Source: Planctomycetota bacterium
Lineage (GTDB): Bacteria > Planctomycetota > Planctomycetia > Pirellulales > Thermoguttaceae
DNA: 56,394 nt
Reading direction: 5' to 3'
Assembly: GCA_029550925.1 (NCBI GenBank)
Contig: JAKPGL010000212.1
Location: forward strand, 1-56,394
Shown here piece after piece: positions 1 through 56,394 of this stretch. A program made the translations under genes and the position numbers. Position 1 is the first letter of the stretch. The number at the start of each line of letters is the position of its first letter. The notes beneath the pieces were generated by a model. That model saw only the letters and a program-made list of their open reading frames with translations, had not been told where the DNA came from and did no database searches.

Positions 1-809
1 ACCAGGCCAGAAACCCCGCCGGCCAAGGCCATGAGGATATTCAGCGCAGCGGCGGCGGGGATGACGGCCTGTGCGGAGGGGGGCAAAAAGGCGGCCCACA
101 AGCCGCCCCCTACCAGCAGCAAGCCCGCTCCCCACAGCGCCGGTCGGGCCGACCGCTGAGCCACCAGCTCCCGCAGAGCCGCATCCTGCCGAAGCACCCA
201 GGCCGCATGAAGATACACATACAACGAACTCAAAAGCAACGCCCCACCGGTGCGGGCCACTACCTGCGGCAGAAACTGCGGATTGAAAAAGCCCGTCCAG
301 AAGGTGCGATATTCCGCCTCCAGCCAACGGCCCGGATTGAGCATAAAGCCGGTTATCCCGGTAATCAGCACCAGACTGATCCAGGCGGCCCAGGCATAAA
401 TCCATCCAAACGCTTTATGGACGGCCGGCGGCAATCGGCCCCAAAAGTAAAAGAACCCAAACGCCGAAACAATCTCCAACACAAAAAACACCCATTCCAT
501 TGCCCACCCAAAGACAAACGTTTGGATCAGCACCTGGGTGGCTAGCGGAGAGGCCAGGCCAATAGTCCACCAGATACCCACCCCGGTAATGGCCCCGAAG
601 ACCACCGTCAGCAGGATAAAAAACTGGGCATGTCGGCGTAGATAGGCCAGATAGGCCTGGTTGCCGGTCCGGTAGGCAAAGCTGGTTTCAACGGCCAGAA
701 AAAATCCACCGCCTACCGCATAATGGGCCACCAACACGTGCACCGTAGCAATCAGGGCGATGAGCATCGGGCCGGTAACATGCGGCACATACCACCAGGG
801 ATAATGCAT
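1..809 (-). CDS. cydA: Cytochrome bd-like ubiquinol oxidase subunit I (CydA-like), 3' end outside the window
   Basis: About 269 codons of an integral membrane protein run off the left edge, so the C-terminal part is missing. The ATG at 809 follows a GGAGG with 8-base spacing. The translation opens MHYPWWYVPH and has hydrophobic helices around residues 12-40, 53-75, 83-107 and 120-140. It contains VHVLVAHYAVGGGFFLAVET near residue 22, and helices rich in Trp/Phe (FGWAMEWVFFVLEIVSAFG), as in cytochrome bd-type quinol oxidases. Known role of the family: oxidation of quinol and reduction of oxygen at the cytoplasmic membrane. The histidine at the end of helix 1 is a likely heme ligand, but the later His and Met ligands lie outside the window. 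The sequence is divergent from E. coli CydA, so it may belong to a bd-like planctomycete branch. It is divergent from the next gene, with a shared upstream region of about 215 bases. Confidence 0.7.
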   Translation of the reverse strand, partial: MHYPWWYVPHVTGPMLIALIATVHVLVAHYAVGGGFFLAVETSFAYRTGNQAYLAYLRRHAQFFILLTVVFGAITGVGIWWTIGLASPLATQVLIQTFVFGWAMEWVFFVLEIVSAFGFFYFWGRLPPAVHKAFGWIYAWAAWISLVLITGITGFMLNPGRWLEAEYRTFWTGFFNPQFLPQVVARTGGALLLSSLYVYLHAAWVLRQDAALRELVAQRSARPALWGAGLLLVGGGLWAAFLPPSAQAVIPAAAALNILMALAGGVSGL

Positions 810-1024
810 CGAAACAGCCTCCGTCGCCAAACTGCTTGCAATGGATTTTCTAAAAATATTATCCTGGGGATACCAAGAGGGCAATGGAGAGGCAAAAGGA
901 CCTCTTGGAGTTTTGAGCAGAAGGGGCCTGGGGAAAGGTTGCTTTTCGGAGGAAGGGGGACTATTCTTAACTATCATAGAGATGGCAGGAGAAAAATTGG
1001 TTGGCAATATGGGGGAATGTATCT

Positions 1025-2473
1025 ATGAACACTCTATTCAAGCGGCTTGGGTTCTTTGGGGCTTTGGGGAGTTTTCTATTGGGCCTGGTGCTGTTGGCCG
1101 AAGAAGGAAGTGCTGAACGTAAGGAAAAAGTAGCCGCCGCAAAACAGACCGAGCAAACCCCTACCGAGTTGAAAGTGGCTACCTTCTGCGCTGATATGAC
1201 GCCGCCGCTGGGCAAACCGATCTATCCGAGTTATAAGCCGTTGAAAGTGATCGAAGAGCCGCTGCTGGCCAAGGGAGTGGTGCTCCAGGCAGGCCAGCAG
1301 CGCTATGTGCTTTGTGCTGTGGATTTTTGCGTATTAGCCGACGCCTCGTATGACCTCTTTCGCGAAAAACTGGCCAAGGCCGTGGGAACCTCGATGGATC
1401 GTGTCGCCGTCCATTCGGTGCATCAGCATACGGCGCCGCATTTGAACGCCGACGCCCAGCGGCTTTTGAACAAGTATCCGGATCCGCCGCCCTATGTGGA
1501 TATGGCGTTTTGGGACCAGGCCACGGATCGGCTTGCTCAGGCCGCCAAAGAAGCCCTGGATCGACTGGAACCGTTCGACCGGGTGGGCCTGGGACAGGCC
1601 AAGGTCCACCAGGTGGCTTCCAATCGCCGGATCCTTCGGGACGGCAAAATCGTTGGCCGGATGAGCTCCTGCAAAGATCCGGCTCTGCGGGCCGAACCAG
1701 AAGGCCAAATCGACCCCTACCTGAAGACCATCTCCCTGGCTCGGGGAGATAAGGTGCTGGCTCGGCTCCATTATTATGCGACGCATCCGCAGAGTTTTTA
1801 CTCCGATCCACGAGCTTCGAGCGATGTGCCCGGCTTTGCCCGTCAACGGCTGGAGAAGAAGGAAGGCGTGTTCCAGATTTATTTTACCGGCTGTGCAGGC
1901 GATGTGGCGATGGGCAAGTACAACGACGCCACCCGAGAAGCCCGAGACGCTTTGACCGAACGGCTTTATAAGGCGATGGAGGAGTCGATAGCAGCCACCC
2001 GGTGGGAACCGGCCGAACAGATCCAGTGGAAAAGCTTGCCGGTGAAACTGCCGCCCCGCACCGATCACCTGATGGAACAAGCCCGCCGGAATTTAGAAGA
2101 TACGAAGGCCCCGATGTTACCCCGGATTTATGCGGCCTGTCGGGTGGCTTATGCGGAACGGGCGGAAAGGCCTATTGACATTAGTTTAGCAAAAATTGGC
2201 CCGGCCTGGATTCTCCACCTGCCCGGCGAATGCATGATCGACTTCCAATTGTACGCCCAGAGCTTGCTCCCGGACCGGTTCCTGGCCGTGGCCTCGTATG
2301 GAGAGGGCGGCCCAAGTTACATCTGTACGGAAGCCTCGTATAAGGAGGGCGGCTACGAACCCAGCGCTTCCAACCTGGCGCCGAAAGCCGAACACGTGCT
2401 CAAAGAAGCCATCCGCACCTTGCTGGGCGTTTCCCCCCCGACAAATCAACCGCCCGCAGAGAAAAAACCATAA
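1025..2473 (+). CDS. Secreted neutral/alkaline ceramidase-like protein
   Basis: The protein has 482 residues if translation starts at the ATG at 1025, which I prefer over an upstream TTG at 1001 because a GGGGGA lies about 9 bases before it and the product then starts with a typical signal peptide (MNTLFKRLGFFGALGSFLLG). The mature part begins ATFCADMTPPLGKPIYPS and contains VHSVHQHTAPH near residue 140, both typical of the N-terminal domain of neutral ceramidase-like proteins common in planctomycetes, where the His cluster binds zinc. A second conserved segment is YYATHPQSFYSD followed by IYFTGCAGDVAMGKYN. Family members hydrolyse amide bonds of ceramides, but most planctomycete homologues have no tested substrate, so the activity is inferred. 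It stands alone; the downstream region carries a long inverted repeat. Confidence 0.72.
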   Translation: MNTLFKRLGFFGALGSFLLGLVLLAEEGSAERKEKVAAAKQTEQTPTELKVATFCADMTPPLGKPIYPSYKPLKVIEEPLLAKGVVLQAGQQRYVLCAVDFCVLADASYDLFREKLAKAVGTSMDRVAVHSVHQHTAPHLNADAQRLLNKYPDPPPYVDMAFWDQATDRLAQAAKEALDRLEPFDRVGLGQAKVHQVASNRRILRDGKIVGRMSSCKDPALRAEPEGQIDPYLKTISLARGDKVLARLHYYATHPQSFYSDPRASSDVPGFARQRLEKKEGVFQIYFTGCAGDVAMGKYNDATREARDALTERLYKAMEESIAATRWEPAEQIQWKSLPVKLPPRTDHLMEQARRNLEDTKAPMLPRIYAACRVAYAERAERPIDISLAKIGPAWILHLPGECMIDFQLYAQSLLPDRFLAVASYGEGGPSYICTEASYKEGGYEPSASNLAPKAEHVLKEAIRTLLGVSPPTNQPPAEKKP

Positions 2474-2564
2474 GAGGCTCTAACAAAACGAAGCCCCAAA
2501 AGATTCGACCTATTCTCCCTCCCTGGAGGAAGGTGAGCAGGAAAGGCCGTTTTGTTAGAGCTTC
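2474..2564. repeat. Long-loop inverted repeat downstream of the ceramidase-like gene
   Basis: The arm GCTCTAACAAAACG at 2477-2490 is matched perfectly by CGTTTTGTTAGAGC at 2548-2561. Extending outward gives 17 of 18 matching positions. The loop is 57 bases. There is no T-run right after it, so it is not a classic terminator. It begins immediately after the stop codon and could stabilise the mRNA end or be a remnant of a small element. Confidence 0.55.
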
Positions 2565-2572
2565 TAAAGCTC

Positions 2573-2615
2573 AAAAAAACCGGTATGGACGCCGATGAAA
2601 GACGTCCATACCGGT
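2573..2615 (-). terminator. Rho-independent terminator of gapA-pyrE
   Basis: Read on the minus strand, a perfect 13-bp stem (2603-2615 with 2579-2591, ACCGGTATGGACG on each strand) with an 11-base loop is followed directly by seven T residues (2573-2579). It lies about 29 bases after the pyrE stop codon. Stem length, GC content and T-run all fit intrinsic termination. Confidence 0.88.
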
Positions 2616-2643
2616 AGAATCTGTAGCAGCGCCCGCTGGTAGG

Positions 2644-3204
2644 TTACGCCCCGGTGGGCGGCTGGATACCGAAATCTCGGATCGTCAGCAGGCTTTCCAG
2701 TCGATAGCCCCGCTGGGCGAACGCCTCGGCCCCGCCTTCCATCCGATCGACGATGGCCAACACTCGGATTACCTTCAGGCCGTAGGCTTCGGCCCGCTGG
2801 ATGGCCTGCAAGGAGGAGCCGCCGGTGGTAACCACATCTTCGACGATGGCGACCCGGTCTCCTGGCTGAACAGGTCCTTCGATGTACTGGCCGGTCCCAT
2901 GTCCTTTGGGCTCTTTACGGACCATGAATCCTCGCACCGGTCTGCCGCGCACCGCCGACATGGTAACCACCGCCGCCGTGATCGGGTCCGCACCGATGGA
3001 CATGCCGCCGACGGCGTCGGGCCAATCCCCCTGGGCCAACAGGTCCAGCAGTCCCTCGGCTACCAGGCGGGCGCCTTCCGGATCGAGCGTGATCTGTTTG
3101 CCGTCCAGGTAATAGGAGGCCCGTTTGCCGGAGGCCAAGACAAACTCGCCGAACCGTAGCGCCTTGGCCCGCATCAGGTCCATAAGGGCCGACTTGTCGT
3201 ACAT
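2644..3204 (-). CDS. pyrE: Orotate phosphoribosyltransferase
   Basis: This 186-residue protein catalyses transfer of the phosphoribosyl group from PRPP to orotate to give OMP in de novo pyrimidine synthesis (cytoplasm). The PRPP-binding signature VAIVEDVVTTGGSS is at residues 118-131. The flexible-loop segment RKEPKGHG is at 96-103, and the N-terminal orotate-site pattern GKRASYYLDGKQ is at 26-37. Length is in the usual range for the bacterial enzyme. It lies 41 bases downstream of gapA on the same strand with no terminator between them, and is followed by a strong terminator, so the two are probably co-transcribed. Its own ribosome binding site is weak (GGAATAG). Confidence 0.95.
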   Translation of the reverse strand: MYDKSALMDLMRAKALRFGEFVLASGKRASYYLDGKQITLDPEGARLVAEGLLDLLAQGDWPDAVGGMSIGADPITAAVVTMSAVRGRPVRGFMVRKEPKGHGTGQYIEGPVQPGDRVAIVEDVVTTGGSSLQAIQRAEAYGLKVIRVLAIVDRMEGGAEAFAQRGYRLESLLTIRDFGIQPPTGA

Positions 3205-3245
3205 CGTCGCTATTCCCCGGGGCGTTCGATGGTCGGATTAGCGGC

Positions 3246-4274
<1,029 letters not shown>

Positions 4275-4454
4275 TCATGCTTCAAGACACCCGAACCGAG
4301 GAGACGCCATGCCTCCTCTCGGCTGGTAAAGACTTTTTCCAATTCCTAAAAGAAAAGTTATTATAGCGTTTCGCTTCGGGGAAACAACCGGGGGGAAACA
4401 CTTCCAAAGAGTGAGAGATGACCGCCCAAAAGTAGTGTCAGCCGCCCTCTCCCC

Positions 4455-4575
4455 CGGGTAGCGCCCGCTGTCAAGCGGGCGACTCTCCGTAACGCCGACT
4501 GTTAGTCAGCGGATTCACTCAGGCTAGACAGCCTAAGTTACTGGACAGCCTAAGTTACCCCACAGCCTAAGTTAC
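4455..4575. repeat. Patch of three hairpins and a three-unit 17-bp tandem repeat
   Basis: In order: a perfect hairpin CGCCCGCT-gtca-AGCGGGCG (4462-4481); an imperfect GCCGACT-gtt-AGTCAGC (4494-4510); and ACTCAGGCT-agac-AGCCTAAGT (4517-4538, one mismatch). From 4527 the unit GACAGCCTAAGTTAC repeats three times at a strict 17-base period (4527, 4544, 4561; the last unit starts with C). The last unit overlaps the stop codon of the broken PEP-CTERM gene at 4572. A related palindrome lies at 39990-40011. The rest of the 4263-4571 intergenic stretch shows only the gapA promoter region. Confidence 0.75.
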
Positions 4576-5326
4576 GTCCGGGGGCGACGCAGCACGAGCG
4601 GCAGGCCGGCCAGGCCGAGCAGCAGCAGACAGAGTGTACTCGGCTCCGGGATACCCTCCTGGGCGATCACATCGCTATTGTCCCCACCCCAGGGCCCCGC
4701 CCCGTTGATGCTGGCTTCCACCCGGGCGCCGATGGACCACATGGCCATATTGGGGGTTACGTTGTCCGGATAACGGGCCAGCTCGGCCAAAATCTCAGAG
4801 ATCGGCACGGAGAATTCAATGATCTTGCCGGCATAGGCGGTCTGGCCGCCGGTAATGGCGCTGCCTTGTTGCAAAGAATCGTCGTTTTTGCCCCAGAAGT
4901 TAAATCCTTCGCCCCAGTGGCCGGTATTGACGCCCCACTGGCCACAATGTCAAAGCCTTCAAAGACATTCTTCCATTCGCCTCCAAGCTGGCCGTCATTG
5001 TGAGCTAACGAGGAAGACGTATTTCCGGGGCCGCCCTGATTATCTACATCAATCCACAAGCCCGCCCAGATATCGTTCGTGCCCGACGCATAGATGGAGA
5101 TATCTTTATCCATCTCAAAAAAGCCATAAAGATATCCATTCATGACCACCGCGCCCCAACGCTGCATATGGGCTTCGCCGGAGTTATCGCGTTTGGGGTC
5201 CAGGTAGTCGTTGTAGATCCAGGCCGGGTTCCAATCACTGATATCGCCATCGACGACAATATCACTGCGGGCCGCCATGGGGAACTAAACCACCACACCT
5301 ACCACCAGAAGCATCAGCTTGCGCAT
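4572..5326 (-). pseudogene. PEP-CTERM protein broken by an in-frame stop and a frameshift
   Basis: An ATG at 5326, preceded by GAGGAG, starts a signal peptide (MRKLMLLVVGVVV), but codon 14 is TAG (5285-5287). The same frame continues with FPMAARSDIVVDGDISDWNP, a domain resembling secreted planctomycete cell-surface proteins. At about 4943-4950 the sensible reading moves to another frame: upstream WKNVFEGFDI continues as GQWGVNTGHWGEGFNFWGK and then QQGSAITGG. The C-terminus is a clear PEP-CTERM sorting tail: PEPST, a hydrophobic helix and a short Arg-rich end (RRPRT). PEP-CTERM tails direct export and envelope anchoring by exosortase. Two separate lesions argue for a decayed gene, but a sequencing indel could explain the frameshift. 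An internal start at 5278 would make a product without a signal peptide. Confidence 0.8.
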
Positions 5327-5608
5327 CGGTCGGCTCCTCACGAATAGATGGACTCTGCGTGATCATGAAGCCTGCAGTTTGATATTTCTCAGAATATCTC
5401 CCCTTAGGGTATTGTCAATACCCCGGGTGGGAAAATTTGGAAATTTTTCCATATCGTCTTTTGGTCCAGCCACCTCCCTCAACAGGGGGGACAAAACGGA
5501 GCGACACATACCTCTTTTGAGGGATACATCTTGGATTCTTTTTCATTTTTCAGGGGGAGGCAATGGAGTCCGGGGGCGAGGGCTTCCGCTGGGGGGGCGT
5601 CTTGGGGG

Positions 5609-6739
5609 TTAAAAGAGCCAGAGTTGGCCACCGGGCAAACGGGGGGGACGGAATTGACTGCTATCTAGCCCCTGGCAGCCGCCGTCCAGGCCGTACTTGT
5701 GGGCGAAGGTATCGAAAAGCTGGGCGATTTGCTCGGCCATGAGGCCGCTGCCGCTCATGCGAAGGCAAAACTCCGGCGAATTGAGCCGACCTTCGTGCGT
5801 GGAGCGGATGAGGTTTTCCACTTTCCGCCGTCGCAAGGGAAAGGTCCGTTGGAGCCAATCCAGAAAGACCGGTTTGACGGTAAGGGGCAGTCGCAGGAGT
5901 TGAAAACAGGCGCAGCGGGCGCCGGCCTGGGCGGCTGCCTGCAAGATGCGTGGGATTTCCCAATCCGTAAGCCCCGGGACCACCGGCGCCACCAGCACGC
6001 CGACCGGCACGCCAACCTCGCTGAGCCGACGCACCGCCCGAAGCCGAAGCGGCGGCGGACTGGTTCTCGGCTCCATCTGTTGGGCCAATTCCGCATCCAG
6101 CGTGGTAACCGAAATCGAGACGTGCACCAATCGTCGTTTGGCCATCTCCTGCAGGAGGTCTAAGTCCCGCACGATGAGGGCGTTTTTGGTTACTAGGCTC
6201 ACCGGCTGCCGGGCCTCCAGAGCCACCTCCAAACACCCCCGGGTCAGACGGAAATGGTGTTCAGCCGGCTGATAGCAATCGGTTACGCCCGAAAGGCAAA
6301 TCGGCTCCGCCTGCCAACCGGGCCGGGACAAAAACTCCCGGAACAGCTCCGCCGCCTTCGGCTTGTAGATGATCTTAGTTTCAAAATCCAGCCCCGCACT
6401 CAGCCCCAGGTATTCATGCGTGGGCCGGGCGTAACAATAGGCGCAACCGTGCGAACAGCCGCGATACGGGTTCAACGTATGGCGGTAGGGAATATCCGGG
6501 CTGTCGTTGCTGGTAACGATGGTCTGGGAGTGGTCGGGGAAATACTCGGTCTGGGGGTTTTCCTGGCTGGCCAGGAAATCGTCGTCGTACTGGAGGTGTT
6601 CGTAGTCCGCCTCTTGATGGAACCGCTCGAAGCGATTGGGCGGATTGATGGCGGCGCCTCGGCCTCGGGGGGTGGGTCGGCTCGCCATACGCCCGGAATC
6701 CGGGAGAGGCTCGAAATGAGAACGGAAAGGAGGTTCCAT
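5609..6739 (-). CDS. PA0069-family radical SAM protein
   Basis: A 376-residue protein with the radical SAM cluster motif CxxxCxxC at Cys95, Cys99 and Cys102 (RGCSHGCAYCYARPTHEY). The N-terminal part has the characteristic GRGAAINPPNRFE pattern of the PA0069/Rv2578c family, and SVTTLDAELAQQMEPR is in the barrel. These proteins bind a 4Fe-4S cluster and SAM; they are distantly related to spore photoproduct lyase, but the reaction is unknown. The start at 6739 has no obvious Shine-Dalgarno; Met18 (position 6688) is an alternative. It stands alone, with about 280 bases to the pseudogene downstream. Confidence 0.85.
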   Translation of the reverse strand: MEPPFRSHFEPLPDSGRMASRPTPRGRGAAINPPNRFERFHQEADYEHLQYDDDFLASQENPQTEYFPDHSQTIVTSNDSPDIPYRHTLNPYRGCSHGCAYCYARPTHEYLGLSAGLDFETKIIYKPKAAELFREFLSRPGWQAEPICLSGVTDCYQPAEHHFRLTRGCLEVALEARQPVSLVTKNALIVRDLDLLQEMAKRRLVHVSISVTTLDAELAQQMEPRTSPPPLRLRAVRRLSEVGVPVGVLVAPVVPGLTDWEIPRILQAAAQAGARCACFQLLRLPLTVKPVFLDWLQRTFPLRRRKVENLIRSTHEGRLNSPEFCLRMSGSGLMAEQIAQLFDTFAHKYGLDGGCQGLDSSQFRPPRLPGGQLWLF

Positions 6740-7012
6740 ACGGCTGATGATACAAAAGTATAGGTAACCTGTCTAGGCCCCCTTGCAGACAGCCCGAAAC
6801 AGCCGCTTGCCCTCCCCATGAGGGGCATTCGACCGATTTCGCGGCGTCGGCAGGTGGGTTGGAGAAGGATGCTTTTTCCCCAATGGAAAATTGGGTATCA
6901 TGGAGGGAAAAGGTACGGGCCTCTGCGTCGCCTTCGATTTTGTCCTCCTGCCAGACGTCCCCCCTCCGAGGGACATCCCTCCCATCATCCTCCTTCCGAA
7001 AGGAGTAAAGCG

Positions 7013-8332
7013 ATGCATCATTCCTCAAAACGTTCGGAAAAGTTGTTTTTTGGTCCCAGGGGAGAAACTGTTCCTCCCCAAGAGGTCCAAGCGGACCGAA
7101 ACCGATCTGGGATTTCCCGCCGCAGCGCACTGGGCCGATTGGCCGGCCTAGCCGCCGGGGCCATGGCCGGTGGCATGGGCGTCCCACGGTTTGTCCGAGC
7201 GGCGGCAGAACCCCAACCCATCCAAATCAGCAAAGAAGACCTCGGTAATTCGAACATCTATTGTGAGGTGCCGTATTGCTCTTCCGATAGCCGCTACTTC
7301 GTCTATGCCCGGCGAAACCCAAGCCAAAGTTCCGGCTCGCCCAAAGAGCGGGCCAACGGCACGGAACTGGTGGCTGTGGAACTGGGCTCTTGGAAACAAG
7401 AGCGGCTGGATGTGGTGGTTGGGATCAATGGCCTAGCCGTCTCGCCCAAAGGCATCTTCTATTATCTCCAACGGACCGGCAATGGGGAACTGGACGTGCT
7501 GCGGGTCGATATTGGCCGGGGCCAGCCCCAACGGATCTATCGCCGTAAAGACGAGCGGTGGATTTCTTCCCTGGGTACGGTCTCCTATGACGAGCGGTAT
7601 TACGCCGGCGGCGTGGTAGTGGGCGAAGGATGGAAAAACTTCGGCATCCTGCTGTTGGATTTACAGAAGGGCGCTGAGGCGGTGATTGACGAAGACCCGT
7701 ACATCCTCAATCCCCATCCGCAGTTTGACCCGGGGCCTCGATATCGGCTGATGATCCAGCACAATCGGGGCGGCAAATATAGCCCCGACGGCAAACTGGA
7801 ACGACTGGTAGGCGAAGAAGGGGCTACCTTGTATGTGCTTTCCGTGCCGGATGGTAAACGGACCACCTTGCAGGTGGGCAAACCCTACACTACCCCCTGC
7901 ACCGGCCATGAGGCTTGGATCGGTACGACCGGCCAAATGCTGCTTACCGTCTCCGGCAGAGACGAGTACAGCGCCGACCAAAAAGGCAACCTGCTCACGG
8001 TTACCCCTGGGGAACCGGCCAAAGTGCTCGGCGCAAAGGGGTTCGTCTTTAGCCATGTGGGCGTGAGCCGATGCGGTCGGCTGTTTTCCTGCGACGATTG
8101 GCGACCGCCGTACCGGATCGTCATCGGATCGACCAAGACAGGCCAGACGGCCGTCGTCTGCGCCTCGGAGAGCAAACCGGAACGGAGTCAAAACACCCAC
8201 CCCCATCCGTATCTGACGCCGGATCTGAAATGGGTGATCTTCAACTCCAATCGGACCGGTGTGCCCCATGTCCATGCCGCGCCGGTGCCGGAAGAAATAG
8301 TTACCCGCCTGCTGGCCGAAGCGAAAACGTAA
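7013..8332 (+). CDS. Tat-exported oligogalacturonate lyase-like protein
   Basis: The ATG at 7013 is preferred because AGGAG lies seven bases upstream and the product (439 residues) then begins with a twin-arginine type signal (GISRRSALGRLAGLAAGAMAGG). The rest is a beta-propeller-like sequence with repeated SPxG/DGK strands. It ends with HPHPYLTPDLKWVIFNSNRT, a pattern found at the end of oligogalacturonate lyase/PF14583-type propellers. The enzymes of that family cleave unsaturated digalacturonate in pectin breakdown; planctomycete members are numerous and mostly untested, so the substrate is inferred. It is monocistronic and convergent with the lipase-like gene. Confidence 0.72.
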   Translation: MHHSSKRSEKLFFGPRGETVPPQEVQADRNRSGISRRSALGRLAGLAAGAMAGGMGVPRFVRAAAEPQPIQISKEDLGNSNIYCEVPYCSSDSRYFVYARRNPSQSSGSPKERANGTELVAVELGSWKQERLDVVVGINGLAVSPKGIFYYLQRTGNGELDVLRVDIGRGQPQRIYRRKDERWISSLGTVSYDERYYAGGVVVGEGWKNFGILLLDLQKGAEAVIDEDPYILNPHPQFDPGPRYRLMIQHNRGGKYSPDGKLERLVGEEGATLYVLSVPDGKRTTLQVGKPYTTPCTGHEAWIGTTGQMLLTVSGRDEYSADQKGNLLTVTPGEPAKVLGAKGFVFSHVGVSRCGRLFSCDDWRPPYRIVIGSTKTGQTAVVCASESKPERSQNTHPHPYLTPDLKWVIFNSNRTGVPHVHAAPVPEEIVTRLLAEAKT

Positions 8333-8358
8333 AGGAGAACGCCTTTCTGCTAGGTGGG

Positions 8359-9444
8359 TCAAGGCGGACATGTGCGCAGGCGATCCAGGATCAATTGCTG
8401 CGCCCGCTGCACTTCCGGGGAACCCCACTCGGTGCGGAGCACCCCCACATGGGAAAAGTGAAAGATATGGACATCCTGGACGCCTTCCAGTTTGCCGCGG
8501 ACAATCGCTACCGCCCCGTCGCCCCGGCCGTGGACGAGTTCGTCCAATTGGCCGACCAATTGACCTAGCGGTTCTTTGGCGGGAGGGTTATTACTGGGTC
8601 GAGGCAATTGCGCCGCCCATTGGGAGAGAGAGTCTCGATTTTCCGGTCCTAAGTACGCCCGATCGCCTAAAAGGATCGTATAGCGAACCTTCGGATTGCG
8701 AGGCCGGGCGTTGAGCCGAGTTAAAAAGGCCGACCCAGGCCGAAGATCGGCCCATACGGCCGCCAAGCCGGTCCGTGTGGCGTCGGCCTCTGAGAACGGC
8801 TTGCTCGGAGAGTTTTGGACAGTGGGAGTGGGCTTGGACGGGGAGCTTCGCAGATGGAGACTCGGCTTGGGCGGATGGGCGTTTGGGTCGTTGTCTTTCC
8901 AAGGGAGTAGCTGGAGCAGCAACGAGCCGTGATTCGGCGGGCAAAGCATAATCAACGCCCGCACATTGCCCGGGTCCAGCTCCGGGTCTTCGACGACCGC
9001 CCGGCCGATCAACCCACCCAGAGAGTAACTGACCAAGGCGACCCGCCGATTCGGAGCTTTGCCGCGTATGTCTCGCAGCGCCCGGGCCAGTCGGCAAGCC
9101 GTCTGCTGGATCGGCTCATGAGGAAATACAAACCGGCCGCAGGCAAAGCCCTCTTTGCGGGCCAATTCTAACACCTTTTCAATCGGAGTCCCTGTGGACC
9201 CCATGCCCGGCACGGAAATGACCAGCGGTTTTTCTTGGGACGCTTTTTCCCATCCAGGGTCTAAAAACAAAGAATACGTAAGGGCCTTTTGGCCGTCGGC
9301 CGCCTGGGCAGAAACGGCGGCTTGGGAAGACGGCGCAGCCGCCTCTCCGACAGCCTCTCCCGCTGAACCACCCCGAAAAGCCCATCCCCAAACCCAAAAG
9401 AAGAGGCAAAAGAGAAATGTCTGGACGCCCCATCGACTCGCCAT
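8359..9444 (-). CDS. Exported alpha/beta-hydrolase (lipase/esterase-like)
   Basis: A 361-residue protein with an N-terminal hydrophobic signal (residues 8-24) and an alpha/beta-hydrolase core. The nucleophile elbow is SYSLGG with Ser141 (Ser replaces the first Gly of GxSxG). The preceding strand is RVALV and the first strand is KPLVISVPGMGSTG. Candidate acid and base are in GRGDGAV and FSHVGVL near the C-terminus. A Pro/Ser/Lys-rich insertion (roughly residues 185-225, HPPKPSLHLRSSPSKPTP) interrupts the fold. The start is backed by GGAGG eight bases upstream. Substrate unknown; similar to PGAP1/triacylglycerol lipase-type planctomycete proteins. Confidence 0.65.
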   Translation of the reverse strand: MASRWGVQTFLFCLFFWVWGWAFRGGSAGEAVGEAAAPSSQAAVSAQAADGQKALTYSLFLDPGWEKASQEKPLVISVPGMGSTGTPIEKVLELARKEGFACGRFVFPHEPIQQTACRLARALRDIRGKAPNRRVALVSYSLGGLIGRAVVEDPELDPGNVRALIMLCPPNHGSLLLQLLPWKDNDPNAHPPKPSLHLRSSPSKPTPTVQNSPSKPFSEADATRTGLAAVWADLRPGSAFLTRLNARPRNPKVRYTILLGDRAYLGPENRDSLSQWAAQLPRPSNNPPAKEPLGQLVGQLDELVHGRGDGAVAIVRGKLEGVQDVHIFHFSHVGVLRTEWGSPEVQRAQQLILDRLRTCPP

Positions 9445-9500
9445 CGGCGCCGCCTCCGATTCCTCAGTGAAAACGTCCCCCTATCCTTCAGCATAAAACC

Positions 9501-9537
9501 AAGACGCCCGTAGAAGCAAGACTCCTACGGGCGTCTT
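9501..9537 (-). terminator. Probable intrinsic terminator of the Gly/Met-rich protein gene
   Basis: A perfect 13-bp stem, AAGACGCCCGTAG (9501-9513) with CTACGGGCGTCTT (9525-9537), loop 11 bases. On the minus strand it is followed by GGTTTTATG, a short T-run. It lies about 180 bases beyond the stop of the gene at 9714 and just upstream of the lipase-like gene, separating the two transcripts. Confidence 0.7.
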
Positions 9538-9713
9538 TGGAAAGGGGGGCAGGGAAAGATAAACAGGGGAGGGGATATCCTTGCAAAAAATCTCTTCGGA
9601 CTGTTCTATCCCACAGGGAACCCACCCCGGGGAAGCACTTTTAGGATGCGCTGCCCCAAACGAATCCTCGCCGCCCTGGGAGAAGCACCTCTTCTCTGAT
9701 CGTGGGGAGAGGA

Positions 9714-10514
9714 CTAATTGCGACTCAACGAATCGCCGGGGCTTGGGGAGGGAGTTTGCTGCTGGTGCTTTTCGGCCATTTGTTTGGCTTTGGTTACCAG
9801 TTGCATGGCGGCCTGGATTTCCGCGGGCGAAAAATACGGGCACCGGCTCCCATTGGCAAACCGGATCTGCTTGGAGGCCAATTCCTGGAAACTCATCCCG
9901 TTCTGCAAATGCCAGGCGGCCACTTGGGCAACCCGTTGGCTCACCGCGCCGTTGCCCAGCGCGTGGAGCACTTCCCGCAGTCCAGGCGTCTTGGTGAATT
10001 CGTCCAGGGGTTTGATCTGATACGGGACGGCTGGCCGGGGATCGGGTTTGCCGTGTTCCAGACAGACGACCGGCACTTTGACTTGGGCGATTTTTTCCGG
10101 CGGGACGTTCCACATACCGCCGCCCATTCCCATACCGCCCATTCCCCCCATGCCGCCCATCATGCCGCTGCCCCAACCGCCGCCAATCGCTTGGTTGGTC
10201 GTCGTGCTGCTGCTGGAATTCCTACCCAAGCCCCCATCGAGCTGGGCCAGCACCGGCGTGGCGGCAAAGGCGTCCGGCAGTTTCACCGTAAGCGGTTTAT
10301 CCGTTTTGTTTTTAATCAGCACCGAGGCTTCTTTGGCGTCCTTGGCGATGAATTTGACTTCGATGCGGCCCTCCCGCATGGCCTGGAACATTTCCACCGT
10401 CTCAGACGCTTGGGGCGAAGCATTTTCCGCCTTCGGCCCAGACGCCCCAACCACCATCGGCAACCCGACAAGCATAAGAAAAGCCAATGTCCACAACCCA
10501 ATCGCTCTGCGCAT
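9714..10514 (-). CDS. Conserved planctomycete secreted protein with Gly/Met-rich linker
   Basis: 266 residues with a signal peptide (MRRAIGLWTLAFLMLVGLPM). The first domain (about residues 45-100, IEVKFIAKDAKEASVLIKNK and KPLTVKLPDAFA) looks like a beta-rich module. A linker at about 109-135 consists almost only of Gly and Met (SGMMGGMGGMGGMGMGGGM). A second domain follows, with KVPVVCLEHGKPDPRP and, near the C-terminus, AAWHLQNGMSFQELASKQI. I recall the same architecture in many planctomycete genomes without a function. GGAGG lies eight bases before the start. No partner gene is adjacent. Confidence 0.7.
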   Translation of the reverse strand: MRRAIGLWTLAFLMLVGLPMVVGASGPKAENASPQASETVEMFQAMREGRIEVKFIAKDAKEASVLIKNKTDKPLTVKLPDAFAATPVLAQLDGGLGRNSSSSTTTNQAIGGGWGSGMMGGMGGMGGMGMGGGMWNVPPEKIAQVKVPVVCLEHGKPDPRPAVPYQIKPLDEFTKTPGLREVLHALGNGAVSQRVAQVAAWHLQNGMSFQELASKQIRFANGSRCPYFSPAEIQAAMQLVTKAKQMAEKHQQQTPSPSPGDSLSRN

Positions 10515-10838
10515 AACTATTTCCTCCCCAATCTGAGAATGCCTCGGACTATGACTTCAGAGAAACGCACGTCCCCGTCAGGCGTAGTGTTTCTCTCTGT
10601 TCCTTATCTTCTAGTTTAATCACCCGCCGAGGCTGTTCCAAGTAGGAAAAATCCGAATTCTCGTTTTTTGCCTTCTTTCGGGGAACGGAGGAAGAGGCCT
10701 TGGGGGCCGACAGGACTAAATCCCCTTCTGAAAACAAGTCTTTTGGTGGGTACAATAACCCCTAAAATTGGCTATTTTTTCTTTAGGGAACGGCCCTTAT
10801 ATAGTCCCTTTTTCCCCGGATTTCCCCGTGTGCTATAG

Positions 10839-10867
10839 TTGACAGACGCCATTCCGCGGAGTAAATT
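10839..10867 (+). promoter_or_regulatory. Sigma70-like promoter upstream of hppA
   Basis: TTGACA at 10839-10844, a 17-base spacer, and TAAATT at 10862-10867. Transcription would begin near 10874, giving a leader of about 65 bases before the GTG start of hppA. The rest of the 10515-10938 intergenic region is AT-richer than its surroundings, with no gene. Confidence 0.5.
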
Positions 10868-10939
10868 GCCGGATTTTATTAGACGGAACTGTTCTGAGAA
10901 GGTTTGATTGTCCCTTAAGTTCCCAGAAAGGATCATGCG

Positions 10940-13666
<2,727 letters not shown>

Positions 13667-13700
13667 GAGACTCTCGATAGCCAGCGGAAAGGCAAATGTC

Positions 13701-13945
13701 CACCCTCTCCCCTGGCGGGAGAAGGTAGCTTTTTCGCCTCGCCCCCTCGCGGGAGAGGCTGGCTAGCCGTCAGGCTAGCCGGGTGAGGGGGTCTCCCACC
13801 CTCGCCCCTTCGCGGGAGAGGGTGGCCTGCGCTAGCAGGCCGGGTGAGGGGGTCTCCCACCCTCTCCCCTTCGCGGGAGAGGGTGGTTTGGCGCAAGCCA
13901 AACCGGGTGAGGGGGGTCCTGGCGCAAGCCAAACCGGCTGCGGGG
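13701..13945. repeat. Cluster of modular REP-like palindromes
   Basis: Four to five units follow hppA. Each has an outer hairpin of the type CACCCTCTCCCCTTCGCGGG plus GAGAGGGTGG, a variable inner palindrome, and a trailing CCGGGTGAGGGG. The inner stems differ: GGCTAGCC-gtca-GGCTAGCC (about 13760-13780), GCCTGC-gcta-GCAGGC (about 13825-13840), GGTTTGGC-gcaa-GCCAAACC (about 13886-13905), with a partial copy of the last at 13919-13939. The second and third complete units are spaced exactly 61 bases (13791 and 13852). Related copies are at 14559-14604, 15053-15108 and 36296-36415. No gene is encoded here. Confidence 0.85.
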
Positions 13946-14558
13946 GCCAACTGCCCAGCTCTTCCTTCGTCCGAGGCGGGCCTATTTTTTCCTTCTTTAT
14001 ACAATTTCGGCCTTTTCTGGCCGGTTTGGCGTAACTGTTTATCCCGTCGAAGGTTACGGATTTTGTCCCTTTCCGCAAATTTTGACGTAACTCTTTTCTG
14101 CACAAAGAGTTAAGGTTTTTTCTAGTCGGTTCGGAAGAAAATCCACCGGCTCCAGGGTGGGAACCGGCCCCGTCGTGTCCATTTCCGGTTCAGCGAGATC
14201 GCCGAAGTGCCTGTTTTTCCGGGCTGCGGCGTATGGGGTCTGTGGACGGCTTTTGGTTGGCCGAGGCGACCAGCCCGACCAATTTTTTCCTCCGCGCATC
14301 CAAACTGGCTGCAAAAAATCGGGGGTAGTTTTGTGCTGGTTATATGATCAAATTTACACTATTACCATGGATACTCTTCTTCTCTGGCCGTCCCGTTCCG
14401 TGGGCAAACTCCGCCTCTCCCATGGCCGGAAAGGATTAGCCGCAGCGGGATGGCTTGTCCGACACTGGAAGTTAGTTTAACCTGACTGGTAGCCTGGGCT
14501 GAGGTCCGTCTTCAGCCGTGGGAAGAAAGCCGCCGCTTGCCTTTGAGGGGCGATAAGG
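13946..14558. other. Gene-free stretch with one terminator-like hairpin
   Basis: I see no convincing coding region. A hairpin TAACTCTTT (14088-14096) with AAAGAGTTA (14104-14112) is followed by AGGTTTTTTCT, which looks like a plus-strand intrinsic terminator, but it is more than 400 bases from the end of hppA. A similar motif (AACTCTTTTACACAAAGAG) recurs near 14826, inside the next element. Confidence 0.45.
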
Positions 14559-14589
14559 GCCCCCTCACCCGGTTTGGCTTACGCCAAAC

Positions 14590-15046
14590 CACCCTCTCCC
14601 GCAAGGGCATTGGTATCTACACATTTTCAGAAACGCAATAGATTGGGTGGTCTGGGCGTCAAACCACAACATTTTGTAGCGAAAACCTTCTCTGGAGATA
14701 CCAATGCAGCCGTCGGGGAGGATTTGGGCTGCTGGTGTCCATGCGGGCCTGCCGCATCGGACCCAACAGTTCTGGGACAATGCGTCCTGGAACCATGGTT
14801 TCCTTCGTGTCAAAATCCGCTCCATAACTCTTTTACACAAAGAGGGTTACGTGCGACTATACCACTTTAGCCAAACTTCGAACTCCTGAAATTCATCAAT
14901 TCATGCAATACCAATCTTGCGCAGTAATACTAAGCACTTCCCCAAAGGGGCCTTGTAAGTTTCTTAAAAAGTGGTTGGTACTATCTTTATATTTCATAAA
15001 CAGTTAGGAGATGTGTAGATACCAATGCCCGCAAGGGGAGAGGGTG
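14590..15046. mobile_element. Candidate non-autonomous element (MITE-like) with long inverted ends
   Basis: The 20-mer GGGCATTGGTATCTACACAT at 14605-14624 is repeated in perfect inversion at 15011-15030. Outside it the symmetry continues into CACCCTCTCCC (14590-14600) and GGGGAGAGGGTG (15035-15046), so the arms total about 35 bases. The interior of about 386 bases has no recognisable transposase; an open minus-strand frame of about 90 codons there resembles nothing I know. An 11-base piece of the end (GATACCAATGC) recurs internally near 14696. No target-site duplication is evident. It could be a MITE, or two REP-type repeats in opposite orientation. Confidence 0.45.
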
Positions 15047-15052
15047 TATATT

Positions 15053-15270
15053 TGCCTCTCCCCTGGCGGGAGAGGCCGGCGGAGCGAAGCGACGCCGGGT
15101 GAGGGGGAACAAGGGGGCAGCACCAAGAAGCCTGGATCCCCGTTTGCGCGGGAATGACATTGTTGGGACTGCCGCACAGCGGGAAGGACACGCCGGCGCT
15201 TGCGCAGGGATGCTACACCATTGCCTGCGAGGCAGTGGCACGACGGCGCATGCGCGGGGATGACAAGATG
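15053..15270. repeat. Modular REP unit followed by ATTCCCGC-type palindromes
   Basis: 15053-15108 is one more modular unit: GCCTCTCCCCTGGCGGGAG, an inner arm CCGGCG paired with CGCCGG around GAGCGAAGCGA, then GGTGAGGGGG. It is followed by GGATCCCCGTTTGCGCGGG (from 15134), the inverse orientation of the ATTCCCGCgcaaGCGGGAAT family at 55598 and 55725, and by two degenerate copies near 15195-15215 and 15242-15265. Confidence 0.7.
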
Positions 15271-15327
15271 AAAGGCGAGGGAATGACAACTGCTGTCTTC
15301 GGCTGAAATGGTAGTCCGAATCCCGGG

Positions 15328-15398
15328 CTTGGCCTATTTTTCTAATCTTGGCCTATTTCCTATGTTGGCCGATTTTCTATCTCGGCCTATTTCCTAAT
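15328..15398. repeat. Four-unit degenerate tandem repeat upstream of eda
   Basis: Four consecutive units of 16-19 bases share the core TTGGCCTATTTCCTAT: 15328-15346, 15347-15364, 15365-15380 and 15381-15398. They lie about 160 bases before the eda start codon. Regular spacing of close to two helical turns suggests a possible regulator-binding array. Confidence 0.6.
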
Positions 15399-15554
15399 CG
15401 AAAAATTCTAGGCAGAATAGAAGGCATCGGGCCGGAGGTCCTTGCGGGGGCGTGGCGGGGGTTTTTGTTGGTCCAAAGGAACAACGCGCTTTCTCCCAGG
15501 CGCTCCGGTGAGGATGGGATTGGCTTCTTGTTTTATTGATCCAAAGGAACAGCG

Positions 15555-16223
15555 ATGCTTTCGGCAGAAGCGGTGTTTGAGCGGATTGGCCGATATGGAG
15601 TGGTGCCGGTCATTGCATTGGACACAGCGGACTTGGCCCTCATGCTGGCCGACGCCCTCTGGGAAGGCGGCCTGCCGATCGTGGAAATCACCTTTCGGAC
15701 CGAAGCGGCGGCGGAGGCGATCCGGCGGATCGTGCAGCATCGGCCGGAAATGCTTGTGGGGGCAGGGACCCTGCTTCGGCCGGAGCAGGTGGAGGCGGCC
15801 CGGGCAAGTGGTGCTCAGTTCGGCGTGGCCCCGGGACTCAATCCCCAGGTTCTGCGCCGGGCGCAAGAGCTGAAAATGCCTTTTCTGCCCGGAGTGGCCA
15901 CGGCCAGCGAAATCGAACAGGCCCTGAGCCTCGGTTGCCCATGGGTGAAATACTTCCCGGCCGAGGCGATGGGCGGGGTGAAGATGTTGCAGGCCCTTTG
16001 GGGGCCGTTTGCGCATACGGGACTGCGCTTCGTGCCCACCGGCGGCATCAATGAAGCCAACCTGGCCCAGTATATCAGCCTGCGTTGCGTGGCTGCGGTG
16101 GGGGGCACGTGGATCGCCAAAGCGGACGAAATCGCCGCCGGCCGATGGACAGACATGACCCATCGCTGCCAAACCGCCCTGCGTATCGTGGCCCAGACCC
16201 GTTCCGGCGCCGCCGCCCATTAG
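15555..16223 (+). CDS. eda: 2-keto-3-deoxy-6-phosphogluconate (KDPG/KHG) aldolase
   Basis: A 222-residue class I aldolase that splits KDPG into pyruvate and glyceraldehyde-3-phosphate (Entner-Doudoroff pathway and uronate breakdown). The Schiff-base lysine is Lys132 in CPWVKYFPAE. Glu44 and Arg48 are in IVEITFRT, and the phosphate loop FVPTGGINEAN is present. The start is supported by AAGGA eight bases upstream. It is followed 46 bases later by hypE on the same strand, so the two may be co-transcribed. The oligogalacturonate lyase-like protein at 7013 is a conceivable upstream supplier of its substrate, but it is not linked. Confidence 0.94.
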   Translation: MLSAEAVFERIGRYGVVPVIALDTADLALMLADALWEGGLPIVEITFRTEAAAEAIRRIVQHRPEMLVGAGTLLRPEQVEAARASGAQFGVAPGLNPQVLRRAQELKMPFLPGVATASEIEQALSLGCPWVKYFPAEAMGGVKMLQALWGPFAHTGLRFVPTGGINEANLAQYISLRCVAAVGGTWIAKADEIAAGRWTDMTHRCQTALRIVAQTRSGAAAH

Positions 16224-16269
16224 CCGGTTTCCTGTCCCTTCTGAGTCCGAGAGAGTCTGGAGAAACCAG

Positions 16270-17370
16270 ATGGCGGAAAAGGAAGAGCAGGCGTTTTCCT
16301 GCCCATTGCCCATTGCCGAGTATGAGCGGGTGCAGTTGGCCCATGGGGGCGGCGGGCGGATGATGCGCCAACTGGTGGAAGGGTTTTTTCTGCCCGCTTT
16401 TGGCATTGGCAAGACGGCGACCCAGCAGAGCTTCCAGCAGGGGGCTTGCCTGCTACCCGGACCGGCCCATGATAGTGCGGTCATTCAGCTTGCCGACGGC
16501 CAGCGACTAGCCTTTACCACCGACTCGTTTGTGGTCAGCCCGCTATTTTTCCCCGGCGGCGATATTGGCCGACTAGCCGTCTTCGGCACAGTAAACGACC
16601 TGGCCATGGCCGGCGCCAAGCCCTGCTGGCTTAGCGCCGCTTTTATCCTGGAAGAGGGCCTGCCGATGGAGACGCTGGAGCGGGTGGTGTCGTCCATGCA
16701 GGAGTCGGCACAGCAGGCAGGCGTGAGGATCGTAACGGGCGATACCAAGGTGGTCGATCGCGGCAAAGCGGACGGGCTGTTCCTCACTACGGCCGGCGTC
16801 GGCCTGATTCCGCCCGGCGTGGAAATCAGCCCAGCCCGCGTCCGGCCCGGCGATGTGATCCTACTGAGCGGCGATCTGGGCCGACACGGCATCGCCATCC
16901 TTTCGGTCCGGGAAGGCCTGGAACTGGAAGGCGTTTTGCCGAGCGATTGTGCGCCGCTGGCCGATCTGGTGGAAGCCCTCACGGTGCTGGGTCCGGATTT
17001 GCACTGTCTGCGGGATTTGACCCGGGGCGGGCTTGCCGCCGCGGTAAACGAAATCGCCCTGGACGCTCGGGTGGGAATCGACCTGGAGGAGTCGGCCATT
17101 CCGGTCTCGACGCCGGTGGCTGGGGCGTGTGAATTGCTGGGGCTGGATCCGTTTTATGTGGCCAACGAAGGCCGGCTGATTGCCTTTGTGGCGGCGGAGT
17201 CGGCTGGGAAGGCATTGGAACTGATGCAGGCCCATCCGGCAGCCTGCCAACCGGCCCAGATCGGGCAGGTAACCGGGGAGCATCCCGGCCTGGTGCAACT
17301 TTGCACATCTCTTGGCGGCGGCCGCCTGTTAGATCTCCCTGCCGGGGAACTCCTGCCGAGAATCTGCTAA
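16270..17370 (+). CDS. hypE: [NiFe]-hydrogenase maturation protein HypE
   Basis: A 366-residue PurM/AIR synthetase-like protein. HypE dehydrates a carbamoyl group on its C-terminal cysteine to a thiocyanate, the source of cyanide ligands for the hydrogenase active-site iron, working with HypF. Visible signatures: AHGGGGRMMRQLVEG at residues 24-38, TTDSFVVSPLFFPGGDIGRL, VNDLAMAGAKP, TGDTKVVDRG, and the terminal PRIC with Cys366, which is essential in the family. No other hyp or hydrogenase structural gene is in this window, so the gene is isolated from its partners. It sits 46 bases after eda. Confidence 0.93.
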   Translation: MAEKEEQAFSCPLPIAEYERVQLAHGGGGRMMRQLVEGFFLPAFGIGKTATQQSFQQGACLLPGPAHDSAVIQLADGQRLAFTTDSFVVSPLFFPGGDIGRLAVFGTVNDLAMAGAKPCWLSAAFILEEGLPMETLERVVSSMQESAQQAGVRIVTGDTKVVDRGKADGLFLTTAGVGLIPPGVEISPARVRPGDVILLSGDLGRHGIAILSVREGLELEGVLPSDCAPLADLVEALTVLGPDLHCLRDLTRGGLAAAVNEIALDARVGIDLEESAIPVSTPVAGACELLGLDPFYVANEGRLIAFVAAESAGKALELMQAHPAACQPAQIGQVTGEHPGLVQLCTSLGGGRLLDLPAGELLPRIC

Positions 17371-17441
17371 TCCATCTGCTCTCGCCGATCGCCCAAGAAA
17401 CTGGTTGGCCGTGGAGAGCCGTTCCGGAAATCCAAGGCCCC

Positions 17442-18683
17442 TTATTCTCCCACTTCGAGTCGGACGGGCACGTCCACCATTCGGCCCTGCCGGAGTACGT
17501 TCAGGGTAACCTGCTCGCCGGGCTGTTTGCTTTCGATGAGGCTTAGAAAATCATCGGCGTTTTTGATCTTCTGGCCGTCCACGCCTACGATCAAGTCGGC
17601 GGCAGTGCGATCCACGGTGGTGTATTCATAGACCAAGGGTCCTTGCCGACGCCGCTGGCGAATGACCTGAGGTCCCCGGATGCCAGCCTTTTCCGCGGCG
17701 CCGCCCGGGGCCAAAGCCGCCACCAAAAGGCCCCGTTCCGTCTGATAGACCCGCAAAATGCCCACGTCCGGTCGGCGCACGCGGCCGTTTTCGATCAGTT
17801 GCGGCACGACCCGAGCAATCGTATTTACGGGAATGGCAAAGCCGACGCCGGCGCTTTCGCCGGTTCGGCTGGCAATGGCCGTGTTCATGCCGATCATCCG
17901 GCCCTGGGTGTTCAAGAGCGGGCCGCCGGAATTGCCCGGATTGATTGCCGCATCGATCTGAATGACGTTTTTAATGGTGCGGGCCTGGGATCGGCTCGGA
18001 AGCGTACGGTTGAGGCTGGAAATAATACCCGTGCTCAGCGTCCGCTCAAAACCGAACGGGTTGCCAATGGCATAAACCCGCTGGCCCACCCGAAGCCGAT
18101 TGGAATCGCCAAACATCACCGGAAACAACTCCTCCGGCGGGGCCTCGATCCGCAAAACCGCCACATCGGTTACCCGGTCCTGCCCCACCAGCCGGCCCAC
18201 ATACGATTTGCCGTTAAATAGGGTTACCTGAATCTCCTGGGCGCCTTCCACGACATGGCAATTCGTGAGGATATGCCCTTTGCGGTCCAGAACCACGCCG
18301 CTGCCCTCGCCCTCGGCGGGGATTTCCACCGCAAACAGCAACAGCGCCCCTTCCCGGACGCTTTTGGTGGTAATATGGACTACCGAACGGTTGCAAAGCT
18401 CATAGACCCCGATATTCACCCGTTCTTCGGGCGTTAGTTCCGCCAGATCGGGCGATTCCTCTGGATTGGGGATCGCATCCTGCTTTGCCGGAGCGGGGAC
18501 GCCAACAGGTGGAAGAACAGGTTGGCCGAGAAAGCCCCCGCCGGTCGGCGGAGGCAACGGCTGGACCTCCTGGGCAGCCACCGGCTTTCCCCGCTCTGCC
18601 CACAGCAACCAACCCATCACCCCTATCCCCCCCAGAAAACCTACCACGGTCCATCCTACCGCCCAAAGCATCCTTCGCGTCAT
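17442..18683 (-). CDS. HtrA/DegP-type periplasmic serine protease with one PDZ domain
   Basis: 413 residues: an N-terminal membrane anchor (about 6-28), a Pro-rich linker, a trypsin-like domain and a C-terminal PDZ domain (about 310-410). The catalytic triad is His143 (LTNCHVVEGA), Asp173 (TDVAVLRI) and Ser252 (NPGNSGGPL). Members degrade or refold damaged envelope proteins. An unusual Arg-rich stretch, GPQVIRQRRRQGP, lies inside the PDZ domain. GAGG lies eight bases before the start. It is convergent with hypE. Confidence 0.93.
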   Translation of the reverse strand: MTRRMLWAVGWTVVGFLGGIGVMGWLLWAERGKPVAAQEVQPLPPPTGGGFLGQPVLPPVGVPAPAKQDAIPNPEESPDLAELTPEERVNIGVYELCNRSVVHITTKSVREGALLLFAVEIPAEGEGSGVVLDRKGHILTNCHVVEGAQEIQVTLFNGKSYVGRLVGQDRVTDVAVLRIEAPPEELFPVMFGDSNRLRVGQRVYAIGNPFGFERTLSTGIISSLNRTLPSRSQARTIKNVIQIDAAINPGNSGGPLLNTQGRMIGMNTAIASRTGESAGVGFAIPVNTIARVVPQLIENGRVRRPDVGILRVYQTERGLLVAALAPGGAAEKAGIRGPQVIRQRRRQGPLVYEYTTVDRTAADLIVGVDGQKIKNADDFLSLIESKQPGEQVTLNVLRQGRMVDVPVRLEVGE

Positions 18684-18794
18684 GGTCTTAACCTCTTTGT
18701 TGCCAATGCGTTATGGCCGAAACCGGCGAATCCATCCGATCTAGAAAAACCAAGCGGTCGCCAAGAAGCATTCGCGTCCTGGATTCCTCATTTT

Positions 18795-19139
18795 TTATAA
18801 ACCGAGAATGGCAGATAATGCTTTGGAAATTTGTTCCAGATACGGGGTATCCAGACGTCCTAGAACCTTGATGATCCGACGCTTGTCAATGACGCGAACT
18901 TGCTCACAAAGCAGAACGGAATCTTGAGTCAAGCCGCCTACCCCCGCTGGAACCTGGACATGCGACAGCAACATCGCCTGACGAATTTTTGTAGTAAACG
19001 GGGCGATAATGGTATGGGGACTCGCTGCATTGGCGCGGTCCACTTGGAGGACGACGGCCGGGCGCACCCCGGCCTGTTCTGTGCCTACTACGGGATTCAG
19101 ATCGCATAAGACCACATCGCCACGATGAATGGTTACCAT
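18795..19139 (-). CDS. mazF: MazF/PemK-family endoribonuclease toxin
   Basis: A 114-residue protein of the MazF fold: RGDVVLCDLNPVVGTEQAGV, RPAVVLQVD and SVLLCEQVRVIDKRRI are the conserved blocks. MazF toxins cleave mRNA at short sequences. The start codon overlaps the end of the antitoxin gene by seven bases, and a GGAG within the antitoxin gene lies seven bases upstream, suggesting translational coupling. Confidence 0.9.
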   Translation of the reverse strand: MVTIHRGDVVLCDLNPVVGTEQAGVRPAVVLQVDRANAASPHTIIAPFTTKIRQAMLLSHVQVPAGVGGLTQDSVLLCEQVRVIDKRRIIKVLGRLDTPYLEQISKALSAILGL

Positions 19140-19363
19140 TGGATTTCTCCGGCTGCCAGACGATTTTCGTAGTCTTCAAGGTTTGGCAAGTAGTCGGAGA
19201 AACCGGCTTCGGAAAACTCCATCCCCTCGGTAAACTGATTCCAAAGTTGCCATCGTGTGCTGTCGTGTCTTGTCAATAAGAACTCGATGAAGTCGCTCAC
19301 TTCCTGAACAAGCGATTCTGGCAACTGGCGTATCTTTGTCATCGTCGTCTCATAGATGCCCAT
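19133..19363 (-). CDS. Antitoxin of the MazF pair (DUF2281-like)
   Basis: 76 residues from the ATG at 19363, chosen because GAGG lies eight bases upstream; 15 further in-frame codons upstream look non-coding. The N-terminal part, IRQLPESLVQEVSDFIEFLL, is typical of DUF2281-type antitoxins. The C-terminal part (NLEDYENRLAAGEIQW) is acidic and could wrap the toxin. The gene order antitoxin-toxin with a seven-base overlap fits a type II module. Autoregulation is likely for such pairs, but no operator is evident. Confidence 0.78.
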   Translation of the reverse strand: MGIYETTMTKIRQLPESLVQEVSDFIEFLLTRHDSTRWQLWNQFTEGMEFSEAGFSDYLPNLEDYENRLAAGEIQW

Positions 19364-19819
19364 AGGTTGTTCCTCGAAACAGTGGTCTGACTGTTCTGGC
19401 CATTCCAACAGTGCCCAGAAGCTCCTTTCTATCTGCCCGGCAGGTAGGGATTTTCAGAGCATGTGGCGGCGCCTTGAATCGCGATTGCTCTAACTCCTTG
19501 GCGCACAAGAACTTAAAAGTCTTTCCTGGTCCACGATATGCGACGATCCCCAAAAGATATTTTACCTCCGGCCCCCTAAAAGAACCAGATCGAAGTCTTT
19601 CCCCCCAGAGCCGGTTGCGGCATCGCCTCCGACCTACAACCGCTTGTGCTAGAATCATGAACTGAATGAGGTAGCTTCAAGCTATAGTGGTTGACGGCCC
19701 ACAACGCAATCGGCTCCTTGTCCCCTTCCCATGAGGAGCAAGACATTCATGTTGCGAAGGCGAGCGGAAGAAGTTTGAAAAAGGTATCCTCACGCCCCCC
19801 TGTAAGTGGCAATCCCCCC
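19364..19819. other. Intergenic stretch without a recognisable gene
   Basis: Reading frames in this stretch give sequences without family resemblance. The antitoxin promoter should lie in the right half for minus-strand transcription, but I see no convincing -35/-10 pair. Confidence 0.4.
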
Positions 19820-20545
19820 CTACTCCCGATAGAAGTCGATCCAATGAATTTGCAGTTTTTTTGGGGATTTTTCTAAAAAGGCGGGGGGGATAACCACCTC
19901 AAAATACCCCCCTTCCGGTGGGAGTTTCGAGGTAGGTTTGCCGTCCGCATCGAGCATCCGTACTTCGACCCAATAAGGACTTTTCCTATCCACCGGCGGC
20001 ATCGGGTCGGGGCCATGCACTCGCAACCGGGTTTTGTAGGGCGGATAGCTCATCACCGAAGCCTCGAACCCCCACTGGCCCGCCTCCACCCGCAGCGATT
20101 CCAAACCCCGCAAACGGAGCCGAAGGATCAGCGGCTTTGGCCAAGGGCCGCCAATCCGTTCAATGCTGGCCTGTCCGATGCCCCTTTCGGAGGAGATTTC
20201 CAGCAGGACGCCTTCTTTTTGAGGGATAATTTTGAGGTGGTCCCCCTCTTTGGGGCAGTCAATTTTCCAGTCCTTGGAAGGTTGTTCCTTGGGATGGGGA
20301 GGTTGTTCCGTTGGCTCGGCGAAGCCGCTGGCAGAGGCCGGCCAACCCCCGTTGGCCCCCCACCAAAAGATCATCCCCAAAAGCCCCCACCAAACAACGG
20401 AAGGATTCTTTCGTAGGGAGGAGTTTCTTCCCCTCAGGGGGATGAGTCGATCAACGAGGTGGAGGTGAAAGAAGTCTGCTGAGGGAGCTTTTCCTTTCCT
20501 ATCCCCCGTCCGAGCAGCCTTGGCGTGGAGGAAAAAGGCGGCCAT
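19820..20545 (-). CDS. Conserved hypothetical exported protein
   Basis: 241 residues. The start at 20545 is supported by AAGGAG eight bases upstream, although the first 48 residues are unusually basic; a membrane segment or signal then follows (VVWWGLLGMIFWWGANGGWP, about 50-69). The C-terminal domain is predicted beta-rich and ends KKLQIHWIDFYRE, a tail I associate with planctomycete conserved hypothetical proteins. It lies 73 bases downstream of the nitroreductase gene on the same strand. Function unknown. Confidence 0.6.
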   Translation of the reverse strand: MAAFFLHAKAARTGDRKGKAPSADFFHLHLVDRLIPLRGRNSSLRKNPSVVWWGLLGMIFWWGANGGWPASASGFAEPTEQPPHPKEQPSKDWKIDCPKEGDHLKIIPQKEGVLLEISSERGIGQASIERIGGPWPKPLILRLRLRGLESLRVEAGQWGFEASVMSYPPYKTRLRVHGPDPMPPVDRKSPYWVEVRMLDADGKPTSKLPPEGGYFEVVIPPAFLEKSPKKLQIHWIDFYRE

Positions 20546-20618
20546 GAGAGAGTCTCCTTAAAAAGAGGAGCGTTTTGGGGGGCGTATCTCTCGCGAAAAC
20601 CGACACGACAGCCCGTCT

Positions 20619-21140
20619 TCATCCCGTTTGGCCCCATCGGTTTTTATAGACCCGATCAGGCCGATACCGATCCTCCGGTTGGGGGGATTCGCCAGGATAA
20701 CCGACAAGCACCAGACTATGAGGAATCACCCGCTCCGGGATGCCTAGCAACTGGCGGATGCCATCCACCCGAGGCTGCCGGGGATAGATGCCGCACCAGA
20801 CCGCTCCCAATCCCAAGCCGTGAGCAGCCAGGAGCATGTTCTGAATGGCCGCCGAGCAGTCGATCACCCAAAAGCCTTCGGATTTTTCCAGGTCCAAATT
20901 GCCACACACGAGGATTCCCAGGGGGGCATGGGCTGCCATCGGGGCGTTGGGACAAATTTTGGGAATCTCCGCCAACAGGTTCCGGTCGTCTAAGACAACA
21001 AATTCCCACGGTTGGGCGTTTCGGGCGCTGGGGGCTTGCATGGCGGCCCGGAGCAACTTTTCGATCAGTTCCGGCGGCACAGGTCGGGCTTCGTATTTTC
21101 GCACACTTCGGCGGGTCAACATTGCGGTCATTACATCCAT
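20619..21140 (-). CDS. Nitroreductase-family FMN-dependent oxidoreductase
   Basis: A 173-residue short member of the nitroreductase superfamily. The FMN phosphate-binding TRRSVRKYEARPV is at residues 9-21, APSARNAQPWEFVVL at about 36-50, and the C-terminal GYPGESPQPEDRYRPDRVY tail is typical. Substrate unknown. AGGAGG lies 10 bases before the start. It is only 24 bases downstream of the solute-binding lipoprotein gene, so both are probably in one operon. Confidence 0.88.
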   Translation of the reverse strand: MDVMTAMLTRRSVRKYEARPVPPELIEKLLRAAMQAPSARNAQPWEFVVLDDRNLLAEIPKICPNAPMAAHAPLGILVCGNLDLEKSEGFWVIDCSAAIQNMLLAAHGLGLGAVWCGIYPRQPRVDGIRQLLGIPERVIPHSLVLVGYPGESPQPEDRYRPDRVYKNRWGQTG

Positions 21141-21164
21141 CGCTGCGTTTCCTCCTAGGGCTGA

Positions 21165-22244
21165 CTAATGATTTGGAAGGACCTCTTTCTGGAGAAACTC
21201 GACGGCCAGCGGCCAGTAACCGGCGGCTGTTTGGAAATCGACTTTGATCGCCTTGATGTCATCCGGGCCGCGGATCCGGGAGAGAGCGGTAACTTCGTAG
21301 TTGAGCGGTATATGGGCGGCCGGACCGTTGGCAAGGAGCGTTTCCACTTCGGGCGAGAGGAGAACGTTGGCCAATTGGCGGGCGGCGTCAGGGTGGGCGG
21401 CTCGGCGGAAAATGGCTATGGTGGTGGGGAAAAACAACGTGCCGGATTGGTCTTCCCGTTGGTCCGGATAGACGAGTCGGACAGAGCTGCCGTTTTCGAT
21501 CTGGCGGATGGCCTGATCGGAATCGGTGAGGGCCAGCAGGCAGCGTCCCTCGGCGACCTGGCGGGCGGTTTCGGCTTCGGAACCAAAAAGCTGCACCTGA
21601 TTTTCCCGGAGTTGGCTGAGGAATTGTTTGGCCCGTTCCGGCCCCCACAGGGCGAACAAGCAGGCCAGATGAGCGGCGGCTGTTGGGCTGCCCATGCCCG
21701 CCATGGCCGCTCGGCCCCGGTACTTCGGATCCGCCAGGTCCAAAATGGAACTGGGCGTTTGGTCTGGTTTTTTGTCTTGAAAGGCCGGACTATAAAGCAA
21801 CAGCACCCTCGCGCGGGCGGCCAAGCCGTGCCATCGGCCGTCCGGCGATTTGGCCCATTGGCTAAACCGCTGGGTGTCCGGCCAATCGTAGGCGGCCAAA
21901 AGGTCCTGCTGGCGGAGGAGGGCCATCTGGACCGGCTCGGCGTGCCAAACCAGGTCGTAGATCGGTCGGCCTCGTTCGTCCAAAACAGCGTCCCCAAGGG
22001 CCTTCGGGGCGGCGCCATCTTCCGGTCTTCGGCAAACGACCGGAATCCCGGTCTTTTCGGTAAACTTCTGGAAAATAGGTTCCACTAATTCCTTGTCTAA
22101 AGTGGTGTAAACCACTACCTCGGGAGAACTCAGCCATTGGCATCCCCAGATCGCCGCAGCCGCTGCCAGAAGAGCCAGTCCTCCCATACCCATCCCAAGC
22201 TGGCCGATAGGTCGCCGTATCATGCTGAAAAAGGTTTTGCTCAT
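21165..22244 (-). CDS. Iron(III)-type ABC transporter substrate-binding lipoprotein
   Basis: 359 residues from the ATG at 22244 (GGTGG six bases upstream); Met at 22256 is an alternative start. A lipoprotein signal ends in AAIWGCQW, with the Cys as lipidation site. The mature part begins EVVVYTTLDKELVEPIFQKF, typical of family 1/ferric-iron binding proteins, followed by YDLVWHAEPVQMALL and AMAGMGSPTAAAHL. Such proteins bind a ligand outside the membrane and deliver it to a permease. No permease or ATPase gene is in the window. The downstream nitroreductase may be co-transcribed. Confidence 0.82.
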   Translation of the reverse strand: MSKTFFSMIRRPIGQLGMGMGGLALLAAAAAIWGCQWLSSPEVVVYTTLDKELVEPIFQKFTEKTGIPVVCRRPEDGAAPKALGDAVLDERGRPIYDLVWHAEPVQMALLRQQDLLAAYDWPDTQRFSQWAKSPDGRWHGLAARARVLLLYSPAFQDKKPDQTPSSILDLADPKYRGRAAMAGMGSPTAAAHLACLFALWGPERAKQFLSQLRENQVQLFGSEAETARQVAEGRCLLALTDSDQAIRQIENGSSVRLVYPDQREDQSGTLFFPTTIAIFRRAAHPDAARQLANVLLSPEVETLLANGPAAHIPLNYEVTALSRIRGPDDIKAIKVDFQTAAGYWPLAVEFLQKEVLPNH

Positions 22245-22444
22245 AATATCCACCATTGCCGCCCTATTGAACACCCAACACACCAAAGGAGGTTAGCCAA
22301 TTTATACGACATTTATCCCAAAGGAAGGAAAAAGACCATCCCTGGTAAAAAAATACGTTGTTTTCGCGGAAAGGGTTCGACGTTTGCTCCTGGTTTCCTT
22401 GGACGCTCAACCGCCGAGGGAGAGAGGCCGACACGTACCGCTTT

Positions 22445-22476
22445 CCATTCGGCGGAATGGTTCTAGGTAGTATAAT
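22445..22476 (+). promoter_or_regulatory. Possible promoter with overlapping palindrome
   Basis: TATAAT at 22471-22476 is a perfect -10; the -35 at 17 bases is poor. The region upstream contains the palindrome CCATTC-ggcg-GAATGG at 22445-22460, which would overlap the -35 and could be an activator or repressor site. The peptidase gene starts at 22547. Confidence 0.35.
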
Positions 22477-22546
22477 ACCAATAGACCGTGGGGGGAAAAA
22501 TCGGCGGCCAAGGCCAAAAAACGAGGAAAACCAAAGGAACACTAGA

Positions 22547-24091
22547 ATGGGCTTTGGGACACCAAAGGCGTCGATGCACGCAATAGGGCGTAGGTTAGGG
22601 CTGGCCTCCGGCCTAGGAGCGGCCCTCTGCATAGGGAGTTGGACAGCACTGGGGCTCCTGGGAGAAATGCAGGCGACGGAATCGCTCGGCGGGGAACCGG
22701 CGATGGAGCCTCAGAGAGCTGCGGTGGGGGATCGCCTTCCTGTCGGGGCGTCGGCGGATCCGCAGCGGATCACGGCCGCCGGGATTCGACGGCTCGAAGG
22801 GAAACATCTTACGTTGTACACCGATCTGGAGCCGGACCCGGAAGTCGATTGTTTGCCGGAAGTATTCGATTTGGCCTTTGAGCCGTTCTGTGTGTATTTT
22901 GCCCTGGACCCGGATAAACACGCCTCTTGGAAGATGACCGGTCGCCTGATGCGGGATGCGGAACGGTTTCGGCGGGCCGGGCTATTGCCGGAGGGGTTGC
23001 CGAAGTTCGCCAACGGGTTTACCAAGTCCTATGATTTTTGGATTTATGAGCAGCCCAGTACGTATTACCGTCGGCATTTGATGTTGCACGAGGGGGTTCA
23101 CGGCCTGATGCTCACCCTGCTGGGTTCATGTGGGCCGACCTGGTACATGGAAGGGATAGCCGAGCTTTTGGCCACCCACCGCTGGGAGGAAGGAAAACTC
23201 GTCGTGAAATACCTTCCCCGCAGTTCGGAAGAGGCGCCGATGTGGGGACGGGTGAAGATCGTCCGGGACTCGGCCCAGCGCCGAGGGCTGCTTTCCGTCG
23301 AAGAGTTGATCCAGATGACGCCGAAGATTTCGGGTGAAAATGAATTGTACGGATGGTGTTGGGCGCTGGCGGCGTTTCTGGACAACCACCCCCGGTACCA
23401 ATCCCAATTTCGGCAGATGGTCGCTTGGGTACGGGCCGAGGATTTTACGCAGCGGTTTTTTCGATCCCTGGGCGAAAATCGGCCCCTTCTGGACGAGGAA
23501 TGGAAACTATTTGTAGATGAGATTTGTTACGGCTATGACTTCGGCCAATGTGCGATCGAATTTCTGCCCGGCCGACCGATCCCAGCCGAAGGCGTGGAGG
23601 TGCGGGTGCAGGCCGATCGGGGCTGGCAGTCGAGCGCTTGGCGGGTGGAAGCAGGCCGCACCTACCGACTGATCGCTTCGGGCCGGTATCAGGTGGCCCA
23701 ACAGCCCCGCATCTGGTGGTGTGAGCCGGGGGGGGTGAGCATCCAGTATTACCGAGGCCGACCTTTGGGTATGCTTCTGGCCGCCGTGCGCCCAGAGGAT
23801 GGTTCATCCGGCGGCGGGGCCTCCGCGAAAGGCCTCGGTTCCTCTTCCGAGGAGCGTTCTTTTTCCGAAAGGTCGGGTTCTTCCGGAGGGCGTCGCATTG
23901 CCGAAGCCGCTCCGTCAGAACAAGCGGTAGAGCCGACCCGCACAGGACTTCTCCACCCGATTCCGATCGGCCTGGAAGCGAAACTCAGGCCAACGGCGTC
24001 TGGCGTGTTGTATTTTCGGATCAACGAATCGCCCGCTCGGCTTTCGGATAACGCCGGCGAGTTGGTCGTGCGGATCCAACCGGAGAAATAG
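22547..24091 (+). CDS. Exported gluzincin-like metallopeptidase (DUF1570-like)
   Basis: 514 residues from the ATG at 22547 (AAGGA nine bases upstream), followed by a probable signal segment (LGLASGLGAALCIGSW). The zinc site is HEGVH at about 181-185 (matching HExxH), and the second glutamate probably lies in WYMEGIAELLA at about 200. This fits gluzincin peptidases such as the planctomycete DUF1570 group. C-terminal part: a low-complexity Ser/Gly/Glu segment (about 420-465) and a beta-rich end, LYFRINESPARLSDNAGELV, resembling carbohydrate-binding modules of PA-IL type. Substrate unknown. Confidence 0.72.
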   Translation: MGFGTPKASMHAIGRRLGLASGLGAALCIGSWTALGLLGEMQATESLGGEPAMEPQRAAVGDRLPVGASADPQRITAAGIRRLEGKHLTLYTDLEPDPEVDCLPEVFDLAFEPFCVYFALDPDKHASWKMTGRLMRDAERFRRAGLLPEGLPKFANGFTKSYDFWIYEQPSTYYRRHLMLHEGVHGLMLTLLGSCGPTWYMEGIAELLATHRWEEGKLVVKYLPRSSEEAPMWGRVKIVRDSAQRRGLLSVEELIQMTPKISGENELYGWCWALAAFLDNHPRYQSQFRQMVAWVRAEDFTQRFFRSLGENRPLLDEEWKLFVDEICYGYDFGQCAIEFLPGRPIPAEGVEVRVQADRGWQSSAWRVEAGRTYRLIASGRYQVAQQPRIWWCEPGGVSIQYYRGRPLGMLLAAVRPEDGSSGGGASAKGLGSSSEERSFSERSGSSGGRRIAEAAPSEQAVEPTRTGLLHPIPIGLEAKLRPTASGVLYFRINESPARLSDNAGELVVRIQPEK

Positions 24092-24218
24092 ACGCCGTTT
24101 CCTCCGAAGAGAGCGATCTTGTTTGTTCGCCTCCTCGCCCTGGTCTTCTCGATAACCAGAACGAGGACGGCAGAAACGTTCTCCGGCATTCTGCGCGGTT
24201 TCGGCTCTGCGGAGAGTT

Positions 24219-25916
24219 TTAGGTGGCGGGGGATACCGCCGCCGAGCCAAAGGCAGATTCCGGCGACACCAACCAGCCCGAAGGAATCTCTTGGCGCTCC
24301 CGTCGAACGATTTCCAAGATGTCCTGTTTGGCTTGGAAAAAGGCTTCGACGACTTGGGGGTCCCATTGGCGGCCTGCGCCGGCCTGGAGGATCGTTTCGA
24401 TTTTCTCGATGGGCATCCCTTTGCGGTAGGGTCGATCGCTGCTCATGGCGTCAAAGGCGTCGGCCACGGCGATAATACGCGCCCCCATGGGGATCTCTTC
24501 CCGGGGCAACTGGTCCGGATAGCCGCTGCCATCCCAAGCCTCGTGATGATAGAGAATGATCGGAAGTACATTATCGAGCTTTTTCAAGTCCTGTAATATC
24601 CGATGGCCGATCCGGACGTGTTGTTTAATGTGTTCGTATTCTTCTGGGGTGAGTTTTTCCGGTTTCCGGAGCACGCTGTCTTCGACGCCGATTTTGCCGA
24701 TGTCATGGAGCAGCCCGGCCAAATAGATGGTCTCTTGCTGTCGGGCGTTGCAGCCGAGCTGTTGAGCCAGGCGTACGGCAATCTGCGCCACCCGCTCACT
24801 ATGGCCGCAGGTATATTTATCTCGGGCGTCCAAAGCGGAGGTCAAGGCCCGCACAATACCGGCCAAAAGCTCCGATTGCTGGCGATAAAGTTCCAAGTTC
24901 CCGCTATGAATACCCAGGATGGCGGCGATCGAACTTAACAGGTTGGCCTCCACGGTGCCGAACTCGCCGTCGTCCACATGGTTGAATCCCGCCACCCAAC
25001 CGAACAAGTTTTCTCCTTCCACCAGCGCCACCAGAATCATTTGCCGGATTTGAGGCGTCGGCCAATCGGGCCGTCGGGTGATGGCCCGATTCAGTACGAC
25101 CGGCTGCAAAGGCACGCCGAGATTCAAATACCTGATCAGTCGGCTGAACCCGGCGCAATCCACCGGGCATTGACCTGCGGTCAGAAGCACCGCTTGGGTT
25201 CGACCCGGAGCGCTTAGGTTGCTTCGGCCCTCGGCCACCGGCAACAGTTGGATCGCCACCGCCTCGGCCAACAGGACCTCTAAAAGCCAATCCAATACGA
25301 GCCGACCCAGTTCCTCGTCGCTGCGAGAGATTTTCAAGTTCCGGGTCAACCGATGCAGCAGGCTGATCTCTTCGTAGGTGCTGGCCAAGTGGGCTGATAG
25401 GCTTTGGGCCTCCTGCTCGAAACGAGTCGCCTGCTCCATCTGATCCACATACTGAACGGCCAGATCGCCTAACCGTTGGAGGGCCTCCGGCGACCAGACC
25501 ACTTGTCGGCTCGCCCATGCACGGAATTCCGTTTCGGTAGTCCCCAAAAGAGCGGCGGCCCCGGCCAAATTATCCCCCGGCCCCACCGGCCGACACAAAA
25601 ATATCCCTACCGCCACGAAATGGCTTCTCTCCGACCGACCCAATGGAAAGGCAAAGACCACCACGGGGTCTTCGTCTTCCAAAAACTCCGGTCGGCCATG
25701 CTCCGCCGCCTGCCGACACAAAACTCCCCACAACTCCCACCGGCCGCCCCCAGGGGGATGCTGCATCGAACGCACCACGGCGCCCGTCTCCCCATCCACC
25801 ACAGCCAATTCCGTACCAAAAACCCGCTCCAGCACCGAAAGTACCTCGGCTAAGCCCGCCGGTACATGGGGTTCTAGAGGAACATTCTTTTCAGGGATCG
25901 AAAGTTCCAAGACCAT
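24219..25916 (-). CDS. GAF-HD-GYP domain protein (probable cyclic di-GMP phosphodiesterase)
   Basis: 565 residues. The N-terminal half has a sensor-like region, including a GAF-type domain (about 190-340). The C-terminal half is an HD-GYP domain: HSERVAQIA, LLHDIGKIG near 403, ILYHHEAWDGSGYP near 455 and DAFDAMSSDRPYRKG. HD-GYP enzymes hydrolyse cyclic di-GMP, using a metal site made of these His/Asp residues, all of which are present. No response-regulator receiver is visible. It is convergent with the peptidase gene. Confidence 0.9.
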   Translation of the reverse strand: MVLELSIPEKNVPLEPHVPAGLAEVLSVLERVFGTELAVVDGETGAVVRSMQHPPGGGRWELWGVLCRQAAEHGRPEFLEDEDPVVVFAFPLGRSERSHFVAVGIFLCRPVGPGDNLAGAAALLGTTETEFRAWASRQVVWSPEALQRLGDLAVQYVDQMEQATRFEQEAQSLSAHLASTYEEISLLHRLTRNLKISRSDEELGRLVLDWLLEVLLAEAVAIQLLPVAEGRSNLSAPGRTQAVLLTAGQCPVDCAGFSRLIRYLNLGVPLQPVVLNRAITRRPDWPTPQIRQMILVALVEGENLFGWVAGFNHVDDGEFGTVEANLLSSIAAILGIHSGNLELYRQQSELLAGIVRALTSALDARDKYTCGHSERVAQIAVRLAQQLGCNARQQETIYLAGLLHDIGKIGVEDSVLRKPEKLTPEEYEHIKQHVRIGHRILQDLKKLDNVLPIILYHHEAWDGSGYPDQLPREEIPMGARIIAVADAFDAMSSDRPYRKGMPIEKIETILQAGAGRQWDPQVVEAFFQAKQDILEIVRRERQEIPSGWLVSPESAFGSAAVSPAT

Positions 25917-26451
25917 AAGATTCCCCCGACACCCACATCATTTTATTTTTTGTGTATTCCGGTCTGGGATGGAAACCGCACGTTTGGGCGGCAGAAATCC
26001 CCATCCACCCCAGGAGGCGTTTCGAGAGAACCTCCTTGGCAGACCGGGATACCCCGGCCTCCCCTCCTAGGGCGGGGGTGGGCAAGGAAGCCAGCAGCCC
26101 CCCAGATAGGAGTCATCGCCACTGCGCGGCCGTTTTTTCCTCTAGTCAACTCTAGGTCATAACTAAACTGTCTGAAAAACCCCGACTCAGGAGGGGGCCC
26201 CTTTTCCCAAACAAAGACTTTCCATCCCCCTAAAAAAGATGATTCCTAAGAGCCCCTTTTTAAGGGGAAAACAGCATCCGGGGCACAGCATTACCACCAA
26301 AGAGAGGGGAAACCAAACACCCTATCCGGCTGATATATGAGTAGTTTTCTTTTTCTGGGCCATGACCTTTCTGGGGGCCGGATTCTCTACTCGAACTCCT
26401 ACCGGTACCATGAATAGGATCTGGTCCGATGGGCTGAGGAGGAAATCGACG
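25917..26451. other. Intergenic region without a recognisable gene
   Basis: Open frames exist but encode Pro/Arg-rich sequences with no family resemblance. Short GC-rich inverted pieces occur (for example CCCCTCCTAGGGCGGGG near 26063). The promoters of the HD-GYP gene and of the methyltransferase should lie here. Confidence 0.4.
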
Positions 26452-27408
26452 ATGAGTTTGGCATGGGACAGGATTTACCACGAAGATTGCCTTCAGGGGA
26501 TGAAAAAACTCGAAACCGCCGTCGTGGACCTGGCCTTTGCCGATCCGCCGTTTAACATCGGCTACTCCTACGACGTGTATCAGGACCGGCAGAAAGAAGA
26601 AGAGTATTTAGCGTGGTGTCGGCAATGGTTGGGGGAGATCGTGCGGGTGCTGAAACCGCATGGCACATTTTGGTTGGCCATTGGAGACGAATATGCGGCG
26701 GAACTCAAGCTGATCATGCAACGGGAATTCGGACTGGTCTGCCGCAATTGGGTAATTTGGTATTACACGTTCGGAATGCATTGCAGCCGTAAGTTTAGTC
26801 GATCCCATGCGCATTTGTTCTATATGGTCAAGGACAAGAAACACTTTGTGTTTAACGAAGATAAGATACGGGTCCCCTCGGCCCGGCAATTGGTTTACGG
26901 CGATCGGCGGGCCTGTCCCAAAGGCCGAGTGCCGGATGACACGTGGATACTTCGGCCCCAAGATTTGCCCCAAGGCTTCCAGCCTCATGAAGATACGTGG
27001 TATTTCCCCCGGGTCTGCGGCACGTTTAAAGAACGGGTGGGCTGGCACGGCTGCCAAATGCCCGAACAACTCCTGGGCCGAATTATCCAGGCTTGTTCCA
27101 ACCCGGGCGATCTGGTCCTCGACCCCTTTGCCGGCAGCGGCGCCACGTTGGCCGCAGCCAAAAAACTCCATCGACATTTCCTCGGATTTGAACTGTCGCC
27201 TCAATATGCCCAGCAGATACAGGCCCGCTTGGACTCGATTCAGCCGGGCGATCCGTTGGCCGGGGAACCCGACCCCCTCCGCAGTGCGCCCAGCACGATG
27301 GAGGGTGTCCGGCTCGAACAACGGACCCGCAAACCGCCCCGCGGCCGGCGGAAATCCATTTCCCAATCTGCTCCGGAGAGTTTCCCCCTGCTAGAAAAAA
27401 AGCCGTAA
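26452..27408 (+). CDS. Orphan beta-class DNA methyltransferase (probable N6-adenine)
   Basis: 318 residues from the ATG at 26452, supported by AGGAGG about 9 bases upstream. Motif IV is DPPFNIGY at about residue 30, and motif I ([11 protein letters not shown]) follows at about 226. DPPF before FAGSG is the beta-class order, as in CcrM-type adenine methylases. The segment [17 protein letters not shown] closes the SAM pocket. A basic C-terminal tail ([12 protein letters not shown]) may contact DNA. No restriction endonuclease or specificity subunit is next to it. A hairpin ATTCCCCCT/AGGGGGAAT (27433-27457) follows the gene without a T-run. Confidence 0.88.
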
Positions 27409-27522
27409 TTCTTCTCCCGCCTCTCCCGGAGCATTCCCCCTCTGCTCAAGGGGGAATCCTTCCTCGAATGGGAGTCGAAGAGGTCTTCTGCAACCTTGTT
27501 TTCCTCGAAAGGACCCAACTCG

Positions 27523-28350
27523 ATGAAGTTTGCTATTTGCAATGAAACATTTCAGGACTGGCCCTTGGAACGAGGATTCCAATTTGCGGCGGAGTGTGGG
27601 TATGAAGGGGTGGAAATCGCCCCGTTTACCGTAGCGCCCTATGTTACCCAAATTTCTCAGACCACCCGCCATGAGATTCGTAAACAAGCGGATCAGGCTG
27701 GCCTGGAAATCATCGGACTGCATTGGCTTTTGGCCAAAACCGAGGGCTTCCACCTGACCAGTCCCGATCCGGAAATCCGCCGCCGCACCGCAGATTATCT
27801 GGCCGAGCTTTCCCGATTCTGCGCCGACCTAGGAGGCCATATCCTGGTGTTCGGTTCCCCCAAACAGCGGGACCTTTTAGAAGGCGTCTCTTTGGAGAAG
27901 GGCATGGATTATGCGGCAGAAGTATTCAGCCGGGTTGCTCCGGTCCTGGAAGACCATGAGGTCGTTTTGGCCATCGAACCGTTGGCCCCGGCGGAAACCA
28001 ATTTCCTTTGCACCGCGGCGGAGGCGACGGAACTGATCGAACGGATCGGTTCTCCGCAAGTTCGGCTTCATCTGGACTGCAAAGCGATGAGTTCGGAAAA
28101 AATACCGATCCCCCAATTGATTCGGCAGTATCATCCGCTGCTGGCCCATTTCCACGCCAACGACCCGAATCGGCAGGGGCCGGGGTTTGGCCAATTGGAT
28201 TTTATCCCCATCTTCGAGGCCCTTGGCCAAGTAGGATATCAGGGGTGGGTCTCGGTGGAAGTGTTCGACTATAGCCCCGGGGTGGAGCGTCTGGCCCAAG
28301 AAAGCCTCCAGTACATGCTTTCCTGCTTAGAAAAAATTGCCCACGGATAA
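27523..28350 (+). CDS. Sugar phosphate isomerase/epimerase (xylose isomerase-like TIM barrel)
   Basis: 275 residues from the ATG at 27523 (GAAAGGA about 9 bases upstream). The sequence begins MKFAICNETFQDWPLERGF and has the metal-binding acids and histidines of the AP endonuclease 2/xylose isomerase-like barrel: AIEPLAP, RLHLDCKAM, HFHANDPN and VSVEVFDYSPG. Members isomerise or epimerise sugars and inositols; the substrate cannot be told. Ends in a strong terminator. Confidence 0.82.
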   Translation: MKFAICNETFQDWPLERGFQFAAECGYEGVEIAPFTVAPYVTQISQTTRHEIRKQADQAGLEIIGLHWLLAKTEGFHLTSPDPEIRRRTADYLAELSRFCADLGGHILVFGSPKQRDLLEGVSLEKGMDYAAEVFSRVAPVLEDHEVVLAIEPLAPAETNFLCTAAEATELIERIGSPQVRLHLDCKAMSSEKIPIPQLIRQYHPLLAHFHANDPNRQGPGFGQLDFIPIFEALGQVGYQGWVSVEVFDYSPGVERLAQESLQYMLSCLEKIAHG

Positions 28351-28424
28351 AGGGCAAAAGAGAACAAAGACACACCCCTCCACGGTGGAACCACCCTTTT
28401 CTATTTGACCCATTTGCCCTATTT

Positions 28425-28460
28425 CCTCCTGGCGGCATTCCCCCGCCAGGAGGTTTTTTT
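28425..28460 (+). terminator. Rho-independent terminator after the TIM-barrel isomerase
   Basis: An 11-bp perfect GC-rich stem, CCTCCTGGCGG (28425-28435) with CCGCCAGGAGG (28443-28453), loop 7, then seven T residues (28454-28460). It follows the stop codon by about 75 bases. Confidence 0.9.
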
Positions 28461-28523
28461 ATCATTCCCGGAACAATTTATATCTTCGGTTATCTTCAAA
28501 AGCCGACGCTTTATGAAATGAGG

Positions 28524-28553
28524 TTGACCCCTGCTGCCCTTTCATGGTAATTA
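28524..28553 (+). promoter_or_regulatory. Weak candidate promoter for the sugar-nucleotide dehydratase
   Basis: TTGACC at 28524-28529, an 18-base spacer and TAATTA at 28548-28553, about 110 bases before the ATG at 28662 and just after the preceding terminator. Confidence 0.3.
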
Positions 28554-28661
28554 AGAAGTCCTTGAGGATTAAGCAAGGGGATTTCTCTTTCAACGGCCCC
28601 CTGCTTACGCATTTTTTCCAGGTTATCTATTTTTCTTTTTGCCGGTTTAATTTTTTCCGTC

Positions 28662-30680
28662 ATGGATGGCATTCAAGAACCTCAAAATTCTCTTTCTCCC
28701 CTTTGGGAAAAGAGTCCTTTTACTCCCCTTTGGCAGAAGAAAGGGTATCCGTCCGTTCGCTCCCCCCGAGCATCCGACTGGAAACACAGCTTCGGCCGAA
28801 TCCTTCGGGATCTGGTTTGGTTAATCCTGATGGCCCCTATTTTTGGGGGAATTTTTTATTTCGCCTATTGGCTTCGGTTCGATGGAGATATTCCCGCGAG
28901 GAATTGGGAAAGTTTCCAAAGGATGTGGCCCTGGGTAATCCTGATCAAGCTGATGGTCTTTGGGGGCTTGCGGTTTCACCGGGGTTGGAGTCGGTATGTA
29001 ACGTTTTATGATCTGGTGTCCCTTATCCAGGCGGCCACGGTCAGTGGGGTAATGATTGCCTTAGCCGACCGACTTTGGCTCACTCCCAAATTCATCCCGC
29101 GTAGCGTCCTTTTATTAGATTGGGGAGTAACGGTCGTAGGGATTGGGGGCATCCGAGCGTTACGACGGATGTTTCATGAAAGGAGCTGGGCGCCATTTTG
29201 GGTAGGAGGGAAAATACCCACTCTCATCGTGGGCGCGAACGACGCCGGGGAAGCCCTTTTGCAGACGATTGCCCGGGCAAACGGTCGGTGGAATTATTTT
29301 GTCGTCGGTTTTGTGGACGAAGACCCCCGGCGAGTGGGCGCTCGCATTGGGGGGAGGCCGGTGGTGGGGACCTTGGACGAAATTGACCGCTTGGCCGAAA
29401 AGTACGAAGTCGGCGAAGTCCTGATTTTGTCCGACGCCTTGTCTGGCCGACAGGTTCGCCGATTAGTCGAACAGACGCAACGGTTAGGCGTTCGAGTGCG
29501 GGTCCTGCCAAGCTATGAACATATTTTGACCGATCGGGTGGCCATTCGGCCTCGGCCTGTAGCCATCGAAGACCTGTTGCGCCGGGAGCCGGTGCAATTG
29601 GATTTGGAGAATATCCGCCATTGGATCGACGGGCGCCGCCTGTTGGTTACCGGAAGCGCCGGCAGCATCGGTTCGGAGATTTGTCGGCAATTGCTCCAAT
29701 TTGCGCCTTCCCAGTTGGTGCTGATCGACCGTTCGGAAACAGGACAATTTTTCCTGGAACGAGAATTACAAACCCTGGGCGGCCAGGCGCCTTTTGAAGT
29801 GCTCTTGGCCGACGTGTTGGATCGCTCTCGGATGGAATATATCCTGGAGCGATACAGGCCGGAGATCATTTTCCACGCCGCCGCTTATAAACATGTGCCG
29901 CTTTTGGAACGCCATCCCACCGAGGCGGTAAAAAATATCGTCCGGGCCACCCGGCAGTTGGCTGATTTGGCTGTCGAAAAAGCCGTTAGCGCCTTCGTGC
30001 TCATCTCGACGGACAAGGCGGTGAATCCCACGAGCGTGATGGGGGCCTGCAAACGGGCCGCGGAAATCTATGTCCAATCGTTGAGGGACCTTTCGACGTG
30101 TCAGTTTATCACGGTCCGGTTCGGCAACGTGCTGGACTCGGCCGGAAGCGTCGTGCCGGTCTTTCGTCAGCAGATCGCCGAAGGCGGACCGGTTACGGTA
30201 ACCGATCCCCGGATGACCCGCTACTTCATGACCATTCCCGAAGCCGCCAAATTGGTCATCCAAGCCGGCGCCATCGGCCGAAGCGGGGAAATCCTCCTGT
30301 TGGACATGGGCGAACCGGTCCGAATTGTCGATTTGGCCGAGGACATGATTCGCCTGTCCGGCCTGCGACCCGGAATAGATATCGAAATTGTTTTCACAGG
30401 CGTTCGGCCTGGCGAAAAACTCCACGAAGAGTTACACCTAACGGGCGAAACTCGGCTTCCTACCTCCCATCCGAAAATCATGTTGGCCGATTGCAAACGA
30501 CGAGACCCTCAGTCCGTCCGGGCAGTGATCCATCGGTTGGAACAATTCGCCGATCTCCACCAGCCGGAAGCGATCCTCCAGGTCCTCCACGAGTTGATTC
30601 CCCAGTTTTCCCCGAAGGCGTCAGAAACGCCCCCCATCGAACTCCACCCATCCCGGGAAGATCATCGGCAGGCGGCCTAA
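28662..30680 (+). CDS. Membrane-bound nucleoside-diphosphate sugar 4,6-dehydratase (WbpM/PglF/CapD-like)
   Basis: 672 residues. Transmembrane helices occupy about residues 47-175, followed by a CoA-binding-like Rossmann region (PTLIVGANDAGEALL, near 187) and a C-terminal short-chain dehydrogenase. The NAD-binding motif is VTGSAGSIGSEIC at about 330, and the active-site segment is STDKAVNPTSVMGACKRAAE near 450, where the Met of the usual SMK triad and its catalytic Lys are visible. Related enzymes convert UDP-N-acetylglucosamine into a 4-keto-6-deoxy sugar for capsule, O-antigen or glycan synthesis. The start at 28662 has no good ribosome binding site. The gene is monocistronic. Confidence 0.87.
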   Translation: MDGIQEPQNSLSPLWEKSPFTPLWQKKGYPSVRSPRASDWKHSFGRILRDLVWLILMAPIFGGIFYFAYWLRFDGDIPARNWESFQRMWPWVILIKLMVFGGLRFHRGWSRYVTFYDLVSLIQAATVSGVMIALADRLWLTPKFIPRSVLLLDWGVTVVGIGGIRALRRMFHERSWAPFWVGGKIPTLIVGANDAGEALLQTIARANGRWNYFVVGFVDEDPRRVGARIGGRPVVGTLDEIDRLAEKYEVGEVLILSDALSGRQVRRLVEQTQRLGVRVRVLPSYEHILTDRVAIRPRPVAIEDLLRREPVQLDLENIRHWIDGRRLLVTGSAGSIGSEICRQLLQFAPSQLVLIDRSETGQFFLERELQTLGGQAPFEVLLADVLDRSRMEYILERYRPEIIFHAAAYKHVPLLERHPTEAVKNIVRATRQLADLAVEKAVSAFVLISTDKAVNPTSVMGACKRAAEIYVQSLRDLSTCQFITVRFGNVLDSAGSVVPVFRQQIAEGGPVTVTDPRMTRYFMTIPEAAKLVIQAGAIGRSGEILLLDMGEPVRIVDLAEDMIRLSGLRPGIDIEIVFTGVRPGEKLHEELHLTGETRLPTSHPKIMLADCKRRDPQSVRAVIHRLEQFADLHQPEAILQVLHELIPQFSPKASETPPIELHPSREDHRQAA

Positions 30681-30751
30681 TCGCCCCAGAAACCTGCTCA
30701 GGCCGTCCCAAACCCGTCCTGCTCCCCGCCTATCCGCGCGGAAGGGTGCTG

Positions 30752-33700
30752 TTATCGGGAGCTTCGGAGTCGGCCGTTATAGTGCGGCGAAGTTCTATTT
30801 GTCGAGGCCCCTGATCGATTGGGGCCTTTCGCTGGCTTGGCAACGACCGAGATCGACTTCGGCCCCAGTATCTTTTCCAGCTCCGTTTGTAGCTGTCGAT
30901 TCAGCGAAATCGTCGTTTGAGTACATCGGCATCGAAGCCGCGCGCCGTCGGCCAATAGGAGGACCAATTCTAACGGGATGGTTCCCGGCCAGCGTTGAAG
31001 GAGACGGGAAAGTTGTTCGAGACCTTCCGTCCCCAATCGGGTTTCCTCCACCCGCAAACATACCAGTCGGCTGTACCGAGCCGGCGCCTCCTCCAACGGG
31101 ACCGCCTCGCTGACGATCAACGTAGCGCCTTCTTCTCCGGCGCGGCGTTCGATATGGCCCGTAAGCGACACTACGGCCTCCGGTTGAATGCAGGCGCCAT
31201 ACTGAGCGCAAGGTTCCGGCCAGAGGATGCAGCGAATGACTCCCGCCCTGTCTTCCAGATCAAACATCGCATACCGGTTGGGAGAGCCTGGCCGAGACGT
31301 CTTGGTGTTGCCCCATCGGATGGCTGAGATGACGCCGCCCAAGCGGACTTCGGTTCGATGGGCCAATTTGGCCGCCTCGGTGCTGGTATGCGTACAATAC
31401 GTCTCCAAAATCTCTTGATATTCATCCAGCGGATGACTCGTTAGGTAAAATCCCAGGACTTCTTTCTCTTTGGCCAATCGTTCTCGGAGAGGCCACTCAG
31501 GGACTTCCGGCAAAGGCAAGGGGCTGAGCGAAGCGGAGGGAACGGGGCTGGACTCCTCGAAAAGACTCCGTTGACCTATGCGACGATCGGCGGCGGCGGC
31601 GGCGCCGGCCTGCAACGCTTTCTCCAGGACCGCCATGCACTGTGCCCGCTTCACACCCAGGCTGTCGAACGCACCCGCCTTGATGAGCGATTCGATCGCC
31701 GTGCGATGCACTGCGACCGGATCGATTCGGGCGCAGAAGTCAAAAAGACTTCGGAACGGGCCGCCTTGTTGTCGTTCCTTGACAATGGCCAACGCCGCCC
31801 CTTCGCCGCATCCTTTGACGGCCGACAGGGCAAAACTGATCTTCCCCTCATAGACGGTAAACTCTGCGTCCGAACGATTCACATCCGGTCCAAGCACCTC
31901 GATCTGCATCCGTCGGCAATCTTCCAAGTGCGTTACGAGCGGGTCCTTTGTCTTGAAGTTCCGCATCGGAATATCGCTGGAAAGCAAGGCGGCCATGAAC
32001 TGCATCGGCCAATGCGCCTTCAAGTACGCCGTCATATACGCAATCAGCGCATACGCCGTCGAGTGCGATTTATTGAACCCGTAGCCGGCAAATTTCTCGA
32101 TCAGCGCAAATTGTTCCTCGGCCTCCCGACGCGAAAGGTTCTGCCGCCGCGCCCCTTGAATAAATTGTTCCTTGTACTTGGCGATGATCGGGAGTTTTTT
32201 CTTGCTGATGGCTTTAATGCACTTATATGCGTCGGCCAGACCGATCCCGCCCAGCCGATTCAAAATCCGCATCACCTGCTCTTGATACACCATCACCCCA
32301 TGGGTTTCTTCAAGGATTTCTTTCATAATGGGATGCCGATACTCGGCCTTTTTTCGGCCATGTTTGACCTGGATGTATTCGTCGATCATCCCGCCTTCCA
32401 AAGGTCCAGGTCGATACAGCGCATTGACCGCGATGATGTCGCGAAAATGGTCCGGCTGCATCCGTTGCAACAGTTCCCGAATACCGGCGCTTTCCAACTG
32501 GAAAATCCCCTTGGTTTCCCCTCGGCAAAGCAGATCGAAGGTCTCCCGGTCGTCCAGCGGAAACCGATAGGGATCGATTCGATGGCCGGTGGATTGTTCG
32601 ATCGACCGAACCGCTTTCGACAGGAGGGTCAGGTTCCGGAGCCCGAGGAAGTCCATCTTCAACAGCCCCGCCCGTTCCACATCGCCCATGGCCCACTGCG
32701 TGATCACTTCCGAATGTTTTTTCTCCTGTCCGAATTGCAGGGGCAGATACTCGGTCAAGGGGCGGTCGGCGATCACCACGGCCGCCGCATGGGTGCCCAC
32801 ATTCCGTACCAAGCCTTCCACCCGCCGGGCCAGGTCCAACAGCTCCCGCACTTGGGGTTTGGTCTCGTAATCCTGTCGAAGCTCTTCGCTCTCTCCGAGG
32901 GCTTCCTCCAGTGTGATGTTCAGTTTTTCCGGCACCTTGGCCACTACGGCGTCCACTTCGGGGATGGGCATCTCCAGGGCGCGGCCTACGTCTCGGATGG
33001 CTGCTCGGGCGGCCAGTCGGCCAAACGTGGCAATCTGCGCCACATTCTCCGCCCCGTATTTCTCCCGAACGTACGCAATCACCTCCGCCCGCCGCTCCTT
33101 GTCAAAGTCGATGTCTATGTCCGGCGCCTCCTGCCGATTCTCATCCAAAAACCGCTCAAACAGCAGGTCGTATTCGAGCGGGCAGACATGGCTCAGTCCC
33201 AACGCATACGCCACCAGCGACCCCACGCCCGAACCCCGCGCCGAAGCCTCGATCCCCTGTTCCCGGGCAAAACGCACAAAATCCCAAACAATCAAAAAAT
33301 AATTGGCAAAACCCAACTTGCAGATCACCCGCAGTTCCCGCTCCAACCGATCCATCACCTCCGGCGCCAACTGGCCGTTCTCACAGCGGTCCGGACGATC
33401 CGCATAGCGCCGCTGCAACCCCTCCAGACATAACCGCCGAAGAAACTCCTCCGAACTGGTTCCATCCGGAGGCGTAAACACGGGAAAATGCCGTTGGCCC
33501 AACTCCAGCTCCAGCTCCACTTGGTCGGCAATCTCTTGCGTCCGGGCCGCCGCATCTTCCAGACCTGAAAAAACCTGATACATTTCCTCCGGACTTCGCA
33601 AATAAAATTCATTCGTCTCCATCCGGAGTCGGCTCGTATCCGAACGGGCCTTTCCCGTACTAATGCACAAAAGGATATCCTGCGCCACAGCGTCCTCGCG

Positions 33701-34348
33701 CCGCACGTAATGCACATCGCTCGTAGCGACCAACGGAATCCCGGTGCGTCGGCTCAGTTCGACCGCCCGACGGAGAATGGTCTTCTGCACTTCCAGCCCG
33801 TTGTCTTGAATTTCCAGAAAATACCGATCCCCGAACACCTCCCGGAACCACCCCGCCGCCTGTTCCGCCCGGCCCAGATCGGCGTCGGTACCGGCCAACA
33901 GCGCCCGGCTCAATTCGCTCGAAGCGCACCCGCTCAAACAGATCAACCCCTCCCGATGCTGCGCCAAGAGCTCTTTATCGATCCGAGGCCGATAATAGAA
34001 ACCTTCTAAAAAGGCGGCAGAGGCCAGTTTCAACAAGTTCTGATACCCGGTGCGGTTCTCGGCCAACAAGGTCAAATGGAAACTGGTTTCCTTCTGCCCA
34101 GGCCCCTCCTTGTGAAATCGAGACCCGGGGGCCACATACGCCTCATAGCCCAGGATCGGTTTCAAACCAATCGCCTTGGCCTTCTGATAGAACTCCAACG
34201 CCCCATACAAGTTCCCATGATCCGTCAGGGCCAACGCATTCATTCGGAGGGCCTTGGCGTGCTCGACCAATTCATCAATCCGTCCGGCTCCGTCCAACAG
34301 GCTGTAATGACTATGACAATGAAGATGCACAAAAGGACGATGACCCAT
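30752..34348 (-). CDS. dnaE: DNA polymerase III alpha subunit
   Basis: 1198 residues of replicative polymerase. N-terminal PHP domain: HLHCHSHYSLLDGAGRIDEL (residues 8-27) and LTDHGNLYGALEFY. Palm catalytic acids: APDIDIDFDKERR near residue 407-412, preceded by GSGVGSLVAYALG. A beta-clamp-binding motif is visible (QRSLFEE, at about 930), followed by an OB-fold region (RLGGVISAIRWGNTK) and a C-terminal tau-binding-like part. GGAG lies nine bases before the start. The gene ends convergent with the dehydratase gene. The basic, Ser/Asn-rich tail (KPAKGPNRSGASTNRT) is unremarkable in length. Confidence 0.96.
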   Translation of the reverse strand: MGHRPFVHLHCHSHYSLLDGAGRIDELVEHAKALRMNALALTDHGNLYGALEFYQKAKAIGLKPILGYEAYVAPGSRFHKEGPGQKETSFHLTLLAENRTGYQNLLKLASAAFLEGFYYRPRIDKELLAQHREGLICLSGCASSELSRALLAGTDADLGRAEQAAGWFREVFGDRYFLEIQDNGLEVQKTILRRAVELSRRTGIPLVATSDVHYVRREDAVAQDILLCISTGKARSDTSRLRMETNEFYLRSPEEMYQVFSGLEDAAARTQEIADQVELELELGQRHFPVFTPPDGTSSEEFLRRLCLEGLQRRYADRPDRCENGQLAPEVMDRLERELRVICKLGFANYFLIVWDFVRFAREQGIEASARGSGVGSLVAYALGLSHVCPLEYDLLFERFLDENRQEAPDIDIDFDKERRAEVIAYVREKYGAENVAQIATFGRLAARAAIRDVGRALEMPIPEVDAVVAKVPEKLNITLEEALGESEELRQDYETKPQVRELLDLARRVEGLVRNVGTHAAAVVIADRPLTEYLPLQFGQEKKHSEVITQWAMGDVERAGLLKMDFLGLRNLTLLSKAVRSIEQSTGHRIDPYRFPLDDRETFDLLCRGETKGIFQLESAGIRELLQRMQPDHFRDIIAVNALYRPGPLEGGMIDEYIQVKHGRKKAEYRHPIMKEILEETHGVMVYQEQVMRILNRLGGIGLADAYKCIKAISKKKLPIIAKYKEQFIQGARRQNLSRREAEEQFALIEKFAGYGFNKSHSTAYALIAYMTAYLKAHWPMQFMAALLSSDIPMRNFKTKDPLVTHLEDCRRMQIEVLGPDVNRSDAEFTVYEGKISFALSAVKGCGEGAALAIVKERQQGGPFRSLFDFCARIDPVAVHRTAIESLIKAGAFDSLGVKRAQCMAVLEKALQAGAAAAADRRIGQRSLFEESSPVPSASLSPLPLPEVPEWPLRERLAKEKEVLGFYLTSHPLDEYQEILETYCTHTSTEAAKLAHRTEVRLGGVISAIRWGNTKTSRPGSPNRYAMFDLEDRAGVIRCILWPEPCAQYGACIQPEAVVSLTGHIERRAGEEGATLIVSEAVPLEEAPARYSRLVCLRVEETRLGTEGLEQLSRLLQRWPGTIPLELVLLLADGARLRCRCTQTTISLNRQLQTELEKILGPKSISVVAKPAKGPNRSGASTNRTSPHYNGRLRSSR

Positions 34349-34646
34349 GTTCGATACTCCATTCGGATGGGGATATTTTCTGGACCTTCTCCGTTCGGGG
34401 TCTGGGGATGCAAAACTTCTGAAGGATACTCCTACCAGCCAAAGCCTGCCTCGCTCCGGCGATCAGAACTTTGGCCCCCAGATGCTAGCAGTGCATTCTA
34501 CCAGCGCTCGGCCAACCCAAAGATATGGCCCCCTGAAAGAAGGAATCCCCTCCAGCCCCCCCAACTCTGGGAACTTAATCCCCCAGAATTCCCCCGGTTG
34601 TTCTGTCCAACGGAAAGCGTTTCTCTGCCACGATCGCCCGCTCCGG

Positions 34647-36125
34647 TTAGAATCCTCCATGTTCTAGGGCGATCTGCGCCGCTTGGTAGCCGCTCCGTAC
34701 TGCCCCCTCCATCGTGGCTGGCCAGCCGGTGGCGGTCCAATCCCCGGCCAAAGCGAGGTTCAGGATAGAGGTTTTTTGCCCTGGGCGGATTTTCTCGACG
34801 CCTGGCCGGGGAGAAAAAACCGCCTCGACCATGTGGACTCGCCGATGGGCGAGCAATTTCGCCTCTTTGGTCGCCGGGAAAATCTCGGCAAGTTCCCGAA
34901 GGACTTCTTCCACCGTTTGAGGGATCGACGATCTGGGCAGGGCGTGAGTCCCACTGACAAGCACCTGATAGTAGTAACCCCGGCCTCCTATTTTCGGGGG
35001 GCCGATTCGTGGGTTGGAACCATCGCTGGAGCTATTCGTCTGGCAGTTTTCCTCCCTAAGTGGGGCTGGGTAGGCGGCATGAAATCGCTCTGGCAAATCC
35101 GCTTTCCCTCCGGAGGAGGCATCTCCTCCAGAACGTTCTCCCCGGGGGCCTGCAAAGACCCATTGGATGGATTTGCCGACAACCGCCGATTGAGGCAACT
35201 CGGTAATGGGCCGATCCAGCCACAGGTGCCAGGTTACGATCGAACCGGGTTCTAACAGGGCGGCTTGAGCAAGGTTCGGGATGGTTTCCACCAGGTTCGG
35301 GGCCAGCAGGCCGGCCGCCCGCCGCCAGGGAACCGCCAAAATATAAAAGTCGAACCTCCTTCGCGTTCCGTCGTTCAACACAAGGCCCTGCACCTCTCGG
35401 CGATCGCCGTCGATAAGCCGAACTGATGTGCGCCGATGGACCAGCACCCCTTCTTGAGCGAGCTGCCGACCCAAATGCTCGTCCAGCAGTTGGCCCCAGG
35501 CCATCGTGGGCCGCAGCAAGTGATAAGCGTCTCGACTGGTGAGAAATCCTTCGACAAACACCTTTCGCGTCGTTGAGAAGGCCGTTCGTTCCGGCAGATC
35601 GGCCAAGGCGCTCAGGACCACCGGAGTCCAAAACTTCTCAACGGCCGAACTTGTCTGCCCCTGTTGCCGAAGCCAATCGCCGAAACTAAGGTCCTCCGGC
35701 TGCGACGCGGGTCGCATAAGCCGAAGGAATCCCCGCAGAGTCTTCAGCCGATCCTCCCATGAGAGAAAACCCAGTCGCAAAAAGGCCGGTAGAAGGTGCA
35801 ACGGGGCCGGCAGCCAGCAGACGCCCTGGAGGCGGCAGGTTCGGCCCTGGGGATCCAGAAAATAGAGTTCCGGATACCGCCTGAGGAATCGGTCCAGACC
35901 GGTCTGTCGGCAGAAATGGAGCATCTGCCGACAGCAGCCCATCAGTACATGCTGGCCGAAGTCGATCCACTGGCCCGCCGTGGGTTCCCAGAACGCACCC
36001 GCCCGGCCTCCCAGCCGATCCCGTCTTTCAAACAGCTCGACCGGAAGGCCGCGTTCGGCCAGGGCCGCCGCCGCACTCAACCCGGCTAATCCGCCGCCAA
36101 TGATCGCAATCGAAGAAGAAGCCAT
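34647..36125 (-). CDS. hpnE: Hydroxysqualene dehydroxylase HpnE (FAD-dependent)
   Basis: 492 residues. The N-terminal dinucleotide fold is AIIGGGLAGLSAAAALAERG, followed by FERRDRLGGRAGAF (FAD-binding amine oxidase family). The C-terminal NLALAGDWTATGWPATMEG is characteristic of HpnE. It catalyses the last step of the HpnC-HpnD-HpnE route from farnesyl diphosphate to squalene. A hydrophilic insertion of about 55 residues (RSGGDASSGGKADLPERF region) interrupts the fold before YYYQVLVSG. It is separated from HpnD by the zinc-ribbon gene but lies on the same strand. Confidence 0.9.
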   Translation of the reverse strand: MASSSIAIIGGGLAGLSAAAALAERGLPVELFERRDRLGGRAGAFWEPTAGQWIDFGQHVLMGCCRQMLHFCRQTGLDRFLRRYPELYFLDPQGRTCRLQGVCWLPAPLHLLPAFLRLGFLSWEDRLKTLRGFLRLMRPASQPEDLSFGDWLRQQGQTSSAVEKFWTPVVLSALADLPERTAFSTTRKVFVEGFLTSRDAYHLLRPTMAWGQLLDEHLGRQLAQEGVLVHRRTSVRLIDGDRREVQGLVLNDGTRRRFDFYILAVPWRRAAGLLAPNLVETIPNLAQAALLEPGSIVTWHLWLDRPITELPQSAVVGKSIQWVFAGPRGERSGGDASSGGKADLPERFHAAYPAPLREENCQTNSSSDGSNPRIGPPKIGGRGYYYQVLVSGTHALPRSSIPQTVEEVLRELAEIFPATKEAKLLAHRRVHMVEAVFSPRPGVEKIRPGQKTSILNLALAGDWTATGWPATMEGAVRSGYQAAQIALEHGGF

Positions 36126-36295
36126 AACCTATGAAGTCGTCTGTTCCCATCATCCTGAAGTGAAGGTAAGCCGAAACGAGGTCGCCGTCCATAGGGGGCT
36201 CTTCCGAAGGGCATCTTTCCTCCGCTATCGTCCGGCGTGGATTGTCTCCAAGGAAATTTCGTAACATTTTAGCCGAATGCAGTGGGCCTATCCTT

Positions 36296-36415
36296 ATCCC
36301 TCTCCCCCGGCCGTCGAGAGGGTAGGATGAGGGGGAAAAGGGAGGGAGACAGTCGCCTCTTGCCCCCCGGCTAGCCTGACGGCTAGCCGGCCTCTCCCAC
36401 AGGCGGCAGAGGCAG
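36296..36415. repeat. Degenerate modular REP unit between hpnE and the zinc-ribbon gene
   Basis: Contains CCCTCTCCCCCGGCCGTCGA with GAGAGGGT, GATGAGGGGG, and the inner palindrome CCGGCTAGCC-tgac-GGCTAGCCGG (about 36366-36389), the same stem word as in the 13.7 kb cluster but with a reversed loop. It ends in CCTCTCCCACAGGCGG. The remainder of 36126-36519 holds nothing recognisable. Confidence 0.75.
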
Positions 36416-36519
36416 CTTTCTTCACTCGGCTGCAATGTTACGGAAATTCCGGAAATTCTATTGCGGTCGGGACTTTCGGAGCGGCGGCGGTTTGTTCGCG
36501 ACTTAGCGCGAGGGATTCC

Positions 36520-37158
36520 CTAAGGAGAGGAAGAATTTTTCCTGGCATAGTATTCCACCAGTCTGCCGAAAAAGCCGACCATAGAGCCTAGATACATCCC
36601 AGCGATTGCCCCCGCAAGAAGCATCTCCAAGCTGATTTCTTTTTTAGTAAGGATAGTCTCCCGAAATTCCGGAGGCACGGGGTCGGAAGATAACGTGGAA
36701 ACTTCTAAAAAAAGGAAAACCACCGCAACTCCTAAAAGCGAACCTATGAACGCATGTAAAAAAATCAAACCATCGAAAGTTTTTCCTGTGAGTTGCACAA
36801 GACGATACGGCGCATAGCATCCCCAAAAAGTACAAATAGCTATGACGCCCAAAAAATAGAACGGCAGAAAACTTATGTACAATGGAATCCAATAGGAGGA
36901 AAGACACCACCCCAACACACTCCCTAGGATCAGATGCCCTAGTCCCGCCAACGAGACGACTACCGACGCCGTCCTGGGCGAGCTCGTCGGCAGAATCCGT
37001 TGTTGTATCGGCAAGGGTCGGAAGACCAACGGAGAAATGGGCGGCGGTTGGGGCGGCTCCTCCAAAGCCGTCATCACTGTTTTACACTTGGCACACCGAT
37101 ACTGGCCTGGCGTTGCTACTTGGTATGTTGTTCCACATTCTGGGCATCGAACAACCAT
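36520..37158 (-). CDS. Zinc-ribbon membrane protein of unknown function
   Basis: 212 residues. The N-terminal zinc ribbon has CPECGTTYQV (Cys5/Cys8) and RCAKCKTVM (Cys22/Cys25), as in MJ0042-type fingers. A Pro-rich linker follows, then four predicted membrane helices (about 65-85, 95-115, 130-152 and 178-200). AAGGAG lies seven bases before the start. It lies between hpnD and hpnE on the same strand, with gaps of about 340 and 395 bases, so its operon membership is uncertain. Confidence 0.7.
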   Translation of the reverse strand: MVVRCPECGTTYQVATPGQYRCAKCKTVMTALEEPPQPPPISPLVFRPLPIQQRILPTSSPRTASVVVSLAGLGHLILGSVLGWCLSSYWIPLYISFLPFYFLGVIAICTFWGCYAPYRLVQLTGKTFDGLIFLHAFIGSLLGVAVVFLFLEVSTLSSDPVPPEFRETILTKKEISLEMLLAGAIAGMYLGSMVGFFGRLVEYYARKNSSSP

Positions 37159-37498
37159 AGGCGATCTCCTTGAAAATCGGACGGTGTTTTATCGTTCCCC
37201 AAATTTCCCGGATACTATTCTGTTCATATTTGCCCATGTGATCAAGAGGAACCGCGTCCCTGGAGTTCGCCCCAGAAAAAGACCCTGTTCGATGCAAACC
37301 GCCCCGACGGCCAAACGACCGCATCTTTGTAAAGCCCCGGATATCAAACAAACAGGCAGAGGAAGGTCTAGCAGACTAATACATTTCGGCCTGATCGGCG
37401 GGGGATTATGGAGCTTTAGATAAAACCTGCCGTTCCCCGGCAAGGGATCCCTGGGGAGTATCTCCAAATCCTAATGATTCCCAGCTCACGAAGAGAGT
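37159..37498. other. Intergenic region with nothing recognisable
   Basis: No gene, terminator or repeat stands out. It separates the zinc-ribbon gene from hpnD on the minus strand and may hold the promoter of the former. Confidence 0.4.
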
Positions 37499-38572
37499 CT
37501 ATTCTCTTTTCCCCAGCAGCCCGCGGCGGGAGGGCCGCACGGTCCATCGGAGGGCTAAGGCCAGTTTTTCCCAACCGTTCAGGCGGACCCGTTCGACAAG
37601 CACTCTGTGCGGCTTTTGGGCGATCCGGTCTAGCAGTCGGCGGTAGGTTTCATACATCATCCCGAAGATACGTCGGCCCGAGGGGTCCAAATAGTCCCAC
37701 AGGTCCGCGGCCTGCCGATAAAACATCTCCGCCCGCTCCGCTTGCCGCCGGATGAGCCGATCAAATCGCTCGTCCGCCTCCGCTGGGGGAAAATCTTCGA
37801 CGGAATAACCGAGGGCGGCCAGTTCCTCCGCAGGAACATACACCCGGCCCATCCGGGCGTCTTCTTTCAAATCGCGGAGGATGTTCGTCAGTTGGAACGC
37901 CAATCCACAGGCGACAGCCGGTGAGGCGGCTTCTCGACAATGGGAACCCCAGATGCACAAACAGGCCAACCCCACCGCCGACGCCACCCGCCGACAGTAA
38001 AGGGCCAACTGCTCGAACGTCTCGTACCGGACCGGCTCTAAATCCATCCCGACGCCCTCCAGCACCGCCTCCAGATACACCGGCGGGATGTGAAACCGCC
38101 GGACCGTATCGACCAGAGCGGGAAGAATCGCTCGCTCTGCGGCGCCGACCCCTCCGTCAGAATCCTCCCACGGTTCGGGGGATGGGCGGTCGGACGGTTC
38201 GACGGTTTCGACGGTTGCCGGTGGAAAAAAGCGGATATTTGTCGTCGGCGATTCTAACTCAGACTGCCCCCTCGACAAAAAGTCCTTCCAGACCAAGCCA
38301 ACGGTTTCAAAACCGCCAAAAGCAGGAACCCTCCCTTGCTGGAGAGCCGTCTCCAGCGCCTGCCGCCAGCGGTGGAGGGCCTGTCGGCGTCGGAAGGCCG
38401 GCGACGGCTGGTCGCCCAGATCGTCCGTAATCCGTAAAAAGGCGTACAGGGCTTCCATAGCCTGTCGTTTCGGTTGGGGCAAAAGCCAGAGACAGCGGGT
38501 AAAATTCGACCCCGATCGCCGCACCACGCGCCGACACGCTGCATAACTGGCATTTAGTCCTTCTTCTGTCAT
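37499..38572 (-). CDS. hpnD: Squalene/phytoene synthase, probably presqualene diphosphate synthase HpnD
   Basis: 357 residues. Prenyl-diphosphate-binding aspartate motifs: RITDDLGD near residue 47-54 and NILRDLKEDARMGRVYVP near 240-256. RRSGSNFTRCLWLLP is typical of squalene/phytoene synthases. The enzyme condenses two farnesyl diphosphates; assignment to HpnD rather than HpnC or a phytoene synthase rests on HpnE being nearby. A Pro/Glu/Ser-rich insertion of about 50 residues at about 105-150 is unusual. It begins 26 bases after the stop of the enolase-superfamily gene, so both are probably in one operon. No clear Shine-Dalgarno. Confidence 0.82.
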   Translation of the reverse strand: MTEEGLNASYAACRRVVRRSGSNFTRCLWLLPQPKRQAMEALYAFLRITDDLGDQPSPAFRRRQALHRWRQALETALQQGRVPAFGGFETVGLVWKDFLSRGQSELESPTTNIRFFPPATVETVEPSDRPSPEPWEDSDGGVGAAERAILPALVDTVRRFHIPPVYLEAVLEGVGMDLEPVRYETFEQLALYCRRVASAVGLACLCIWGSHCREAASPAVACGLAFQLTNILRDLKEDARMGRVYVPAEELAALGYSVEDFPPAEADERFDRLIRRQAERAEMFYRQAADLWDYLDPSGRRIFGMMYETYRRLLDRIAQKPHRVLVERVRLNGWEKLALALRWTVRPSRRGLLGKRE

Positions 38573-38598
38573 GGGCGATTCGGCAAAGAGGGAAACTG

Positions 38599-39690
38599 TC
38601 AGCCGATCTGCAATTCTTCCAATTTCGCCAAGTCGATGTCGAGTCCCCAGCCAGGCAATTCCGGAACGGCGGCCATTCCTTCGACGATCTCCAATCCTTG
38701 GCAGAGGGGTTCACGACCGCCTTGATAGGCATAGGTCAAACACGGCTGATCCAAAAAGGAGACGGCGGCGATAAGATGCACCAAGGCCGCCAACCGAATC
38801 CCCACCCCCCCGGCCTCATAAAGCAGAACCGGTAGTCCAGCGGCTTCGGCGACGGCCGCCGCTTTTCGGAGCACAGTCAGGCCGCCTAAAAGGTCCACAT
38901 CCAGCACCAAAAACGCCCCCGCCCCGCTCCGCACCACGCCAAACACCTGAACAAGACTTCCCAACATCCGACATAGTCCGACCGGTACACTGGTCTGCCG
39001 TGCAAAACTAGCCAGCGCATAGACCTCCGAACTGGAGAGCGGATCGACGACCCCTTGAACCGCCTCGTATTCCAAAGCGGCGCACAGGTCTTGGGCGACC
39101 GGTTCGGAGTACAGGCCGGCGGCGTCCAAGAAAAGTCGGCTTCGCTCCCCAGCCGCTTCCCGAACCGCAGCCGCCCGCTGCACGTCCTCTTCCACCTGGC
39201 CCGTCGTAGGCAGAACCAACGTATGGAACCCTTGTTCTGCTAGTTCCCGGGCGAAAACCCCCAGGTTCTGGGCAGAGTCCAACCAGGGCAATCGGGCGCC
39301 CAAAGGCGCATAGCTCCGAAACCGCCCTCCCCATACATGGCATACCGGCTCGCCAAGACGCTTGCCGATCAGGTCCCAACAGGCCATCTCCACCGCCGAC
39401 CGTAATCCGGGCGGACGCAAAAAGTCCAGTGCGGAAAGCTCTTCGATATCGAAAGCGGAACGATCCACCAACACGGCGGCCAGGGCCTCTTGTCGGCTGG
39501 GCAACTCGGCTCGGGACCATAAAGCAGGGCCTTCCCCCCAACCTTGCTGGCCGTCCGGACCGGTCAACTGAATCACCAAACTCCGGACCTCTTTTCCTCC
39601 CCGCCCCTCCAGGTTTTCCACCAGGTAGCAATCCACCTCCCGAATCTTAAGCGGCGGAGAAGCCCGAACATGGCGCGATTTGATATTCAT
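38599..39690 (-). CDS. Enolase-superfamily (mandelate racemase/muconate cycloisomerase-like) protein with degenerate active site
   Basis: 363 residues from the ATG at 39690 (GGGGAGG about 10 bases upstream); a longer frame from 39771 is less likely. The N-terminal capping domain and (beta/alpha) barrel pattern are visible: LRSAVEMACWDLIGKRLGEP, then the barrel. The catalytic KxK of the second strand is replaced (GFHTLVLPTTG). Metal ligand 1 (LFLDAAGLYS) is present, ligand 2 is Asp (VVDPL), and ligand 3 is missing (VPVGLCRMLG, where homologues have an acidic residue). The last strand (FLVLDVDLLGGL) keeps its Asp. Enzyme activity is therefore doubtful. The gene sits 26 bases upstream of hpnD. 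Confidence 0.75.
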   Translation of the reverse strand: MNIKSRHVRASPPLKIREVDCYLVENLEGRGGKEVRSLVIQLTGPDGQQGWGEGPALWSRAELPSRQEALAAVLVDRSAFDIEELSALDFLRPPGLRSAVEMACWDLIGKRLGEPVCHVWGGRFRSYAPLGARLPWLDSAQNLGVFARELAEQGFHTLVLPTTGQVEEDVQRAAAVREAAGERSRLFLDAAGLYSEPVAQDLCAALEYEAVQGVVDPLSSSEVYALASFARQTSVPVGLCRMLGSLVQVFGVVRSGAGAFLVLDVDLLGGLTVLRKAAAVAEAAGLPVLLYEAGGVGIRLAALVHLIAAVSFLDQPCLTYAYQGGREPLCQGLEIVEGMAAVPELPGWGLDIDLAKLEELQIG

Positions 39691-40256
39691 CGGATCTGCT
39701 ACCTCCCCTTCGATCGGCCCGCCCGGAAATCTCCTTGTTCCGAAAAGCCAATCTCCACTCCTCTTCCCCAACGCCCTCGCCAGCGCTGGAGAACCATTTT
39801 TCCTATCCTATTCATACCATAACCCCAGAGAACCACCAAGAGCGGACGCCCAGAACCTAGGAAAACCGCTCGACGATCACTTCACCGCCGGACTTGCCAA
39901 AATCAGCAAACCGCCAGAACTCCACCGGGCAGCCTGCATCCCGGTCCACCAAAACAACGGTAACCGCTCACAGGTCGGCTCGAATTGTAACTCAGGCTGT
40001 CCAGCCTGAGTCCAGCCTAAGTGGATAGCAGTCTTCCCAAACGGCGATACTCAGATCGCAAAATGGGCCGGGAGGTCTCTCCGGGCTGTGAAGGGTTACA
40101 AATCAACCCCCTCGATGATTGCCTCACCCCGTCGGAGTGGATACCGTACCAAGCATAGGAGGACTATAATTTGGGAAGTGTTTTTCTGATGTTTCCTGAA
40201 CTTGCATGAACCTATCGAGGTTCCAAGATTCAACCGAAAGGAGAAGAGTCCTCACC
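39691..40256. other. Intergenic region with AGGCT-type palindrome
   Basis: A perfect hairpin ACTCAGGCT-gtcc-AGCCTGAGT (39990-40011) is followed by CCAGCCTAAGTGG, related to the repeat patch at 4517-4575. A TATAAT at 40165-40170 could be the -10 of the following gene, but no good -35 is visible. No gene is apparent in the stretch. Confidence 0.5.
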
Positions 40257-41282
40257 ATGACAGAGCAACTGCTTGGCGTAGCGATTCATGGGGCCGGCTG
40301 GGTGGCTGGCGCCCATGGGCGCAGTTGGCTCAAACAGCCCCGGGTACGAATTGTCTCTATTAGCGATATGGATCGGCAGCGGGCCGAGCGATTGGCCCAC
40401 CAGTTGGGCTTGACTTGTGCGGTTCGAGAGTCGTTGGAAGAAGTGCTGGCCGACCCAGCCGTCCAGGTGGTCGATATTTGCACCCCCAGTCATCTGCACG
40501 CCCAGCACGGCATCCAGGCCGCCCAAGCCGGTCGGCATATCCTGGTCGAAAAGCCAATCGCATTGAACCTCCAGGAGCTTCGCAGCCTGCGCCAGGCGGT
40601 CCAGCAGGCCGGCGTCAAAAGCCTAGCCAGTTTCGTGCTCCGGTGGAATCCGATGGTCGAGACGATCCATCGGCTGGTGCACTCCGGGGCCATTGGCCGC
40701 ATTTTTTACGCCGAGGCGGATTACTGGCATAATATCCCTTCGAACCATCATGCCTGGCAGTTGCATAGCAAACGGGCCACCGCCGGCAGTGCCATGCTGC
40801 TGGCCGGGTGCCATGCCCTGGACATTGTGCGTTGGCTTTTGGCTGACCAGGCCGAAGAAGTGTCCGCTGTGGGCAATAACCCGACCGGCCGATTCGAATA
40901 TCCGCCCAATGTAATCGCCTGGATCCGGTTCCGGGGCGGAGCGGTGGCCAAGGTGTCGGCCCTTTTGGATTGCCAGATGCCTTATACCTTTCAGGTGGAA
41001 CTGGCCGGCGCCGAAGGAACCATCCGGGAGAACCGGATTTGGTCCACTCGGCTTTTCCCGGGCCAGACCGGCTGGAGTACCGTGCCGACGGTGCTGCCCG
41101 ACTCGGCCGATGTCAGCCATCATCCTTTTGATGCCGAGATAGCCCATTTTGTCCAGTGCATTTTGGAGGACCGAGAAAGCCACTGCAACATTGCCGACGC
41201 TTACCTGAGCCATGAACTCTGCCTGGCCATCGACCGTTCGGTGGCCCAGGACGGTCAACCGGTGCGATTGCCGCTGGAATAA
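40257..41282 (+). CDS. Gfo/Idh/MocA-family NAD(P)-dependent oxidoreductase (1)
   Basis: 341 residues from the ATG at 40257; a GGAG lies about 13 bases before it, a longish spacing. The Rossmann start is GVAIHGAGWVAGAHGRSW; VDICTPSHLHAQHGIQ and ILVEKPIALN (the EKP motif that contributes a catalytic lysine) identify the family. The C-terminal domain has GSAMLLAGCHALDIVRW, with the His typical of the active site. Family members oxidise, reduce or rearrange sugars and inositols. It is the first gene of a plus-strand carbohydrate block, with a sulfatase gene 55 bases downstream. Confidence 0.9.
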   Translation: MTEQLLGVAIHGAGWVAGAHGRSWLKQPRVRIVSISDMDRQRAERLAHQLGLTCAVRESLEEVLADPAVQVVDICTPSHLHAQHGIQAAQAGRHILVEKPIALNLQELRSLRQAVQQAGVKSLASFVLRWNPMVETIHRLVHSGAIGRIFYAEADYWHNIPSNHHAWQLHSKRATAGSAMLLAGCHALDIVRWLLADQAEEVSAVGNNPTGRFEYPPNVIAWIRFRGGAVAKVSALLDCQMPYTFQVELAGAEGTIRENRIWSTRLFPGQTGWSTVPTVLPDSADVSHHPFDAEIAHFVQCILEDRESHCNIADAYLSHELCLAIDRSVAQDGQPVRLPLE

Positions 41283-41337
41283 CCAGGGCTAGGGGAGTAG
41301 GTTTCCAATTGGTGTACGAAGGTGGAAGCAATTTCCC

Positions 41338-42825
41338 ATGCGGACGCTAGGTGTGTGGTTGGGTGTGGCTACGTGGCTGGGAGGGATCTTTTGGTGGGTA
41401 GGTTCCGTTTGGGCGGGGGAAACGGATCAACTCAGTCCGAGACCGTCCAAATGGAACTTTATTTTCTTTTTGATCGACGATCTTGGCTGGACCGATCTGG
41501 GTTGCTACGGCAGCGATCTGTATGAAACGCCGGCGGTGGATCGGCTGGCTAGGGAGGGGATGCGGTTCCGGTCGGCCTATGCGGGCTGTACAGTCTGTTC
41601 GCCGACCCGAGCGGCGGTTTTGACCGGCAAATACCCGGCCCGGTTGCACCTGACGGATTGGATTCCTGGGCATGAGCGGCCCAACGCTCCGCTTCGGATT
41701 CCGGATTGGCAAAAGTTTTTGCCGCTGGAGGAAATTACCTTGGCGGAGGTTCTACGAAAAGCTGGCTATTTTACCGCTCATATTGGCAAATGGCATTTAG
41801 GGCCGGAAGGTTTTTGGCCGACCGATCAGGGATTTATGGTCAATATTGCTGGCTGCCACTTGGGACAGCCGCCCAGCTACTATTGGCCCTATCAGCGGGG
41901 CAAGCAGCCACTGCCCAACCTGGAACGGACGCCGGATACGGAACATATGTATCTTACAGATCGGCTAGCCCAGGAGGCAGTTCGCCTCCTCCGAGCACAC
42001 GCCCAGGAGCCTTTCTTTTTCTATATTGCCACCTATCAGGTCCATACGCCCATTCAGCCGAAAAAGGAATATGTGCCGAAATATGAGGCGGCGGTTCGGC
42101 CTGGCATGAAGCACCGTAATCCGCAGTATGCGGCCATGGTGCAGAGCATGGACGAACTGGTGGGCCGGGTGCTGGCGGTTTTGGACGAACTGAAGCTGGC
42201 CGACCGGACAGTGATCTTTTTTACAAGCGACAATGGTGGGCTGACCATTATGGGCCCCCAGCGGCCTAACCCCACGAATAACAGTCCCCTTCGGGAAGGC
42301 AAAGGCTCGGCGTATGAAGGCGGCGTGCGGGTGCCGCTGGTGGTCCGTTGGCCGGGCGTGGTCCGGCCGGGCACCGTCTGCGACGAACCGGTCATCAGCG
42401 TCGATTACTTTCCGACGATTCTGGAAATGGCCGGTCTGCCCAAGCCGCCCGAAGCCGGGCCGATGGACGGAGTTAGCCTTGTCCCCGTGCTCAAAGATCC
42501 CCAGGCCCACCTGCCGCGGGAGGCCATCTACTGGCACTATCCGCATTATCACCCTGGAGGAGCTACCCCGTATGGAGCAGCCCGGGCCAGGGATTGGAAA
42601 CTGATCGAATTCTACGAAGATATGCATGTTGAATTGTACAATCTGAAAGAGGACATCGGCGAAACCACCGATCTGGCCTCTAAAATGCCCGAAAAAGCCG
42701 CTCAGCTCCGGCAGATGCTGCACCAATGGCGGCAATCGGTCGATGCCCAAATGCCTCAGCCAAACCCCAAGGCAGCCAAACCCTCTTCGGATTCTTCCCG
42801 CTCTACTAAGAAAGCAAAGCCGTAG
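41338..42825 (+). CDS. Arylsulfatase-type sulfatase (FGly enzyme), exported
   Basis: 495 residues with a signal peptide (about 1-27). Family-S1 signatures: LIDDLGWTDLGCYGSDL with the metal-binding Asp47/Asp48, and CSPTRAAVLTGKYP, in which Cys87 of the CxPxR motif is converted to formylglycine by an activating enzyme. GKWHLGPEGFWPTDQGF, TSDNGG and the C-terminal HYPHYHPGG are also typical. The enzyme removes sulfate esters from sulfated carbohydrates. It probably acts in the periplasm. It lies in the carbohydrate block; the esterase gene follows after 78 bases. Confidence 0.94.
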   Translation: MRTLGVWLGVATWLGGIFWWVGSVWAGETDQLSPRPSKWNFIFFLIDDLGWTDLGCYGSDLYETPAVDRLAREGMRFRSAYAGCTVCSPTRAAVLTGKYPARLHLTDWIPGHERPNAPLRIPDWQKFLPLEEITLAEVLRKAGYFTAHIGKWHLGPEGFWPTDQGFMVNIAGCHLGQPPSYYWPYQRGKQPLPNLERTPDTEHMYLTDRLAQEAVRLLRAHAQEPFFFYIATYQVHTPIQPKKEYVPKYEAAVRPGMKHRNPQYAAMVQSMDELVGRVLAVLDELKLADRTVIFFTSDNGGLTIMGPQRPNPTNNSPLREGKGSAYEGGVRVPLVVRWPGVVRPGTVCDEPVISVDYFPTILEMAGLPKPPEAGPMDGVSLVPVLKDPQAHLPREAIYWHYPHYHPGGATPYGAARARDWKLIEFYEDMHVELYNLKEDIGETTDLASKMPEKAAQLRQMLHQWRQSVDAQMPQPNPKAAKPSSDSSRSTKKAKP

Positions 42826-42903
42826 ACATTCTCGGCAAAGACTAGATATACAAATTTTTCTAAATTTTCGGCAGAGGGACGTGCCACCCTAGGAGGTTAT
42901 CCT

Positions 42904-44127
42904 ATGCACCGGAACTTAAGTCGGGTTCGATGGTTAGGTGGAAGCAAAGGCGGGGGTTTTGCGTGGTTGATTCTTTTCATCTGGATGGCCGGGCCGGTGG
43001 GGGCGGAAAAGATCGGGCCGTGGGATACCGAATCGCTGTTCCGCACGCCCCAGGCCCAGTGGCAACCGGCCCGTCAGGGTGTGCAGGAAGTCTATTATGA
43101 GGGAGAACCCTTCCACGGTCGGCCCACACGGGTTTATGCCGTGTATGCGGAGCCGGCGGCGGGGCAAAAACCCTATCCGGCGATGGTCTGTGTGCATGGC
43201 GGGGGCGGGACGGCCTTTCCCGAATGGGTCAAGCTCTGGGCGGCGCGCGGCTACGCCGCCCTGGCGATGGACCTGGCAGGATGCGGCCCCGAGAGGAAAC
43301 GCCTGTCGGACGGCGGCCCCGATCAATCCGACTCGGCCAAGTTCGCCGATTTCGACGAGAAAACCGCCTCCGATATGTGGACCTACCATGCTGTAGCAGC
43401 CGTCATCCGGGGGCATTCGCTCCTGCGAAGCCTGCCGCAGATCGACCCTGAGCGGATCGGGCTAACCGGGATTAGTTGGGGCGGCTATCTTACCTGCATC
43501 GTGGCCGGGGTGGATAGCCGATTTCGCCTGGCCATTCCGGTGTATGGGTGCGGCTTTCTCCATGAGAACAGCGTTTGGCTGCCGAGATTTGAAAAAATGG
43601 CCCCGGTCCAACGGGAACGCTGGATAGCCCTGTTTGAGCCGTCGAAATATCTTTGCCGGGTGAAATACCCTATCTTTTTCCTCAACGGAACGAACGATTT
43701 CGCCTATCCGTTGGATAGCTACCGAAAGTCCTATGATCTTGTGCCGGGGGAAAAATGGATTCGGATCGAGGTCCGCATGAAACATGGCCATTTCGAAGGC
43801 TGGGCGCCTGCAGAAATCGGCTTGTTTGCCGATAGTATTCTGAAAGGCGCCCCGCCGCTCCCGAAACTGGGACCGATGGAACGGGAAGGACGCCGCATCC
43901 GGGCCAAGGCAGCCAGCGCCCTTCCGATAGTGGAGGCCCATCTGAACTACACGTTGGATAGCGGTCGGTGGCAAGACCGCCGTTGGCACACCGTGTCCGC
44001 CCAATGGAAAGAACCCCAACACGTTGTGGAAGCCGATCTGCCCGACCCGCCGCCCACGGCCTTTTATCTGGATGTGGTGGACAAGCGGAAAGCCATGACT
44101 TCTACGCCGCCGGAAATCGTGCGGTGA
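42904..44127 (+). CDS. Exported acetyl xylan esterase-like alpha/beta-hydrolase
   Basis: 407 residues with a signal segment (about 19-34). The nucleophile is in LTGISWGGYL at about residue 190, the acid in NGTNDFAYPL and the base in MKHGHFEGW. VCVHGGGGTAFPEWVK carries the oxyanion-hole region. The layout resembles dienelactone-hydrolase/acetyl xylan esterase-like planctomycete enzymes that remove acyl groups from polysaccharides. AGGAGG seven bases before the ATG gives one of the best ribosome binding sites in the window. It follows the sulfatase gene and may be co-transcribed. Confidence 0.85.
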   Translation: MHRNLSRVRWLGGSKGGGFAWLILFIWMAGPVGAEKIGPWDTESLFRTPQAQWQPARQGVQEVYYEGEPFHGRPTRVYAVYAEPAAGQKPYPAMVCVHGGGGTAFPEWVKLWAARGYAALAMDLAGCGPERKRLSDGGPDQSDSAKFADFDEKTASDMWTYHAVAAVIRGHSLLRSLPQIDPERIGLTGISWGGYLTCIVAGVDSRFRLAIPVYGCGFLHENSVWLPRFEKMAPVQRERWIALFEPSKYLCRVKYPIFFLNGTNDFAYPLDSYRKSYDLVPGEKWIRIEVRMKHGHFEGWAPAEIGLFADSILKGAPPLPKLGPMEREGRRIRAKAASALPIVEAHLNYTLDSGRWQDRRWHTVSAQWKEPQHVVEADLPDPPPTAFYLDVVDKRKAMTSTPPEIVR

Positions 44128-44156
44128 ACCCCGGAAGGGGCAAGCACGAAGCCTGC

Positions 44157-44183
44157 CGCCCGGTCTCCAACGGGCGTTCTTCC
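44157..44183 (+). terminator. Weak hairpin after the esterase gene
   Basis: CGCCCG (44157-44162) and CGGGCG (44171-44176) form a 6-bp stem with an 8-base loop, followed by TTCTTCC. It is short, with a poor T-run, so a terminator function is only tentative. Confidence 0.3.
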
Positions 44184-44436
44184 TCCGAGGACCCCAGCCA
44201 CATAGGTTTTCCCCAAGAAAAATAGAACTCCCGTCGGTGGAATGGCAGTATGCGTGCCCTTTTTGACCTGCCGGGAAATCTCCAGAAAAAACCCGGTTAT
44301 CGACCTGAAAAATGGGCCTCTTCTTGACAGCAATTGCCCTCTTTTCCGTTTTACCTTGCTATGATACACTCAATAAGGAAAGTAGGTGATCCGGAGAAGA
44401 TGCAAGGGGGCAGTTTATTCGGGCCTTATTGAACTT

Positions 44437-44519
44437 TGAAGAACTAACTAAACGGAGCCCATCCTAAAAAGACCGGAAAATAGGGTAGCTGGGGGCCTCC
44501 GGTGGTTTAGTTAGTAATT
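44437..44519. repeat. Long-loop inverted repeat upstream of the DUF1559 gene
   Basis: ACTAACTAAAC (44443-44453) and GTTTAGTTAGT (44505-44515) are perfectly complementary; extended arms match at 14 of 16 positions, with a loop of about 51 bases. It ends about 60 bases before the ATG of the DUF1559 gene. TATGAT at 44360-44365 may be a -10, without a good -35. It resembles the 2474-2564 repeat in arm and loop size, but the sequence differs. Confidence 0.5.
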
Positions 44520-44576
44520 CAAAAGTCAATAAAAACCGACGACGGGGTGTTGGGCCTTGTTGACGGGGGTCAGATT

Positions 44577-45635
44577 ATGGGAAGGCGTGGGGTTAGCTAT
44601 GTAGGGGCGAGACGAGCATTTCTTGGCCGGGAGTATGATCTCTTCCGCCCGGTGCTACATGGTTTCACCTTGGTCGAGCTTTTGGTCGTGATTACGATCA
44701 TTGGGATTTTGATTGCGCTTTTGTTGCCGGCGGTGCAGTCGGCGCGGGAAGCGGCCAGGCGGGCACAGTGCCAGAACCATCTCAAGCAACTCGGCCTGGC
44801 CCTGCTGAACCATCATGAGGCGATGAAACGTTTTCCATCGGGTGGGTGGGGGTGGCTTTGGGTGGGCGAACCGGAACGGGGCACCGGTCCGGAACAGCCG
44901 GGCGGCTGGGCCTTCAACATCCTCAGCTACATCGAACAACAAGCGGTCCGAAATATGGGCATGGGCCTAAGCGGTGACGCCCGGACCCAGCAGATCATCC
45001 AACGCTGCCAAACCCCCATTGCCATCTTTTACTGTCCAACTCGGCGACGGCCCGGCATTTTTCCTGATTATCACACCACCTACAAGACAGCTACCTCGAC
45101 AACTATGCGGATTCCCTTAGCGGCCCGGAGCGACTATGCCATCAATTGCGGGGACCAAAGCCGAAACGAACTTTTCGGCGGCCCAGACGACTTGGCCACC
45201 GGCGATAATCCGAACTATAGCGAATGGGTCAATCATGCCAGCATCCTGGCTCAGCATACCGGCATCGCCTATGAACGAAGCCAGATAACCCTGGACGATG
45301 TCAAAGACGGCAGCAGCAATACCCTGCTGGTGGGCGAAAAATATATCAATCCGGACCTCTATTTAACCGGCGGCGATTCGGCGGACAATGAAAATATGTA
45401 CGTCGGCTATGATAACGACATGTACCGCAGCACTTCGCCCAGCTTCTATGGCCCACGCCAAGACACGCCGGGAGTTACCAATCCTTACATCTTCGGCGCC
45501 GCACACGCCAGTGGGGTGAACTTTGTCTTCTGCGACGGCCATGTGCAGAGCATCTCCTTCTCGGTCGATCGGGAAGTGTTCCGCCGACTGGGCAACCGCC
45601 GGGACCAACTGCCGATCGATATGAGCCAACTGTAA
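44577..45635 (+). CDS. DUF1559 protein with prepilin-type N-terminal methylation signal
   Basis: 352 residues from the ATG at 44577. The prepilin cleavage/methylation segment is [20 protein letters not shown] at about residue 28-47, followed by [20 protein letters not shown], as in the large planctomycete DUF1559 (SBP_bac_10) family. The C-terminal [18 protein letters not shown] is the H-X9-DG type signature. Such proteins are presumed to be processed by a prepilin peptidase and built into pseudopilus-like surface structures. It stands alone. Confidence 0.93.
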
Positions 45636-45812
45636 TAGGCCACCTTCTCCTTTTTCCCCAAATTGGGCCCTTCTCCGCGTAGGCTCAGGGACAGGGAATC
45701 CTTGGCCGACGGCTTGACGAGTACATTCCTCTGGGAAAAAATGTTGCTTTTCAGAAGGTTTCTTTGGGAATTCTGAGGTTAATATTTCTTTTCTGGAAAC
45801 GGGTGTGAATCT

Positions 45813-46994
45813 ATGGCCAAGAAGACGGTGCGAACCGGCCTGATCGGCGCAGGTTTTTCCGCGGCGTTTCATTATGAGGCTTTGCAGAAGGTAGCCGGCG
45901 TCGATGTGGACGTGGTGGGCGTCTATGCCCGCACGCCCCAGCGGGCGGCGGCCTTTGCCCAAAAGTGCGGGATTCGGTATTTTGATCGGCTGGAGGCTTT
46001 GCTGGAGGCGGTGGATGTGGTACATATATGCACACCTCCGTACGCCCACACCGCTTTGGCTATCGCCGCCTTGGAGCAGAATAAACATGTCATTTGCGAA
46101 AAGCCGCTCACTGGCTATTTCGGCGACGGTTCCGCGGATTTTCACTGGGACCGGGCCGACATGGAGTTGGCTCGCTCCGAGGCGATGGAGAAAGTCCAAC
46201 AGTTGCTAGAGGCCGAGGCCCGTAGCCAGGCCCGGCTATTTTACGCCGAAAACTGGATCTACGCCCCCAGCATCCAGAAAGAACGGGAAATCCTGGAAAA
46301 GACCGGCGGGCAAATTCTCTGGATGCACGGCGAAGAGGCCCACAGCGGTTCGCATTCGGTGGATTACGCCTATGCGGCCCGATGCGGCGGCGGAGTGCTC
46401 ATTGGCAAAGGGTGCCATCCGCTCACGGCCGCCTTGTATCTGAAACGGGTGGAAGGCAGGGCCAGAGACGGTCGGCCCATCCGGCCCCGGCAGGTAACCG
46501 CCCGAACCCATGCACTGACCCGCTTACCCACCTTCCGCGACGCCGGTCATATCCGCTGCGATTACTACGACATCGACGATTTCGCCTTCATGCACGTGGA
46601 GTTCGAGGACGGCACGTTGGCCACCGTGTTTACCTCGGATATCGTCCTGGGCGGGGTACACAATTGGCTGGAAATCTGCGCCAATAACCACCGCACGATC
46701 TGCAACATCAACCCCAACACGGCCATGCTGACCTACAACCCGCGGGAGGAATACTTCCGGGATATTTATACCGTGGAAAAGATCGGCACCAAACAGGGCT
46801 GGAACTTCACCTCGCCGGATGAGGACTGGATGACCGGCTATCCGCAGGAGATGGAGGCGTTTTACCGAAGTATTGCCACTGGGCGACCGGCCGAAAGCGA
46901 TCTCCACCTGGCCGCCGACGCCATTGTAACAATGTATAGTGCCTATGTGTCGGCCCGGCGATCCGGCGTCGCCGTGGAAATTCCACTGCTGTAA
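45813..46994 (+). CDS. Gfo/Idh/MocA-family oxidoreductase (2)
   Basis: 393 residues. The Rossmann start is RTGLIGAGFSAAFHYEAL, with VVHICTPPYAHTALAIAAL and VICEKPLTGYFGDGS; the EKP lysine is conserved. The insert after EKP (HWDRADMELARSEAMEKVQQ) is longer than in many relatives. The C-terminal GKGCHPLTAALYL has the catalytic His region. Substrate unknown, but the linkage to nagA 61 bases downstream suggests an amino sugar or a derived sugar. It is unlike the copy at 40257 in detail. Confidence 0.9.
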   Translation: MAKKTVRTGLIGAGFSAAFHYEALQKVAGVDVDVVGVYARTPQRAAAFAQKCGIRYFDRLEALLEAVDVVHICTPPYAHTALAIAALEQNKHVICEKPLTGYFGDGSADFHWDRADMELARSEAMEKVQQLLEAEARSQARLFYAENWIYAPSIQKEREILEKTGGQILWMHGEEAHSGSHSVDYAYAARCGGGVLIGKGCHPLTAALYLKRVEGRARDGRPIRPRQVTARTHALTRLPTFRDAGHIRCDYYDIDDFAFMHVEFEDGTLATVFTSDIVLGGVHNWLEICANNHRTICNINPNTAMLTYNPREEYFRDIYTVEKIGTKQGWNFTSPDEDWMTGYPQEMEAFYRSIATGRPAESDLHLAADAIVTMYSAYVSARRSGVAVEIPLL

Positions 46995-47055
46995 TCTCCG
47001 GGCGGCACCCCCATTCCAGAAGTCGAGAAAAACCGCCTCCAGAGGGCGAGAAAAA

Positions 47056-48318
47056 ATGAACGAACTGATTGCACGACGTTTTGACAACGGCCAATTGGTA
47101 CGCATTCGGATCGAAGGGGAACGGATCGGCCAGGTGGAGCCGGCTGAGGGCCTGCCTGAGCCAGAGGAAGGTTGGCCCTGGGTGGGGCCGGGGCTGGTGG
47201 ATTTGCAGGTCAACGGCTACGGCGGCCAGGAGTTTTCTGCGCCGGATTTGACGGTCGAAAAGGTCCGGCAAATTGCCCTGGCGATGGATCGGTTCGGCAT
47301 GGTGCGGTTTTGCCCTACCATCACCACCAATAGCCGGGAGGTGATGGAACATGCCGTGCGCTGCATTGCTCAGGCGTGTCGGGAATCGCCGGAGGTTCGG
47401 GAGCGTGTAGCCGGCATTCATCTGGAAGGCCCTTATATTTCCGCCCAAGACGGGGCCCGGGGGGCGCATCCAGTGGCGCATTGCCGAAGGCCCGATTGGC
47501 GCGAGTTCCAGCAGTTTCAAAAGGCCGCCGAAGGACGGGTCCGTATCCTGACCCTTTCGCCGGAATACGAAGGGTCCGAAGAGTTTATCCGGCAGGCGTC
47601 GGCTGCTGGGGTGGTGGTTTCCATTGGGCATACGGCAGCCAGCCCGGAACAGATTCACCAGGCGGCCGAGGCCGGCGCCCGGATGAGCACCCATCTGGGC
47701 AATGGGTGCCATCCGATCCTGCCGAGGCATCGGAATTATCTTTGGGCGCAATTGGCCGACGATCGGCTAACGGCCGGGCTGATTGGCGACGGTTTCCATC
47801 TGCCGCCGGATGTGCTGAAGTGCCTGATTCGGGCCAAAGGCCGAGAGCGGTGTGTGCTGGTGAGCGATCTATCGGGCATGGCGGGCCTGCCGCCGGGCCG
47901 ATATAGCACCAATCTGTGCGAGCTAGAGATTTTGCCAAGCGGGAAACTGGTGATGGCAGGTCAGCAAGAGCTATTGGCCGGCGCCACCTTGCCGGTAGGC
48001 CAGGGCGTAGTCCATGCGATGCGATTTGCCGGGTTGGACCTTGCGGAGGCGATCCGCTTGGCAACCGAGAGACCGCTGCAACTTTTAGGGATGCAACCGA
48101 TCCGGCTCGCCCCGGGCGCTGCCGCCGATCTGGTGGTGTTCGATCTCGAATCGGCGAACGGGAAAGATGGTCAGAATAAGGAAGATAAGCAAACCGGAGA
48201 AAGGGGAGTTCCTGCCATCCCGGCCCAAGAAAAGAAAATCCCCCCTCTTGCCCCGCTTGGTTTCCACGTGCGGGCAACTCTTCTAGGGGGCAAGGTGGTC
48301 TTTGGGGCGTTACCGTAG
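47056..48318 (+). CDS. nagA: N-acetylglucosamine-6-phosphate deacetylase-like amidohydrolase
   Basis: 420 residues from the ATG at 47056. The amidohydrolase landmarks are PGLVDLQVNGYGGQEF (no HxH, as usual in NagA), HLEGPYIS at about 122 (metal Glu), VSIGHTAAS at about 188 (His), MSTHLGNGCHP at about 211 (His) and LVSDLSGMAG at about 267 (catalytic Asp). NagA converts GlcNAc-6-P to GlcN-6-P and acetate. A 30-residue Lys/Gly/Gln-rich insertion (NGKDGQNKEDKQTGERG) precedes the last strand. It is the last gene of the carbohydrate block; other partners such as nagB or a kinase are not present. Confidence 0.85.
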   Translation: MNELIARRFDNGQLVRIRIEGERIGQVEPAEGLPEPEEGWPWVGPGLVDLQVNGYGGQEFSAPDLTVEKVRQIALAMDRFGMVRFCPTITTNSREVMEHAVRCIAQACRESPEVRERVAGIHLEGPYISAQDGARGAHPVAHCRRPDWREFQQFQKAAEGRVRILTLSPEYEGSEEFIRQASAAGVVVSIGHTAASPEQIHQAAEAGARMSTHLGNGCHPILPRHRNYLWAQLADDRLTAGLIGDGFHLPPDVLKCLIRAKGRERCVLVSDLSGMAGLPPGRYSTNLCELEILPSGKLVMAGQQELLAGATLPVGQGVVHAMRFAGLDLAEAIRLATERPLQLLGMQPIRLAPGAAADLVVFDLESANGKDGQNKEDKQTGERGVPAIPAQEKKIPPLAPLGFHVRATLLGGKVVFGALP

Positions 48319-48340
48319 AAAGAACACGGAGAGCCTAGGA

Positions 48341-48742
48341 TTATCCTTGAGGCGGTGGATTGGGCCGGAGTCGGTTATTAGGAATCTGACCATTAGGCAT
48401 TTGTTGGCTGTCCTGCAAGGAACAAGATTGCAGAGGTTGCAGGGCGGCCTGAAGGCACTGCGATAGTGCGATCATGGCGGCATGGTGGAGGGGATTGGCG
48501 AACTTCCGGGCCGCCCGGCGGAACCATTTGGCGGCGTCTTCGTGTCGCTGTTGCGATTGGAAAGCCTCCCCTCGGATCAGATCGGCCGCCGCATCGAACG
48601 GCCCGAAATCGCTAACGCCTTCCAATTGGCTGAGGGCTTGAGGAATCAGTCCCAATTCGAGGTATCCGGCCGCATGGGTGATCCGCTTGGCCGCCCGAAT
48701 CAGGTGTTCTAGGTTCTGGATTTTCAAGGTTATCGTGGGCAT
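48341..48742 (-). CDS. Small TPR-like helical protein
   Basis: 133 residues from the ATG at 48742; no strong ribosome binding site. The middle section (AKRITHAAGYLELGLIPQAL and HEDAAKWFRRAARKFANPLH) reads as paired helices of the tetratricopeptide type. The C-terminus (PNGQIPNNRLRPNPPPQG) is disordered. It is convergent with nagA. Function unknown. Confidence 0.6.
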   Translation of the reverse strand: MPTITLKIQNLEHLIRAAKRITHAAGYLELGLIPQALSQLEGVSDFGPFDAAADLIRGEAFQSQQRHEDAAKWFRRAARKFANPLHHAAMIALSQCLQAALQPLQSCSLQDSQQMPNGQIPNNRLRPNPPPQG

Positions 48743-49224
48743 GGTATTCGCTGGATTTCTTTCCAAACCGTGGACCACAATCAACCCTACCTGTCACGGA
48801 ACCCTTAGATAAAGAATAGCAAAAAATGTGCCAAATGCCCTGTACGGAAGATTGTTTTAACTTCTTTCCATATAATGAGTTAAAACAAAATCTATCGGCG
48901 GGCAATTGGGAAGAGATTGCCGGAGGCCCCTGGAGGCCGCCATTTTGGCAGTCGTTGGCGGAAAGACTGTCTCTGAGAAAATTGCGAATTCCCGTGCGGT
49001 CGATCCGGAGGACGATTCGGAGAGTTGGCCTGGTCGGCGTTTTTTTCTTTCCGAGAGGAATCCTCCCCAGAAGGAAGGCTTTTCGCCTGGTGTTTGAAGA
49101 TCGCAAGAAGTCGATCCTTAGATAATGCCGAGAAACTGGCCTCTCCACCCCCGGGGATGGTGGGTGGATCGCCCCGGTATTTTCCAAAGCAAAGGAACTT
49201 TCTCCAATAGAGAGGGCAAGAGAG
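48743..49224. other. Intergenic region with an AT-rich palindrome
   Basis: TTGTTTTAAC (48852-48861) and GTTAAAACAA (48879-48888) form a perfect 10-bp dyad with a TATAAT (48871-48876) in the loop. The -35 spacing is not good. It could be an operator over a promoter for the downstream acetyltransferase gene, or a hairpin. Frames in the region are not convincing as genes. Confidence 0.45.
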
Positions 49225-50133
49225 ATGAGCGGATTGGTGGAACCGTTGTGGATCGGCCCCGTGGCAGCGGCGGACCGCGCCGAGGCCCTCCGATTGGTAT
49301 CCGAAGAAGTCCCCTCAGAAGCGGAAGAAGCACTGCCAGAAAAAGATGAGGGGCCTGGGAATCCCCATTGGCTTTTTCGGGGGGCGTATCGAGGGCAGGA
49401 ATTCCTGGGGGTTCAACTGGCCCATCTCCAACCGGGCCGAACCGCCGTGATTTGGCCTCCCCGGCTAAAACCCCAACAGGGTACCGAAGTGGCGTTGACC
49501 TTGGTGGAAGGAGTATGCCAGGAGTTAGCCGGGCGGGGAGTAGGGCTGGTGTATTGTTTTTTGGGATCGGATACGGGACCGGAGAGCAAGTTGATGCAGG
49601 TTGCCGGTTTTTCCCGACTTGCCCAATTGCTCTATCTTGCTGCTCCTGAAGAGGAGTTGCCCTCGCAACGGCCTGCTTCGGCGCTTTGCTTCGAGCCGTA
49701 TTGCGGAGACAGTCGCGCCCGGCTGGTTCGCATCCTGCAAGCCACCTACATCCAGACCTTAGACTGTCCGTTGCTCAATCAAAAACGGGATATCGAAGAT
49801 GTGTTGGCCGGGTATCGGGCCACCGGAACCCATCGGCCGGAGCTATGGCAGATAGTGCAGGCCGAGGGGGAGGATGTGGGATGTTTGCTGTTGACGGATC
49901 ATCCGGAGCTGGAAAGCCTGGAGTTGATCTACATGGGACTTATTCCTTCGGTGCGTGGCAGGGGGTGGGGGATGGAACTGGCCCGATATGCGCAGTGGCT
50001 GACCCGTCAGGCGGGCCGATCGCAACTGCTTTTAGGCGTGGACGCTGGGAATTGGCCGGCCATTCGGGTCTATGCGGCGGTGGGGTTTCGGCAGTGGGCG
50101 GAGCGGATGGTTTATGGTCGGTTTTTGGGATAG
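49225..50133 (+). CDS. GNAT-family N-acetyltransferase with tandem fold
   Basis: 302 residues. The C-terminal GNAT domain has GLIPSVRGRGWGMELARYAQ (acetyl-CoA pyrophosphate loop, R/QxxGxG/A) near 245 and NWPAIRVYAAVGFRQW at the end. The N-terminal half looks like a weaker second GNAT copy (VALTLVEGVCQELAGRGVGL). MshD-type proteins have a similar tandem arrangement. The acceptor substrate is unknown. It stands upstream of a long leader and dnaA. Confidence 0.78.
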   Translation: MSGLVEPLWIGPVAAADRAEALRLVSEEVPSEAEEALPEKDEGPGNPHWLFRGAYRGQEFLGVQLAHLQPGRTAVIWPPRLKPQQGTEVALTLVEGVCQELAGRGVGLVYCFLGSDTGPESKLMQVAGFSRLAQLLYLAAPEEELPSQRPASALCFEPYCGDSRARLVRILQATYIQTLDCPLLNQKRDIEDVLAGYRATGTHRPELWQIVQAEGEDVGCLLLTDHPELESLELIYMGLIPSVRGRGWGMELARYAQWLTRQAGRSQLLLGVDAGNWPAIRVYAAVGFRQWAERMVYGRFLG

Positions 50134-50485
50134 TCGAAGGTTTCGGGTGGGGGGGAGTCCATTTATTTTGTTTTCCTCATCGGCAGAACAGTTGCCAACG
50201 CTCCGAACCCTTCGAGCGGCAGATTTTCAGAATGCGTCGTTGACAAAAAAACTTGGCCGGCAGAGAGCGAAGAAATATCTTTTGATCGGATAGGAGGTTG
50301 CGCCGCGGTAGGAGAGAGGCTCCCTCCCCAGGGGGCCAAAAACCAAACAGTTTTTCCACCCAGGCAACCGATGCGGTTTCCAAACTTCTTGAGGAAAAAT
50401 TCGGGAGGAAGGGATTTTTTTTGCTAGGGCAAGGCCGGTTTTTCTTTCCAAGAAAAAAACACCGCGATTTGCCGGAGGGGGTGGT
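50134..50485. other. Intergenic region before the dnaA promoter, no gene seen
   Basis: No convincing coding frame or cluster of DnaA boxes. One TTTTTCCACCC near 50350 resembles a DnaA box imperfectly. An AT-rich stem TTTTTCTTtccAAGAAAAA occurs near 50440. Confidence 0.4.
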
Positions 50486-50513
50486 TTGACAGCAATGCTA
50501 GCATCGGTACAAT
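50486..50513 (+). promoter_or_regulatory. Strong sigma70-like promoter of dnaA with palindrome in the spacer
   Basis: TTGACA at 50486-50491, a 16-base spacer, TACAAT at 50508-50513. The spacer contains the perfect palindrome ATGCTAGCAT (50495-50504), a possible repressor or DnaA-independent operator. The distance to the dnaA start is about 310 bases, so a long leader is expected. Confidence 0.6.
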
Positions 50514-50831
50514 CAGCCGACGGGTGAGAAAAAATTTCGCCTCCAAAGACGCTGGGTGAGAGTGTCTGTTTTCTCTTCCGGACGAACCTGCGGGGTGTTC
50601 TCAGTTCGGTTCGCTGGGATGATGTTTCTGCGAAAGGCAAGGGGACTTTTTGTCTTTGCCTATGAGCGAACCGTCTCGGTTTCGGAAGAGTGCGGAGGCG
50701 GATGGAACCAGGTGGAATCGGGTCGGCCTTTGCCGCTCCCGAGAAAAAAAGAGGATCGGTTGTTCGGGACCGCCGCCATTTTTCTGTGGGCGGGGGCCAA
50801 GTAGGGATGCTCAAGGGGCGATCAGGAACCT

Positions 50832-52394
50832 ATGAATTCGGATAAGGACATCGTCGCTGCGGTGCGGGCGGCTTTGGCCGAGCGAATCGGCCAACATCGC
50901 TATGAGCTGTGGTTCGGTTCTGAAACCCAGCTTATGTACCGGGATACTACCCTGACGATCCGCACCCCGAATCCATTTTTCCAAGATTGGATTTTGACCA
51001 ATTTCCGGGCCGATTTAGAGGTCTCTGCTCGTCAGGTGTTGGGCGTGTGTCCGAAGTTGGTCTTTGAAGTGGCGTCCAACGGCGGACCATCGGACGTTCC
51101 AGGGCCGGAGGAAAAGGCAGTCGGCGATTCCCTCGGACGCCGGGGATCGGAATCGGTTCAGCCAGGCGACGGGCAGGGGAGGCTCCCTCTTTTTGAGGAG
51201 GGGAAGCCCCAGGCCGACTTATCAAACCAGACCAGCCACCAAAACGGTTCGACCGTCTCTTCGGCAGGTTCGCCATCTTCCGCGCAGGGAACAACAACGG
51301 GCCGGGGCGGTGCGCTGGCTGTTCCTTGGGCGGCTAAGAGCGTCCCCGGAGGGGGGCGTAGGCGATTTGCGGATTTCGAATCGTTCGTCACGGGGCCGTC
51401 GAATCAGTTAGCGCGTGTTTCCGCGGAGATGGCGGCGACGCAGCCGGGGGCGCTTTCGCCGTTGGTTTTTTGCGGCCCCACCGGGGTAGGTAAAACGCAT
51501 CTGTTGGAGGCGATTTGGACGGCGGTGCGGCGTCATCACCGATCGGCCGCGGTCCTGTATCTTTCCGCCGAACAATTTACCAGTTCTTACTTAGAGGCAT
51601 TGCGCGGGAGCGGCTTGCCGAGTTTGCGTCGGAAATATCGCGGGGTGGATGTGCTGTTGATCGACGATCTTCAGTTTTTTGCCGGCAAACGGGCCACCCA
51701 AGTGGAGTTGCTCTATACGATCGACGCCCTTCAGCAAGCAGGCGGTCAATTGGTCTTTGCCGCCTCCGCCCCGCCAAGAGAACTTCGGGAGCTTATTCCG
51801 GACTTGGCGGCCCGGTTGGATAGCGGGGTGGTTTGCCGGATCGAACCTCCGGAGTACGAGACGCGTCTAAAGATCCTGGCCCAGTACGCCGCGCGACTGG
51901 GGTTCCCTTTGCCCGAGGAGGTATGCCGGTTTATAGCGACCCATTTCCGTCGGCACGTATGGGAATTGTCTGGGGCGGTGTGCCGACTTCATGCGGCAAG
52001 CTGTGCGATGGGGCGGGCGTTGACGGTGGACCTTGCCCGTCAGGTGTTGGCGGACATGTTGGCGGCTCGTGAGCAGATGGTTCAGCTTGCCGACATCCGA
52101 AAGGCTGTTTGTGAGGTGTTTCAGATTGATCCGGGCGGGCTTTGCGGGCCGGGCAAAGAGCGCCAGTTGAGCTATCCTCGGATGTTGGCCATGTGGCTGG
52201 CGCGAAAATACACCCGCGCCGCTCTAAGCGAAATTGGCGAGTTTTTTGGCCGCCGAAGCCATAGCACTGTCATCTCCGCCCAGAAGCAAGTGGATCGCTG
52301 GCTCAACCAAGGCCGTCCGCCGCGATGGGCCGGCGCCCTGGGAAATCCGGAAGAAGCGATCCGCCAGGTGGAACAATACCTCCGGGTGGGATAA
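50832..52394 (+). CDS. dnaA: Chromosomal replication initiator protein DnaA
   Basis: 520 residues. Domain I (1-80): IVAAVRAALAERIGQHRYEL. Domain II: a long unstructured Gly/Ser/Pro-rich linker (about 85-175). Domain III AAA+: Walker A GPTGVGKTHLLEAIW at about 215 and Walker B VDVLLIDDLQFF at about 276. Domain IV, the helix-turn-helix DNA-binding part, has YPRMLAMWLARKYTRAALSE and FGRRSHSTVISAQKQV. AGGA lies before the ATG with short spacing. No dnaN, recF or gyr gene follows, as often seen in planctomycetes. An HTH protein follows at 52620. Confidence 0.96.
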   Translation: MNSDKDIVAAVRAALAERIGQHRYELWFGSETQLMYRDTTLTIRTPNPFFQDWILTNFRADLEVSARQVLGVCPKLVFEVASNGGPSDVPGPEEKAVGDSLGRRGSESVQPGDGQGRLPLFEEGKPQADLSNQTSHQNGSTVSSAGSPSSAQGTTTGRGGALAVPWAAKSVPGGGRRRFADFESFVTGPSNQLARVSAEMAATQPGALSPLVFCGPTGVGKTHLLEAIWTAVRRHHRSAAVLYLSAEQFTSSYLEALRGSGLPSLRRKYRGVDVLLIDDLQFFAGKRATQVELLYTIDALQQAGGQLVFAASAPPRELRELIPDLAARLDSGVVCRIEPPEYETRLKILAQYAARLGFPLPEEVCRFIATHFRRHVWELSGAVCRLHAASCAMGRALTVDLARQVLADMLAAREQMVQLADIRKAVCEVFQIDPGGLCGPGKERQLSYPRMLAMWLARKYTRAALSEIGEFFGRRSHSTVISAQKQVDRWLNQGRPPRWAGALGNPEEAIRQVEQYLRVG

Positions 52395-52619
52395 AAGGCA
52401 GACGTTTTCTCCCCGTTCCCGTCCCCCTCTCAGACAGCATTTGATTTCCACCACGGAAGGCCCTTCCAGATTCTTCAGGCGGCGCGGGCCAGAGGGCGCC
52501 CCTGGCCGGTGTTCGCACAGGAGTGCGACATGGGGCTTTCTTTCCCCACCGGAGAAGATACAATAAAACTCAAAATCCGAGGAGTCGTTGTTTCTTCTCT
52601 CCGTGAGGTGCGGGCAGGT

Positions 52620-53882
52620 ATGAAAATTTCTATCCGTTTGGCTTCTTTATTGGAACATGTGCGCAATCAGCGAGGACTTATCGCTGAAATTGAAAAATAT
52701 ACGGGCATCGAACGGCATACGGTAACCGGATTGCTGAACAACACGGTCAAATATGTGTCGCTGGACGCCCTGGCCAAAATCAGCGATTATCTCATTGCCG
52801 TTCATGGAGTCGATCCCGCCATTCTGCCGGGCGCCCTGTTGGGTCGGGACCCCGAACGGTTCTGGGAGATGTTGGGTTGCTGTGGGCAGGTGGAATTTTG
52901 TGTGGGCGCCCGGGTCTCGCCCGATTGGCCTGGGGCGGAATATGTGATGGCCACCGATTCTCGGCTCCAGGGGATGCTTCTGTCGAAACTTTCCCAGTGG
53001 GAAAGCAGACCGACGCCGTTCGTGGAACCACCCTCCGACGAGGTCTCCTCTCAGGCGGGCGGCGGGAAAAGCGGCGACATTTCTTCCGATCTTTCTCCGG
53101 CCCCATTGGTTGGGCAGAAGCCTCTCGGTTCCATCCGACGTCAACATCCTCGATTTCATCTGGTGGCGGCGCCGGAACGGCACATTCGGCCGGACAATCC
53201 CGGTCCTCAATGGGCGGAGATTGTGGCTCGCGCCCAGGCGGTGTACGAAAATAACGAACCGCCCATCTCCACGGAAAGGTCTTTAGGTTGGCAGAAGGAA
53301 GCCGGACAAGGTCGGGCCCTGGTGGCGTTGGGCAGCGTCAAGGTGAACCCCGTGGTGGAATTGATCTTCGCCCATGCGTTTGGCGGCAAACCATTTGTCA
53401 GTTTGGACAGCTTGCCCAAGGCTTCTCAGCGTCCTTGTCCGCTGCTGTTTCGCTATCGGGATGACGATCCCCAGCCGCCTTCTTTTTGCGGAGGGGTCCA
53501 AATCGCCGCCGACACACCCGCCCCTTTGCCGGGAATCTATTACGAGGCGAAACCCGATCAATGGGCCTGTTGTCCTTGGGACCCGGAAGAACACGACGCC
53601 GCTTTCTTCCTGTATGCGATCTATCCGGCGCGGGCGCGAGTCGAGGCGGCCTGCGGTGGTTTTAGCAGCCGGGCCACCCACTGCCTGACAGATAAACTCG
53701 ACGAGATCGTTTCGGCGTTGGGGGAACCGTTGTTCTCGACCCCCCAAATCATGCTCGGCCTCTATGTGATTGAGTTCCGATTTCCCCACGGTCAGGCCGC
53801 CAAAGAACCCGGACCCTCCGAGTACCGAGTGCTCCCCGTCCCGGAAGAGGTGCTTTCCCGTCGGCTAGCCCATTGGAAATAA
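52620..53882 (+). CDS. HTH protein with unknown C-terminal domain
   Basis: 420 residues from the ATG at 52620, with GGCAGGT just upstream; in-frame sequence further upstream looks non-coding. The N-terminal part (residues 1-65) is a Cro/C1-type helix-turn-helix: EIEKYTGIERHTVTGLLNNT then YVSLDALAKISDYLI. The middle contains a Ser/Gly-rich linker (about 138-170). A globular domain of about 220 residues follows (ALGSVKVNPVVELIFAHAFG, and GIYYEAKPDQWACCPWDPEE near 300), which I do not recognise; the beginning looks like an adenylate-binding or GGKPF module. It may be a transcriptional regulator. It follows dnaA by 225 bases. Confidence 0.6.
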   Translation: MKISIRLASLLEHVRNQRGLIAEIEKYTGIERHTVTGLLNNTVKYVSLDALAKISDYLIAVHGVDPAILPGALLGRDPERFWEMLGCCGQVEFCVGARVSPDWPGAEYVMATDSRLQGMLLSKLSQWESRPTPFVEPPSDEVSSQAGGGKSGDISSDLSPAPLVGQKPLGSIRRQHPRFHLVAAPERHIRPDNPGPQWAEIVARAQAVYENNEPPISTERSLGWQKEAGQGRALVALGSVKVNPVVELIFAHAFGGKPFVSLDSLPKASQRPCPLLFRYRDDDPQPPSFCGGVQIAADTPAPLPGIYYEAKPDQWACCPWDPEEHDAAFFLYAIYPARARVEAACGGFSSRATHCLTDKLDEIVSALGEPLFSTPQIMLGLYVIEFRFPHGQAAKEPGPSEYRVLPVPEEVLSRRLAHWK

Positions 53883-54008
53883 TCCGGCAACCTTTCCCCA
53901 GCCGACCTCCCAAGAATGGCGCGCTCGGAAGCGAACGTCGCCTAGGGGACTCGGCCAAAAAATGGACCGTCTCCCCTGGAGGATCCAGCAGCGTAAAGGC
54001 CGGGGCTT

Positions 54009-55022
54009 TTATTTTTCCGCGGCGGCTACCACCCCATAGGCGGAAATGCTGGGGGGCGATTCTGCGCCGAGATCGGTCTCGATGCGGATCGTGTGGGTAA
54101 CTTTGCCCGGCTCTTTGCCGGCGACAAAAGTAATCGACACCACATGGACCGTTTGGGGCATGTTGTCTTCCGGGGACGGCGTGATTTGGAAGCTGTTGGC
54201 GTCCGAGGTAACCGAAAGAATCCGGAAGGGTTTGGTCCCCCGCACCACCACTTTTTTGGTTACTTTTTGGCCCGGTTCCACCACGCCCAAAAACAGCGAC
54301 GGCGGACTGACCGTAAGGCCGGCTCGAACATGGCCTTCCACCGGGACCGGCAATTGGCTGTTCGTCTGATCATTGGTTACTAAAATCAGATGATCTTGGT
54401 AATAGCCGGTGGGCAGTTCCCCTTCGGTTCGCACCGTAAGCCGATACCGCACTTCTCCCGCACTCCGGGATGTCTCCGCCACTTCCGCCTTCAACGCCGG
54501 ATGCGGACTCCGCACCTCTAAAATCCGCCAATCGCTGCGACCTGCGTAATGAATGTCCAATTTCCTTTCGATCGCCGTACCAGGCTCCACTTCCCCTAAC
54601 TCGACGCTAGCCGGCGAAAAGACCACATCGGAACGAATATATCCTCGAACCTGAAGCTGCACCTCCGCATAAAAAGGCTTGTCGAAAACGACGGTCAGTG
54701 TGGCCCCCTTGCTCCCGATAAACAGATGCGTGTTAAACGTAGCCACGATCGCCGACTTCTCGTAGGTCTTCACCCACTCCTTCTTGATCCGAGGAGTGGT
54801 GCATCCGCAACTGGATCGCACCGAAGCAATATGCACATCTTCTATATAGGGATTGGTCAAAACAAATTCGAACTCCGTCTTGGCCCCTCGAACCACGACG
54901 CCAAAATCATGTTCGAGCGTTTCAAACATCTTCCGGGCCCATTCCTGCGCTGGGACGGCGCCAGGCCGCACAACCATCATTCCCACGAAGGCGACAATCG
55001 CCGCGATCCGGCTGGTTTTCAT
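54009..55022 (-). CDS. Exported DUF1573 domain protein
   Basis: 337 residues from the ATG at 55022, with AGGAG nine bases upstream and a signal peptide (MKTSRIAAIVAFVGMMVV). The first DUF1573 module is ETLEHDFGVVVRGAKTEFEF followed by SCGCTTPRIKKEW with the conserved CGCT. A second immunoglobulin-like module follows (VVFSPASVELGEVEPGTAIE) and a third (LTVSPPSLFLGVVEPGQKV). The architecture is common in planctomycetes, with no firm function. It stands alone. Confidence 0.88.
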   Translation of the reverse strand: MKTSRIAAIVAFVGMMVVRPGAVPAQEWARKMFETLEHDFGVVVRGAKTEFEFVLTNPYIEDVHIASVRSSCGCTTPRIKKEWVKTYEKSAIVATFNTHLFIGSKGATLTVVFDKPFYAEVQLQVRGYIRSDVVFSPASVELGEVEPGTAIERKLDIHYAGRSDWRILEVRSPHPALKAEVAETSRSAGEVRYRLTVRTEGELPTGYYQDHLILVTNDQTNSQLPVPVEGHVRAGLTVSPPSLFLGVVEPGQKVTKKVVVRGTKPFRILSVTSDANSFQITPSPEDNMPQTVHVVSITFVAGKEPGKVTHTIRIETDLGAESPPSISAYGVVAAAEK

Positions 55023-55549
55023 CGGGATGTTCTCCTGGAAGGATGGAAACTCGGGATACTTAGGGAAACTGCGAGGGCACAACGGCTGTAGGCGGCTGCC
55101 CTTGGGGGGTATTTTGGGCAGCAAAGGCGAGTGTAATCATCCCCCCTTTTTTCATCCAAGGGGTTATGCAACTCTAAGTCGCTCTTTCGAGTACGTCAAA
55201 TCGTTCGTATGGGAAGGTCCTCCTGGAAAGGTCCTTCTTATTTTGGAGCATGGGAAAAATCCCATTAAAGGGGGGGAAAGATTATGTCCGAAAGCCCCCC
55301 GGAAGTACCATAAAATATCATATCCCCACCCAAAAGAAGAAGATCGAATTTTTCCCCCCTCTTATGGGAATCCCAACAACTCTCCTCCAAAGATGCTCCT
55401 CGAAGGAGCCTCGCCGGGAGGTTTTTCCCTTTCCCCCACCATCAGGGCATCCTTTCTGTACTATGCCTGAGGCATCCTTTCCGGCACCAGCCAGAGCACC
55501 TTTTCTGTTCTGTATTATGCTGGGGAATTCCTTTCCGCACTATTCATTT
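55023..55549. other. AT/C-rich intergenic stretch with degenerate direct repeats
   Basis: No gene is recognisable. From about 55446 to 55540 the phrase GCATCCTTTCTGTACTATGC appears three times in diverged form with a period of about 30-50 bases. The rest is rich in CCCCCTTTT-like runs. Confidence 0.45.
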
Positions 55550-55930
55550 TATTGTCATTCCCGCATATCGGCAGTGCAGAAGTCTTGCTGAATTGTCATT
55601 CCCGCGCAAGCGGGAATCCAGGCTTCTGAAGCCTCCCCCGACGCCCCTTTGTCATTTCTAACCCCCCTTTTTTTGTCATTATTTGCCCCCCCTTTTTTCA
55701 TTCCCGCGTATCCTCTTCTTTGTCATTCCCGCGCAAGCGGGAATCCAGAAGAGCGAAACAGTTTTTTCCTGGATCGGGCGCTTTCGCGGGGATGACACGG
55801 CACCCCCCTCTTCGGGGAAATTACATTACCCGTTCCATCTTCGCGGAGATGACATCACTGGCCCCCTCTTCGTGGGGGAATCTCGTCTCTCCCATCTTCG
55901 CGGGAGCGACGCCCCTCTCCAGCAGGGATG
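55550..55930. repeat. Cluster of ATTCCCGC-type REP palindromes
   Basis: Two perfect units TCATTCCCGCgcaaGCGGG with AATCCAG at 55596-55620 and 55723-55747, and several degraded ones (TGTCATTCCCGCATATCGGC near 55553, TTTCGCGGGGATGACA near 55781, CTTCGCGGAGATGACA near 55840, CTTCGCGGGAGCGACG near 55896). The first perfect unit is followed by GGCTTCtGAAGCC, a second small hairpin. An inverse copy is at 15134. Confidence 0.8.
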
Positions 55931-56394
55931 GCAAATAGCATTTTTCTTTCGGCTGAAATGTTACTTTGGAGAATGGTCTCCTTATCGGGGAACTTGTAGA
56001 ATTGTCGTAACAATTCCGCTGGTTGAGTGGGATGGCTATGAGCTATCCGCCAGTGATCTATGTTACCATTTCCGCGGGAACAAGCCCTTTCGGATTCCCT
56101 GCCGGTGCGGGAAGGGCAAACACCGGAGGTTTTTGATCCTTTTGGACCTTCCTGGGGTGTTTGTGTTCCTGCTCGAGGGGCGGGAGGTCAGAACATAGGC
56201 CCTGCCCCTCCCTAAACGGTTCTCCTATCCCCATGAAGCGAAATCCCATCGGAATCCCCATGAATTGCCATACCATTTGCAGGGTCTTCCCTCCGTGGAG
56301 AAGCGGCCGCTATTGGGCTGGGCATAGGTTCCCGCGATCGCCTATCGGGATTTTCAGAAAGTCCAGCGGATGTCTCTGGGGGGAAGAGCCCCGG
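55931..56394. other. Right edge of the window, no gene recognised
   Basis: Open frames run through the stretch but give no family resemblance; a Cys/Arg-rich plus-strand frame (up to 56198) has a plausible hydrophobic end but no start with a ribosome binding site. I leave it unassigned. Confidence 0.35.

Follow-up and report, generated by a model that had tools for sequence, protein, structure and literature searches.

In the classic picture of the enolase superfamily, new chemistries evolve while the metal site and the catalytic bases stay fixed. What, then, might a member do once most of these residues are gone? The question is raised by a gene in a 56,394-nucleotide stretch of a planctomycete genome (family Thermoguttaceae, order Pirellulales; contig JAKPGL010000212.1; this whole stretch is called the window below), which lies beside a presqualene diphosphate synthase gene. 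A preliminary description, made from the DNA alone, had raised the possibility of a regulatory or structural pseudoenzyme in triterpenoid synthesis, or else of a new chemistry.

The 363-residue protein belongs to the enolase superfamily by sequence match and has its MR_MLE fold, a cap domain followed by a (beta/alpha)7-beta barrel, as the preliminary description had recognised from the reading frame and its fold signatures. Both Pfam domains score above their cut-offs (MR_MLE_C, 118.7 bits against 29.4; MR_MLE_N, 26 bits against 22). An AlphaFold2 model built from 17 aligned sequences reached a mean pLDDT of 90.5 and a pTM of 0.90. When superposed as the preliminary description had suggested, the model matched structures of muconate lactonizing enzyme (muconate cycloisomerase; PDB 3dgb, 1muc, 2pgw) over 344-349 residues, with Z-scores of 40.4-41.5 and rmsd values of 2.2-2.3. 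The whole fold is shared with that enzyme, but its catalytic lysines and two of its metal ligands are missing from the window protein. The closest named database match, 73% identical, is from a Thermoguttaceae bacterium. Coordinates of all features are collected in Table 1.

Table 1. Features of the putative pseudoenzyme gene (below, the pseudoenzyme gene), its product and its neighbours (window positions; for the CBS-domain-like genes, positions within the named loci)
Feature	Coordinates	Strand	Basis
Putative enolase-superfamily pseudoenzyme CDS	38599..39690	minus	ATG start, 363 aa + stop; translation, Pfam, AlphaFold2 model
hpnD-like presqualene diphosphate synthase	37499..38572	minus	PF00494, 226 bits; best NCBIfam model HpnD, 240 bits, below cut-off 278.6
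Zinc-ribbon (MJ0042-like) protein, between hpnD and hpnE	36520..37158	minus	Zinc-ribbon matches, all below cut-off
hpnE, hydroxysqualene dehydroxylase	34647..36125	minus	TIGR03467, 397 bits, cut-off 283.05
V159-L160-P161 codons at strand-2 KxK site	39208..39216	minus	Lys at either position in 0/56 clade members
D189, first metal-ligand Asp, kept	39124..39126	minus	Asp in 56/56 clade members and 20/20 KxK relatives
V215 (ligand-2 Glu lost) and D216 (clade-invariant Asp)	39043..39048	minus	Alignment counts
R241 at third-ligand Glu site	38968..38970	minus	Arg in 41/56 clade members; Glu in 20/20 KxK relatives
D264, Asp at GG-5	38899..38901	minus	Asp in 45/56 and Glu in 5/56 clade members
Shortened 20s capping loop, residues 28-36	39583..39609	minus	Loop-length count; pLDDT <50 at 30-32
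CBS-domain-like genes	L048:7646-8086, L053:3743-4183, L054:5574-6011, L212:5551-6060, L227:5912-6352		Pfam for L048 only; others by similar sequence

In the window the gene is separated by 26 nt from the hpnD-like gene downstream. The hpnD-like protein matches TIGR03465 as two stretches and scores below the cut-off, a pattern suggesting that roughly 65-70 residues are inserted ahead of residue 143. The zinc-ribbon protein is included here only as a member of the same gene row; it has hydrophobic stretches by eye, and the gene calls of two congeners have no gene at that place.

Homologues were gathered by searching 60 relatives, 396 genomes of the order and, for comparison, 392 of the phylum, after which the loci were fetched. 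Absence or presence of the strand-2 Lys pair divided the sequences into a clade of 56, one per genome and all from Pirellulales-type planctomycetes, the window included, and a comparison set of the 20 top-scoring mandelate-racemase-like planctomycete relatives that retain the KxK motif (L036, L213-L226 and L236-L240; similar proteins occur at L061-L071). The lysines of the 20 are therefore true by construction, but their Asp, Glu and Glu at the three metal ligands and their two His residues, found in 20 of 20, are independent of how the set was defined. The order search listed matches down to E 1e-45; fetching covered those scoring 261.8 bits or more and some of the weaker ones, and the rows for G772, G678, G728, G479, G478, G611, G596, G563, a second match in G629 and other lower rows were left unclassified. 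From the phylum search the loci of the best matches were fetched, and the site was inspected in L060-L087, among which one clade member was found (L060, the locus of genome G026).

A maximum-likelihood tree, built by a quick method from an alignment stripped of the columns of the Lys pair and of ligands 2 and 3, separated all 56 clade members from the other rows by a branch with an SH-aLRT support of 99. Rooting was arbitrary, on one KxK row; the 20 KxK rows formed one group with a support of 47, and long branches were flagged among the other rows. As rooted, it is other KxK paralogues that group with the clade, and we do not treat these 20 as its sister group. Two proteins of a KxK-intact group from the same order and class (L061, L070, L213-L226, L236-L240), L061 and L070, had no NCBIfam match above cut-off. 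Separately, a Pirellulales-type copy of the pseudoenzyme occurs in L114, a public record titled Candidatus Nealsonbacteria that is probably a mislabelled bin.

To locate the canonical residues, we aligned the window protein pairwise to solved relatives and to the KxK homologues. In P0001 numbering the KxK lysines fall on V159 and P161, the metal ligands on D189, V215 and R241, and the strand-7 His on Y291; the motifs quoted in the preliminary description, GFHTLVLPTTG from G154 and PVGLCRMLG from P236, are both present. Its statements that both strand-2 lysines are gone and that the first metal Asp is kept hold throughout the clade. The KxK base pair of catalytically competent MR/MLE subgroups is thus absent from every one of the 56 members, so its loss reflects neither chance nor sequencing error. 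A single lost metal ligand had also been described. The third ligand is indeed replaced, but the loss is not single, as the second has gone too: position 215 is Leu in 28 members, Ile in 19, Val in 8 and Phe in 1, against Glu in all 20 KxK relatives. Of the three acidic Mg2+ ligands on strands 3, 4 and 5, only the first Asp is kept throughout the clade. At position 241 Arg (41 members) is followed by Ala (6), Lys (2) and Leu (2), with Ile, Ser, Met, a gap and Glu (in L202) once each.

All 20 KxK relatives have the strand-7 His, against one of 56 clade members (L037, at position 291); this His and the Glu at 241 in L202 are the exceptions to the clade's losses. The position next to ligand 2, the x of the canonical E-x-P, is an invariant Asp in the clade (D216, 56/56), whereas all 20 KxK relatives have Gln. 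D264, five residues before the GG, corresponds by alignment to Asp270 of mandelate racemase, and an Asp is found there in 19 of the 20 KxK relatives. The His-Asp dyad of mandelate racemase (strands 7 and 6) is therefore incomplete in the clade, with the Asp mostly kept and the His nearly always gone. In addition, the 20s capping loop falls short of that in the KxK relatives by about 10 residues. The distance from the I16 position to GWGE is 34 residues in most clade members (48 of the 55 that could be evaluated; range 32-37) but 44 in all 9 of the 20 KxK rows that could be evaluated, the remaining rows being cut by local alignment. The KxK relatives thus share with the clade the cap, the barrel and the Asp at GG-5, and differ in retaining Glu, Glu, His and His at the lost sites and in the longer loop.

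Could this be an ordinary member of the superfamily, such as an o-succinylbenzoate synthase (OSBS) or a sugar-acid dehydratase, whose active site has simply been misaligned? The good overall superfamily match is what such an enzyme would give. However, no NCBIfam model reached its cut-off with the window protein; the four OSBS (MenC) models, whose cut-offs lie between 130.55 and 288, gave between 17.6 and 36.2 bits. MenC, a divergent member of the same superfamily, requires KxK and three ligands. The window genome has a separate MenC (L025, 212.1 bits against a cut-off of 200.65), on which ground we reject that identity for the pseudoenzyme, and also a galactonate dehydratase above its cut-off (L021, 355 against 311). 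Nor did we find a relocated base: across the barrel columns of 53 clade rows, no column had Lys in more than 43% of sequences, so the base has not moved elsewhere. Together these results make a misaligned ordinary enzyme scarcely credible. They also bear on the preliminary description, according to which its reading would fall either with the missing residues at other nearby positions or with an intact active site in the same genomic context. We looked for both, and found neither a relocated Lys nor, in the fetched loci of the 20 KxK relatives, any ispH or hpn gene (0/20).

A gene that has lost its catalytic residues might also be a decaying pseudogene or a neutral relic, and one relative, in G006, is listed with an in-frame TAG. 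To assess selection, we compared the window with two congeners by the Nei-Gojobori method. Omega was 0.14-0.17 for the pseudoenzyme gene and higher for both hpnE (0.21-0.27) and the hpnD-like gene (0.22-0.26), values that are approximate with dS at about 1 or more. The pseudoenzyme gene is under purifying selection. These omega values rule out neutral decay, and against a pseudogene there are also the long open frames, free of internal stops, of the other clade matches listed and the retention of the gene across several families of the order. We consider decay very improbable indeed.

If the protein is maintained by selection, where does that selection act? Conservation was compared in 53 of the 56 clade rows that passed a gap filter and in the KxK set, which amounts to about 9 effective sequences. 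In the KxK set, 19 barrel-mouth positions had a mean conservation rank of 0.82, and none of 5000 random draws was as high; in the clade the same positions had a mean rank of 0.46, against a null value of 0.50. Because we picked these positions manually at the model's strand ends, and because the KxK set is small in effective size, the result is indicative rather than exact. Conservation was gained at positions 18, 20, 62, 66, 67, 83 and 124 of the N-terminal domain and at 354 and 358 near the C-terminus, where the clade consensus reads D, E, E, R, R, E, Y, R and E, respectively. The window protein departs from that consensus at five of them, with partly similar residues (E18, D20, Q67, F124 and L354). 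Because conservation has left the pocket and risen in the cap domain, these results favour a function of the surface over a new use of the old pocket.

These results bear directly on the second proposal of the preliminary description. A new, metal-independent enzyme would use the Asp189, Asp216, Arg241 and Asp264 left in its barrel mouth to act on an isoprenoid or a sugar acid; the invariance of D189 and D216 across 56 of 56 members, together with Asp at 264 in 45 and Arg at 241 in 41, is what suggests it. However, mouth positions on strands 2 and 7 vary, Arg241 is missing in 15 of 56 members and Asp264 in 11, and the 20s cap loop is shortened. With a hand-chosen pocket no more conserved than random columns, this alternative is weakened and we regard it as improbable. 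The four polar residues, two invariant and two mostly conserved, could be remnants of a polar site or could form a new one. By contrast, the pseudoenzyme reading gains support from the clade-wide losses, the lack of a relocated Lys, the short 20s loop, the vanished pocket conservation and the purifying selection. From the sequences and the model, we predict that catalysis has very likely been lost in the clade.

Evidence on a possible partner comes from the gene neighbourhood. In 35 of the 56 clade loci, spread across several families, ispH, an essential isoprenoid-synthesis gene, lies directly upstream on the same strand (ispH, or LytB, was identified by Pfam and NCBIfam in L040, which was added to the count by hand, and by tblastn elsewhere). 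Ten of the 35 have a start-codon option that gives a 4-nt overlap with ispH; start options were unreadable in 4 of the 35 and implausible in one (L231). Early branches of the clade also carry the link, namely L033, at the first split as rooted, and L204, at the next fork, so ispH adjacency is likely to be ancestral. Genes for hpnC or other squalene-synthase-family proteins occur in 27 of the 56 loci, and 24 of these 27 have ispH next door. In those 24 loci, ispH and the pseudoenzyme gene are divergent from hpnC-hpnD(-hpnE).

The arrangement in the window differs from this pattern. The window genome has ispH and hpnC side by side and divergent on another contig, C96 (HpnC confirmed), apart from the pseudoenzyme contig. 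All three genomes of the window's genus have the pseudoenzyme gene near hpnD-hpnE and within about 2.4 kb of hpnD; in the two congeners it is on the hpnD-hpnE side at a distance of 2.0-2.4 kb, with an opposite-strand gene between in L037. The layout beside hpnD is a local rearrangement seen only in this genus. The preliminary description was right about the 26-nt gap to hpnD, but its statement that the gene starts the squalene cluster needs qualification, as hpnC lies elsewhere beside ispH. It had suggested checking whether orthologues share the losses and the neighbours: the losses recur throughout the clade, and the layout beside hpnD recurs within the genus. Any link to triterpenoid synthesis is indirect: ispH, of the MEP pathway, is the most frequent neighbour and probably the ancestral one, and the hpn operon lies across the divergent promoter.

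Does proximity to squalene genes reflect a dependence on squalene? Of 60 genomes, 28 carry the pseudoenzyme, 24 of them with and 4 without a PF00494 match, and 21 of the 32 genomes without the pseudoenzyme also have PF00494. The gene and PF00494 are associated in family f1 (21/3/6/7; Fisher p = 0.017) but not clearly over all 60 genomes (24, 4, 21, 11; p = 0.084), both values being uncorrected for phylogeny. The four genomes with the gene and no PF00494 match (G003, G009, G033 and G037, with stated completeness of 82, 87, 92 and 99%) weaken a strict dependence on squalene. Moreover, ispH also faces squalene synthase genes in some genomes that have no pseudoenzyme, G048 and G051 among them, so these genes may be nearby merely because ispH is.

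The same observations raise the alternative that the protein is a pseudoenzyme unconnected with isoprenoids, its gene being placed after ispH or another housekeeping gene for the sake of translational coupling and of expression level. Twenty-one of the 56 loci have no adjacent ispH, three of which (L032, L042 and L206) end at a contig edge. Elsewhere the upstream gene encodes a PALP-fold protein, thrC-like by our reading (L041, L229), purH (L205, L207), a DUF4340 protein (L035) or an S8 peptidase (L232). Packing is tight behind the non-ispH gene in L041, L229, L205, L207 and L035, with overlapping frames in L229, L205 and L035. In some of the loci without ispH we looked for a consistent alternative partner and saw no pattern; the neighbour in L211 has no Pfam match. 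Members behind such varied genes, the four genomes that have the protein and no detected PF00494 gene, and the loose association with PF00494 are all as expected if the protein is unrelated to isoprenoids. Against this stand the ispH neighbour in 35 of 56 loci, including several families and the early branches, and the window's genus, which holds the gene near hpnD in three of three genomes even though the window genome's ispH is on another contig. We therefore consider an unrelated role possible, if on the unlikely side.

The reading that best accommodates these results is that the protein serves isoprenoid supply without catalysis, as a scaffold or a regulatory partner made together with IspH, and to this we give a probability of about one half. 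The protein has kept the enolase-superfamily fold but lost the general bases (KxK and the strand-7 His), two of the three Mg ligands and a stretch of the capping loop. Arg241, which we take from the canonical geometry of the superfamily and the alignment to lie beside Asp189, would probably pair with this kept Asp and fill the old metal site. With selection acting on the cap domain instead of the pocket, the protein is most likely to act by contacting other proteins, and the gene neighbourhood points to IspH or its isoprenoid context as the most probable partner. Produced with IspH, it might tune or stabilise the last step of the MEP pathway, which feeds hpnC-hpnD-hpnE. A more specific version, in which the protein is a dedicated pseudoenzyme subunit of IspH in Pirellulales, with Arg in the metal's place, and couples IPP/DMAPP supply to the squalene operon, seems fairly unlikely as stated.

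There may be a precedent for such a partner within the superfamily. In Escherichia coli, according to PDB titles (4gyp, 4il0), the glucarate-dehydratase-related protein GlucDRP is a paralogue found in a heterotetramer with the dehydratase GlucD, and by analogy an enolase-superfamily paralogue can serve as a partner in a hetero-oligomer. GlucDRP's partner is its own paralogue, whereas the pseudoenzyme's neighbour, IspH, is an unrelated enzyme. A clade in which the fold is kept, the metal site and bases are mostly lost, conservation has moved to the cap and selection is strong is an unusual outcome for this superfamily, and offers a clean test case for the transition from enzyme to partner protein. 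If IspH is the partner, this would suggest that planctomycetes control their isoprenoid supply in a way so far undescribed. The clade appears to be new as a pseudoenzyme clade within the enolase superfamily: in a full-text literature search, judged from listings and with most subscription journals outside its scope, we recognised no paper describing it.

One further feature of the loci concerns the other flank of the gene. In 5 of the 26 stretches with gene calls, a small CBS-domain-like gene lies just downstream of the pseudoenzyme gene, in convergent orientation (Table 1).
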